A DNA stretch of 64,000 nucleotides from Glaciozyma antarctica PI12. Taxonomy: Eukaryota; Basidiomycota; Microbotryomycetes; Kriegeriales; Camptobasidiaceae. Under the pieces are notes generated by a model, which was not told where the DNA came from, did no database searches, and saw only the letters and a list, made by a program, of their open reading frames with translations. The position numbers and the translations under genes were made by a program. Positions 1 through 64,000 of this stretch are shown in pieces; within the stretch, counting starts at the first letter, position 1, and every line of letters begins with the position of its first letter. The DNA is taken from the NCBI GenBank assembly GCA_002917775.1, contig KZ627156.1:852838-916837 (forward strand). Reading direction: 5' to 3'.

Positions 1-1370
1 TGCGCTCTACTGGGATGTGAGGGAGTCTCTCTTGGACGATAGGATGGAGCTGATGCCTAGCGACAGTACGTTCGCTTCTCGAAGGAGTCGTTCGCGAGAG
101 TGCTCGTTTGGATGTCGAGCGAGACGACGCTCGTCATCACGTGCGATTCGAGTATCAGCTTGGAGGACGTCTTGGTGAGGGATGAGACGGGGAAACTGGT
201 TGGTCTTAAGCTGAAGGAGCGTGCGGGTGAGTTCAAGGCCGGGGAGCGGTGGCTGATGCGAGGAGCTGGAAGCTGATGCGTGCTCTTCTTCGTGCAGTCT
301 TCGTGGCGAATCATCAAAATTACGCAGACTGGATCTACCTCTGGACCTTCTTCTACGCGAGTAGTCTCGCTGGTGCCGTGGTCATCATTCTCAAGGCCTC
401 GCTTCAGTACATCCCAAGTGCGTCTCCATCCTCCCGAGCCTGTGAGCAGGGCCAACGACGTTATGCAGTCGGTGGACCTGCGATGAAGTTGTGGGACTTT
501 GTCTTCCTCGCCAGCTCTTGGGAGACGGACCGAGGACCGACGGGGAAGAACTTGCGTTCGCTCGGAACTCGCGCGAGCAAGTACAAGAAGTCACTCGCGC
601 TACTCGTCTTCCCCGAGGGAACGCTCGTCTCGAAGCTCACCCGTCCTGGGAGCGCACGATTCGCAGAGAAGACGGGAGTGGTGCGTTCCCTTTCTCCCTC
701 TATCGAGAAAGCGAAGCTGATGCGCAACCTTCGCAGCCGGACATGCGCAACATGATCCTCCCTCGCTCGACGGGCCTCCTATTCTGCCTCCGCACCCTCC
801 TTCCCGTCACCCCCGACCTCGCGCTATACGACATCACCATCGGCTACCCAGGCGTTCCTTCCGCCGGGTCCGTCGCACCTCTTTTTCCGCAAAAGCGCAC
901 CTCGCTAACTCGCTTCGCAGTTACGCCCAATCGTACTACACTCTCTCGTCAATCTACAGCGGAGACGGAGCTCCCCCAACCGTCCACCTACATCTCCGCT
1001 CCTTCGACCTCGCTCAAGTCCCCATCGGCACCCTCGACCCCGCCCTCTCGCCCGACGAGGCGGACCTCGCTGTCACGGCGGACGAACGGCAGGCTTTCGC
1101 TTCTTGGACGAGGGAGAGGTGGATTGAGAAGGACGAGCTGCTGGACGAGTTCTACAAGACTGGCGAGTTTCCGGCGAAGGAGGGACAAAGGGTGGAGATT
1201 CCGGTTGGGCTGAGGGGGTTCGACGATTATGTGCGTTTTTTGCGTGTGTTCGATTCCGTAGCGCTTGCTGACGACCTCTACTGCAGCTGGCCGTCGCCGC
1301 CAACTTTATCGCAGTGTACGCGGCTTGGAGGATTGGGAAATGGGCTCTCGCTTGGTACTCTCTGTCGTAG
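1..1370 (+). CDS. Lysocardiolipin/1-acylglycerol-3-phosphate acyltransferase family protein (5' end cut off)
   Basis: This is the 3' part of an integral-membrane acyltransferase that moves an acyl chain to a lysophospholipid, most like the LCLAT1/yeast Cst26 branch of the PlsC superfamily. The catalytic NHx4D box reads NHQNYAD (from about 309), followed by a hydrophobic stretch, and the substrate-binding FPEGT box lies at about 610-624. A conserved YPG...YAQSYYTL segment follows. Residues are joined across introns at about 225-300, 419-468, 682-737, 867-927 and 1230-1293. The last exon encodes a C-terminal hydrophobic segment ending WALAWYSLS, with TAG at 1368-1370. The start lies upstream of the window. 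It probably acts in ER or mitochondria-associated membranes on phospholipid remodelling; which substrate it prefers cannot be told from sequence. Confidence 0.85.
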
Positions 1371-1474
1371 TTCTCCCCCTCCCTACGTCTCTCACCCTCT
1401 CTCGCATCTCGCATCCTCGTTAGCTCCCTGTTCTGCAACTCATGTAATTCTGTCCCACTCGCATTCGCAACAGG

Positions 1475-2373
1475 CTACTTCATGAACTGCTGAGCCATCC
1501 CCATCAGGCTCCCCAGTCCTCCACTGGACCCTCCTCCGACCATCCCGCTGACCTGGTTCTTCACCAGCAGCTTCATGACCATCTGTCCCGCAGCACTAAC
1601 GACATCCTGCTCGCTTTCGTCAGCTCCTCGTACTGCAAAAGGCCAGGAGCGAACGACTCACCTGCTTGTCCCCGGACGCAGTTCCTCCATTCTGGTCGTA
1701 CAACTTGGCAGCTTCACTGCAACAAAATCCTCGTCAGCCACCACCACGTCCCCTGAGAAGCCGGACATACCTCATCGCGCGCCCGATCAGCTTGCTCTGG
1801 AACGACCCTCCCCCACTGCTCGCCGCCGTCCCTCCCTCCCCTCCCGACGTAAAGCTCTTCAACGCCTGCATAGCCGCCGCAGCTCCCATAGCGCTCGCAC
1901 TCATCTTCCCCTTGTTCCCCCCCGCGCCATCTGCGTCCACTCTCTCAGCTCCCCACTTCGTTCGCGACGAGGGAGACGTACAGGCCTGGTTATGCGCCGC
2001 TTGCACCTCCTCCTCATCCACGTCGTCGTCGTCGTCTTTGTGCTTGTTAATGAACGCCATGGCCTGGGAGAACAACCCTGAATCTCCCCCCGCATCTTCC
2101 GAAGCGGCTTGTACCGCGTCAGAGGAGTTGATGTTGATCGCGTCGCTGGGGCGCTTGTTGTCGGGAGAATTGAGCGCGGAGGAACCTGGAGGGACGTTAG
2201 GGGGTGGATAGAGGAGGGGAGGAGGGGAGGAGGGAGGGACCTTGGATGTTGAAGGAGCTGGACGCCGCTGGGTAGGGAGACTGGGAGGGCGCTTGGGTGG
2301 ATTGCCCTTCCTTGTCTTGAGAGTCTGAGTAGGCTTTGTAGGCTTGCTTGCCGAAGCTGAGAAGTCCGTCCAT
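1475..2373 (-). CDS. Small fungal conserved protein, DUF7721 ('beta-flanking protein') family
   Basis: Four exons encode a Gly/Ser-rich protein that starts MDGLLSFGKQAYKAY (ATG at 2373-2371), continues GLFSQAMAFINKHK, then SFQSKLIGRAMSEAAKLYDQ, and ends QVSGMVGGGSSG...MAQQFMK with stop TAG at 1477-1475. The order of these blocks matches, from memory, the fungal family labelled beta-flanking protein or DUF7721. Introns lie at about 2177-2231 and 1717-1772, and at 1607-1661, where the protein joins DKQ|DVVSAAGQ. No biochemical function is known to me. No signal peptide or membrane segment is visible. The gene reads toward the acyltransferase and ends about 105 bp from its stop codon. A more upstream in-frame ATG near 2490 exists but the family start fits 2373. 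Confidence 0.8.
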
Positions 2374-2549
2374 TGGTGAGGAGGTGAGGGGAGGAGGGAG
2401 AGAGGTGGACACGCGCGTCGTCACCACTTTAACGCTTGGGAGCTGGCGACTTGGCAGTTTCGAACGAGGAAAGCTGTTCGTGATAGACAACTGTACGACT
2501 TAATCTCTCGCCGAGGAACAACAATGAGCGAGTGGCGTGAACGGGGGAT

Positions 2550-3774
2550 TTACCCCTGGAAGCGATTCTTTGCTCTCCCCTTGATCCCGTACTCCTTCAA
2601 CTCCACCGCAAACACAGCTCCCGAAAGCGGGTACTGTGATTCATGAGAGCCAGTATCAGTTCCGCTCGAGAGCACACCGCCACATCCAAGCTCACCTTGT
2701 CCAAAAGCTCCTGCTTCGCACCCTGCCCACTCTCGGCCAGCGACGCCGTCGTCACAAACAACGTCGTCAAGTCCTTTCCCCCAAACTCGATGCAGGTGAT
2801 ATTCTGCGACTTGTCAAAGAGGATCTCGAGGTCGATGGACCCGTCGGGGCTATAGCGAGTGATTCTTGATCCGCGGAATTTGGCGGACCAGATGTAGTCG
2901 GCGGAGTCGACGGCTAGGCCGTCGGGGAGTCCACCGTTTGGTTCGTTCTTGGTGTTGACGAATACTTTGCGGGAGGAGAGGTTGAGAGTGCCGGTGGAGA
3001 GGTTGTAGGAGAAGGAGAAGATGGTCGAGAGGAGTGTGTCCGTCACGTAGCTGCGTTCCCATCAGCTGAGATTGCGCGAGAGGGAATGCAATCAAGCTCA
3101 CATCGTCTTGCTGTCCTTTGTGAATCCAATCCCGTTCGGCAACGCCAGCCCCTCCAGCACAGTCTGCACCTTCCCGCTTTTCTCCACGCTAAACATCGTC
3201 GACTCCTTGAGCATCTTGACGGGCAGTCCTCGCAGAATCTTCGTCGCAGCCATAAAGCGACCCGCGGTATCAACTTCGCCGTCGTTGAACATCTGAGGAG
3301 TCGTAGCGGAGGAGCTGGAGGCGAGAGCGACGTAGGAGATGGGTGCGGGGTTGAGGGAGGTGGAGGGAGGGAGGATAGCGAAGCCTTTGAGGCAAGCGGC
3401 AATAAACTGCATCGTGATTTAGTCCTAGGCAGGGCACTGGAATCGAAAGAGCGCACGCCGGGTCCATCGGTTCGCAAGCGAATGCAGGAAACTGGGTGTT
3501 CGTACATGTCGAACGTGTGAGCGTTGCTGTCGAGCTGCAAGTGGTGTACCTCGCTCCTCCCGATGTCCACCCAGTGTAACGTGTTTGTCTCCTGCTCGTA
3601 CACGGGACTGGCGCTCCTTGATCAGCGCGGGAAGGGCGGAGGAGACGAAAGGACGTACGACTCGCCCAGTTCGCAGCGCAGGTCCAGGAGCGGTTCAGCG
3701 GGTGCTTGAATCACTCGGTGAGCAGGAGAAGATAGCTGAGCAGCTACAGCAGCTAGGCGAGCAGCGGAAGACAT
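2550..3774 (-). CDS. SMP-30/gluconolactonase-like (regucalcin family) protein
   Basis: A six-bladed beta-propeller of the SMP-30/gluconolaconase/LRE family. The first exon (ATG at 3774-3772) ends CELGES and joins across the intron 3608-3658 to PVYEQETNTLHWVD, the typical first-blade signature with the metal-binding Glu in GES. Further blocks are FIAACLKGFAIL, FNDGEVDTAGRF (FNDGK-like metal-site loop), ALPNGIGFTKDSKTMYVTDT (Asn and Asp ligands) and GLPDGLAVDSADYIW. The C-terminus reads GAVFAVELKEYG and stops at TAA 2552-2550. Family members hydrolyse sugar lactones or related esters with a divalent metal. The metal ligands look present, so the enzyme is probably active; the natural substrate is unknown. 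Predicted cytosolic: no signal peptide is seen. Confidence 0.85.
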
Positions 3775-4054
3775 GGCACAAAGTCAAGAGAGGTCAAAGT
3801 CGAGTCGGTAGAGGAGTTGCCGGCGAAGTTTGACCCCCCTATCTTCTCGCTTCGTTTTCCCTCTCTCTCTCGAAGCTCCCTGGAATCGCTTTGGACCTCG
3901 CTATGCCGTTTAGATCGTGCTCAACAGGAACGATTTCGCAAGCTCGTTGGTGGGAGCGAGGCGGTATCACAGAGTCCGGCCTGAACGCAGAGGCAGGGAG
4001 CGTCTGCGCAGGGAGCAGAGGAGAACACAAGTAGCGAGATGAGAGCTCAAGCGC

Positions 4055-5003
4055 TCAAGATTCCATTGACTTCAGCCACGCTTTTGCCATCCGTGCTCGC
4101 TCCTTGTCCTTCTCGGCGCTCTCCTCATCGCTCAGGCCGCACCACTCGCACCGACACAAGAACTTGTACTACGAACGAAGAGGTCAGCTCCGTATTCCCA
4201 GCAGCTTCACAATGAGAAAAGCGACGCACCTTGACGAGCAGCTCCTCGAGCCTCTGCTGCCTCTTCTGAAACAGCACAATCCACGTCGCCAGCAGCTCCT
4301 CCCCCTTCCTCACCGCCCTGACCGTCTTGACGCCCAAACAAAAGCTCTCCGTGTTCCACTCGGGTATCACATTCGGACTGCAGCTGTGGTTCAAGCGCGA
4401 GAACGTAGGGAACACGCCCGAGTACGCCGTCTCGTCCCCCTCCAGATGCACCGCCTGGTACTGGTTCGTCTCGACGATTCCGAGTAGCGTATCTCCAGCG
4501 AACGCGTTGAAGAGTGATAGAAGGGTCGCTTGGACGTCCGGGTTGAGGTGGGAGACGGCTTCGAGGAGGATGGATTCGAGCTCGAGTCGACTGGGAGCGC
4601 GTGCGGGGTCGTATGCGAGGATAGGCCTATCGTAGAAGACGGCCGTTCCAGCCGGGATATCTCGAGTAGCGACGAGTCCTTTGCCGCGCCCTGGGATGTC
4701 GGTGAGGACGTAAGGAGGAGAGGAGAGGGAGGGGACGGGCGGGTTCGATTTGGCGAAACGATTTTGGGAGAGGAGGTGGGCGGAGAGGGTGGTGAGGCAG
4801 AGGGCGCAAGTTCCGTGCGGGAAGGACCAGTGTAGGCCATCTCCAAGCTGAGTGTTGAGGAGGCCTGACGGGAGACGGGCGCGAGGTGCACGGCGAGTAG
4901 AGATGGCGAGGGAGGAGGGTGACTGCGCTGGTGATGTTGTTGCTGCTGGCTTGGGCGTAGTCCTGCTGCTTCCAGAACTGCTGGAGAAGAAGCCTTTCTT
5001 CAT
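4055..5003 (-). CDS. SET-domain protein (SMYD/SET5-like lysine methyltransferase candidate)
   Basis: The protein carries a Cys pair (CALCL), then a SET domain: entry YVLTDIPGRGKGLVATRDIPAG, a helical insert, the cofactor/substrate core FSRLNHSCSPN (RxNHSC motif) and GEELLATWI. After one intron (about 4162-4225) the last exon encodes YKFLCRCEWC, a post-SET-like Cys cluster, and ends WLKSMES with TGA at 4057-4055. These motifs bind S-adenosylmethionine and place the target lysine. The MYND finger of true SMYD proteins is not evident. I chose ATG 5003-5001 (MKKGFFSSSSG); the frame stays open to about 5285, so a longer N-terminus is possible but reads as low-complexity sequence. Histone or non-histone target unknown. 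Confidence 0.8.
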
Positions 5004-5374
5004 CGAAAGGTGAGACGGAGAAGAGCCAAGGCAACCTCGCCTCACGTCGTTCGACCGGAGGTGCTGCTCTCCCTCCTCCCCCTCGCCTCCTTGCACAAAG
5101 CACTCCTCACTCAGCTCAGAAACCACTCGCTTCAAGCCCAGGAACGACCGTTTAGCCGCCTCACTCCACCTCGACTCCAGCGCCAGGCCCCAACTCGGCG
5201 CAGCACACCCTCTCCCCCTGCGGCCGCAACCTCGAGCGATCTCAGCCTCCTCCCTCCTACTCTTCGCCCACTCAAAAGAACGCACGCTCCGACCACTCTC
5301 GACTCTCCCCCTCCCTTCCCCCGGTCGCCACCAGCTCGTCGTTCGCCCAGGCGTCCACGCGGATATCCTCAGTA
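5004..5374. promoter_or_regulatory. Divergent intergenic region, SET gene / tetraspan gene
   Basis: 371 bp between two divergent start codons. It is pyrimidine-rich on the + strand, as is usual for promoters in this window. The open frame on the minus strand could instead be an N-terminal extension of the SET protein. I see no clear TATA box or other named site. Confidence 0.4.
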
Positions 5375-6817
5375 ATGGTGTGGTCCCGGACGTATTGCTG
5401 TTGCGCGATTCCCTTGTGTGAGTAGAGTGCTTTAGGGGCTGCTGGAGGGCTCTGAAGCTGACGCTGGTTCCTCTGCCTCAGACAACGCCGGCGTGTACGC
5501 CATCATCGCCCAGTTCGTGGTCGTCTCCCTCGTGGCTGGGATCCTCTCGATGGCCACCCCCAACAGTGCGTACAGCTTCATTCTTTTGATGGAAAAGCTC
5601 GAAGCTGTCCAACGAGCGTCAACGAGGAGCCAGAGCTGACCTCAACTCGTCGCCCCTAACAGTCGTCGCCGTCTCGATCCCCTCCTTCGGTCCTTACCTG
5701 CTCGGAGTAGCGTGCATCCTCGTCGCCCTCATCCAAATCATGGGCTTCCTAGGCGTGTACCGGGAGCGTCCAGCGATGTTCAAGACCTAGTACGTCCCAC
5801 TCTCCTCCCCCTCCTCTCCCAGCTAACCTCGGTCTCTCTTTCTCCTTTTAAGCGCACGCATCAACGCTGGCCTCGTCGCAGTAGCATTCATCATCGCTCT
5901 CGCCTTTATCATTCTCTCCGCCGCGCGCCATTCGACCGCCGTGGTTGCGTGCGAGGGCCTCTTCGCGTCGCAGACAATGTCCAACTCGACGATCGCGGGA
6001 CAGACGACGAGCTTGGATACGGGGAGCGTGACGAGCGGGACGGAGATTTGCAACATCTGGACCTGGGTTCAGGTGGGAATCATGGGGTTGCTGTTCATTA
6101 TTCTGGGGTTGTGCGAGGTGAGTTGCGCAAGGTGGTCACGCTGAGACGGAACGAGGCTGATTCTTCGCTGGTTGGCAGGGCTACTTCCTCATGTACGAGA
6201 ACATCTACGCGTCGGAGCAAAAACTCGACCAGTACGGCTCTCGATTCTTGACTTCCCGGCTCCCCAACTGACGAAAGACCCCTCGCAGCGCCCGCTACGA
6301 CAGCGTCTACTCTGCCGAGCGCGAAGAGATCCGCCAATCGGGCCTCTGGGATGCCGCTTCGACTGGCCGCCCCTCAAGAGAAGGTCGTCCCTCCGCAGAA
6401 GGACTCACGGGACCGCAGTACTCGCACGCTCGCCAAGCGTCCTCCCTCCGGAACGAGGTCTCGCGCGACGACAATGAGAAGTGGACCGAAGCCCAGCAAC
6501 AGCACGAGTACCAGCAAGACATCTACGACCGGAGCGGAGAGGGCTACCGCGATTACGCGACCAACGGAGCGGCGAGCGGGTACAGGGACGAGCAGCCGTA
6601 CTATCCTTCGCAGGCGCACAACGCCTACGAGCAGCCCACGCCCATTCAGCCGAACCATGTCGACGGGTCGTCGTACGGAGGGACCACGGGATCGCAGTAC
6701 TCGTACCCCGAGCAGGCGAGGACGCAACATCCGCTCGACGGGATGGGAGGAGCGAGGAAAACGCCCAAGCCGCCGGTGGAGGGTAACCAGGGATGGGATC
6801 CGGCGTACCATCGTTGA
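5375..6817 (+). CDS. Tetraspan membrane protein (fungal tetraspanin-like)
   Basis: The protein begins MVWSRTYCCCAIPLYNAGVY (ATG 5375), a Cys-rich N-terminus seen in basidiomycete tetraspanin-like proteins. Four hydrophobic segments follow: around YAIIAQFVVVSLVAGILS, LLGVACILVALIQIMGFLGV, AGLVAVAFIIALAFIILSA and VGIMGLLFIILGL. Between the third and fourth is an extracellular-type loop with Cys (VACEGLF, EICNIW) and a potential N-glycosylation site (NST). The long cytoplasmic tail is rich in Gln, Tyr, Ser and charged residues and ends WDPAYHR, stop TGA 6815-6817. Introns are at 5418-5481, 5566-5662, about 5790-5853, 6120-6178 and 6231-6289. It likely organises membrane protein assemblies; partners are unknown. 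It lacks an obvious CCG motif, so the class is not certain. Confidence 0.75.
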
Positions 6818-6966
6818 GGAGGAGTTGACGAGTCGGCGCACCTGTAGACGATGGACACTTTCTCGCTTCCCTCTTGTAGCCATTTTGCACTTCCTTCCCC
6901 TTCCCCCGTTCCGCAATGGACAGTTACGTGATATTTTGATGATGGTTCTCATTTTCAACGAGAGCT

Positions 6967-8028
6967 CTACGACTCTGCAAGCGCCTCGTCGCTCCTCTTC
7001 GTCCCCGTCCACACCTGCCTCCGACCCTCCCTCGACCGACTCCCCTTCGCCCTCCCGATCGGTCCACCGACCTTCGACGTCCTCTCCTCTCCCTGCTCCA
7101 GCTCCCATCCATCGGTCCTTTCTCCTGCTTTCGGTACGCGGCCCATCCGAGGAACCGTAAGGACGGGCGAGGGGGCTCCGCGCGCGTCGGAGGGGTTGAG
7201 TCGCTGGGTAAGCTGGGTGATGGAGCGCGTCGAGTCGGGTTTGGGAGTAGTGGAGAGGGAGAGAGTGGCGAGGGAACGGAGGTAGTGGTGGTGCACGCGG
7301 TTGAGGAACGCTGTTGAAGGCGCGATGAGCTTCTCGGGAGGAGTGTCGTCCGCTTCCGTCGCCTCCTCGCCCTCGACAGCCTCCTTGATAGGGAGCGTCT
7401 CCGCCTGCCGGAACGCCAACGCCTTGCGCACGTTCTTCCTTGTCATCTCCTCGAGCTCCTCGCTCGCCTCCAGCCGCTCCAGCACCTCCGCTTCCGTCCC
7501 TCCCTCAACCCTCCTGCGGAACTCCCACCATCCCTCGAGTCCAGCTCCCTCCTTGGCCCGAATCGCCAGCTCTCGTCCCGCCGTTCGCGCCGTCATCTCA
7601 AACTTGAGGTCGTGCGCGCCGTCCACGAGCTCGAGGACCGCAAGCGGGGCGTGGTCTCCCACTCGGTGTCCAGCGCGGGTAACGCGGGTGTACCCTCCTG
7701 AACGGAGAGCGTACCGGTTCGCAAAGGTGGTGAAGAGGGGGCGGAGAGTGACGGTGGGGTTCTGCAATCCAAGTCAGCTTCCGAGAGAGCACGGTCGGGG
7801 GTCGCAGGAACGTACGAGGAGGTAGGCGTTCGCGCGGTCCCAGTTACTCTTGCCACCCTTCTTTCCCCACCCGATCACCTGGTCGGCCATCTTCTGCGCC
7901 TCCTTCGCTTTGGCGACGGTGGTCGTGATGGTTTCGTGCTGGAGGAGGGAGGAGACGAGGTTCCGGAGAAGCAAAAGTCGGTGGGCTGTTGGCCGACTGA
8001 GCGACTTGTTGGCTAGGCGATGGCGCAT
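6967..8028 (-). CDS. MRPL8: Mitochondrial ribosomal protein bL17m
   Basis: The N-terminal exon encodes [20 protein letters not shown] and then [22 protein letters not shown], the standard bL17 fold. One intron (7762-7815) separates it from the second exon, which completes the domain with [21 protein letters not shown] (a conserved basic end block) followed by a long Glu/Arg-rich C-terminal extension of about 190 residues ending DEALAES, stop TAG at 6969-6967. bL17 sits at the exit-tunnel side of the large subunit. The C-terminal extension is typical of fungal mitochondrial forms. It shares a 131-bp promoter with SLS1, another mitochondrial gene-expression factor. The yeast name is MRPL8. Confidence 0.9.
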
Positions 8029-8159
8029 GCTGAGCCTGAGTGTTCTGGGGGAGAGTAGGGTGGGTGCGGAGGAGCAAGAGGAAAAAGTGAAGGCGGCCGA
8101 TTCGGCACTCTCTCTTGCACCAACACCTCTCTCGACGGAACCCAGACGGATTACAGGCG
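8029..8159. promoter_or_regulatory. Shared divergent promoter, bL17m / SLS1
   Basis: Only 131 bp lie between the two start codons (bL17m at 8028, SLS1 at 8160), so both 5' UTRs and the core promoter must fit here. Both genes serve mitochondrial gene expression, which suggests co-regulation. I see no named element with confidence. Confidence 0.5.
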
Positions 8160-11001
8160 ATGCGCAGGTCATTCCCGCTCACAAGACCCACCTGCCAGAC
8201 CATCGACCGCGTTGGAACCGGCTGCCCTGCCTGCTTACAGCTCGTTCACCGACCCGACCCTTTTACTTCTTCCTCCCGCCCTCTCAGCTGTGGCCGACCC
8301 GTTGCTTCCACCAGCCACGTCCACCTACGCGCTCGAGAAGCCTTTCCAGCCGTTCTACGAGGAGTTCGAGGGATAGCAGGGGAAGCGAGAGCTGCAGCTC
8401 CGCGTGAGGAGGATGAGCGGGAGCTGAGCACGCGTGAGGAGGAGGAGAAGGAGATGAGCGCGCTTTTAGCCGACCTCGTCACGAGCGACGACGCACGACC
8501 GGATTACAGCACGCCCGTCACTCCTGCGCCCCCTCCTCGACCGCCGCCCAAGCCGCTCAGTCCTCAAACCCTCCTCAAGCCCATCTTCCCCGACGGACCT
8601 CCCACCGCCGCCGACCTTAGCAACCTCCGCCCGAGGAGGTTTGTTGTACCGGGACTGACCGACACGGAGAGCGTGCGGATGATCTACGACAAGGTCTGGA
8701 AGATCACGGCGCACCGACTCAACACGGCGTTCAACAAGAAGCAGCTCAGGGCGCTCGCAGGATCGAGGGAGAGCGGAGGACTCGGGTTGGACACGATGGA
8801 TCCGCGGTGGAGAGCGTCGACGACGGGGCGAGGAAAGACCAAGACATTTTGGAAGCCGAAGCGCGTCGAGGTGATGGAGAAGAAGGAGCTCGCCAAGATG
8901 ATTATGGTGCTGCTGTGGGATATGCCCGATCCTTTGACGCTCGCCAAACCGGGACCTCCGACCATGGACAGTGTGTTTGTTCTTCTGAGCCGCCCGAGCG
9001 GGCGCTGACCTTTTGAGCAACAGAAATCGCGCTGTCGGATCGGACGCTTTTCCTGCTTCTGAGTCCCAGTAAGTCCTCGCGTTTGGTCGTCGCAAAGCCG
9101 CTGCTGACGAGTATGTTAGACTCGCAAGTGATTCAGAACCTCACGAGAACACACGGCGTCAAGATTTCGTTCCAACGACAAGGCTCGGTGCTCTCGCTCG
9201 TTCTCACGGGACGCAAGACCTCAGTGAACGCTGCGAATGACGAGATCGACGCTCTTGCCGATGTGCGTATCCGCTGCTTTCTCTTGCCGAAAGCGAGTAC
9301 TCAACTCAGATTCCCGCAGGACTCGCCTCAGCAAGAGTTCGAGCTGCCGAAGCCCGCCAGTACTCTTCGTCCCGAGGTCTATCAGGCCGCCTCGCGCATG
9401 GGCAAGGCCTTCTTGGAACCAGGGTCGTCGCCCGTGAGTCCCGACTACCGCTCGACTCGGCGGACAGTTCGTTGACAGCCTCGCAGAACGTTCTTACCGC
9501 GACTGCCATCGAAGCTCGGTACATTGAGCGAACAGAACGCCTTTTGGGATCCGCCTTCGTTCACGTAGGTCCTCCGCAGCTCTCGTCTTCGCTCATACTC
9601 ACTCCTTTTCCTCAAGGACGCCATCCAATCCGCCACTCCCGTCTACGCCTCGATCGCCTCGGACCTCCACGCCACCAAATACGCTCTTTTCCCGTTCACT
9701 CCTCCTCTCCCTCCTCCCTGGACCGTCGGCGCCACCTCCTCCTTCGCACGGCTCAAGACCCTCTCTCTTGCTCCTCTCGCCGCCGGCGCCGGGCCCACCA
9801 ACTCGGAGCACGCCGCCGCGCTCGAGTTTGCGGCGTGGAGTGAGAAGATGCGGATGGAGCACACGACGCGCGTTCCGGTCGTCAGGAGCAGTGCCTCGAA
9901 CCCGCTGACGGGGATGCGGGCGCCGTTCAAGGAGGTCGAGCAGAGGGGAGAGACGTACGCGATGAAGGGGACGTTCGGGCACGTCGTCTGGCCGCTGTAC
10001 CTCCCTGATGGCCCGGTGGGCAAGACGATGGAGCCTGTGCTGAATGGGGATGGGCCGTTCGAGTGGTTCACGCGCTGGAGGGCGAGGCAGAACGGCGTCA
10101 AGAGCGCTTTCATCTCCTGGTGCGGTCTCTCCGTTCCTTATTTCGAATGATGAGCTGACGAACGCACTCGTAGCCCTCCGTCTGGACTTCTCGCATCGAC
10201 TGGCGTCCTCACCCCTTCCGTCTCTACGCCCTTTGCCGCCATCCTCGGGGTCGGGTCGATCGACGTCGAGCCGCTCACGGGGCCGACGCTCCTCAGTAGC
10301 GAGTTCCGGCGACTGGTGTACCGCCCTGTCGAGCTACCCAAGCTCGGGCAGGGCATCGTCTCGCTCGTGGTGGAGCTGGGTGCGGGTGGAGAGGTGCGGA
10401 CGTCACAGGTCGTGACGAGCGTGACAGACATGATGGTGCCGAACGGGTGTGTTTCCGTCGCTTCTTCCTTCGCGGTGGCCAGTTCACTCATCCTGCGTTC
10501 TCTCTCTAGCGCCTGCGACTTTCAGGTCTCGATGACCCACACGACGACTCCTCACGTCCTGACTTTCTGCCTTTGTGCGCCTTTCGTTCTCACTTTTCCT
10601 CTCGTGTGCTGACTCCTCCACCCAGCGACGAAGCGCAACTCGTTGAGCCTCCCATCACCGTCGACTTCCAATCCGAGCCTTTCCTCCTCGACACCGACCG
10701 CTCAATTCGGCGCACGACCATCACGCCCGACCCCTACGCTTCCCCCTCTTCCTCCTCTTCCTCTTCCTCCTCCCCCGCCTCTCCCGAATTTGTCCAAGTC
10801 CAAGAACGCTGGCAGGACCGCACGATCGCTGGCTCGCGCGGGGTCAGCGTCGACGTCCTCCTTGGGGAGAGCTCAACGCAGTGGAGCGATGTGTGGGCGA
10901 AGGGATTGGCGGTGATGGAGAAGAGTGCGAGGGTGCCGTTCCCGAACCTTGCTGGAGTGGTGCAGACGCAAAAGGTGTTTAGTGGGAGGAGTGGAAGATA
11001 G
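8160..11001 (+). CDS. SLS1: Mitochondrial SLS1-like protein
   Basis: SLS1 is a mitochondrial inner-membrane protein that helps couple mitochondrial transcription and translation. The N-terminus (MRRSFPLTRPTC, ATG 8160) is Arg/Ser-rich as expected for a presequence. Conserved blocks follow: VVPGLTDTESVRMIYDKVW, a linker, then a KH-like region with TRTHGVKISFQRQG and TGRKTSVNAANDEI. The C-terminal half has AAWSEKMRMEHTTRVP and FEWFTRWRARQNGVKSAF. Introns are small; those I could place include 8971-9024, 9070-9119, 9264-9319 and about 10124-10173. At about 10451-10527 the frame is kept only if the splice uses GGGT|gtgttt and the second cag, giving VPNGC|LDDPHDD. Stop TAG 10999-11001. Identification rests on motif order recalled for Pfam SLS1 domains. 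Confidence 0.75.
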
Positions 11002-11024
11002 AAAGCAATCCAACGTTATCTCAA

Positions 11025-11105
11025 CTCGACGTCGTCGCGGCTCAGTAGCGAGGTCGCTCTCGTTTAGGAGACAAGGAGTTTTGCGTCGTTTCTCGCGCCA
11101 CACAC
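11025..11105. repeat. Diverged direct repeat, copy 1
   Basis: Starts just after the SLS1 stop. Shared words with copy 2 in the same order and spacing are aatccaac (upstream), gtagcgaggt, tttagga and gttttgcgtcgt, then a ctcgcgcc/ctggcgct block. The second copy is about 880 bp downstream. It may be a duplicated SLS1 3' UTR. Confidence 0.6.
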
Positions 11106-11239
11106 TGTTCTCCTCGTTCCATGCCTCTGCCCTAAAGAGGAGGAGGAGGAGAGGGAGGGGAGATCGTGCGACGGAGACCTTTTGACTTCTGACTTCTCTC
11201 GCTTTCTCCCTCCTCCCCCTCGCCGAAATGAACTCTCGC

Positions 11240-11603
11240 ATGGTTGACAAGCCCGTTTGGACGAGGGCAAGCTCTCATTAACCTCCGCCAGAGGTCACGG
11301 CGTGCGTACCCGCTCGCTCGGCTGTTTGATCTCGCTCACCTCTCGCGCAGAGATTACGATTATTACGAGGGTGTGTTCGACGAACTCCTCCGGCGCCGTG
11401 CTAGCTCCCGGAAGGAGATGGTCGACGCGGCTGTCTGGACGAGGGCAGGGTCCCATTCGCCTGATCCAGAGACCAAGGCGTGCGTAGCTCGCTCGCGCGC
11501 TCGGCCTGCGGATGTCGCTCATCTCTGGCGCAGGAATTACCTGTATTTCGAGAGCGCTTTCGACGAACTTCAGCTTCAAAGCTGGGGGATGCAAACGTGC
11601 TGA
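11240..11603 (+). repeat. Tandem duplication of an exon-intron-exon module (two copies of ~180 bp)
   Basis: Unit A (11240-11417) and unit B (11418-11603) align along their whole length. Each begins ATG-GT-GAC and encodes VWTRA.SH.P.PE, then a gtgcgta...gcgcag intron-like segment of about 50 nt, then an exon encoding (D/N)Y.YYE/YFE..FDEL. Unit B reads as an open two-exon frame of about 43 codons ending TGA at 11601-11603. Unit A has an in-frame TAA in its first exon, but its second exon is open and runs directly into unit B. Protein-level similarity with several silent differences hints at a once-coding origin. I do not recognise the protein. It could be a decaying gene fragment, a duplicated short gene, or chance translation of a plain DNA repeat. 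Confidence 0.55.
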
Positions 11604-11904
11604 ACGTTGCGGAGGATGGAGTTGATTGCGGCTCAGTCAGGAGAGCTGGCCTGCTCGCGTGCTGCTGCCTTCGTCGCCTTGTTATACACAGCGGGAGTGA
11701 ATTCATGGCATTTTTAGAGAGCGGAAGGCTGCTGAGGAAGATCTTGGGAGCTTGGGAGCCTGACGAAGAAGCTGGTGCGAACGACGCCTGTGACCTTGCA
11801 AGCGAGATGAGCAGTGGCTGAAATAGCAGGTGAATAAGCTTTTCCGTGCAAAGGGAATCCAACACTTTGAAAAGCTGAAGCGAGAAAAGAGCACGCTGTC
11901 CAAG

Positions 11905-11990
11905 CCAGCAAGTGGCGGCTCGGTAGCGAGGTTAGGTCCGTCTGGTTCTCATTTAGGACACGACAAGTTTTGCGTCGTCTCTGGCGCTAC
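11905..11990. repeat. Diverged direct repeat, copy 2
   Basis: Matches 11025-11105 in ordered blocks (ggctcggtagcgaggt, tttagga, caagttttgcgtcgt) with substitutions and small indels between them. No terminal inverted repeats or coding sequence go with it, so I do not call it a transposon. Confidence 0.6.
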
Positions 11991-12096
11991 TTGTACCACT
12001 CCCCGTCTTCCTCGCCAACCCCATCTGCTGTCGTTAAAAAAACGAACGGAAGCGGCGGAGGAAAGAGGCCTGAAAGACCCGGTTCCTCCTTCCGAG

Positions 12097-12144
12097 TTGG
12101 CTAGCCAAGTCAGGTCAGGGGAAGTTCGAGCCCAGTGTGCCAAG
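12097..12144. promoter_or_regulatory. Possible PacC/Rim101 sites upstream of the PacC gene
   Basis: A perfect 12-bp palindrome TTGGCTAGCCAA at 12097-12108 contains GCCAAG (12104-12109), and another GCCAAG lies at 12139-12144. GCCARG is the known PacC target, so autoregulation is possible. Two 6-mers within 1.8 kb are expected nearly by chance; only the close pairing and the palindrome make them worth noting. Confidence 0.25.
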
Positions 12145-12832
12145 GCAGACATTCTCTTAGCCCTCTTTCCCTCCTCCCCTACCCCTCCCCCCACGCCACG
12201 CCCTCGACGACGACGACCGCGCTCGCAGTTCATTGCGCCCTACACATTACTCGTGAGTCACATCTCTCGCCCCCCGCCGCCCGGGCCCCCCTCCGAGCCT
12301 CCGCTCTACGCCTTTTTTCGCCACGATCCGGCCTTGTTCCGCATTGTTCTTCAGATGCAGTGGAGTACAGGAGAAGGGGAGCAATGGTTAGAGGCAACCC
12401 GGGACGGTGATGGGAACGGGGGAGGAGAACGAGGGCAGGAACCAGGATGGCCTCCCACCCACTAACAGGTGCCGCTTCGGCTCTCTGTACCGTGGGGACG
12501 GGCGCAAGGACGGGATAACTGCAGGGCTGAGTGCAGTGTGTGGGGGTGGTTGGGCACCAGGAGGGTCAAGAGGGCGACTGGACGGGACAGTACCGCTCTC
12601 CGATGACGGTGGAGTGCTGCCGGCGTCTTCCCCTCCTTCCCCCCAACGCCATCTGTTCCTCCTACTGCTCGTCAAGGAGAACTTTAAGGACTGTGCTTCG
12701 TAGATATTGACTGGGAGCCGTCACCTTCTCAACTCCCGCACTTTGCGACTCGAAAACAGCCGCTGACCAACTTCCTCCTTCGCACCCAGATCGTACGCAA
12801 GACTTTATCTGAACCACCCTCGCCGGCCACCC

Positions 12833-15471
12833 ATGCCTACGTCGAATCATTCGTCCTCGACCGGCCGCTCGCCGTCGGAACCTACCACGCATCGCTGCCA
12901 ATGGCTCGACTGCACCATCGTTTTCGCTGATGCGGAATCTCTCTGTAAGTAGACTTCTCTCTTTGTCGTCGTAGACGATACTAACAAGCGTAATACAGAT
13001 GAGCACATTACGACGGGTCACATCGGACGCAAGAGCGCCGGAACGCTCAGTCTCGAGTGCCACTGGGCGGGATGCTCGTCCAAGGCCACAAAGCGAGACC
13101 ACCTCACGAGCCACGCTCGTGTTCACATCGACCTCAAGCCTCATTCGTGCGAGGTACGCAGACTCCCTCATCGTCTCTTTCTCGCATCTTAACCCTCATC
13201 TTCGTCGACAGATTTGCTCCAAGTCGTTCAAGCGTCCTCAGGACCTCAAGAAGCACGAGAAGATCCACACCGAGGAGCACCACCAGCACCACAAGCAGTC
13301 CAAGGCCGTCACCGTCGCTTCCGGCACATCAGCTTCCAGCGCCCCTCCTCCCGCTCCCGCACGCTCCGTCGCCGTCGACAAGGCCCAGCCTCTTCAGCAA
13401 CAATCTCCCTACCCCTTCCCCAATTTCCCGCCAGGCTACCCCTATCACTACGCCATGGCGCTGCAGCAGCAGATGTACGGGTCGCAACACCCGCAACACC
13501 CGGGCATGCCGCAAGCGTCGTCGCAGCTCGACCTCGCCCAGATCGTCGCGCAACAGAACCAGCTCAACGCCGCCGCCTCGGCAGGATTCCCCCTCCCCTC
13601 CTTCCCTGGCTATGGCATGCCCTACGGCGGAGCGCACTTCGGCGGCGGCGCGCAGGGGCTGCCGGTGGGACCCAACGGAATGCCCGTCTTTGGCGGAGGA
13701 TCGACGGGGATGCCCAACGGTATGCCAGCGGGGATGCAGCAGCAGCAACACCAGCAACACCAGCAGCAGTCGCCGTATGGCTACGGGATCCCTCCTCCTC
13801 CTCCCTTCGGCTACCACCCGAGCCAGCACCCGCTCCACCTACCTCCCCAGCCTCAGCACCACGCCTCGTCCTCCCCCGCGCCACCCCAGCAGCAGCCTTC
13901 CCTCTACCCGTCTCTCCCCCAGTCCTTCGACTCGCTTTACCCGCCCGTCGTGAACGCTCCCGAAGACGTCCCCTCCCCCGCGCATTCGAACCACTCGTCC
14001 TCGCACTCCAACTCTCGCCACTCCAACTACTCGAGTCACTCGGCGAGCGTCTCGCCCAAGGTCCCTTCCCTTTCGCCGCCGGCGAACTACTACTCTCCGA
14101 GCCCCGAGCAGGAGACGATTCGTCGTTCGTTCAGCGGTAACGCCGTCGCGGGGATGAAGCGAGGATTCGACGAGGCGGCGGGCGATTTCCTCGGCGGGCT
14201 CAAGAACAAGAGGTTCCAGGACGGCGAGACTGGTGCGTTCCCTTCTCTCGATTGAGTTGCGAGTGTTTACTGACATGTTTGCGTTCTCTGCAGTCGGGAG
14301 CCAACTCGACGCTTTGTCGTCCTTCCTCCTCGCGCCCACCGATCACGTCGTCCCGGCTCTCACTCCGTCGCAGGACGCGTCGTCGGAGTCGTCGGGATCG
14401 GACTACTCCCGCGCCGAGGTCGACAACATCAACGAGCTTCTCCTCTCGCTCGGCCAGGACCTCGACTCGCACCCCACCAACTTTAACACCGCCTTCACCT
14501 CCGCCGAGCCGTGCTACCCCGCTCCTCACCCTCTCCAGTCCCAGCAACCTCAGCCGATGCCGTCGTCGCTCGGGCCGATCTCGTACGGTTCCGTCTACCC
14601 TCCCCTCCCTCCCATGGAACGCCTTTTCGCCCCGGTCCCCCATCGTGCACACCAGTCGATCTACCCGAACGAAGGCTACAATACCGGTCTCGCGAGCATC
14701 AGGCTCTCCAAGGCGCCCGCCGCTCCGAGCATCTCGGCGAACGAGATGAGGTTGCCCAACTACCGGCACGTCGACCGTCTCGGCAAGGCCGCTCCCTCGA
14801 CGCACGACGCCAATCTCGAAGCGATGGACGTCGACGAGGAGAGCGCCGACAACGCCAAGGGCTACTCGTCGTCGATCCGCTCGACCTCGCTCGACGTCGT
14901 CTCGTCGGCGCCAGAGGACCAACTCCTCAAGCTCGCACCACTCAACGCCTCGACCCGCCGCCTCACCGAAGGACCTCGTCTTCCTCCCATCGCGCAAGCC
15001 ATCGCTTCGAGCCTCCCCACCACTCTCCCTCCTATCCGCGACCTCATCGACATCGTTGGCCTGCAAGAAACGCGCACGATCTCGTCCGCCACCTCCGACT
15101 CGGGCTCTGCGTCGAGCGGAAGCTCCAGGACCATCTACCCCTCCGTCTCGCCCCCTGCCTCCGCCTCTCGTCCCGTGTCGTCGCACGGCTCGGTGGGAGG
15201 GATGGAACGCCTCACGCATCGCGTTACGAAGCTTGGAGTGCGCGCTGCGTCCGAGGCTGAGGTTCAGGAGGAGAAGGACGACGACGATAAGATGGACGAG
15301 GAGGATCACCGGTCCAAGAAGTCGCGCATGGAGTCGCCGGAGCCGATCGAGGGAGGAGACGAGCAGAGGAAGGCGCAGAGGCTCGCGGTCATCAAGGCGC
15401 TTGTCCTGTACGTCAACGAGACGTTTAGGCAGCAGGTCGCGAAGCAGGCTGGTCGCGTCGAGGTGGCATAG
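12833..15471 (+). CDS. RIM101: pH-responsive C2H2 zinc-finger transcription factor PacC/Rim101
   Basis: Three C2H2 fingers sit at the N-terminus, split by introns at about 12950-12999 and 13156-13211. Finger 1 has CQWLDC...[11 protein letters not shown], finger 2 [19 protein letters not shown] and finger 3 [17 protein letters not shown]. The GHIGRKS linker and the KRDH and KRPQDLKKH blocks are diagnostic of PacC/Rim101, which binds GCCARG and controls genes at alkaline pH after proteolytic processing. The rest is a Gln/Pro/His-rich middle (poly-Gln near 13740-13770) and, after an intron of about 14233-14293, a Ser/Asp-rich C-terminal part ending [16 protein letters not shown], stop TAG 15469-15471. 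Start ATG 12833 (MPTSNHSSS) lies a few residues before finger 1, so the N-terminal arm is short. Confidence 0.93.
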
Positions 15472-15791
15472 TGGAGTGGGATTCAACGATGGATGGACCT
15501 TTTCGTGGCTTTTTGTTTATACGCCCCCGCCCCCTTTCTTTGGGCCTTTCTTGCTTCCTTGCTAGTCTTGTCGAAGCGCACCATGTCCTGTTATACGAAC
15601 CTTGCGAAGTGATCGTGCGCGCGAGCAAACCGAGAGAACAGAGGAAGCCAGAGAGCGCAGGTGCGAGCGAGCGACGTTCTCCCGCTCTCGCACTCCTCTC
15701 TCCGACCAGCTCTCGCAGCACCGGTGAACACCTCCAGAGGTATAGGGTATTACAGACATCTTCCTCCTCCCCAAACACACGCGCTCCCCCT
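15472..15791. other. Convergent 3' intergenic region, PacC / SEC21
   Basis: 320 bp between two facing stop codons, with both 3' UTRs. A T-rich run around 15500-15560 may serve polyadenylation of the PacC transcript. No gene seen. Confidence 0.4.
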
Positions 15792-18700
15792 CTACGCAAT
15801 CGCCCCAATCACCAACCTCGTCGCAGGCTCCTTCTCCGCGCGCACCGTCAACTCCATCGTGACTCCCTTCCCAGCCTGGTACGTCATCCGACTCCGCGCA
15901 AGCACCTTTCCTCCTCCACCGCAAACGAGGCCAGAGAGGTTGAGCGTGTGCACCGACGTCGTCGTCGGGATCTCACTCCCGCCGAGTGCCTCCATGTTGA
16001 GGAGCTCGACGATCGAATCGCATGCCGCTGCGACGACGACGCGCATTAGTTCGTGCTCTTGCTAAGAAGCACGCCGGACTCACCCTTGAGGCTCTCCAAC
16101 GCCGTGAGCGCGAACGTCTCCGTAGCGGTCGCGCCCGTCCTCAATCGATCCCACTCGGTCGCAAACGTCGCATAGCTAGGAACGATGTAGTCGCCCGCGC
16201 CCAAATCGAGCTCCTCGACCTGGTACTCGTCGTCGTAGCCGTCCTCCTCCGGTTCGCCCGACTCGGGATCGAGCTCCTTGGAGACGAACTTGAGCGAGTT
16301 GCTAAACGAGCCGAGGGCGTAGTCGTCTGGTGCGTCGCGCGTGAACGAGACGAAGACGGTGCCGGAGGTGCTGGGACCGAGGGAGGGGATGGGGATGATG
16401 AAGTCCTCGGTGAGGGCGGTTTCGGGCGAGGGGGTCATGAGGACCGAGACTTGCTCGAGGTGAACCATGTCGACGGTGTTGCGGATGTTGAACTGCAACC
16501 GGTCGATCAGCGTCTAGCTCCCGCCATGACCAGTAAACGGGGAAGTACCTGGAAAACGATGTGCTCGGCAAAGATGTGCTTGACGCACGTAACGACGTAC
16601 TCCGTTTCGCTCTCGGTGAGCTCGACGGGCTTGCTGCTGCTCTTGAGCACGGGGCCGTACTCGGCGAGCTCCGGCACCTCGCTCAGCTGCTTCGCGTACG
16701 ACGACTGGCTCTCGCCAGCCGATGGCGACGGTCTTGAGCTCGACGCGCCTTCTCCCGAATCGGCCGCCTTCGAGACCGAGTTGACGACTTCTGATCGCTC
16801 ACCTGTGCCGGTCAAGTGGTCAGTTAGACTCGCGGAGGAGCGTAGGAGCAAGCGCACGAAGAGTGTTCTCCATCGACTGCTCCTTGCTGACTTTAGGAAT
16901 CGAATCGAAGTCGAAAGGCACGGCCGACGCCGACGCATCGCCCATGTAGGTAAGCAGCTTCGACTCGAGCGCGCCGAGAGAAAAGGTGGACTCTGCAGAG
17001 GAAGGATCTCAATCAGCCTCATCTCCCCGAGAAGAACGAAGACCAACGCACCGTCGCGAATGAACGTGTTCGCCAGAGGCTCGTCGCCCATCAACTTCAA
17101 GTTGAACGCTGCGCGATCCCGAACCTCATCATCCACATCATCCAAGCACCTGCACAGTGTGCATCAGCCTCCCGTCCCTGTCTCCAGATGAACCCGAACG
17201 CACCTCGTCAAAAGAACCTTGATCGAGCTCTTGACTCCCAAATCGGCAACGTTGACGCCAAACTTGGCCAGCGCCGAGACGGCAGCAGCGCGAACGATGG
17301 CATTCTCGAGAACGACGCGGTTGTAGATGTACCGGATGTACTTGGAAGGTTGAGGCGCCTTGGGGCCTTCGACGCCGAGAAGGTGGAGGATGCGAACCGA
17401 GAGCTTGGTAAACTCGCAGTCCTCAATGAATTCGCAGAGCTGGGCGAGAGCTACTCGAGCAGTGGTCAGCTGCCGTGCGGAAAGAGTAGGGAGAGAACGC
17501 ACCAGCCTCCTTCGAGTCGCCGATGAACTTGATCATGTCGAAGATCGCCTCGACGACGGCGCGCTTAAAGTCGTAGCCTCCTTCGTCGCGAAGGACTCCA
17601 GAGAGGAAGGTGAGCATGACCGACTGCTTGGCGGGGAACTTGAGGCAGAGGGCGCGGATGGCGTTGACGACGATAACCTTGAACTCGTCCGAAATCTCCG
17701 ACATGAAAGCCGAGATCTGCTTCATGAGGCGGTCGACAGAAGCTTCGTTGCCGGTCTGATGGGCGGGAAAGTCAGTAAACTGGTTCTGAGAGAGTGCAGG
17801 GGCGACGGAACGCACTTTGAGAAGGGTAGTGATGGCGAAAGTGGCAATGCTCCGGTTCTCGTCGTTGATGAGCTTCTCCATGTCGAGGTTGCACGTCTGA
17901 ACGGCGCCAGGGTTGGTCTGCGCGAGCTGAGCGAGGGTGCGGATGGCGGCGAACTTGAGGGTGGCCTTGGGAGCGGATAGGAAGAGTTGGAGGACTGCGT
18001 GCAGTTGCGAGATCAGCGTTCCGCAAGTAGGGAGCTACGCGCACAAAGAGCTCACCAGCGATGGGACGGTTGAGCTCGGCGGAAGTGACATTGCGCATCT
18101 CGCAGATGGCGCGCGCAGCCTCGTAGTTGACCATGTCGCTCTTGTGCTTGAGGTAGCCGTCGAGGAGCTCGTACATTTGGCGGTGAACACTGCGCAGACG
18201 CAACCACGTCAGCTTCTTCCCATCTCCTCACACCTGGAAAAGCGAGGCTCACTTGGGGTCCTCCTCCATCACCTTCGCCGCGAACCGGATGAGCATGCAG
18301 ATCGCGTACGGACTCCTCAACACCCCACTCGCGCCCTTGTTCCCGCTCAGCTGCTGGATCATCTTGGTGATGGCCATACGATCGCTCTGCCGAATGAGGT
18401 AGAGCAAGCCCAGGGCGTGGTACTGCGTGATGGAACTCGTGCTCTGAACCGCCTGATACCCCGACTGATGACTCCCATATCCTCCCATCGATCCCGCCGA
18501 AGCCTTGGAGTGAATCGCCTCCTGCGCCTCGTTCGCCCAGCGCTTGATGACATCCCGCGCGATAGGATGAAGATGGTAGGAGGAGACGAGTGCGGCGGAC
18601 GCGATGGACGAGTTCCGGTCGACGATGGCAGCTTTGAAGAAGCGCTCGACGCCGACAATCATGGAGCCCTGGTGGAGCGAGGGGTTAGTGTGAGAGAGAG

Positions 18701-19452
18701 CGAGGGGAGGTAGGGGACGCACGTCGATGATACGGCAGAGGGCGCGAATGGCGTTCGGGCGGTAGATGACCTCGAGGTTGGGCTGCATGTCCTTCATGAT
18801 TGACGAGGTAACCATGATCACGTCCTCTGCAATGTTGGAGAGCTCCTTGATGACCAGGTAGACCATTTGGCGGAGAGCGCTCTGGAGAGGGAGTCCCGAT
18901 AGTCAGTTGGCGTTCCCTCCTCGTTTCGAGATATCGTAAAGCCCTGGTGCCTCTCTATCCACGCCTGGGACGCCCTGGATTCCCCAGAGCTCCATACCCA
19001 GGAGCGACGTGGTCGCCCAGCGCTCACGCCTGGTCCTCCCTCCGCGTCACCTCTCATCCTCCAGCATTCCTCGCGTCTCTCCCTTTCCCCAGTTGCTCCC
19101 CAAAGCAGAACGCGACTCACATCCTTGTGCTGGAAGAGCTTCGTTACGCCAAAGAAGAGGGTGGTCGCCTCCTGGGTGCCAAACGTCTCGCCGATGTAGA
19201 GGAGGTAGACGATCTTGGTGAGGAGGATGCGGCACTTCCTAGGACTGATCGGTGTCTCGTTGAAGACCCGGGCTTCCTGGATGACGGTCTGCGGGACGCG
19301 GAGGAGGAGTGTGAGCACGGAGACGCTTGAGGCTGGCAATGGGCTAGGGCTTCGAGCCTGCCTGGCCAGACGTGTCGAGAGAAACTACGTACCGTCTTGT
19401 CCTGGAAGAACTGGCCGACTCCGCTCTCCTCGTCCTTCTTGTAGGCCGACAT
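15792..19452 (-). CDS. SEC21: Coatomer (COPI) gamma subunit
   Basis: Gamma-COP is a core subunit of the COPI coat that drives Golgi-to-ER and intra-Golgi transport. The protein starts [20 protein letters not shown] (ATG 19452-19450), continues [20 protein letters not shown] and [18 protein letters not shown], then long HEAT-like adaptin repeats ([38 protein letters not shown]). A Ser/Glu-rich hinge follows, then the gamma appendage ([31 protein letters not shown]), ending LVIGAIA, stop TAG 15794-15792. About ten introns interrupt the gene. One at 18882-19120 is 239 nt, several times longer than its neighbours, between KD and SALRQM. The reading frame is intact throughout. Confidence 0.95.
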
Positions 19453-19775
19453 GGCTTGAGGTTCGCGACGAGGGCGTGGAGGTGTGCGGAGGGGGTTGAA
19501 GGCGCGAGAACGGCCGGGGGGTTTGGAGAGATGGGCGAGGGCTGGCGCGGGGGAGGTCGTTACCAAGCCCAGGGACTGTAAGGAGAGTGTTTGGGAGCGG
19601 GAGTGCGGTGCGAAGTCGAGCTGGAACCAGCAGGCGCCCGAAGCCAGCTAGTACTTTTGATGAACCTACTCGCTACCGAGTCGTCTGTTCCTCTCCTACA
19701 GAACCGCCGCCAAATGCGCTCGCAAAGGCTTCAAGTCACGCTCGTAGTATTATCAAAGCTCCTGCCACGAATCCC
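19453..19775. promoter_or_regulatory. SEC21 upstream region / 3' end of the RBR gene
   Basis: 323 bp between the SEC21 start and the stop of the upstream minus-strand gene. It should hold the SEC21 promoter. I see no gene and no clear motif. Confidence 0.35.
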
Positions 19776-22700
19776 TCAAACGAGCTCGCAAGGCTGATGC
19801 TGCCTCGTGGTTCGCGACCTCAAATGTTGATCCAAATGCTCCTGAACGCGGAAGAACCGGTCGCAGCAGGAGTAGACGGGATGGTTTGCGTTGAGAAGGT
19901 GGAGCTGAAGGTCCTCGGCCGTGCCGAATTGACCTGCGAGTCCAAGTCAGCTGCGACGTTCTCGGAAAGCGAGCGCGAAGCTGGCGTACCTGCCCCGCAG
20001 TAGCCACAGATGCGGTCGACTAAGAACTCTTGCGTGAAGGGATGAGCGACTGCGCCGTCTGTGGGTCAAACGCGTTAGCTCGTGCTGCGAAAGGAACGAC
20101 GGCAAAAAGACGTACGATGTCCTCGCATCCAGTCCAGCTCCTGCGCGTCTTGGTAGCCGCCTGGTTGCTGGTAGTCGTCCTGTCGGTCGTACTGGTCCTG
20201 CTGCTGGTACTGAACCTGCGGCCACACAACTTGGTGCTGACCACGGTCGTCGTCCTCGCTATCCGAATCCGAGCTATCGCCGTAGTAGTTCTGCTGACGC
20301 GCCCGTTCCTCGCCCTCCCTCCGTCTGGCCTCGTCTTCCCTCCATCTCGCCTCGGCTTGCATCATCCTCGCCTCGTCCTCCCTCCATGCTTCCTCCCTTC
20401 TCCATTCGTCCTGCTCCCTCCTCCACTCGTCCTCCTGCCTCCTCCCTCCTCGTCCTCCTCCCTCCTCCGCCTCGCTTCGTCCTGGTACGCGATCAGATGC
20501 GCGAAGAGGTCCTGCGCCGTCGGAAAGAACGTGTTGCAGCAGTGGAAGACGTCGTGCTCGCGAGTGTGGACGAGGTGCTGCTGGAGATCGCGGAGGCGTT
20601 GGTAGGGGCCTGCGTGCAGCGTGAGTTTCGTTCGAAAAGGAAGTCGAAGACAGCGAGAACGCACCTCTTGGGCAGTAGCCGCAGGATTGGTGCTCGGTGA
20701 ACGTAGCCGTAAAGTTGTCTTGAGCTTGACCTTCTGCTCCGCAACAAAATCAGCGTTCGTAGCGAGCCCGCCGAGAAAAGAACGACGTACGAGCGTAGAG
20801 GAGCCAATCGAGCTCCTTAATCCTGCGTCCACCACCTCGCGCCTCCTTTCGCGCGGGAGCAGGAGGAGGGCTCCGAAGGACTGGCGCGGGTGGAAGTTGG
20901 AAGGGACGAAGAACGAGAGGGGCGAGAGCAGCTTGAGGTTGGCGGTGCGGGAGTGGAGCTTGCTCGACTTGCTGCTGGCGACGTGCAGCTCGTCGGGCGC
21001 CGCGATGGGGGTCAGCGGCGACGAGTCTCTCCTCGTCCCAAAGCCGACAAGGTGGTTTCGCAGTGCAGCCGTACTGCTTCGTGTCCCTGCGCGCAGCACG
21101 CATCGTCAGCAGCGACGCGGTCAGTGAAGCGAGAGAGACGCACCACTTGCTCCCACACTTGAAGCAAAAGTGAGCTCCGCACATGCAGGTGATGTGGTTG
21201 CAGCCGTGCGAGAGTTCGACGAGAGCTTTGCACTCGGGGCAGCGTCGCCAGCCTTCCTCCTTCGCGAGGTTCAGGACTGCGAAGTCCTCAGGATCACGAT
21301 CTGCTTCGGGTAGAGCCTGAGGACGGGTGAGTTAGCTTGCTGGTGCAAATACGATCGTCGAACTCGACGAACTTGGAACGCGTGGCAGGTATAGCCTTCG
21401 CACAAACGTCAGCGATGGTCTCTTTCGCGCCAAAATCGAACGCTCACCTTGATGCCACAAGGTGCCGCATGGGGCACAGATCGTTCGTGTGCACGACGGG
21501 CAGACAGCTTGAGGATTCCCATCGTCGGCATGGATAACGCGAGCGGAGCACTTGGGATTCAGGCAGTAGATTGTCGGCGTGCTGTCGAGCAACTTTCGAT
21601 AGTGCTGCGTGAAGCGAGAGAGTGTGAGAGACGTCTAAACATTCATCGAAACGGTGACGCACCCAGGATTCGAGATTCTGAGGTCCGAGAACGCGAGCTG
21701 CCATCGAATCGTCGAGCTCGACGGTGCACTGTCGGAGAAAGGCAGTCAGCTTCTCGTCGCAAGATTTCGCGAAGCGAGTGCTCAGCTGAGGACAGTTGAT
21801 GGGAAAGACCTTAGCGGGGCTAGGATCCTCGAGCTTTGTCGTGATGTAGGTCGCGAGACAGCTGATGCAGTACGAGTGACCGTCGCCTCGCTCTCCGATG
21901 TACGTTCCGAAGGCGATCCGCTTCGAAGACGCGGCGGTGAGAGAAGCTTGGAAAGGGTTGTGTGTGAGGTGGCAGGGCTCGAAGCAGATGGTGCAGGTCG
22001 CGACGTTGCTGTCGACGAGAACGATCGCGGCGGGTTGTTCCAAGTCGTCGTCGAGCCTCGCTCTGCCCTTGCCCTTGTCAAGGTTCTGGAAGCAACCCAT
22101 CAGCTTAGCACTGCTAACGAGAAGCCGGCGACCTCACTGGCAGCTCGTCGTCCGCTTTCCTCGTGCCCTTGAAGTCGGCAGCAGGAGGAGCTCCAGGCGC
22201 CACGACCTGCACGTAGAAACGTCAGCTTCATCTCGACGCGCAAAGAGAGTTGAAGCTCACAACCAGCGGGACCTCCTTGCCCTTCCCTTTGTCCAAGGGC
22301 GCATTCCGCAGCGGGTCGACACGCACGACCGGAGGAGGAGCCTAGCGAGCAGCGAGCCGTCAGCTCCACCCCGCACCCCCCCAAATCACGCGCACCATAA
22401 GATCCTTGACGCGCTGCTCCCCCAGGACTCTCTCCACTCACCGCCTCGCCAACGAATCGCTATCCCTCCCCTCATCGTCCGTCCGCTGGAGCACTCTCGC
22501 AAACTCCCAATCGAGCTTCTCCTTCCTCTCCTCCGCCTCAAACTCGACCGCCAGCCTCCGCGCTTGCAGCAAGTTCACCGCTTCCTCCGCATCGAGCTCA
22601 GAGAGCGTCGTCGCGGTCAACGAGGAGCGAACGGCATCGAGCTGCTGGCGGATCGCGATGGCATGGTCGTCCTCCGCTTCCACTTGCGAGAAATCGAGTG

Positions 22701-22890
22701 GGTGACTGCTGGGAGAGCCGGGTCGGCTGTCGGAGAGGGCTGTGGCGAGCTGGAACCGCTGAGCTTGGTCGAACGAGGAGAGGGAGTAGAGGTCTTGCTG
22801 AAGGAGTTCGGCGATAAGGCGTGCGCTGGCAGCTTCGGTGTCCTCTGGAGGAGGGGGTGGAGGTATTGGCTGCTGCCTGGTGAGAAACAT
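19776..22890 (-). CDS. RBR (RING-IBR-RING) E3 ubiquitin ligase with repeated C-terminal zinc-finger-like modules
   Basis: The N-terminus (MFLTRQQPIPPPPPP, ATG 22890) is Pro-rich, then an acidic helical segment. The RBR part starts with RING1 (CTICFEPCHL...YCISCLATY), an IBR block with YCLNPKCSARVI and CPSCTRTICAPCGTLWH, and RING2 with RCPECKALVELSHGCNHITC, MCGAHFCFKCGSKW. In RBR ligases a RING2 Cys accepts ubiquitin; the SHGCNHITC context is consistent with that Cys. After it come an Arg/Glu/Gln-rich region (about 20470-20100) and two similar modules of the form CGYC...LQxHL...V(F/Y)xCC..FF...L..HL (about 20660-20480 and 20010-19790). The protein ends HQPCELV, stop TGA at 19778-19776. Many short introns; exon joins in the C-terminal part are the least certain. 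Confidence 0.82.
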
Positions 22891-23188
22891 CGCGCAAGGA
22901 GGAGGGAAGGAGAGCAAGGAGCACACGCCCTTTGCGCGACTTTCGACTTCGCGCGTCCGGACGTCTTCCCTCTCCTCCTCTGTTCTCCTCACTAAACGCA
23001 GCTGCTTTCGCACTTCTATACCGCGAGAGCCAACACCAGCAATTGGCGAAAGCGAAACCCGAATCCGAATCCAGCTCCAGAAGCTCCTCTCGTTCCTCTC
23101 AAAGTCTCTCGCCAACGCTCTCACTCGCACACCGCTTGGATCAAGAACAGAACTCGTTTCACCACACCAATATAAGAACAGTGGGAGA
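22891..23188. other. Intergenic, RBR gene promoter and EF2 3' region
   Basis: 298 bp between the RBR start and the EF2 stop, both on the minus strand. It should contain the EF2 terminator region and the RBR promoter. Nothing else seen. Confidence 0.35.
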
Positions 23189-26100
23189 TTAGAGCTTGTC
23201 GTTGAACTGGTCGAGCGTAGGGATGTCGGGCTTGAGTCCCTTCCTCTTGCGGATCTCGAGCACGAGCGCCTCGACCTTTCCTCCAGCCTCGGTAATCTTT
23301 CCGGGCTGCGATTCGAGTACCTCGTTAGCCACTATGCGAGAGAGGGAGCAAGGGAGGGACGTACCATCGTCTGCCAGTGATCGAAGACCATCTGGGGGAA
23401 GGCCTGTCCAGCGGTGGCCTGGCGGAGCTCTGGAGCGAGGGTAACGTCGTCAGCGCGCGGTCAGGGAGACGAGAAGAGAAGCGACGCACCTCCGGTGAAA
23501 CCGAAGGACTCGTTGACGGGAAGGTAAGCCTTGACGGTGTACCTGGAAGCGAGACGTCAGGATCGAAGCGCGAGACGACGACGAGACTCGACGTACATGG
23601 GGGTTCCGGGGCGCTGCTCCTCGGAGAAGACGTGTCCACGCTTCTTGTTGAGGGTGGAGTAGATACCTCCGAGAGCGGTCTCGGGGCACTGCACCTCGAT
23701 CTGGTGGAGGGAGGCGTCAGCGACGAAGCGAAGGAGAGAAGACGACGTCGACGCACCATGTAGACGGGCTCCTGGAGTCCGGGGTCGGCGAGGAGGGCCG
23801 AGGCGTAAATGACACGTCGGCAAGTGGGGATGAGCTGTGCGAGAGGAACGAGGCGAGGTCAGCTCGTGCTCGGACGACGACGAGAGCGAGAGAACGCACC
23901 TGTCCTCCACCACGGTGAATGGCATCAGTGTGGAGGGTAACATCCATGATGTTGTAGCGGGTTCCACGCATGATCTCCTCAGCGCAAGGTCCCTCTGCGA
24001 GTGCGAGAGAAAGTCAGGGACCAACGACGACGACGCGTGAAAGCTCGAGAACGCACCCTTGGAAGCCCACTGGAAAGCGGCGACGCCTGTCGAGGAACGA
24101 GTCAGCGAGAGCTCGTGGCGAAGGAGGAAAGGGAGAACGCACAAGAATCCTTGATCTCGGAAAGGAACTGAACTCCCTTGGTGGTGTCGACGAGGAAGTT
24201 GGGTCCTCCTCCGTCGGGTCCGAAGCACCAAATCTTGCGAGCGTCGGTGACGTCCCATCCGTACTCGTCGGCGAGCATGCGAGCGCGAATCTTGAAGTCG
24301 TCGCGGGGGCCGATCTTGCCGTCCTCGACAGCCTTCGAGACCTCCTCGTCGATGGGGCCAGCCTTCATGTAGAGACGGTTGTGCTTGTTCTGCGACTTGG
24401 AGAGGGCGATCATGGAGGACTCGGCCTGAACGGTCTCGCGGTATCCGACGACGGGGTCGGAGATCTTGAGGGGGACTCCGGCGTGGTCCTCGACGAGATC
24501 CTTAAGGCAAATCTCGAGGTGGAGCTCTCCGGCTCCGGCGACGATGTGCTCTCCGGTCTCGGAGATCCAGGTCTGAACGCAAGGATCGGACTTGGAGAGA
24601 CGCTTGAGTCCCTCGACGAGCTTGGGGAGATCGTTGGCGTTCTTGACCTCGACGGCAACCTGCACGACGGGGGAGACGCTGGAGAGGGAGCGACGTCAGC
24701 TCCTGCGACGGAAAGCCGACGAGAGGAACGAAGACGCACGAGAACTTCATGACCTTGAGGTTGTGGGCGGTCTCAGACGACGTGAGGGTTCCTGACTTGA
24801 GGAGGAACTGGTCGACTCCGACGAGTCCGACGATGTTTCCGGCGGGGCAATCCTCGAGAGGGTCGACCGAACGCCCCATCATGAGGACGGTACGCTGGAT
24901 GGACTTGATGAAGAGGTCGTCCTTCTTTCCGGGGACGTAGTTGGGTCCCTGAATGCGAATCTTGGGTCCAGCCTTGACGGTTCCGGAGAAGACACGTCCG
25001 AAGGCGTAGAAGCGACCCTTGTCGGAGGTGGGAACCATCTTGGAGACGTAGAGCATGAGGGGGCCCTTGGCGTCGCAGTCGCGGATGGCGATGGCGTTCT
25101 CGTCGTCCATAGGTCCCTCGTAGAGGTTCTCGACGCGGTAGCGCTGAGCGGTGACGGGGGAGGGGAGGTTGATAACGATCATCTCAGAGTAGTCGGTCGC
25201 CGGCGGGGAGGAACTTGCGCATGATGACCTTGAGGAGCGCCTTGCCCTCGAGATCCTTCTCGTCCGAGGTGAGGACGACCTCGAGCTTCTCGAGAATGGT
25301 GGGGATCTGGTCCTTCTTGAAGTTCATGACCGCGTCGAAAATCTTGAAGATGGGCTCGAGAACGAACTGTGCGACGCCAGACGGTTAGCGCGCGAACGGG
25401 AAAAAAAAGAAGGCGCGACGCGAACGCACCATGTTGAATCCACGCTCGAGGGGCTTGCCGTCGGCGTCAACTCCCTTGGTCGACCACTTCTTTGTCTTGG
25501 GGTTGAAGTAGTTGTCGCCCCAAAGCTTGGGCATGAGCTTGTCCTTGCCGACACCGAACTTCTTGGCGTAGCGAGTGGCGAACTGACGGAGGGTGAAGGC
25601 CCATCCGTGGAGTCCGGATCCGAACGCGACGGTTCCCTGGTCGGGGTAGACCTGGACGTCGCCGAGGACGGGGTCGTTGTAGGTCGCGATGATAACGTTG
25701 ACCGACTCGATCGTGCGGGAGAACGACTGGTAGAGATCCTCCTTGGAGACCTGGAGCTCGAGGAGAGCGCGGTCGACCTTGTTAACGATGATGACGGGCT
25801 TGATGCGCTCGCCGAGGGCCTGGCGAAGGACGGTCTCGGTCTGAACGCAAACTCCCTCGACGCAGTCGACGACGACGAGAGCTCCATCGGTGACACGGAG
25901 GGCGGCGGTGACCTCCGAAGAGAAGTCGACGTGACCGGGGGAGTCGATCAGGTTGATAAGGAACTCTCCGCCTGGGGAGCCTAGAGAGGTCAGCCCCGTA
26001 CGCTGAACTGGCTCGAGCGAGACAAGGACGAACAGGGGTCGGTCTTCTGCTTGATGTCGCTAACGTCCTCCTTGGGGAGCTCGAAGAACATGGTGATGGC

Positions 26101-26654
26101 GGTCGACTTGATCGTGATTCCGCGGTCCTGCTCGTCCTGACGGGTGTCGGTGGCGCGAGCATCTCCGGCGCGAGAGCCAGCGATGATACCGGCCTTGGCG
26201 AGGAGGGAGTCGGTGAGGGTCGACTTTCCGTGATCGACTAGAGCAGGGCAGCAAGGCGCGAGTCAGCTCCATCCCTCCAACCCGCACAGTCTCCCTTCCT
26301 CCCCCCACTCCCCTCCCACTCGCGACCAAATCGAAACCAGGCTTACCGTGGGCGATGACGGACACTGAGGACAGAAGAACAGTCAGCTAGTGTACGGGCG
26401 TGGTGACAAGGCTAGGAGCAGGGACGCACTGTTACGAATGCTGAGCGAGCGGAAGAAGAGGAGATCGGCCAGTCAGAACGGGATCACGAGCGGCAGGAGA
26501 GCTCCACCGAGAGGGCAGCAAGAGTAAACGAAACGCACTTCGTAGGCTTGTCCATCAGTTGCCTGATCTCATCGATAGTCTACCGAGAAAGCAGCGTTAG
26601 CCTGGCTGGTTCCTGAGGTCCTTTTAGTGGGATTCAACTTGCGAAATTGACCAT
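23189..26654 (-). CDS. EFT1: Translation elongation factor 2 (EF2), with an apparent +1 frame break
   Basis: EF2 is the GTPase that moves tRNA and mRNA through the ribosome. The start MVNFA (ATG 26654-26652), the P-loop AHVDHGKST (split by the intron 26238-26346), the switch region [34 protein letters not shown], and the diphthamide loop DAIHRGGGQ (near 23900) are all present. The C-terminus ends [10 protein letters not shown], stop TAA 23191-23189. There are more than ten introns, mostly 50-60 nt. One oddity: within the conserved block [18 protein letters not shown] the frame changes by +1. The codon after CTC is an in-frame TGA (25186-25184), and the conserved frame resumes at GAG ATG (from 25185). 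No gt...ag intron fits there. Elsewhere the gene is perfect. This could be a sequence error or a frameshift site; see findings. Confidence 0.95.
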
Positions 26655-26904
26655 ATTCTCGGGTTGGGGGTGGTTGGAGATGAAGGGTAGAAGGACGGGG
26701 AGAGTAGGGAGAGTCCTCGGGGGGTGTAGAGAGGGAGGGGCCGGGGGGAGGGGGGGAGGGGGACAGGGAGCGAGCTGCAAAACCTGCCTGAGTCCTGGCG
26801 AGCTGCTACTTGCTATCATTCTCTTCTCGGAGTCGAGTAGGAAAGTAGGACAGCTCCCTTCGCACCGCTCCCCTCTTTGCAAGGCTCCACCTTACGACAA
26901 AGGA
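26655..26904. promoter_or_regulatory. Divergent promoter, EF2 / GPI7
   Basis: 250 bp between the EF2 and GPI7 start codons. It has a strong G-rich tract on the + strand (about 26690-26770), so C/T-rich on the EF2 sense strand, as is common upstream of highly expressed fungal genes. No specific site named. Confidence 0.4.
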
Positions 26905-29900
26905 ATGGAATCGAATCGAGGACGACGACGACGACTCCTCGCTCAGAGCGCCGCTGCCCTCCTCCTCTGCTTCTCCGGATTCGCTCTCTTCTCTCGAGGC
27001 TTCTTTCCCGTCAAGCCGCTCCTCCCAGGCTATTCGTCACCGTACAAAGGAAGAGCGAGCGATCATGACGGTACTATTGACGCGGACGCCTCAGCTCCGG
27101 CCCTCGTACCCTTTTCTCGCCTCGCATTCGTCGTGATAGATGCCTTGCGGAGGTCAGTCTCAGCCCTCTCCAGCCCGCCTCGACACGGCACTGACAGAGT
27201 AAACCGCACAGCGACTTTGCTTTCGGGCCCGAATCAAGCATGGACTTTGTGTCGAGGCGAGCTCTCCCTGTCCCTCCGACTGCCACGTACTCACTCTGAG
27301 CTCTCCAGCCTGATCTCGGCCGGACGAGCTTCACCTTATACCGCCATGGCTTCACCTCCAACTGTTACTCTGCCTCGACTAAAGGCGCTTACTACGGGAT
27401 CGTAAGCACCTTTCACACCCCAGGTTGGCGCGACTAATCGCTGTTCCGACCCAGAAATCCCACCTTTCTCGACGCAATCCTGAACATTGCCGAGGACTCG
27501 AGCTCTCCGGTGCTCGAAAACGTCGATTCGTGGGTTCGACAGCTGGCTATCGGCACTTCATCAGCTTCGACGGCGGTGCCAACGAAGAAGATCGTGTTCG
27601 CGGGCGACGACACCTGGCTGCGGCTTTTCCCTCCAAGCTGGTTCAGCTGGAGCGAAGGAGTCACGAGTTTCTTTGTATCTGTGAGCATTATGGTCTCTGG
27701 GAATGTGCGTCGTCGCTGAACTCTCCCAGGATACCAATACCGTCGACACGAACGTTACTCGCCACCTCGACCAACTTCTCTCCCAAGGCCCGCCTCGGAG
27801 CGACGAAGAATTCCAAAGCTCTGCTCCCAGCGATTGGGACGTCCTTATTCTCCACTACCTCGGACTCGATCACGTCGGGCACCTCGGAGGACCGAAGAGG
27901 TACGTCTTGCAGAGCCGTCGCGGAGAAACCCCCTAAACTCCTCTCGCGCAGTCCTCTCATGGCTCCAAAGCAGACCGAAATGGACGATGTCATCCAGCGT
28001 CTTTACTTTGGCCTCCTGGATCGTGATGTGGAGGACGGGGGACGAAGCCTGCTCGTCGTTGTTGGCGACCATGTGCGTTTTCTCCTCAGCTTCTTGTGGC
28101 TCGGTCGCTGATGTACTATTTGCAGGGGATGACGAACGTTCGTTGCTTTATTCATTCGTATGTCGATGCAGCTGACGACTCGAGCAGATGGGGAACCACG
28201 GAGGCTCTTCCGAGGCTGAAGTAGCTGCCGTGAGTTTGACTTCTTCCGCTTCGCAGGCATGGTGCTGACCTCGCTTTCTCGCAGGCTCTGCTCATCATCG
28301 CGCCTTCCGACGAAGCACCATCTACGTTCCCTTCTCCGCCTACTTCCGCAAGCCCCTTTGAGCTCCACGAAGTCGTCAACCAGATCGATCTCGTGCCAAC
28401 GCTGAGCGCGCTGCTTGAGCTGGGGATTCCAAGGTACGTTCAGGAACCACGTTTGCCACGGCCTGTAACTAACATTCCTCTCACAGGAACTCTATGGGGC
28501 GAATCATCAAGTCCGCGGTCGAGCGATACGGGGGGCGCGGGGGTGCGTCGGTTCGTGCGATCGCTAATTTCGCTTTTCTGACTTGACGCAACAGCTGTCC
28601 TTGCCTCGTTGCGCAGCAACGTCGAGCAGATCAAGGCAGTGCTGGAGGCTGCTTCGAAAGGCGCTGTCAAGGAGCTCGTTTGCTCTTCGGTCGCTCCTCG
28701 CACGCTGGACTGCTCGTCGGCAGAGCTGGTCTCTATCGAGGAAATGTCCACTGTTCGTCTTCTCCCAATCCGTATTCTGATGTTCGCTGATAGGCTACGC
28801 AGTTCCTCGACCTTGCACAGGAGCGGCTCATGACTACATTCGGCGACTATCACCTCTGGACGATGCTGGGAGGGCTGGCTCTCCTTGCAGCGGCAGCAGC
28901 TGGCTTCGCATCGCTTTTATCCTCCGCACTGTCGAAAGAGGCCGTCGGAACTCGGGTTTGGGTCGGAGCTGCTCTCCTAGCCTACCTTGCGACGTTCTTC
29001 GCGACGAGCTTCATCGAGGAGGAGCACGAGTTTTGGTATTTCGTCGCCGCGACGGTACTGATCCTTTCTTCAGCAAGGTACATGTTCATCCTATCCATCG
29101 TTCTTCGTCGCTAATATTGATTCCGCAGACCGGGTCTCGAATGGACGGAACGAGCGAGCTTTTTCATTTCTGCTGCTGGAGTCCGCGTTATGCGCACTTG
29201 GCCACACAACGGTGAGAACTGGCTCATACGCACTGCTTGCGTCCGCCCTGCTGACGCTTCGCGCGCCTTCAGGCCAGAAGGCATTCCCGAACGACAGCGT
29301 ATCCTCCTACCTCGTCACCTCCAGCACCTTGCTCTCAGTCCTCGCCTGCGCAACCTACGCCGCTTTTGCCTGGTCGACCTACGACATTCTTGCCAAAGCT
29401 GCCGTGCGAACAAGCCGGGACCGACCTCCCATCAGCAAGGTCCGAGCTCTCGACCTTTCACCTTCGTCCGTCCTCCTCGTCTTCTCCATCGTTCTCGTTC
29501 TCATCGTTGCGGCATCGCTCTTCCGACAAATTGATGGCGACGATTTGGTGACGCGCAAGGTGCTGGCGGCGCTCGCGGTCTTTGATCTCGATAGACCAGT
29601 TCCGCTCGCAATCGCTGGGTACGGCGTCGGAGCTGTGACTTACCACGTCGTGTGTATCGCTAAGATGCTCGATGCTGAGATCGCGAGGGATCTCGACAGT
29701 GCGTACATTCAAACCTGGCAATTCGCCTCCTTTCTCACGTCGCTTCGCAGACATCCAACTCTCCGCCATCTCCCTCCTCCTCCTCTCCCTCACGCGACCC
29801 GCCAACATCCCTCTATTAATCATGCTCGGAATTCAGTACCGAACCCTCGCCGCGACGCGGCGCGTTCTCTTTTCTCTACCTTTTCTCGACCCTCATCATC

Positions 29901-30346
29901 TCGCTCCAGCACGTCTCATTTTTCGCATGGGGGGGTTCCAACTCCCTCGCAACGTGAGTTCCTCCTCAGGCTTTTCAGGCGTGTACTAAAACGACGACAG
30001 TATCGACTTGTCGCAGGCATACAACGGCGTATCCTCCTACCAAATCCACGTCGTCGCCCTCCTCACGTTCCTCTCCAACTTCGCCGGCCCCGTCTTCTGG
30101 GCTCTCGCCTCCTCCATCCTCCTCCGCACGTACCCACCCAGTTCCAATACCCCTACTCGCAGTTCCCACCTCCTTTATACCTCCACTTTCCACGCACTCT
30201 CCCTCTTCACTCTCGCCCTCTCCGCGACCCACTTTCGCAGGCACCTTTTCACTTGGACGGTATTCTCCCCCGCACTACTGTACAAAGGCGTTTGGAGCGT
30301 GCTAGTGCATTTCGGAACGGACGTAGTGCTCTCCTTCCTCCTGTAA
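26905..30346 (+). CDS. LAS21: GPI ethanolamine phosphate transferase 2 (GPI7/LAS21, PIG-G type)
   Basis: This ER membrane enzyme adds ethanolamine phosphate to the second mannose of the GPI anchor. ATG 26905 is followed by a basic stretch and a signal-anchor (LLAQSAAALLLCFSGFALF). The luminal alkaline-phosphatase-like domain shows VVIDALRSDFAFG, ASPPTVTLPRLKALTTG (catalytic Thr region), VFAGDDTWLRLFP, LHYLGLDHVGHLGG and VVGDHGMTNVGNHGG, which together carry the metal ligands. The C-terminal half has many hydrophobic segments and ends HLFTWTVFSPALLYKGVW...LSFLL, stop TAA 30344-30346. About a dozen introns; the join ESSMDF|LSSLISAG at about 27247-27299 restores the frame. LDHVGHLGG and the PIG-G-like C-terminus favour GPI7 over GPI13. 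It ends 51 bp from the stop of TRM44. Confidence 0.92.
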
Positions 30347-30397
30347 CGAATGCGGCGATTCCAGCGGTCACTTTCGCAGCGAGCGCGAGCTCATAAA

Positions 30398-32203
30398 TTA
30401 ACAGTGTCCTCCTGCTTTCCCTTCTGGCGTCCTAGCGACCCAACTCCCCCTCACCCCTCTCACAATCTCCTCCACCTCCTTCCTCACCCTCTCCTCCCCC
30501 GCCTCCCTCGCTTCCTCCCCCAAATCCTCCCACAGTCTCCTCCGACCCAGGAACCCAAAGTTTTTTGTGCTGGGTATCCGGAGCGCCTCACGCTCGGGCA
30601 GGAAGCCACAGCGGAGAGTGATGTGTGCGAGGTAGGATTGGTAGGCGAAATACCGGCCGGAATGGAGGGTGGAGAAGGTGGGAGCGTAGAAGGGTTTGAG
30701 GAGGGAGTGGTGCGAATCGGTAGAGGGGATGGGGAGGGGGGAGTCGGAGGGAGGGAGAGGGAGAGAGGCGAGGAAGGAGGGAGGGATAGTGTAGACTCCG
30801 CGCGTGAAGTGCCCGCTGAAGTCGTGTAGGCAGCAAGGGATGTTGAGAAACGACGCGCCGGGTGTACACGCTGCCAACAGCGGGATCCACGGCGTCAATT
30901 CGTCGGCATGGTTGCCGATTAGGAACGAGTTGGGAGGGAAGGGGGGAGTGTTGGCGTCGAGGAGGTCGACGGGGGAGAGGGTTGCGGTGCGGAGATCGGT
31001 GGTAGGAGGGTAGAGTGCCCACGACTTCCTCGCGCGGAGGTCGACGCCGTAGCCGGTGTATCCCTCGCTCGCGAGGATGAAGACGAGCAGGCCGTTCCCG
31101 CAACCGACGTCGACGAAGCCTCCTGGACGTCCTCCGGGTCCGTAAAGGTTTTTCCACACGACGATGAGCCATGCAGCGATCGCGACGTCCTCCCAAACGT
31201 GCTTGCTCGGATCCGTAGCTTCCTTCCAGTCGTTGAGTAGCCATCTGAACGTGATTCGAGCATCGTGGAGAGGGATGTCAGCTCTGTTCCTCGTCCAACC
31301 GTCAACGCCTTGCACCTCGCTTTCGAGTAACGACGAAGGACTCACCGGTATCGCTCCTTCAGCTCTCGGTACAGGTCCTGAACCTCCTCCTTTCCCGACA
31401 AGAGGTCGTGGCGAACGCGCTTCTCGTATCCGTCCTCCTTCCCATTGCTCACTTTGCAAAGCAGCTGCACAAGCATCATCGCCGTGCGATAAAGCCTGTG
31501 ACCCTCATCCAGCGGCGCGAGAAGCTCGACTCCAGGAAGCGCAACGAGCTCCAGCCGGACCTCTCCCCTCCGCTCATCTCCCTCCACGACCTCGTCCAGC
31601 TCCGAACGCGCTAGGTACCGAAACGCCAGAGCTCCGACTTGAGGGTGGTAGAACGGCAGCTTCTCCCCCGCCTGTAGCTCGAGATCTGGCAGCATCACTA
31701 AGGCCGCCTCCCCGCCCCTCGTCGACCGTAGGAAGAGGCAGTCCTGCTCGCAGGACGAGTCAAAGTTTCGACGAGGGAGGAGCTTTAGCCGTACGCGGCG
31801 GTCGATTTCGTAACCCTCCCAAGGCGATTCGGGAGGTGCTGGAGGAGAGGATGTGGAGGGGGAGCTGGAGGAGGGAGATTCCGAGTCGTAGAGGACGTCG
31901 GCGCGTAGGATTGAGGTACTGTTGTGTTCTGGATGAAGGGCGAGCTGCTCGACTCCTCGGAGAAAGGTGTCGAGAGAGAATGTTGCTCGGGAGGAGAGAA
32001 TGTTGATACAGCGGGGATCCAGGTGGGCGAGGGGAGCGAGGGGTCGTGGAGGCTGAGGGGAGAGGCTGGCTGCTAAACCGAGCTCTGGGCGTCGGGGCAG
32101 CTTTAGCTTCTGGCATCTTGGTGTGGAGAGGAACGCGCTCGCCGACCAAGTTTTGAATCTTCCTCGGACTTTGGTGCTTCCGTCTTCACGCGTACGTGGT
32201 CAT
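30398..32203 (-). CDS. TRM44: tRNA (uracil-O2'-)-methyltransferase TRM44
   Basis: TRM44 methylates the ribose of U44 in certain tRNAs-Ser. Diagnostic blocks are WEDVAIAAWLIVVWKNLYG, FVDVGCGNGLLVFILASEGY (SAM-binding motif I), GYGVDLRARKSW, LIGNHADELTPWIPLLAA and FLNIPCCLHDFSG, close to the family consensus. One clear intron joins KERYR to WLLNDW (about 31241-31344). Stop TAA 30400-30398. The N-terminal part is open from about 32175 down, but no ATG lies in that frame. The best solution is ATG 32203-32201 with a ~79-nt intron (gtacgc...accaag), giving MTT|CQKLKLPRR. That start is inferred; ATG 32115 is in another frame. Confidence 0.88.
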
Positions 32204-32291
32204 TTTTATGATGCAGACTGCGCCTACCACTTCATTCTCCTAATCGCGAATCACTGCTCAGCCTCACGAACAGCTGCACAGCATCAAGCTC

Positions 32292-32375
32292 CTATTTAAA
32301 CTGCTTGACCTCCACCTCGACAATGTTCTCGTACACCTCTCCACGCTGCAAGATCGTGCTCGACCCCGCGACATC
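32292..32375 (-). other. Open extension beyond the epimerase stop, coding-like
   Basis: 27 in-frame codons after the TAA at 32376-32378, ending at TAG 32292-32294. They include LQRGEVYENIVEVEV, which resembles the normal closing beta-strands of aldose epimerases. No splice signals could bypass the TAA while keeping this frame. Confidence 0.5.
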
Positions 32376-33695
32376 TTAGAGATTAGGATGCAAAAACGTG
32401 GCGATCGGGTGATGGAACTCGAGGAATACCGCCCCTGATCATGGCATCAGCACTCTTCGCACGAAGCCGCCGCGAACGAGCTCACCAAACTTCTCGTACC
32501 CTTTCGAACCGCGAGATTGGTGCTCGGGCTTGCGAGTGTGGTCGCCATTGAAGCCTGAGGCGGTGTATGTTTGGACGGAGGATTGGTTAGTGCGGAAGGA
32601 GAGGGAGGTCTTGAGGTCAGGAGAGGTGAGGACGACTTTGGGGCTGTCGAGGGAGTGTGGGGAGGACAAGACAATGTTGTGGTCTGCGAGCAATATTAGC
32701 CGAGCGAGCTATCGTAGTTGAGCGAGGAGGAAAGTACCGATTCCGTTTGAAGGGAAGTTGGATCCAATTGAGCGGTGCGTCGAGAGGGCCGAGGAGGTGC
32801 CTTGGGAGAAGTTGAGTGCGTCTTCGGGGGATGTGTGCTCCAGCTCGCCGGTGGGTAGCATGACAGAGTTTAGGGCGGTAACGCGGGAGGACTGAGTTCG
32901 TCCGTGAGCTGCGAACGCGGAAGAAGCGAGGGGGAGAAGGACGTACATCAATCCACAGCTTGTGCTCCTTGATGCTCTCATCCTCCACCCCGTCAAAAGA
33001 GCCCAGGTTAAATCCCCAGTGCACCGTGAGGTTCACGGGAGTACCAAACTCGATGCCCTCGCTCCCATCCTCGACAATCTTCGCCCTCAGCACGACGACT
33101 ACAACTCCTTGCGCAACTCCTTCCTCCTCCTCCGGCTTCTTGACTTGCACCAGTCCTTCGACCTCGAGGGTGAGAGGAAAGCCGTCCGTGCCAGCGGGGG
33201 AGAGGAAGCCGTAGATCGCTTCCTCGCCGCTCGCAGAATCGAGAGTAGGGAACGCGGGGTCGTCGGAGGGGAACAGCTTCGAGTCCATGCGTGGTACGAG
33301 CGTCCATTCCTGCGTGTCGAGTCCCTTTGCCCCGCCGTGGAGGCAAACGCCAGCCCCTGCTAGCACCATCAGCTCGGCCCGAACCTCCGCGTCGAACGAG
33401 CCAACGCCTACTCACCCGACGAGTTGTCCACCAGATCCAGCACCATTCCATCCTTCTCCGTTCGTCCGCTTGGCAAGCGGTTGGCATACCGTCCCACCGT
33501 CTGGTTCCTGAAGCCTCGCCCGCCGGCCTTGGAGAAGTGGTGGTCTGAGGTGTCGGCGTGGCCAATTAGGAGGTCGCGCGAGGTGCTGCCGGGAAGGGCT
33601 AGGTGCAAGGAGTGGAAGGTGAGGCCGTAGGGAAGGAGGGAAAGGGAGAGAGGTCCGGCAGAGAGCTCCTGGGGAGAGAAGGAGACCTTCGTCAT
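32376..33695 (-). CDS. Aldose 1-epimerase-like protein, truncated by an in-frame TAA
   Basis: Galactose mutarotase superfamily. ATG 33695-33693 begins MTKVSFSPQELSAGPLSLSLLPYG. The family signatures GRYANRLPSG (substrate-site Arg region), CLHGGAKGLDTQEW (catalytic-type His), VNLTVHWGFNLG and the later TYTASGFNGDHTRKP are present across four or five exons. The last exon reads GAVFLEFHHPIATFLHPNL and then TAA (32378-32376). Immediately after it the same frame continues for 27 codons, DVAGSSTILQRGEVYENIVEV..., to TAG at 32294-32292. That extension looks like the normal end of the fold. So the gene either ends early by a CAA-to-TAA type change, or the stop is read through, or it is a sequence error. 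Many such fungal proteins have unknown sugar substrates. Confidence 0.8.
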
Positions 33696-34148
33696 GGTTG
33701 TCGATAGTTTACTGGTGGAGCTGAGGTTGAGGCTGAGGAGGTGCTGCTGTCGCTACGAGTCGCTTACGAGTCTATCGAGAGTTGGGAAGAGAGAGAAGAG
33801 AGGCGCACTGCTCCAAAGTCCGCGGCTTGGACTGTGGGGGGCCAGGTGGCTAGGGCCAATTTCCTCCGAACTATTCCGTGGCTCAGAGACGAGCGGCTCA
33901 GTCTCTCTTTCCTCCCCTTCGCCGACCCTCCTCGACCGTAGAGCTCACCTTGACTCGAGTCAACCTCACCCCGCTTGGCCTCAGCTTCGGGATTTGCCCG
34001 CCAGCTCGACTCCCTGGCGGCACCCACCGACGCTCAGCAAGCCTCGCCCCTGGTCTCACTCTCTCCCAGGCCACGGGGACGCACTTCCAGCCTCCTCAGC
34101 TGAAACTCAAGCTAAGGCTATCCCCGCAGCCTGTAGAGGCGCCCGCCG
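33696..34148. promoter_or_regulatory. Divergent intergenic, epimerase-like gene / alpha-beta hydrolase gene
   Basis: 453 bp between two divergent starts. No coding sequence I can support and no recognised motif. The hydrolase may have an additional 5' exon here, but nothing shows it. Confidence 0.35.
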
Positions 34149-37100
34149 ATGCCCTCCCCGGTGGTCAAGCAAGCCACCTACTTTGATCTCTATCCGAGTT
34201 CGAACCGCACGACTGGACCGAGCGGAGGAGCTACCGTTGGACTAGGACTGGGGATAGGCCGGGAAGATGAGGGACGGAAGACGGAGAAGCAGGGCAAGGT
34301 GGAGGAGCAGAAGACGCCTCGACGGCGGGGCTCGTTGGCTAGCATGCTGAGCTCGTCCGCCATCTCGAGGGACAAGGAGCGGAGCAGGGGAAAGGATCAA
34401 AAGGCGCCAACGACGACTACAGCGGCGTGCAGACCATTCGTTCTCTCCAAGGCGTTCAGCACCCTTTCGAGCAGCAACCAACGGCCGCAACCTTCGACAT
34501 CCAAACTCTCCCTCTCTACTCCCTCCAGCACGGCTCTCCAAACACCCATCTACCAGTCCCTCTCCCGCGCATCCAACAGCGAGGTTGACCTCTCCACGCC
34601 AATCAGCCTCTCTCCTCCCACACCAACTCAGTCTATCTTCATTAACTCGCCCAACTCCACCCTTCGTTCCTCCCCCTCTCAACTCTCCCGCCCTAGCTCC
34701 TCCTACACGCTCGACGTCTTCCCGACTCGCTCGCGTCCACCAGCATCACGCAGTACTCCCAGTCACTCGATTCACTCGTCTTCGCCATCGCTCGAGGACA
34801 CGTCGAACGGGCAGAGGAGTAGCTCGAGCAGCTCGAATTACAGTATGCGGAATGGACGACCTATCCGCAACGTATTTCCCTCCTCGCCAAGGCACTCTCC
34901 CTCGTCGACCTCCCTCTCATTTTCCCAACAATCTTCGCCTTCCCCTCTTCCACCCACCGCACTCCCCTCCTCCTCGCCTCTCCCTTTTCCCTTTTGATGC
35001 CTTCCCAGCTCCCACCTCTCAGCCATCTCAAACCCGACCACCTTCCAAAGACCCCGACATTGACATCTTCGTTGGGCCCGCTCCCACCACTCTTGCGTTT
35101 GACCACCGCACGGGAACCTACGTCTCCGCCACCGCTGGAGCTGTCGCCGTCTCGATGCAAGAGATGGACGACCTCGTCGCTTCTATCGGCGGGGGTCTTT
35201 CGGCTATCGATGCGCGACGACGCTCTTCCGGAGACAGCAGCGGACGGCGAGGCACCAGGACCAGCGAGGCGAGCGAGGCGAGCGATGCAGAGTTATGCAG
35301 AGTTAGGAACCACGGGTCCGCAAGCGGTACCGATGGACCGGGATCCGACGACGATGTGGAGGAGGGAGGGGAGTCCGGCGATGGGAGTGGTGCAGGATGG
35401 AGCGGGGGAGGTGGCGCCGAGCATCGAGGATATCATCAGGGCGTACACGACCGACGGGATTCTCAAACCTTCGACGTCGGCCCCGATACTCTCGAGGGGA
35501 CTATCCGTCGACTCGGAATCCGGCACAGGGCGAAGAGGTCGCTCAGACGACACCTCACCATCCCTCACCCCGCCACCTCTTCCGCCGAAATCTCACATCA
35601 AGTCCATCGACGAGATCATCCGCGAGCATTCGCCCTCCCTACCTCTGCGATCATCCCGCAAATCATCCCTCGGTCCCTCCCCTACCCCCGCCCATGCTCT
35701 CGCCGCTTCCGCGCGCTCCCGCGAACCGACGTACGAGTCGGACCATTCGCGGTCTTCAACCGATTCAATCGGCGAGGAGATTTACGCCGCTTTGGCGCAC
35801 GACCGCGCCAAAGTCCTCCACCACTCCAAATCCTTCCCCGCGCGACCGCCCACCTCGTACCTCCCTCCCCTCCTCACACCCTCAGACGACAAGACCGACT
35901 CCCGCTCCCTCCATTCAAACCCCACGACCCCTCGCCAAAGTTCTCCCGCCTCTTTCGAACCCGAAGCGCTCGCCACCGAACGCGAACTCGCCCACCTCCT
36001 CAAATCCCCGCGCCTTACTCGTCTCCTCACCCTCCGCCGTTCCCCCAACTCCGGCCTAACCGTCTCCCTCGCCGACGTCGGTCGACCAGACGGTCATCCC
36101 GTCCTCGTCTTCCTCGGCCTCGGCTGTGTGCGATACCTAATCGCGTTGTACGACGACGTGGCTATGGCTTTCGGGCTGCGGCTGATCTGCATCGATCGCT
36201 GGGGATTGGGGAGGACGAGCGAAGTCCCTGATGCGCAGAGGGGGTTCTTGGAGTGGGCGAGCGTAGTGGAGGAAGTGGCGGAGCAGATGGGGTTGGAGAG
36301 GTATGCGCTCCTCGCGCATTCGGCGGGGGCACCCTATGCGCTTGCGACGGCGTTGAGGGAGCCGAGGAAGGTAGTCGGGGCGATTCATCTGTTGGCGCCG
36401 TGGGTTGGTACGTCGGTGGACAGCTTGGCGGGCGCGTACAAGTATATCAAGTATGTGCCGAGCGGGGTGCTGAGGACGGCGCAGGCTGCAGAGTGGAAGG
36501 TGCGCTATTTCGCTTGTGAGATTTGATGGCGCGAACGTTGCTAATGCGCTTTTTCGTCGAACAGATGCAGTCCTGGCGCCTCGGCAAGCCTCCAACGATC
36601 GTCCACGCTCCAGTCGAGTACGACAAGCGCGCCGGCATCTCCTCCTCCGACGAACCCAGCAGTCCTTCGCTCGCATTGTGGGACGTGAACGAGAAGGGCG
36701 CCAAAGTCGACGAGGACGAGTACGATCGCATGAGCGAGTACGGGAGCGTGCGGAGCGGCGAATCGGGCTCGACGATCTACCCCGCTGGGAGGGTGGCGGT
36801 GAATGGTCGGCCGTTGCGAGCGAAGAGCAGCTTTCTCGGAGGACTGTTTGGGAGCAATGCGGAGGGCGGGAAGACGATGAAGCGCTCGGCGAGCTACTCG
36901 TCTGCCTCGACCTCGAAAGGACGACTCCCCCTTCCCCACTCCTCGACGCCTCCCTCGACGGTCTCCAGATCTTCATCTCCTTCCAAAACGCCCACCCGCC
37001 GCAGCTCGACCGTCTCGTCCTCCTCGGGTCCCTCCTCGAACGGCCTCTCCTCTTCCACCCCTCCACTCGGTTCCTCCTCCCGCAACTCCCTCTACTTCTC

Positions 37101-37518
37101 ACCCTCCCACTCCCCCTCTCTCACTCCCACTCCAACCTCGCTATCGGGGAACGACCTCGCGAACGGCCTTCTCCGCGCTTCGCACGCCGAAAGCCTGCGT
37201 GGCGGAACGTCGGATTTGATGCTCATCCTCGAACGGACGAGCAAGCCGTGGTGGGGCGTCAAGTACTCGGATGTCAAGACGCCGGTGAAGGTGTGGCATG
37301 GGGATAAAGATGAGCGGATCAGCTTGAGTAGCGTGAGGACGTTGGAGACGGAGATGGAGCGGTGCGAGGTTACGGTGGTGGAGGGGGCGGATCACTCGTT
37401 GATGACTAGTGAGTTTTTTCTCGCTCTTGCTGTCCTCTATGGCAAGCTTGCTGATGTGCGTGCAGATGGTCGAGTACTGATAGAGGTGCTGGAGAGCATC
37501 TCGAACGAGTGGAGTTGA
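34149..37518 (+). CDS. Alpha/beta hydrolase with long disordered N-terminus and internal insert
   Basis: The first ~290 residues (MPSPVVKQATYFDLYPSS, ATG 34149) are Ser/Pro/Thr-rich. The frame is kept by an intron 34872-35022 and a short one at 35195-35237 (GGG-G|gtcttt...gagacag). Short motifs IEDIIRAYTTDGIL and IDEIIREHSPSLPL resemble each other. The hydrolase core is at 36060-36500: HPVLVFLGLGCVRYLI (oxyanion region), ICIDRWGLGRTSE, and the nucleophile elbow LLAHSAGAPYAL. After an intron (36500-36564) there is a ~200-residue Ser-rich insert, then the acid/His region VKTPVKVWHGDKDERISLSS and VVEGADHSLMT. One last intron precedes GRVLIEVLESISNEWS, stop TGA 37516-37518. The Ser-Asp-His triad therefore looks complete, so it is probably active; substrate unknown. 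Confidence 0.8.
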
Positions 37519-38035
37519 TGTCGACACCCGCACCCTTTTTTATACCCACAGCTGTTCCCTCTTTTTCATTCGTACCTGTTGGCATTACATACCGTTTGCA
37601 CGAATCAGGACCTGCGGGAGAGAGGATAGGGAATATTCGAGAGCGAGGCGCCGAGGTCCTCTCGAGCCCGCTGAGAGCGTAGTTGAATCCGCATCTCCTC
37701 TGCTCTCCTCCCCCCAGCACCTCCAACTCAACAGGACCAGCTCTCCGCCCGCCATCGACAAGCTATTCCTATCGCCCGTCCCACCCAAGCGCCGGACAGC
37801 TTCCCCCAAACCTCCCTCGCACGAGCTCCCACCTCCAGGGCCCCTCCGAGTTCACCCTCTCGCCACACCTCCCTCGCACTCCCGGTTGCCCCACCGTACA
37901 CAGGACAACAAGGTGAGAGGTCGCTTCACTTGTCTCGCTGCCACCTGCCCTTTGACCACGCTCGAGGAGTCGCGTGCATTTGGGACGAGCACGGCGCTCG
38001 CGTACCCTAGCTGATCAGCTCGCCTACAGGACAAC
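37519..38035. other. Intergenic, hydrolase 3' region and promoter of the F-box-like gene
   Basis: 517 bp between two + strand genes. It is C/T-rich from about 37700 to 37900, as in many promoters here. No gene seen. Confidence 0.35.
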
Positions 38036-40975
38036 ATGACGCGCCGGAAGTCGACTCTCTCAGTCAGTATCAACGATCTTCCGCCCGAGATCATCTCTCA
38101 GATCGTCGAGCAAGTCGACCTGATCACGCAGGCCGAACGACGTTCTCTGGAGCTCCTCGCGCGCCTGGACGGTGGGAACGGGGACTTTGGCGACATCATG
38201 GCGCAGGGCCCGGCGGCGTTCACGGAGATGCTGCGTGGGCTGATGGGAGCCGCTATCGGAGGGGGAGGGGGAGGAGGAGGGAGGATGGGTGGGGCCGCAG
38301 GAGCTGGACTCGGAGGCGGGGCTGCTGCTCCTGGAGCCGCAGGACAGGCAAACCGGGGACCTCCCAACGCGCAACACGACCCTCCGCCAGCGCCTGCTGC
38401 TCCTGCCCCCGCGCCAGCGCCTGCGGCTGCTCCTGCTCCGCCGCCCGTCTTTGGAGCTCCGGGCGCTGGGCAGCGAGAATTCGACTTCAACCTCCCGCCC
38501 TTCAGTCCTCCTCGAGCCGACGCTGGACTTCCGACGAACAGCGACGATGAGATGCCCGCTCTCGAAGGTGCGCTTACTCCCGCCTTCGCTGCCCGGGACC
38601 AGCCTGACCTCTCTCTCGCAGACATCTCCGACACGGAGACCGCTCGACCCGCCGCCACCACCTCCACCTCCTCGATTTCACCTGAGCAGCGCGCATCAAT
38701 CTACTCGGCCAACTACCTTCCACCTCCTGTCGCCGCCGCTCCTCTCACTCCCGCCGCCGCCACTACTCCCACTCCCGCCGTCCCCGCTCCTCCCACTCCC
38801 GCCATCTCCGTTCCTCCCACTCCCGTTGCTGCTCCTCCAACGTCCGCAGTAGTCGTTCGTGGCGACGATATGGACGACGAGATGCCTGGCCTCGAGAACA
38901 TCGACTCGGACAATGACGTTCCTGAGCTCCACACAGCCATCGGAGTAGACGAGGGTGGAGAAGAAGAAGAGGACGAGGACGAGGACGAGGACGAGGACTA
39001 CGACGACGAGGACTACGACGAGGACTACGACGAGGACGACTACTCGAGTGACGACGATTCGTCTCTCATCTACCCCGACGGCCTGCCAGTCGATCCCCTC
39101 CTTCCCCTTCTCTTCACCACTCGCTCCTTCCTCCACGCTGCTCGTCAAAAGCTCTACCGCAAGTACGTCGATCGACTCTGTTTCGCCAATCGGGACCTAA
39201 CTTTGAACCCGTTCGCAGGGTTCACATCGCTTCGGCTTATCAGGCTTCCCTTTTCCTTCACTCCCTCAGCGCCGCTTCCCACGCCGCTCGCATCGCCGCC
39301 GAGGATATCGAGGCCGGGACTGGCGAGCAGTCGAAGAACACGCTCCCTCTCATGGTCCGAACCCTCACCTTCGACCAAACGACTGAGATGAGCCTTGGTC
39401 GTGGAGGTGCGGCTATCATCTGCGACCTCATCAAGCTCTGCACGCTCGTCGAAGAGCTCTGCGTTCGCCCCGCCTTCCTCAAGTCTTCGACGTGAGATTT
39501 CCCCCCATCCCCCTCGCCCGCGAATGTGAAGCTGATCCTTTTTTGCGCACACAGCAAACCCTTCCTCGCCGCCCTCGCCGGCCTCCAGCGCCTCAAGCGT
39601 GTCGACCTTCGCTCAGGCTACGATCCCAGCAAGCCCTTCTCCCTCACGACGCCCCGCCTTTTCAGCCTGATGCGCAACTGGCGCGAGCTCGAGGATGTGA
39701 CGGTCGTCGGGCTCAAGGGAGCTGAGGAGGGCCCATCTCGGGAGGAGGACGATATGTGGGACTACGAGTTCCTCGAGGAGCAGGAGGACAGCGTCGAGGA
39801 GGAGAGCGAGTACGAGGATGCGAAGGACATTCTGGAGGAGAGTCAGGGGGATGGAGAGGGGAAGGCGAAGAAGCGGGAGAAAAAGGAACGGCCGGCGAAG
39901 ATCAAGGCGAAGGGACTCAAGAAGCTCGCGCTGCTTGACCCTGATGCGCCGTTCCCCGAGATCGCCCTCCTTCTCAAGGACGTGAGTCCATTTCGCTAGC
40001 TATCCTGCAGGAACGCTGACGAACGAATTCGGTCGCAGTCTCGCGAGACGCTCCTGGACGTCGTTCTTTCCAAGCCTACCGACGCCCTCACGCGCTATGG
40101 ACTCGGCAGCACGGTTCTCAACTTCTTTACCAACGTCACCTACCTCAGCCTCGAGATCATGCCGTCGTGGCACCCCAAGGTGAAGCCGGTCGTCAAGACT
40201 CCGATCCCGCTTCGCCCCAAAGACTACGTCGCCGGCAAACCCGACGAGGACCTCATCCAGAAGATCGCCAACCACCCGTACTTCTTGGACGCCGTCGTCC
40301 CCTACATGCCGCACCTCAAGACGGCGACCTGGGACGGGAACCTCGCGAGCACGGCCGTCTTCTCGTTCTTCCCCATGTCGCTGAAGACGTGCGTACCTTT
40401 CCTTTCTCCCCTCCTCGTCGCATACTTACGCTTCGAGCAGGATCGCCTGGTCTCACTCCCCTGACATCGTCCCCGCCGCCCTCGCCAAGCTCCTCAAGAA
40501 GACGGTCAACCGTACTCGCTCTGTCAAGAACGCCGACGGCTCATTCTCGACCAAGTCAATCAAGACCATCGTCAGCAAAGGCCTGACCTGCGTTTCAGTG
40601 AGCGTACGTGCTCTTTCTCTTTTTCGTCGCTCGTTCGCAATCCTAACTTGAACTCAATCGATCCAGCACGACGATCTCCACTGGAGCGATAACGACCTCT
40701 ACCTGCTCGAGGAGGCGACGTCGGAGCGAGGCATTTGCCTGCATCTGAGCGGCGGAGCAGGAGGGGGTGGAGGAGGTTTCGGCTTCCCCGGCGCGCCTGC
40801 AGCCGGCGTTGGAGCTTTCCCCTTCGCGGGAGGAGCGGCATTCCCTATCCTTCCTATTGTTCCTGGAGGAGGAGGAGCGCCCGGTGGACTTGGAGGACTT
40901 GGCGGGCTGCTCGGCGGCCTTCCGATTCAGGTCGTTCTCGGCGGCGGTGTGGCGCCAGGTGCTGGTGGGCCTTGA
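38036..40975 (+). CDS. F-box-like protein with Ala/Pro-rich and acidic regions
   Basis: It starts MTRRKSTLSVSINDLPPEIISQIVEQV (ATG 38036); INDLPPEIISQIVEQV is an F-box-type helix, which in SCF ligases binds Skp1. A low-complexity Gly/Ala/Pro region follows (about 38240-38860), then an acidic (Asp-Glu)n/Asp-Tyr run (about 38955-39060). After introns come leucine-rich segments typical of fungal F-box proteins (LAALAGLQRLKRVDLRSGY; LMRNWRELEDVTVVGL; LNFFTNVTYLSLEIMP; MPHLKTATWDGNL). The C-terminus is Gly-rich and ends VAPGAGGP, stop TGA 40973-40975. Introns at about 39160-39219, 39493-39554, 39981-40038, 40389-40441 and 40605-40667. Substrate recruited for ubiquitination is unknown. F-box assignment is by pattern only. 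Confidence 0.7.
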
Positions 40976-41138
40976 GCTTGTGGTTAGTTTCGTAGCATTT
41001 AGGCCCTTTGCTTGAAAGAAGTACGCTTTGAGTGCGATTGCGAGAGAACGGAACGAGTGAAAGCCTCAGACGCGCTGAAGGAAGGAAAGGGGGAGGAGCG
41101 AGAGAGACGCGTCGCGGTTCCTCTCCTACCACACCTCG

Positions 41139-42435
<1,297 letters not shown>

Positions 42436-42850
42436 GAAGTGGGTGTCGATTGTGGAAGCCGTTTCGGTCGAGCGAGCGAGAGAATGAGTGCACGAGCAGT
42501 GAGAGCGAGCAGCGAGAGCGAGCGAGAGCGAGCGAGAAAGCACTTCCGGGAAAGGTACACGACGAATCTGGGCTCATGGGTTGAATACAGGGAGGAGGAA
42601 AGTGGATAGGGAGAGAGACTGTCGAGGGGGAACTACGGCAACGAGGAGAGCTTCCAGAAATGGGGCGTGCGAGGTGTCGGGGGAGGAGGAAATACGGTGC
42701 TATAAGGAAAGAAAGGAGAAGCGTAAACGACAAAAATAGGGAGGGAAAGAGGGAGAGGGAGGTCAAAAGGAAACGGGAGAAAGGTGTCGCCCGACCCTCT
42801 TCCAAGCTCCGAAGCTCCCAGCGATAAGTCTAGTGAATCCGGAGGTGCCT
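42436..42850. other. Convergent 3' region between JMJD7-like gene and RAC1
   Basis: 415 bp between facing stop codons. It has a (gagc)-type simple repeat near its start and purine-rich sequence beyond. No gene seen. Confidence 0.4.
42470..42540. repeat. GAGC/GAGCGA simple repeat
   Basis: About 70 bp of imperfect gagcgagc units just 3' of the JMJD7-like stop. A low-complexity tract in a 3' UTR, with no coding role. Confidence 0.7.
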
Positions 42851-43918
<1,068 letters not shown>

Positions 43919-44392
43919 CTCAGAGTGTTCTGCAGGCGTAGGACGTGGTGGTCAGAAGCTGGAACGGGGAGCTCAAGAACCGGAGGCTCGAGCGGATCCC
44001 TCACGTTTGGAGGAAGAGCTGGGAAAGATCTGGGCGCAAGAGGAGGTTAGCTGAACCGTTTCTTGACCTTGGTGGCCAGCTGGTTCACCTCGTTGTCGCG
44101 TCTGAAGAGCGTTGGCGGTTGAGAGAAGGAGGGGTGGGAAGGGCTGGGAGAGGGTCGAGAGTCTGCTGTTGGAGCGGGAGTGTCAGCCACCGTACACGCC
44201 TGATGAGCCTGTACACACTGGCGGTTAGGTGTCGAGATTGAGTAGGAGAGGAGCCTTGGTCGGAGAGGAGCCCAGCGTGGCCTTAGGCGACTTCCGCAAG
44301 TTGTTTGATTTCCCTCTTTCTCAACTTCTCTCTGCGATCTCTCAGCAGAAGCGACGCCGTCTTAATCACAAGGGGTTTCGACTCTCATTCAT
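43919..44392. other. Intergenic, RAC1 upstream region and LYS1 3' region
   Basis: 474 bp. RAC1's 5' UTR and promoter are on the 43919 side; LYS1 ends at 44393. No gene seen. Confidence 0.35.
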
Positions 44393-45899
<1,507 letters not shown>

Positions 45900-45968
45900 T
45901 TCGTAGCTTGATTTAGAGCTGTTAAGGGCGTTGTAGAGGTGGGAAGAGCTCCCTCCCTTCGAGTCAAG

Positions 45969-46546
45969 CTAAGCTGAAAGTAGCAGCAAGGGCAGAGTAG
46001 CAGCGCCTTCGCAGCGACGACGACGACAAGTTTGGAGTGAGGTCTCCTTCGCTCTGACTTCGTAGGTCGACTCTGCCGCTGTTCTAACAAATGAATCATC
46101 TCGCTTGCAAAAATCACGACCATCCTCCGCACCAGCTCCCACTTCGCTCCCTCGCTCCTCGCCCTCCGAGTCCTCAGCAGCCTGCTCTCCCTCCAGAATC
46201 AGCAAAGCTCCTCCACGAAGCTCCGTTACAGACGCACCCCTCACCGTATTCCCCGCCGCGTTCTCCCCCTGGCCATTCGCGAAATCGAGGTATTCCTCGG
46301 GTGGATGCGTCTGCGTCGAGTTCGTTCCCAGATCCATTCCAACCTTGGATTCGACGGCGTTGAGCGTGCGATCCAGAGCGTCTTTGCTGGAGAGCGAGCG
46401 TTGTGAGTACGGGGCTCGAGCGACGAGGGGAGGACTCACCCTGACTTGAGAGCCTGCGTGGGCTGCGCGGTGCTGTCTTTCCCTTGGTTAGAGCTGCTCT
46501 CGTTGCTGCTGTTGTTGTTGTTGCTACTGAGGATGTTGGGCGCCAT
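45969..46546 (-). CDS. Small acidic protein of unknown function
   Basis: Two exons: 46440-46546 (MAPNILSSNNNNSSNESSSN, ending QALKSG) and 45969-46386 (KDALDRTLNAVESKVGMDLG...). The intron 46387-46439 has good gtgagt...ctccag ends, and the joined frame gives 174 residues. The middle contains HPPEEYLDFANGQGENAAGN and ELRGGALLILEGEQAAEDSEGE. The C-terminal 40 residues are basic and read less like a conserved protein. I do not recognise the family. The stop is only 69 bp upstream of the LYS1 start on the same strand, so the LYS1 promoter must overlap this gene's 3' part, or the true stop is different. It could be a mitochondrial or nuclear factor; nothing shows which. Confidence 0.55.
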
Positions 46547-47311
46547 CTTGGAGGTGACTGTTGAAGGTCAAGCCAGCGGTGGTCGTTCCTCCCCCACTCC
46601 CCGACCGACGTCACCGCTCAGCGCTGTCGAGAGGAGAGGGGAAGGTGCAAGGGTGGTGCGCTCAAGTCGAAGATTCTGTGCAGCTACCAGCAAGTGAAGA
46701 TCAAGGAGAAGGAGCCGAGGGAGCGACCACTTGGATTCAGAAGTGAAATCGTTTGAGCCGGAGTTCCGCCCATCGTCGCAGAGCCCGGGCGTATGAGCTT
46801 TTCGAGAGAAGTCGAGTACTCCACAGCTTCAAAAACAGCGATAGATCAGCGTTAACCATCTCGAAGCTCGACACGCGCGAGAACAGCAGGACGCGAGCAA
46901 GGACGCGACGCGACCGCCGTGCTCGCTGCTGCTGCCCTCGCACGTTCCCACCTGAGGTGGCGATTGAAGGCGCTCCCTCGTCCAGACAGCCGTCCCGGAG
47001 TTGCAAGGCCCCACTATGGAGTGAAGAAGCGAGGGACGAGAGACAGTCGAAGTCGAAGTTTCCTCCGCGCGATCTCCTCTCCGTCCAAGTTGAGCTCAAA
47101 CGATGAGCTGAAACGATGAGCTGCGATATTTAACGGTTCGTTGTGTTGCACTAGCTGTAACAAGGGGAAAGAGACAAGGGAGCGTGGTGAGGAAGAGGGG
47201 TAGCCATCGACGCCGCTAATCGACGACGACGACGAGGAGAAGGGAAGGGGGGTACAGATCCAAGAACGACAGTTCAACCCAACGTTTGCAATCTCCTCCT
47301 CCGAAAAGCCT
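46547..47311. other. Intergenic, 765 bp, kinase 3' region and promoter of the small protein gene
   Basis: Both flanking genes are on the minus strand. Short open frames occur on both strands but none shows conserved motifs or a consistent splice pattern. I see no gene here. Confidence 0.35.
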
Positions 47312-49736
47312 CTACTTCTTCTTCCCCGCTTTGCCCGCATCCGGCGCAATCTTGATATGATCATGCGCGTCGTCCCCGCGCGAGTAACCCGCCTCAATGC
47401 AAGGCCCGATCCCCGGCAGCCATTCGTCGATCCTGTTTTCATCCAGCTGGTCCAGATGGTCCAGATGCGCAAGAGGTCGGAAAGCGTGCACCGAATCGAG
47501 GGCTCAATCGTGAGCATCCTCGTGAGGCACGACCTCGTCTCGCGCGGCAGGAGACGGAAGATCGAGTCGGCCGCTCCAGTCGTCCAGGTCGCGTTGGAAG
47601 CGATCGAGTTGGACCTATCGCGCTGGGATTCGAGCCTCGAGGACGTGCTGGGGGCGCGCGGCTTCGACGACGGAGCGGGTTTGGGAGTCTCGGCGTCGGA
47701 GGAGAGGTCGGAGAGTTGGAGAGAGCCGACGGAGGAGGAGAGGGGGTCGGGGGTGGAGGGGTCGACGGCGGGAGGGGAGACGGGAGGGGACCTGTCGCTC
47801 AAGTGCGAGTAGCCCGAAGGCGATTCGGTCCGCTCGAGCGCGGTAATCGTCAAGCCCGCGCGGTCCTTTCGCCTCGTCGCAGGGTCGATCCCTCCCGCTG
47901 ACAAGTCGGCGGTCGAAGAGGCGAGACTCGTCTGGGGGAGAGGGGAGGACGCGCCCGACTTGGTCGATAGCCTCGAGAGCGTTCCGTCCGAGGAAAAGAC
48001 GGTTTGCTGACGTAGGGGAAGAGGCTTGCCGCCGATGAGGGCGGAGGGGGAGGAGGGAGTTTGGCAGAGCTCGGGGTGGGAGGTAACGTAGAGGCGGTAC
48101 GAGGCGTCCGTCTTGATGTCGGGGAGCTTCCAAGGGAACCGCCGGAGGATCATGCACATGAAGATGATGGCGATGCTCCAGACGTCCGTTAGGCGTGGGT
48201 CGTACTCCGTCTTGCCGATGACCTCAGGCGCGAGGTACGGGTCCGACCCGACGATCCCGCTCGCCTTGATGGGCTTCTGCCCGGGGTACTGGAAGACGAC
48301 GGCGGTGCCAAAGTCGATAATCTTGACCGTGTTGTCGCCCAGCATGACGCAGTTGTCGAGCTTGAGATCCCGGTGGGCGAGGCCCATCGTGTGGAGGTAG
48401 TCGACGCCTTGAACGATCTGCTTGAAGACGCAGTAGATCTCGGGTCGCGACATCCTCCCGCTCATGACGATCGAGAAGAGGTCGAACTCGGCGTACTGCA
48501 TCACCTGGTAGTAGTGACCGTTGTCGGAGATGATGTCGAGCGTCTCGATAATGTTGCGGTGGTGGAGCGTCGAGCCGAACTGCGCGTCGCAACGTCAGCT
48601 CCTGCTCTCCATGCTCCCCGTTTTGCAAGAGGACTCACGCAGAACTCGGCAGTGACCTTCTTAACGTACTCCTTCTCCGTCTCACCCGACCTCCTCGCGC
48701 GGAACTCCTTGACCGCAAATACCGTATGATCCTTGGACCGCTTGATCAGCCTGACCGTCCCTCCTGCTCCCGACCCGAGCACCTTGCCCCACTTGCCGTA
48801 CTTCTTGTTCAAGTTGGCGTGGTCGACTCCGAGCGGCGGGCTGTTCCTCCCGTGCGAATGGTTGTGGCTCGGATGCGAAGCGGTCGACGTGTAGTCGGGC
48901 GTCGCGGGGGTGCCGGGAACGGAGTTGCCCGGGCTCGACTTGGCGGAGGGAGAGGCCTGGCGGGTCGAGACCTCGCTGTCGGGGGTGTGCCGACCTTGAC
49001 GATCGAGGTGCTTATCGGACGAGTGGTGGATGTGGTTGTTGAGGAACCGACGGAGGTCGTGGAGGGGTCCGGTGTGGTGCGACTTGGTCGTTTGGCGAGA
49101 GGGATGAGCCATGGAGGGGAGGTTCGAGTGAGAGTTGGCGCGGGAGCGATCCCCGATGCGGTTGAAGATGAACTGGGGTGGCGTGGCGGTCCCTCCGGGC
49201 GTGACGGATCCCGACGAGTAGTGCCCGTCGTACGGCGTTCCGTGAGCGAGGTGACCTGGCAGCGCTGCAGCGGCCGCCTTGAGTCCCGAGTGGTCGGGAG
49301 GACCATGGTCGGGCGTCCTCGTCGCGAGTGGGGGATCCTCGAGGCTTCGGTGGTGGGAAAGCGCGCGCTCGATGTTGTGCGATAACGCCATCGCCGGTCC
49401 TGATGGCCGACGGGGCCTGACCTCCTCCTTCTTCCCTGCCACCGGCGTCTCCTCCCTCGGCGAATCGTCCGCGCCTGACCCTTCGACAAACTCGTCCGAC
49501 GATGACGATGCGCTCGTCGACACGCCTACGCTGTACGAAGAAGCCGTCCTGCCGCGCGAGATGGTGGGAGAGACGTTCGAGGAGGGTGCGGTGCTGTGAA
49601 GAGTGTGTTCGGAGTTGGCGGTGGAAGGGTCGGTCGAGCCGGGGGAGAGTAGGGCGTCCAACGGGGTGGAGGAGGGATCGGGGAAGGTGGGAGGGGAGGA
49701 GAGGGGGGAAGAGGATGCTGAGACTGCTGCTGTCAT
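47312..49736 (-). CDS. Ser/Thr protein kinase, SAT4/HAL4-HAL5 group
   Basis: Yeast members of this group regulate plasma-membrane potassium and nutrient transporters. A ~300-residue Ser/Pro-rich N-terminus ([17 protein letters not shown] 49736) precedes the kinase domain: [17 protein letters not shown] (P-loop), [10 protein letters not shown] (Lys), an intron of about 48586-48640, [10 protein letters not shown], the catalytic loop [23 protein letters not shown] (DFG) and [10 protein letters not shown] (APE), then [22 protein letters not shown], nearly identical to the Hal4/5 consensus. The C-lobe carries a Ser-rich insert. Near the end (about 47455-47480) the frame RCTLSDLL must switch by one to reach [23 protein letters not shown], which ends GKAGKKK, stop TAG 47314-47312. 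A 59-nt intron (gtgcac...aacag) would rejoin the frame but remove conserved residues. Confidence 0.85.
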
Positions 49737-50444
49737 CGTGTAGGAGGTCGAGAGTTGAGCGGATTGAGGGGGGTTGGGTGCTGCCGAAGGTGAGACCGAG
49801 GAGAAGGGCCGCTTTGGGGGAGGGATTCGCGAAGGATTAGAGGACCGGGGCGGGATCGATCATGCGATTGGGATAAGGGAAGGTTGCGCCTCTACTGGTG
49901 TGTCCTGGAGGGGAGGGGTAGGGGAGAGAGTCAGTTCCGGTGGGAGCGGTTGGGTTGGCGTGGACTCACTCTTGGGGGTGGCGGGGTGACCTTCCGGTTT
50001 CTGTCTCCCTCGTGATCGACTGGGAGTGGGAGTAGGTCGTGCTCAGGAGAGAAAACAGAAAGAGATGAGTGGGGGAAAGCAAAGCTGAGAAGGAACTCAG
50101 TCGGATCCTCGGAGCTGGCCAGCCGCGCTGCTGGTGACCTTGGCCACTGTCTCTCCTTCCCCCCCGCCGTTCCTTCCCAATTTGCTCCCTTGCCTAAGCT
50201 GCACGCAAAGCCACAGCCAGCTCCACGCCCTCTCCATCTCTCTCGCCCTCTTCCTCGACTCTCTGCTCCAATTTTGTGCTCCAAGAGTGTCCCCACGGAA
50301 GCTCGTCATCGAAACAATCTTTTCTCCACTGCTCTCCCCCGGTACGGAGAGCCTACTTGGACGACGCTCGCTATGCCGACCGAATCGCGCTCCGTCCGTC
50401 CGGGCGGCTCGACTCGGCGCGCAAACGACGAAAACAAGACCTCG
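49737..50444. other. Intergenic, kinase upstream region
   Basis: 708 bp between the kinase start and the stop of the next minus-strand gene. It probably contains a long 5' leader and promoter for the kinase. No gene supported. Confidence 0.35.
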
Positions 50445-51628
50445 CTATTCCGCACTCCACAGCACCATCGCAGGCTTCCCAACCCCTTCCAACCTCGCCA
50501 CCTCCTCCTCATCGCTCATAAACACCACCACCTCGTCCGAATCGTGCAGCGCCACCACCATCCACTCTCCATCCCTGCTGAACTCGAAATGCCTCGGCGC
50601 CCTCCCTCCCGCTCCGACGAACCTCGCTCCTCCCTCCACCAGCCCTTCTTCCGACAGCTCGAAAACTGCGAAGACGTATTCGAGACCTGCGGAGGAAGGA
50701 TCCGCAGCGGCGGGATCGTGTCCCTCGCTGCGGTTCGATACGAATAGCTTCGTTCCGCAGGGGGAGAGGTGGATTTCGGCGGCGTGCCATGATTCGAAAG
50801 ACGTTTGGCGTGGGAAGGGGGTGGGAGGGAGGAGGGAGAGTTGGAATTGAAGTGGGGTGATGGTGGGAGGGGAGGAGGGGAGGAGGGGAGGAGGGGAGGA
50901 GAGAAGGAGAAGATGGAGAGAGTGTGGAGAGCTCGTTGAGGACGTAGAGCGTGGAGGAGGGGGAGAAAATGACGTGGCGTGATCCGTCGCTAGGTGAAAG
51001 CTTGTAGGAAGGGAGGACGACGAGCTCTCCGTTGGCGGAGATGCAGAGGAGACGAAGTTCGTCGCTACCGAGATCTGGGACGACGAGGAAGGATCCGCTC
51101 GGGTCCATGTGCGTCTCGTGTGGGTGTTCCTGCGTTTGTCGAGTCGGATGAGGACCCGGAGTACTGCTTCTTTGAAATGAATGGTCTGGCGGTGCGAGAG
51201 GTCGGGATCCAGTGCGCCGCAGGGGAGAATTGGGGTCCAAGTGAGGGTCGCGCCGAGGTAGTTGACGACGATGAGACGGGGCGAAGAGCCGTCGAGAGGT
51301 GTAATAATGGAAGAGTGACAGGGCCAATCGCTGCCTGAGGGAAGGGAGGAAAGTGGGGCGAGGGAGCCGGAGGGAGAGATGGAGAAGGCGGTGAGGGCGC
51401 CTTCGGGCGTCCCCCATTCCTCGAGTGCGTAGAAAGTTTTGCCTGCTGCATCATAAGCGCAAGTCACAGTGTGCATAACGAAGATAGCTCACCGTCGCGA
51501 GAGAGAGTGAGTCAAGTCGGCGCGATCCCCGCTTCGCAAAACGAGGAGACGCGCGAGAGAGCAGTAGTCGGTGGGTCGAAGGCGAGCGTCACGATCTCGC
51601 CATCGTAGCCTCCAGCGAAGCGCTTCAT
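50445..51628 (-). pseudogene. Lactonase (6-phosphogluconolactonase-type beta-propeller) gene, frame broken
   Basis: The N-terminal exon reads MKRFAGGYDGEIVTLAFD (ATG 51628), then GIAPT-TGA-LTLSRD, where relatives including the next gene have APTW; the TGA (51514-51512) replaces the Trp codon. An intron joins to AGKTFYALEEWGTPEGALTAF and CHSSIITP. Near 51150-51175 the frame shifts to GPHPTRQTQEHPHETHMDPSGSF. At an 8-bp tandem repeat (50868-50901) it shifts again to FESWHAAEIHLSPCGTKLFVSNR, and it ends EVVVFMSDEEEVARL...VLWSAE, stop TAG 50447-50445. Family members are cytosolic seven-bladed propellers, some acting on sugar lactones. With one nonsense and two frame changes it looks decayed, unless the sequence is wrong. 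It is a tandem paralogue of 51807-52889. Confidence 0.75.
50868..50901. repeat. 8-bp tandem repeat (AGGGGAGG) x4 inside the lactonase gene
   Basis: Four units plus two bases, period 8, on the + strand. The conserved reading frame of the lactonase gene changes here. Gain or loss of one unit would shift the frame by two. Confidence 0.8.
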
Positions 51629-51806
51629 ATTCGTACAAGCAGCGTAGGAAGCAGGGCCGTTGTGCTGCAAAAGGAGCGACAAGCGTGGACGGTCCGGGCC
51701 GTTGCGGTCTGGGGAAGATCAATGAGACGTTGTTACTCCGGTTGTTGTTGTTGTGGTCTGCTCGAGCCGTGTAGACCAAGGAGATTCATCAAGCAACAAG
51801 CGAGCC

Positions 51807-52889
51807 TCAAGCCCACAGCATCACCGTAGGCTGCTTGACCCCTCCGACCCTCGCAACCTCCTCCAGCTCCCCTCCCCTTCTCTCAAACACGACCACCTCA
51901 TCCGTCTTCTGGCACGCAACAGCAACCCACCTCCCCTCCTCCCCTCCTCCCCACCCAGCGCAAAGTGCCTCAACCGGCGTCCTCCAACCGCCTTGCACGT
52001 CGGAGGGCCTCCCAGCATCCCCTTCGCATCGACCTCGAAAATCGCCAGGACGTCCGTGTTGTCTTTAGGAGCTGGATCGTCTGGTGCACGGTTCGAGACG
52101 ATGAGGTGGGATTTGGAGGGCGTGAGAGCGAGCTCGGCACCGGTCCAGCCGAGAGTGGGTTGGTCGGTTGGGAGGAACGAGGTGGATTGGAGGAGAGTGA
52201 GGGCGAGAGGGGAGGAAGAGGTTGGGTAGGAGAGGGAGTAGATTTCGATAGTGTTGTGGAGCTCGGTGAGGAGGTAGAGGAGGGTATGGGAGGAGGCGGT
52301 GGAGAAGAGGAGGTGGCGAGGGCAGGAACCAGGGGTCATGGGAAGGTTGAGGAGGGAGGAGAGGGAAGAAGAGGAGGTGAAGATCCGGAGGGTGTCGGTG
52401 CCTAGGTCTGCGAGGAAGAGGAGCGTGCCGGTGGGGTCGAGGAAGACGCCGTGAGGGTGAGGCGCTTCCTGACGGTCTTGCCGAGGCCCTCGTCCGGTGA
52501 AGTGGAACACCCGTGGGTCGATCTTCGCTGAGAAAGTCCCGTCTTCCTCGATGGCGATTGTTCCCAGAGTTGCTCCCGCGTAGTTCGCAGCGAAAAGACG
52601 ACGTGCGTCGCCCGACAGTGCGAAGTGCACCGGACCTTCTCCGCCGCTCCTCGTCGTCTCCAACAGCTCCAGCTTTCCACCTCCCGCCAACAAAAAAAGT
52701 AGAGATCACTCCATCGTCCTTGGCGAACTCGTCGCAGCTGTAAAGAAGCTTGCCGTTCGGGTGCAGGAGCAGCCAGGTGGGAGCAGTGCCGGCGGCGATG
52801 GAGGAGGCGTGCACGAGAGTGAGGGCGGCTGGATCAAAGTGGAGGGTGTAGACGATCCCTCCGTATTTTCCTACGAACAGGGTGGCCAT
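51807..52889 (-). pseudogene. Second lactonase/beta-propeller gene, with two frame breaks
   Basis: Starts MATLFVGKYGGIVYTLHFD (ATG 52889), then GTAPTWLLLHPNGKLLYSCDEF. The frame breaks at a run of seven T (sense strand; A7 at 52692-52698): DGVISTF must shift by one to reach AGGGKLELLETTRSGGEGP. The long middle is then open: HFALSGDARRLFAANYAGATL, GRGPRQDRQEAPHPHGVFLDP, NTIEIYSLSYPTSS, GWTGAELALTPSKSHLIVSNR. It breaks again at an 8-bp repeat (51930-51952) before RWVAVACQKTDEVVVFERRGG and ends TVMLWA, stop TGA 51809-51807. So only two indels, both in tracts prone to slippage or sequencing error. The gene may be intact in reality; if the sequence is right it is broken. It is a tandem copy of the gene at 50445-51628, 178 bp away. 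Confidence 0.75.
51930..51952. repeat. 8-bp tandem repeat (TCCCCTCC) x~2.7 inside the second lactonase gene
   Basis: The same unit as the repeat in the neighbouring paralogue, on the opposite reading of the sequence and at a different place in the protein. The conserved frame changes here. Confidence 0.75.
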
Positions 52890-53298
52890 GCTGGCGGGCG
52901 AGCTGGCCCGGTTGGGCGAGGACTAGAGCTGGAGAGCGACTGCGACGGAAGGGTGGTCAGCAACGCCCTTCGTTGGAGCTTTGAGATTACAACCTACGGA
53001 GTTCAGAGCCTTACGGGGCCGCTATCTCGGTGAGAGAAGCGACTGGAGAGAGGGGCGAAGAGGAGAGGCGCGCAAGAGCACCTGCTGCCGGTGGACGGCG
53101 CCGAGCGTGGGGCTGGCGGCTCCGAGTCTGCCTGCTGTGATGCTGTTCGGGCGGCAGCTGTCGCTGGAAGGAGCTCGGTGGAGGAGTTTGGTAGGAAGGA
53201 GAGAGTGTAGCAGTCGCCGCGAACGAGGTCGCGAAGCCGCAACTCGTCTGTTTGCTCTCGACCACACACCCGCTTCAAGGCCAGCAGGCGCTCTCGCT
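52890..53298. promoter_or_regulatory. Divergent intergenic, lactonase gene / FAB1
   Basis: 409 bp between the two starts. No gene or recognised element. If FAB1 has a 5' exon it would be here, but no signal shows it. Confidence 0.35.
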
Positions 53299-56200
53299 AT
53301 GGAGCCGGTCAAGGAATCGGTGTTCGAATCGTTCCCTCCTCTGGCAGGCGTTGAGGAGGAGGAGGAAGGAGCACTCGCCAAGCTCAAGCGTCTGTTCACC
53401 TCCACACCAGCAGCAACAGCCACCGCCTCGTCCATCTGCTCAGCCGCCTCAGTCGCAGCAAGTGCAGCCTCCTCAGAACCACGCAGTACCTCCCCAGTCC
53501 CGTCCTCCTTCGACTCGGCCCCGCCTACGCGCCAGGACACCGCGCGACATGCCTCCATCTCCACCAGCTCCAAGCCTCAAGCCGCACCTCGACCAGGACC
53601 TCTCCCCATCTCGTCCGCCCACGCCAGCGCCTTACTATCCTATCCTCCCCAACGGCCGCCGCATGGTTCGCCCAATTCGCCTCTCGGGAGTCACGCCCTC
53701 GGTTCGACTCACAGTCGCGCACTCGGAGAAGGGAGACCTCGTCCAGTCGGGGAGCTCGAGGTCTATCGCCGGCGATGCAGGACTCGGAGGAGACAGGTTC
53801 AATATGGGAGGGATCCACGGCTCACCGACTGCCAGCGATTCGTTCGCGCTCAGCCGGGGGAACCTCTCCTCCATTCCAGGGTTCCCTCTAGGGCGAGAGG
53901 GCGGCGACGATGCCAAGTCGGTTAGGTCGGTCAGCTCGATCGCAAGGCCGTCAGCTTCGGTGGCGCACATCTTTCGGAGGTTGAGGGGAGAGGTGAGTCC
54001 GCGTCCTGGAATGTTTGGATGAATTGGGCTACGAAGCTGACTGCGCGTGCGTTCGCAGGGCCTTTCGAAGGACTACTGGATTCGAGACGAGTCGTCGAAG
54101 GAGTGCTTTGACTGCCAGACGGTTTTTACGGCCTTTCGGAGGAAGCATCACTGTGAGTTTGCGTCGCCGCGCCCTCGCAAGGTGCACTGAACTGACGCTC
54201 CTCTGCCGCCTAGGTCGTATCTGCGGTCAGATCTTTTGTTCTCGATGGTTTGCACCCTGTCGCCAGCGATCAACGATCAATTCAGCTAACGCGGCTTTTT
54301 CGCAGCGCATCCAATATCATCTCGAGCGCTCGATTCGGCAACCAAGGCGTCGTGCGCGTCTGCAACTTCTGCATGTCTGTCCTGGAGAATGGCGACGCGA
54401 CTCCCGACGACACAGGACCACGCTTCCGCTCCAGCTTCCGCGAATCCTCTCCCCTCGTCATCTCCGCCCCTCTCGAAGCGTCCGCCCGACCTCTCCAATC
54501 TCAATACGCCGCCTCGCACCTCTTCCCCCGCACCGAAACGCCCTACAACTACCTCGCGGACGACAACTTCGGGCGCATCTCTGAGACGTCGTCGAGGCCG
54601 GGAACGCCGGTCGATTACTTCGAGGACGACGCGGATAGGCAAGATCGCTCGACGATGAGCTCTCCCCTCGTTATGCAGAAGACGCCTCCTCTCGCTCCAG
54701 CCACGGCGGCAGCACCGTTCCGTCGAGAATTGGCGGAGGACGACAAGGAGCCGAGGAGGGAGATTGATGGAGAAACGTTGAGTGGGCTGGGGATTATGGA
54801 GGAAGGGGAGGAGCTGGAGCTGAAGCTCGAGTCCGACGCACCACATCTCGAACCCCATCCGACCCTCGCACCTCCCCCGCCTTCGCTCGCGGGAGGGAGC
54901 GACACCCTCGGCCCCGCCCTCGTCGCCATCGTCGAGCCTTCCCTCTCCTCCGCCCTCCCGCCCGCCACGAACGTCGAAAGCAGGCTATCCACCGACACCT
55001 CGCCCAACTTCCCTTTCAACCTCCAACTCTCACCCTCGAAGCTCTCTGACCAGAATTCTCCCTCCGGCCGAGCTCGCTCAAAGTCCCAACTCTCCCTCCA
55101 CCCCATCAGCTCGAGCTCAGGCTTCGTCTTTCCCCACCTCCCGTACGAAGGCCCCGGTCCCGATCCCACCGACATCCACCGCATCCTTGCCGAGTCAGGA
55201 CCGTATCGCAACAACGTCAGCGAGACGGGCCACGGCGTCCCTACCGTGCCGACGGGGCCTATCGAACTCTCGCCGGCGAGGATGGAGCACATTCGAAGGA
55301 TGCTTAGGCAGAGTCTCGAGCGAGAAGGGATTCCCGATCCCGCCGCGTGGGAGAAGGTCCTCGTCAAGCTCCTCGTCAAGGCTGCGACGTCCCTCGCGCC
55401 CAACGTTTACGGTGCGGACGATCTCGACGTGCGCAAGTACGTGTGCGTCAAGCGGATCGCGGGAGGCCTTCCTCGCCATTCGGAGTACGTCGCAGGCGTC
55501 GTCTTCACCAAGAACGTCGTCACCAAGCAGATGGCCCGCGAAGTAACTCATCCTCGGATCATGCTCATCACCTTCCCTCTCGAGTACCGGCATCAGCGAA
55601 GCGAGGGGGAGATCATCTCGCTCGACGGAGTCCTCGGTGGAGAGCGGGAAACTCTTCAAGGCGACGTCGACGCCATCACCACCCACCTCCCGCATATTGT
55701 CATCTCCCAGTTCGACATCTCGCGTATCGCCATCGAGCTACTCGCGAAGAGCAACTTCGTCGTGGCGAAGAACGTCAAGCCGCGGGTCATCGAAGCCCTC
55801 GCAAGAGCGACACAAGCAGTGCCCGCGTCGAGCGTCCTTCAACTCCGAGGAGGATCTCAGGAGGACGCAAACAAGGTGCGGCTCGGACGCTGCGACTCGT
55901 TCAAGGTCCAGACGTTCGTCCATTCGATGATTCCCGGAAGGAGGAAGACGTTCCTCCGTTTCGAGGGCTGCGACGGCGAGCTCGGCTGCACGCTCATCCT
56001 TCGCGGAGGAACGATGGAGGTCCTCACCAAGGTCAAGCGGATCGTCAGGACTATGGTCAGCGTCGTCTACAACGCCAAGCTCGAAAGCTACTTCGTCCGC
56101 GACGAGTTCGTCGACCTCGTCCCCATCCAGCCTTCCCCTTCCCCTCATTCCCCTCCCATCGACGAACCTCACGACTTCTCGCTCAACACCCTCGCCTCGC

Positions 56201-59200
56201 AAGAGCGCGAGCGCACCTCGAAGGAAATCGCCGAATCCCTTCGACCGTACCAGGAGACCGCCCTCTCTGGCTCGCCGTTCGTCGAGATCCCCCCGCCGTA
56301 CCCTCTCGTCCGCATGGCCGATCTCCGCATTTCCGCATTTCGGCGTTGCGGCGGATTCGCGAGCGCGAGGAGACGGAGCAGATCATCCACGAGGAGGCGG
56401 CGTCGAGGGAGGCGTCCGAGCTTTCACTCTCGCTCTCGCAGAGCCCGTCGTCAACGTCGCTCGGCGACCTCATCCCGTCGGATCGCAGTCGCGCAGTATC
56501 CTTTTCGGAGAAGCACGTCCCAAGGACGGCCGACGCACTCAAGATTCTCCAGACGCCCGAAGACCTCGCTCGCATTAGCGAATTCACCGACGCGGAGGAC
56601 CAACACGCCCAGCAACTCGTCCTTTGGAAAGCCTACGTCGAGCAAAACCGCGACAGCTTCAACCCCGCCGACCACCAGCAGCTCCACGTCCTCGAGTCGT
56701 CGGCGTGCACGCAAACGGAGCGGCTCTGCGCCCCGCCCGTCGTCCGAACGATCACCTTCTACGGCGAGCACGACGTCGCGCTCGGCAAGTTCGTCGAGGA
56801 CCTCTGTCGCGCAGGGAACTGCCCGCTTCCGGGCTGCGGGAGGGCGATGCTGGTGCATTCGCTCTCTTGGGTCCACGGGCGGTACCGCGTCTCGCTCAGC
56901 CTGCAGAACTACGCGCCGAGCTTCGCACGACCGGAAGAGATCGTCATGTACGGCGCGTGCAAGATCTGCGGAGTCAAGACGCCTCAAGCCGCCATGTCGG
57001 ACGAGACGTACAAGCTCAGTTTCGGCAAGTTCCTCGAACTCTACTTCTACCCCCAAAACCTCCGCCTTACCGACCATTCCTGCGACCACAATCCCCATAC
57101 CGACTTCTCGCGCTTCTTCACCTTCCACAACATCACCCTCGGCATCAACGTCGACCCGATCGACCTTCGCAACGTCGTCGCCTCCTCCTCTAGATCATCA
57201 AGATCATCCCCGAAAAGCAGCTCCAGCTTCGGAACGAGGAGTACGTGACGATCCTCAAGAGGAGCACGGCGTTCTGGGACTCGATCGACCATCGAGTTAC
57301 CTCGTTCAAGTACGACCTCGTCGCGGCGGACATGCGCGAGGAGGCGCGGGCGGCGCTGCAGGAGATCTCGCTCAAGTCTGCGGCGGGACGGCTTGCGATT
57401 CTCAAGATGCTGGAGACGACGTACGAGGAGGCGCAGATGACAGGAGGGATGCAGATGACGACGGTGCGGAGCCTCCTGCAGGACAAGATGTGCGAATGGG
57501 ACGCCGAATGGATGGCGCTCGAGCTTAGGCTCATTCCGTACGAGAAGGAGTCGCGGCGCATCACGGCGGGTCAGATCAAGCGCCTCTTTTCCGACGGCAC
57601 CACTCCCTCCGAGCGACGCATGAGCACGACGTCCTCGACCCTCGCGCCGGCGAACGAGCTGGACGAGAAGCAGGAGGACGAGATGGAGGCGCCGAGCGGA
57701 GGGACACCGCTCACGAAGGCGGAGCTCGATCGGTTCAACGGCGACGTCGACCCGCATTCTCTCTCCTCAGCTCCCAGCACCAGCGGCGACACTACGATCT
57801 CCGCTGCATCCTCCCTCCTCTCGAGCCCTCCTCCCTTCCGTACCCACTCCGCCAAAGCCGCCACCTCCGACGAAGACAGCGATTCGACGGTCTGCGCCGA
57901 TCCTACCTTGACGACGGCGCCTCTAGTCGCTTCGCCCTTCATAGCTGATCGCCAGCTGGTAGACCTGCCAGAGGATACGAGCGAAGCGGAGAGCGAGGTC
58001 GAACGGACTCCCAACCGGCGGACCAAGACCGGCGTCGCCGACCTCGTCAGCTTTTTTTCGGACGACGGAGGGAAGGCGGTGGTGGAGAAGGCGGCGAGTA
58101 CTCTCTCGAACGCCAGAAGTCCGCCGCTCGCTCGGCCTCTCCTTCGTCGCGGAGTCAGCGACAAGTCTCGCAGCATCAAGCCTCGCACGAGCGACGTCTT
58201 CTCCGACGGAGATGGGAGTGGGAGCTACGCTCGCAACGTCGGCGTGTTGCATCTTTCTCAGCGCGCCTACGCAGCCGAAACGCCGACCGCGTACGCTTTC
58301 CGATCTCCTTTACTCGAACGAATGCTGACGATGTTCGTTGGTCCTGCAGAATCCCGCCCTACAAGGACTTCAAGCAGACGACCAGCCTCGCAGACGTCTA
58401 CGAGCCCGGAGATCCCATCATTCCTCGTCGCCCTCGCCAGCTAAGCTCGAAGACCAGCCGCGACACGTCGCCCTCCACCTCCCGCTCAGCTTCGCGGTCG
58501 GCCTCGCGATCGGGCAGGAGCACGCCGGCCGTCTCCTCTCATCGAGCAGCTGCCGACGGTTCTACGATTACTCTCAAGGGACGCCCCGCCGCCGTCTCGA
58601 CCGTTTCGTCGAGGACTACCGTCAAGGGCAAGGGGAAGGAGTCCTCGACGCGAGATCTGGAGGCCTCCGAATCCACCGCCAAACTCGGCAAGACCAAGAG
58701 CGCCAGCTCCGCACGTCCAACGGCCAGCTCGATTAACAAGGCATCAAGCAGTCGTCGACCGGTCTCAGTCCTCAGCAGCTCCGGTCACCGAGTCTCGACC
58801 ATCGCGAACCACTTCAACAAGATTACGAGGGACGCAGATCGAGAGCGCCAGCGACGTATGGCTCTTTTCGGAGCGAGGAAGCGGCCTCGCCCAGTCGCCA
58901 CTGCGGAGCCTACCGTCGTTCGGGTCTTCGACAACGTCAAGGACGCCGTCAAGGACAATTCGGACGACGAGACCGACGGAGCGTCTTCAGGAGCCGACGA
59001 CGAGTACGACGATGAGTTCGATGTCGACGGGCGCGACGAGCAGAAGGTCGGTCGCGAGGTGAATGGCCACCGCGCCGAAGCTCGTGAGCCGTCGGCGGCT
59101 TCCTCGAAAGAGAGCTACATCTACGGCACTGGCGAACCGGCGACCTCGATCGTCGATACTCTTCTCCACCTACCTGCCGCGCTGCCTGTCGAAGCACCTC

Positions 59201-61301
59201 GCGAAACGACCGTCGGCGAAGCGGAGGAGCCTCTCGCCGGCTGCGAGGAAGTCGAGCCGCCCTCAGTCCCGCCTTCGCCGCTTCTACCCGACTCGCTCAG
59301 TCTACCGCGTATGTCCGAAGGCGAGTCGAGCGGTAACGAACGAGGCTTCATCAGCAAGACGATCTCGGGCTGGTTTCCGTATCTGGGAGCTGAACTCCCG
59401 CCGCTCGCTGCTCCTGGGTAGGCCCTAGCTTTTCCGATTCGTACTGGGAAGGAAGCTGATCGCCTTCGATTGCAGGACTACGCGCGAGCACGCCATGTCG
59501 GGCAACAACATCGTCGTCCGCGAGGACGAGCCGAGCTCGCTCCTGGCGTTTGCGCTCAGGTGCGTCCCATCCTCTCGCTTCGCTACCGAACCAGATCCCC
59601 TGACGGTCTTGTGGCTCACAGTTCGAAGAAGTACAAGGAAAAGCTCAAGGAGAACAGCCCGCACACTCGCGTCCTCGAGCAAACCGAACCGTTCATGCCG
59701 GACGACTCTCTGGCAGGCGATCGCAGCTCTACTTGGGGACTCTTGAACGTCTTGCCCGAAAGCGACCTCGAGGAGACTTTGCTCAAGCCTGAGCAAATCA
59801 CCGCATATCTGGGTGAGTCGGCTTCCTCTTCATCCCCTCTCGCCATTCGCTAACGTCGCGAGCAGCGTTTGAGAGCAACAAGTGCGTCTTCTCGGTCACG
59901 ATCTTCTTTGCCGAGCAGTTCGAAGCTCTTCGGCGCAACTCTGGCTGCAGCGGTCACTTCATCGAAAGTCTCGCGCGATGCGTCAAGTGGGAGTCGAGCG
60001 GAGGCAGGTCGAAGGTGGACTTCCTCAAGACGCAAGGTGCGTTGTGCTCGGATCACAGGGAGCGATTGACTGACTCGTTCTCCATAGACGATCGCTTCAT
60101 CGTCAAGGAGATCTCAAGGCTCGAGATGGACGCGCTTACGCGATTCGCGCCCGCGTACTTTCAGTACATGGCGAAGGCTTTCTACCACAAGGTACCCCCG
60201 TCTTTTCTTCGTCCGACGGCTCCTCAGGCTGACGCGCTCTTCGTAGCTGCCCACTCTACTGGCGAAGATCTTTGGCTTCTACCGCATCAACCTGAACGAC
60301 TCGAACAACGTGAAGACTCGATTTGATGTGGTCGTCATGGAGGTAGAGTAGCGCTCGCTACGAAGGAGGTTCGTCAAGCTGATCATTCTCGCGCAGAACC
60401 TCTTCTACGGGCGTCAGTTGACGCAGGTCAGTCTCTCCTGCCTCTCGCTGTCGACCAGTACTTACCCTCGTCTACTTCCCTCGACGCAGGTCTTCGATCT
60501 CAAAGGCTCTACTCGGAACCGACACGTTCAAGTCTCAAAGGACAAGCCCAACGAGGTTCTGATGGACGAGAACCTTGTCGAAAGTGCGCCCTCTCGTCCT
60601 CGCGCTTCGTTATCCGTTGCTAACCTCGCCTTTCAGTCTCCTACAAAAACCCGCTTTACGTTCGCGAAGGGTCGAAGAGGTTCATCAAGGACGCCGTCTT
60701 CAACGACAGTCTCTTCCTTGCCAACCTCAGTTCGTACCTCCGCTCGCTCCTGCAGATACGTCGCTGATGAGCTTTTCCGCAGACGTCATGGACTACTCGC
60801 TCGTCGTTGGGGTCGATTCCGAAAAGGGAGAGCTCGTGGTTGGCATCGTTGGTTCGTCCTCAAGCTTCTCAGCGTTCCAGCTTCGTCACTAACGACGCAT
60901 CTCCGCAGACTTCATTCGGACGTTCACCTGGGACAAGCGGGTTGAGAACTGGGTCAAGGACAGCGCATTCCTCGGCGGCGAGTCGCACCCACTCAAGCCC
61001 CTCCAATGCAGTCGCTAACTCGTCTCGCACCACAGTCGGATCATCCAAGCCAGGAGGACCGACGATCGTTACGCCAAAGCAGTACAAAGCTCGCTTTCGC
61101 GAAGCGATGGACGGCTACTTCCTCCTCGTGCGTACTGCGCTCGCCCTCCTTCAAGGCTCGCTCCTAACTTTTCGCTTCCAGGCTCCCGACCCCTGGCTCG
61201 ATCCCTCAGTTCTCCTCCCCGTCAAGGAAAAGTCGAGGCCCGAGAAGGAGATCTTCGTCGGCGGCCAGACTGACGCTCCCCCAACCGCAACCGAGTTTTA
61301 A
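53299..61301 (+). CDS. FAB1: Phosphatidylinositol 3-phosphate 5-kinase FAB1
   Basis: Fab1 makes PI(3,5)P2 on the vacuole/endosome. In order: a disordered N-terminus (MEPVKESVFESFPPL, ATG 53299), a FYVE finger (WIRDESSKECFDCQTVF, RKHHCRICG, FCSRCASN; 54060-54400), a TCP1/Cpn60-like domain (about 55260-56130; FEGCDGELGCTLILRGG), a Cys-containing region (CRAGNCPLPGCGRAML; CKICGVKTP), an acidic Ser-rich stretch, and the PIPK kinase domain (about 59460-61290; FYRINLNDSNN, FDLKGSTRNRHV, NVMDYSLVVGVD, FIRTFTWDKRVENWVK). It ends TEF, stop TAA 61299-61301. More than ten introns. The N-terminal frame change needs an intron I cannot place well. An 8-bp tandem duplication at 56324-56341 shifts the frame within PPPYPLVRMADLRISALRRIRE, and a further frame change lies near 57180-57200. 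These may be errors, since Fab1 is usually important. Confidence 0.9.
56324..56341. repeat. 8-bp tandem duplication (CCGCATTT) in the FAB1 coding sequence
   Basis: Period-8 match over 18 bases. Counting only one copy restores one continuous conserved frame, LRISALRRIREREE. Confidence 0.85.
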
Positions 61302-61566
61302 GAGCGCTTCCCCCCACCCCCTCGCATCAGTACACTCCATGCCCTTTACATACCTTGTTTGATTGTACCAGCACGCTTGCATTATCAGCCTCTTAACCTC
61401 AGCCTCGCACCGGCTGCTTCCTTCGCAAGGCACATTTTCGTCTCTCAGCTCCATCGCTGCCATCTCGGGCGAACGGAACGATCGTTTGCGAATCTACCAG
61501 CTGCAGAGGTACGAAAGGAATGATACATCGGGAAGCGTCTATGGGTGGGGTACGTGGCGGAAGGAA
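61302..61566. other. Convergent 3' region, FAB1 / lipase-like gene
   Basis: 265 bp between facing stops; both 3' UTRs. Nothing else seen. Confidence 0.35.
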
Positions 61567-63282
61567 TCAATGCCGAGAGAGCCAGTCGAGCATGTCTTTT
61601 AGGACCGCCTGACGTCGACTGTCGTCCGCCTCGTCCTTCCCTTTGCGTAGAACTGGTGGGTAGCGAGTCAGTCGAGGAGAGCAAGCGGGGGGACGGAGCG
61701 AGCGCACGGATGTGTTGGTACTGCGAACGTAGCGTCAGAGATATGCGCGGATTCGAAAAGGGAGAGAACGCACGTCGTCGTAGAGCTTGAGCTCCTTGTC
61801 GGTGCTTCCAGCCTCTCTGAGAAGCTTCTCAGAACCGTGGTACGAAGTCACGCTGCGTAGGCTCATCGTCAGCGTTTGCCTGGGTGCGAGATGCGAAGGT
61901 CGGGCACCGATCACTCTTGCCGTGGTATATCGAGAACGGAGCCTTGAGGTGCGACATGAGAAGATCGAGTTCCGTCAATCCCTGCGACATCACTCCATCA
62001 GCAACTGTTCGGCGTTCGAAGCGGTGCAAGTCACCTTGAGGATCGCAAGACCCGTCGCGACTCGAAGTTTGCCGTCTGCTCGCCTCACGATCAGTGCTCG
62101 GACTACGGTACGGAGAAATCAACGCACGATAGGTCTGAGGGTCGCTCAAGAACGCCTGCTCTACAAGCGGGTCCTCGCTGTTCTTTCCCTTGTTCGCAGC
62201 GGCGAGAGGGAGAGGACCTGCGACCGACGCGATCGCTCGTGCGACCTTCTCTATCATCCAATGCGGGCGGGTTTCGGGGCAGATGGCGAGCATAGGGCAG
62301 AGGAAAAGGCCCTGGATCCGGCAGAGTGTGAGCCGCGATGCGAGGAGGAGGAGGCGAAGACGTACGCCGCTGATCTCGGGGCGGAAGGAGGTTGAGACGG
62401 GGAGATCGGTGTCGGTGGGAGAGCCGTACTTTCTGCGGCATGAAAGGCGTGAGCTGTTGTCGACGGCAGGTTTGCTGAACTCACAGGCACGTCAACGCAG
62501 CTACGTAACCTCCCAAGCTCTGGCCAGCGACAAAGATCTTCCTCTTCTGCACCTGTGCCGAGTCCACAGCCTCGTTCTTGACCACATCGCTCAGCACAGC
62601 GTAAACAGCATCGGCTGCGAGCATACAATTAGCGAGCGGTCCTGCCTCAAGAGGATGAAGTAGCGCACCCAGCACATCGAGATCAGGCAGGTGGACGTGG
62701 ATACCAGTGGAGCGGCCGTGGCTAGGCAGGTCGGGAGTGATCACGCGGTACTGTATTCAAGTTAGCTCCTCTCCATTCCTCCAGCAAGCTTCCATCGCCC
62801 TCACCCCCTCCTCCAAGAAAGTCCGAGCGTGCTCGGCGAACTTGCCCCCGAAGTCCTGCGGTAGGATCAATGAGTCCTGGTCCAGCATGACGAGCAGTGT
62901 GGTGGCGTACGTTGATGCCATGGATGAAGAGGAGGTCAGCGCCTGCTCTCAAGAAGCCGTCAGCTCCACAGCGCCGTAGGGTGATCCTCTCGGTCAACGC
63001 ACCTCGCTTCGGCGTATCCTCCTCGGGCTCCCAGATCTGGTACGCCACCCACTCCCTCTCAGCATCTCCATCCATAACGACCTTGCCATCCTTGTGCGCG
63101 AACTCGGCGCGCAGCTGCGCCTCAGCTGGGTACCTCGGGAGAGCCGCTCTTCCATAGGTTGGATCGGCGGGGACGACGCCTAGGAGCTGGGGAAGGGTGA
63201 AGAGCTGGTCGGCGGGAGAGGGGAGCGCGTAGTAGTGGGCGTGTTCTTCGGGAGGAGTCCACTGAGGGACGGGAGTTGCCAT
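61567..63282 (-). CDS. Alpha/beta hydrolase, monoacylglycerol-lipase-like
   Basis: Starts MATPVPQWTPPEEHAHYY (ATG 63282). The core has LLFIHGIN (oxyanion region HG), DFGGKFAEHARTFLEEG, VITPDLPSHGRSTG, then VAGQSLGGYVAAL (GxSxG nucleophile Ser), HLKAPFSIYHGKSDRVTSYHGSEKLLREAGS (Asp region) and YDDYQHILL, where the His follows YQ as in monoglyceride lipases. The C-terminus is KDMLDWLSRH, stop TGA 61569-61567. The catalytic Ser, Asp and His are all in place. Several introns of about 50-65 nt; the last one (gtgcgc...caccag) joins HI|LLRKGKDEADD. It would hydrolyse monoacylglycerol or a related ester in the cytosol or on lipid droplets. Confidence 0.85.
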
Positions 63283-63903
63283 GGCGGAACGTGCTGCGTG
63301 CAAGAGGTGTTTAGGCAAGGGATGGGAGGCGCCGGCGAGGATTTGAGCGTATGAACGAGTGGAGCCTTCTACGTGAGCCTGAGAAGAGAGGGAGGGAGAG
63401 CAACAGTGCTCGGGACGCGAGACGTCAAAGACGCGAGCTTGCTTTCTCTCGCAGTGCTGGCCGGCACCTATCACCTCTCTTCTGCCAAACGAAATAGGGA
63501 ATGTAGCTGCCCAAGGACTTCTCTCGACGCGTTTCGCTGCTCGGGTTGTGGTGTGAACGACCCAAGTCTCCGCGGTTTTGCTTCGCTCTCACGCTGCGAG
63601 ATTGAGATCCACGAGCCAAGTCGCTCGACGATCGGGGGGAGGACGAGGAGGAAAGGGGATAATAGGGAAAGAGCGAAGTGCGGAACACCAGCTCCGACGT
63701 GGATTCTGCTCAGCTCGGTGGATGGCGAGGATGAGGGGAGGGAGTGGAGCAGGGCCGTCGCATCGCAGTCGCGCCCTCGCACCGAGCATGAGAAGATCAA
63801 GCAGTGTCCGTAGAGCTACGAATTGCGAGAAAAAAACGAATCCAGAGCTGTGTCGCAACCCTCCACGCTCGCTCGCTCGTTCCCAACAAGCTCTCAGTTC
63901 ACC
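63283..63903. other. Intergenic, 621 bp, upstream of the lipase-like gene
   Basis: Between the lipase start and the stop of the next minus-strand gene. Short frames on both strands lack conserved motifs. No gene supported. Confidence 0.35.
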
Positions 63904-64000
63904 TCACCTCCCCACCCACTTCTTCCACCAGCTCTTCTCCTCCTCCGCCACCCGCAAGCTCTTCTCAAAAATCCCTTCGAGCCCACTCGGCTGCTGAGGC
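63904..64000 (-). CDS. C-terminal end of an unidentified protein (cut by the window edge)
   Basis: The last 31 codons of a minus-strand frame: PQQPSGLEGIFEKSL, then RVAEEEKSWWKKWVGR, stop TGA 63906-63904. The regular amphipathic, Trp/Lys-rich end looks like a real protein tail, but the family cannot be told from this fragment. Confidence 0.4.
   Translation of the reverse strand, partial: PQQPSGLEGIFEKSLRVAEEEKSWWKKWVGR

What the first reader, a model, noticed from the sequence alone, without database searches (positions are those of the whole stretch)
25180..25190. EF2 carries an in-frame TGA exactly at a +1 frame change
The conserved EF2 segment reads ...LPAGDRLL in one frame, then CTC TGA; the next conserved residues, [14 protein letters not shown], begin one base later (CTC T GAG ATG). 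No gt-ag intron can remove the extra base. The local context, a slow stop codon after a CTC, resembles known +1 programmed frameshift sites (bacterial RF2 CUU UGA C, antizyme UCC UGA U). A frameshift inside a translocation factor would allow self-regulation of translocation, which would be new. The plain alternative is a one-base insertion error in the assembly, and other frame breaks in this window make that the more likely reading.
Basis: partly seen in the sequence, partly recalled or inferred. Interest (0 to 1): 0.7.

Follow-up and report, generated by a model that had tools for sequence, protein, structure and literature searches.

The report
EF2 frame break, probably sequence error
The gene for a core protein-making factor in this fungal genome is interrupted by a one-base frame break, and the evidence points to a small error in the assembled sequence rather than a new way of controlling translation.

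Summary
On the minus strand, the single-copy eEF2 gene of a 20 Mb fungal genome reads conserved eEF2 into TGA (25186-25184) and continues in the next frame at 25185. The two sides align to eEF2 with no residue missing or extra, and no intron fits. The exact point of the frame change is not fixed. Codon usage puts it a few codons upstream of the TGA (of the codons just before it, CTA occurs nowhere else and CGA once elsewhere in 824 eEF2 codons), while conservation of Leu-Leu favours the TGA. An exact 4-base tandem repeat (CGACCGAC) also lies there. So the 'CTC TGA' slip-site reading is not secured. No downstream RNA structure stands out. The same assembly carries a one-base break in a second conserved gene (Hsp110/SSE1-like), in a run of six C, supported by protein matches on both sides, and a probable one in an HSP70 gene. 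Best explanation: a local consensus or assembly error (about 0.85). Rivals: a real mutant or minor allele (about 0.08) and programmed +1 frameshifting (about 0.03). No relative and no reads were available, so frameshifting is not excluded, but nothing specific supports it.

The parts
23189..26654 (-). eEF2 coding region. Start codon ATG at 26654-26652 (manual reading), stop 23191-23189. Interrupted by short introns, GT-AG in the gene model; the first appears to have a GC donor by manual reading.
   Evidence: PDB matches
25187..25366 (-). last block of the upstream frame: 60 residues, gap-free match to yeast eEF2 276-335
25184..25186 (-). TGA that ends the upstream frame
24742..25185 (-). downstream frame, from [10 protein letters not shown] to the next intron; conserved eEF2
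25187..25204 (-). interval in which the frame change can lie. It holds CGA (1 of 40 Arg codons elsewhere in the eEF2 exons) and CTA (0 of 69 Leu codons elsewhere), and the exact 4-base tandem repeat CGACCGAC (25199-25192).

Best explanation
The frame break is a local error in the assembled consensus: one base too many, possibly with neighbouring wrong bases or a slip across the CGAC repeat. The organism's real eEF2 gene is most likely one open frame once its ordinary introns are removed. Shown: the break exists in the assembly, only one eEF2 copy was found there, the rest of the gene is intact and conserved, and a second conserved gene carries the same kind of break. Inferred: that reads would not support the extra base.
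For: eEF2 has one copy by the search made (with a 142-residue piece: one match at 100%, the only other match 38% identical on another contig), so a true break in a haploid genome should be lethal (general knowledge). The rest of the gene parses cleanly and is conserved. In an Hsp110/SSE1-like gene of the same assembly (L039), one frame matches SSE1 up to residue 195 (2qxl) and the next frame from residue 195 on, with the change inside a run of six C and no intron. An HSP70 gene (L040) has a probable one-base break. Together that is 1 supported and 1 probable in 14 conserved-gene loci with 30,639 predicted coding bases, flanking genes included. CTA occurs nowhere else and CGA once elsewhere in 824 eEF2 codons, which suggests that the codons before the TGA are not truly read in that frame or are miscalled. 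Two abstract starts in a search listing bear on this: PMC12007338 says errors of long-read assemblies introduce frameshifts and premature stops, and PMC8812927 says long-read-only bacterial assemblies keep mostly homopolymer-length errors.
Against: The assembly looks mostly clean. With the corrected gene model, 13 interior frame changes were proposed in 160 kb of predicted coding DNA, some of them probably false, and spiked single-base insertions were found in 46 of 92 cases, so errors look uncommon. Of the 14 control loci, 12 showed no break that I accept. The eEF2 site is not a homopolymer, unlike the L039 site. The sequencing technology is unknown to me and no reads were seen. Rare codons before a stop are also what a programmed site might show.
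Confidence: 0.85

Rival explanations
1. Programmed +1 ribosomal frameshifting at or just before CTC TGA makes full-length eEF2 and lets the cell tune it.
For: In-frame TGA with the conserved frame one base later. Two codons rare in this gene precede it: CTA 0 of 69 and CGA 1 of 40 elsewhere. [quoted passage not shown]
Against: CTC slipping +1 to TCT gives poor re-pairing (reasoned from the letters). No downstream structure (z -0.43, 59 of 200 shuffles fold as well). The break point may lie upstream. Another gene in the assembly has a break with no such features. No eEF2 frameshifting is seen in the titles and abstract starts listed (8 of 8 papers listed; 10 of 14 listed).
Confidence: 0.03
2. 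A real DNA change, such as a 4-base tandem duplication (CGAC), present in a minor or heterozygous allele and captured in a collapsed consensus.
For: An exact CGAC repeat lies in the interval (25199-25192); exact 4-base tandem repeats occur at 4 of 2320 positions scanned in eEF2 exon blocks. The downstream-frame codons there are favourable. Mosaic consensus causing apparent frameshifts is reported for Trypanosoma brucei (PMC8445201, title and abstract start in the listing).
Against: Read as a duplication, the original would be one residue shorter than eEF2 and would lack the Leu-Leu seen in yeast and 7old eEF2. A 20 Mb assembly with one eEF2 copy looks haploid (inference).
Confidence: 0.08
3. 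Split gene: translation stops at TGA and restarts at the ATG just downstream (TGAGATG), giving two eEF2 pieces.
For: Stop and ATG lie within 7 bases; the gene model itself prefers a stop plus restart here.
Against: The ATG is the conserved Met of EMIV, so it is expected anyway. Split eEF2 is unknown to me (recall).
Confidence: 0.01
4. A non-canonical or unrecognised intron removes the extra sequence.
For: A 46-base GT..AG stretch that ends just before the ATG would restore frame.
Against: It would delete [13 protein letters not shown], residues that match eEF2 one to one.
Confidence: 0.01

Closest known systems
Residual indel in a draft (for example long-read) genome assembly
   Same: single-base frame break in an otherwise intact, conserved, single-copy gene; a similar break in another conserved gene of the same assembly
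   Different: the site is not a homopolymer, and two codons rare in this gene sit beside it
Antizyme (OAZ) +1 frameshifting, UCC UGA (motif from the finding and recall)
   Same: UGA at the apparent frame change, +1 direction
   Different: no conservation shown, no stimulatory structure found, P-site codon CUC, regulatory logic only imagined
Bacterial RF2 +1 frameshifting, CUU UGA C (motif from the finding and recall)
   Same: Leu codon then UGA
   Different: CUC re-pairs poorly after a +1 slip; a eukaryotic gene without a Shine-Dalgarno stimulator

Membership tests
Programmed +1 frameshift site (OAZ / RF2 / Ty1 type) | frame break present in the true genome and mRNA | not testable with these tools
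   no reads or RNA data
Programmed +1 frameshift site (OAZ / RF2 / Ty1 type) | site conserved among relatives | not testable with these tools
   no relative found in viral contigs or genome contigs; no relatives held for G000
Programmed +1 frameshift site (OAZ / RF2 / Ty1 type) | frame change located at a slippery codon plus a slow stop | tested here: inconclusive
   codon likelihood prefers a point 3 codons upstream by 5.1 log units; the conserved Leu-Leu prefers the TGA
Programmed +1 frameshift site (OAZ / RF2 / Ty1 type) | stimulatory RNA structure downstream (common, not universal) | tested here: not met
   87 nt folded alone, z -0.43, 59 of 200 shuffles fold at least as well; pseudoknots not modelled, other lengths not tried
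Assembly indel | other genes of the same assembly show one-base breaks unrelated to any recoding signal | tested here: met
   L039: two adjoining PDB matches in different frames; L040 probable
Assembly indel | reads do not support the base | not testable with these tools
   no reads available

The most novel reading that the evidence does not exclude
eEF2, the translocation factor, is made only by a +1 frameshift at a CUC UGA stop preceded by rare CGA and CUA codons. Translation speed or translocation efficiency would then set eEF2 synthesis in a feedback loop, like RF2 or antizyme but in the core elongation machinery.
Probability: 0.03. Interest if true: 0.8.

Novelty: not a real feature. Interest (0 to 1): 0.1.

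Why it matters
If the extra base were real, eEF2 would be the first translocation factor I know of (recall) that is controlled by frameshifting. As it stands the finding mainly warns that this assembly holds one-base breaks in core genes, so single frame breaks in it should not be read as biology without reads.

Tried and rejected
Intron explanations at the site: rejected, since both sides align to eEF2 with no missing or extra residue. A second eEF2 copy that could rescue the cell: none found. Relatives: viral contigs and genome-contig scans found none, so the true residues at the site could not be settled. My first gene models had a bug that could not close phase-0 introns and over-called frame changes (63); only and later are used for counts. 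Aldehyde dehydrogenase and sugar-transporter family tables were too fragmentary to judge breaks. Breaks that the faulty model had put near 43233 (Ras-like) and 48589 (kinase) are introns in the corrected model. Pfam on pieces beside some of the 13 remaining proposals gave no pair with a match on both sides. A PDB search of 56331-57191 gave nothing useful. A first PDB query of the upstream block was out of frame and found nothing; it was repeated in frame. A first codon count (788 codons from 11 blocks) left out some exons, held a few codons now placed in an intron, and showed CGA as unused; the fuller count found CGA once elsewhere (23819), and the codon preference fell from 6.3 to 5.1 log units. 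A search for repeats around the site showed nothing I could use.

Literature: four searches gave listings. One search (532 papers held the terms, 12 listed) gave nothing I used. Passages were read only in PMC6301793 (12 of 21 places shown).

Full report
What is there. The window lies on contig C11 of a 19.98 Mb genome in 18 contigs. The many short introns and the fungal-type eEF2 point to a fungus; a red basidiomycete yeast such as Rhodotorula is my recalled guess, not tested. The minus strand from 26654 to 23189 encodes eEF2. With a gene model trained on this window and the 200 kb beside it, the gene parses into exons and short introns with one exception: a stop (TGA 25186-25184) next to a restart at the conserved Met (25182-25180). 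The model did not find the first short exon, which I read by eye.

The break. The upstream frame gives FVLEPIFK...[19 protein letters not shown], which matches yeast eEF2 residues 276-335 with no gap (22 distinct PDB sequences matched, named EF2, eEF2 or Eft2p and the like). The downstream frame gives [25 protein letters not shown]... and matches eEF2 over the following residues (39 distinct PDB sequences matched, including Snu114-type and archaeal EF2 proteins). In 5it7 the upstream block ends at residue 331 and the downstream Glu aligns to 332. There is one base too many and no room for an intron.

Where the frame changes. In 824 eEF2 codons counted outside the doubtful interval, CGA is used 1 of 40 times for Arg (at 23819) and CTA 0 of 69 times for Leu, yet both stand just before the TGA in the upstream frame. 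A codon likelihood scan puts the change after GAC 25198 (-73.59), with neighbouring points at -73.78 and -74.53, against -78.67 for a change after CTC 25189. An earlier scan on fewer exons gave a difference of 6.3 instead of 5.1. Against this, Leu-Leu at this point is present in 4 of the 5 alignments printed (these 4 are near-identical yeast-type sequences; the fifth alignment stops one residue earlier) and in 7old, and the codon-preferred reading would lose it. An exact 4-base tandem repeat, CGACCGAC, lies at 25199-25192; such repeats occur at 4 of 2320 positions scanned. These clues conflict, which suggests that more than one base may be wrong locally. The TGA need not be part of any slip site.

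Is the assembly prone to this? The first gene models over-called frame changes through a bug; the corrected model is used here. In 27 pieces (20 loci of 10 kb and 7 window pieces that overlap by 1 kb; 160,266 predicted coding bases) it proposed 13 frame changes more than 300 bases from a piece end, and 3 close stop-restarts, one of which is the eEF2 site. Spiked single-base insertions were recovered in 46 of 92 cases. None of the 13 was confirmed by protein matches on both sides; pieces beside some of them were tried, and some (for example window 51118) look by eye like missed short introns. A better test is conserved genes. In 14 loci holding chaperonin (7), HSP70-family (6) and one other EF2-like gene (30,639 predicted coding bases, flanking genes included), the model proposed 3 frame changes, two of them within 100 bases of a locus end and not counted, and 2 close stop-restarts that I did not examine. 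The third frame change is in an Hsp110/SSE1-like gene (L039). There, one frame matches SSE1 112-195 and the next frame SSE1 195-280 (2qxl), with the change inside a run of six C. A further one, in an HSP70 gene (L040), was seen by eye: conserved WLD... in one frame...YDYEELQKELEAVANPI in the next, with no intron signal that I could see between. The model explained L040 by a different intron, so I call it probable only. One to two breaks in about 30 kb would give eEF2 (about 2.5 kb) roughly a one in ten chance of a break, and the window (41,340 predicted coding bases) one to three. The numbers are small and rough.

Mechanism. I commit to a consensus error at about 0.85. Programmed frameshifting would need the base to be real. 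The fold of the 87 nt from the TGA on is no better than shuffles (z -0.43). CUC re-pairs poorly after a +1 slip. The frameshift-prone CGA pairs named in the passages I read of PMC6301793 do not include CGA-CTA. Two literature searches show no eEF2 frameshifting in what they listed; of those papers I saw titles and abstract starts, and passages of PMC6301793 only. The decamer CTCTGAGATG occurs once more in the window, at 43916-43925; I did not study it.

Limits. No reads, no RNA data and no relatives were available. Family searches meant to widen the error-rate estimate did not complete.

Noticed in passing
L039 (G000 C9 177437-181405), locus about 2467-2473, minus strand: Hsp110/SSE1-like gene with a one-base frame break in a run of six C; the two frames match adjoining residues of SSE1.
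   Followed up: yes
L040 (G000 C1 294665-298294), locus about 2880-2910, plus strand: HSP70 gene with a probable one-base frame break near its C-terminal end: WLDASAE in one frame, YDYEELQKELEAVANPI in the next.
   Followed up: partly
window 54214-57528 (+): Long ORF with a Cpn60_TCP1 domain match (Fab1/PIKfyve-like by recall). The gene model proposes frame changes at 56329, beside an exact 8-base tandem repeat (CCGCATTT twice), and at 57192, yet the original frame also stays open to 57528 and a second long ORF (55308-57248) overlaps it.
   Followed up: partly
window 26642-26580 (-): The first eEF2 intron appears to have a GC donor (GC-AG) by manual reading.
   Followed up: no
window 43916-43925 (-): Second copy of CTCTGAGATG; 2 found against 0.19 expected, and 3 of 100 shuffles reach 2.
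   Followed up: no
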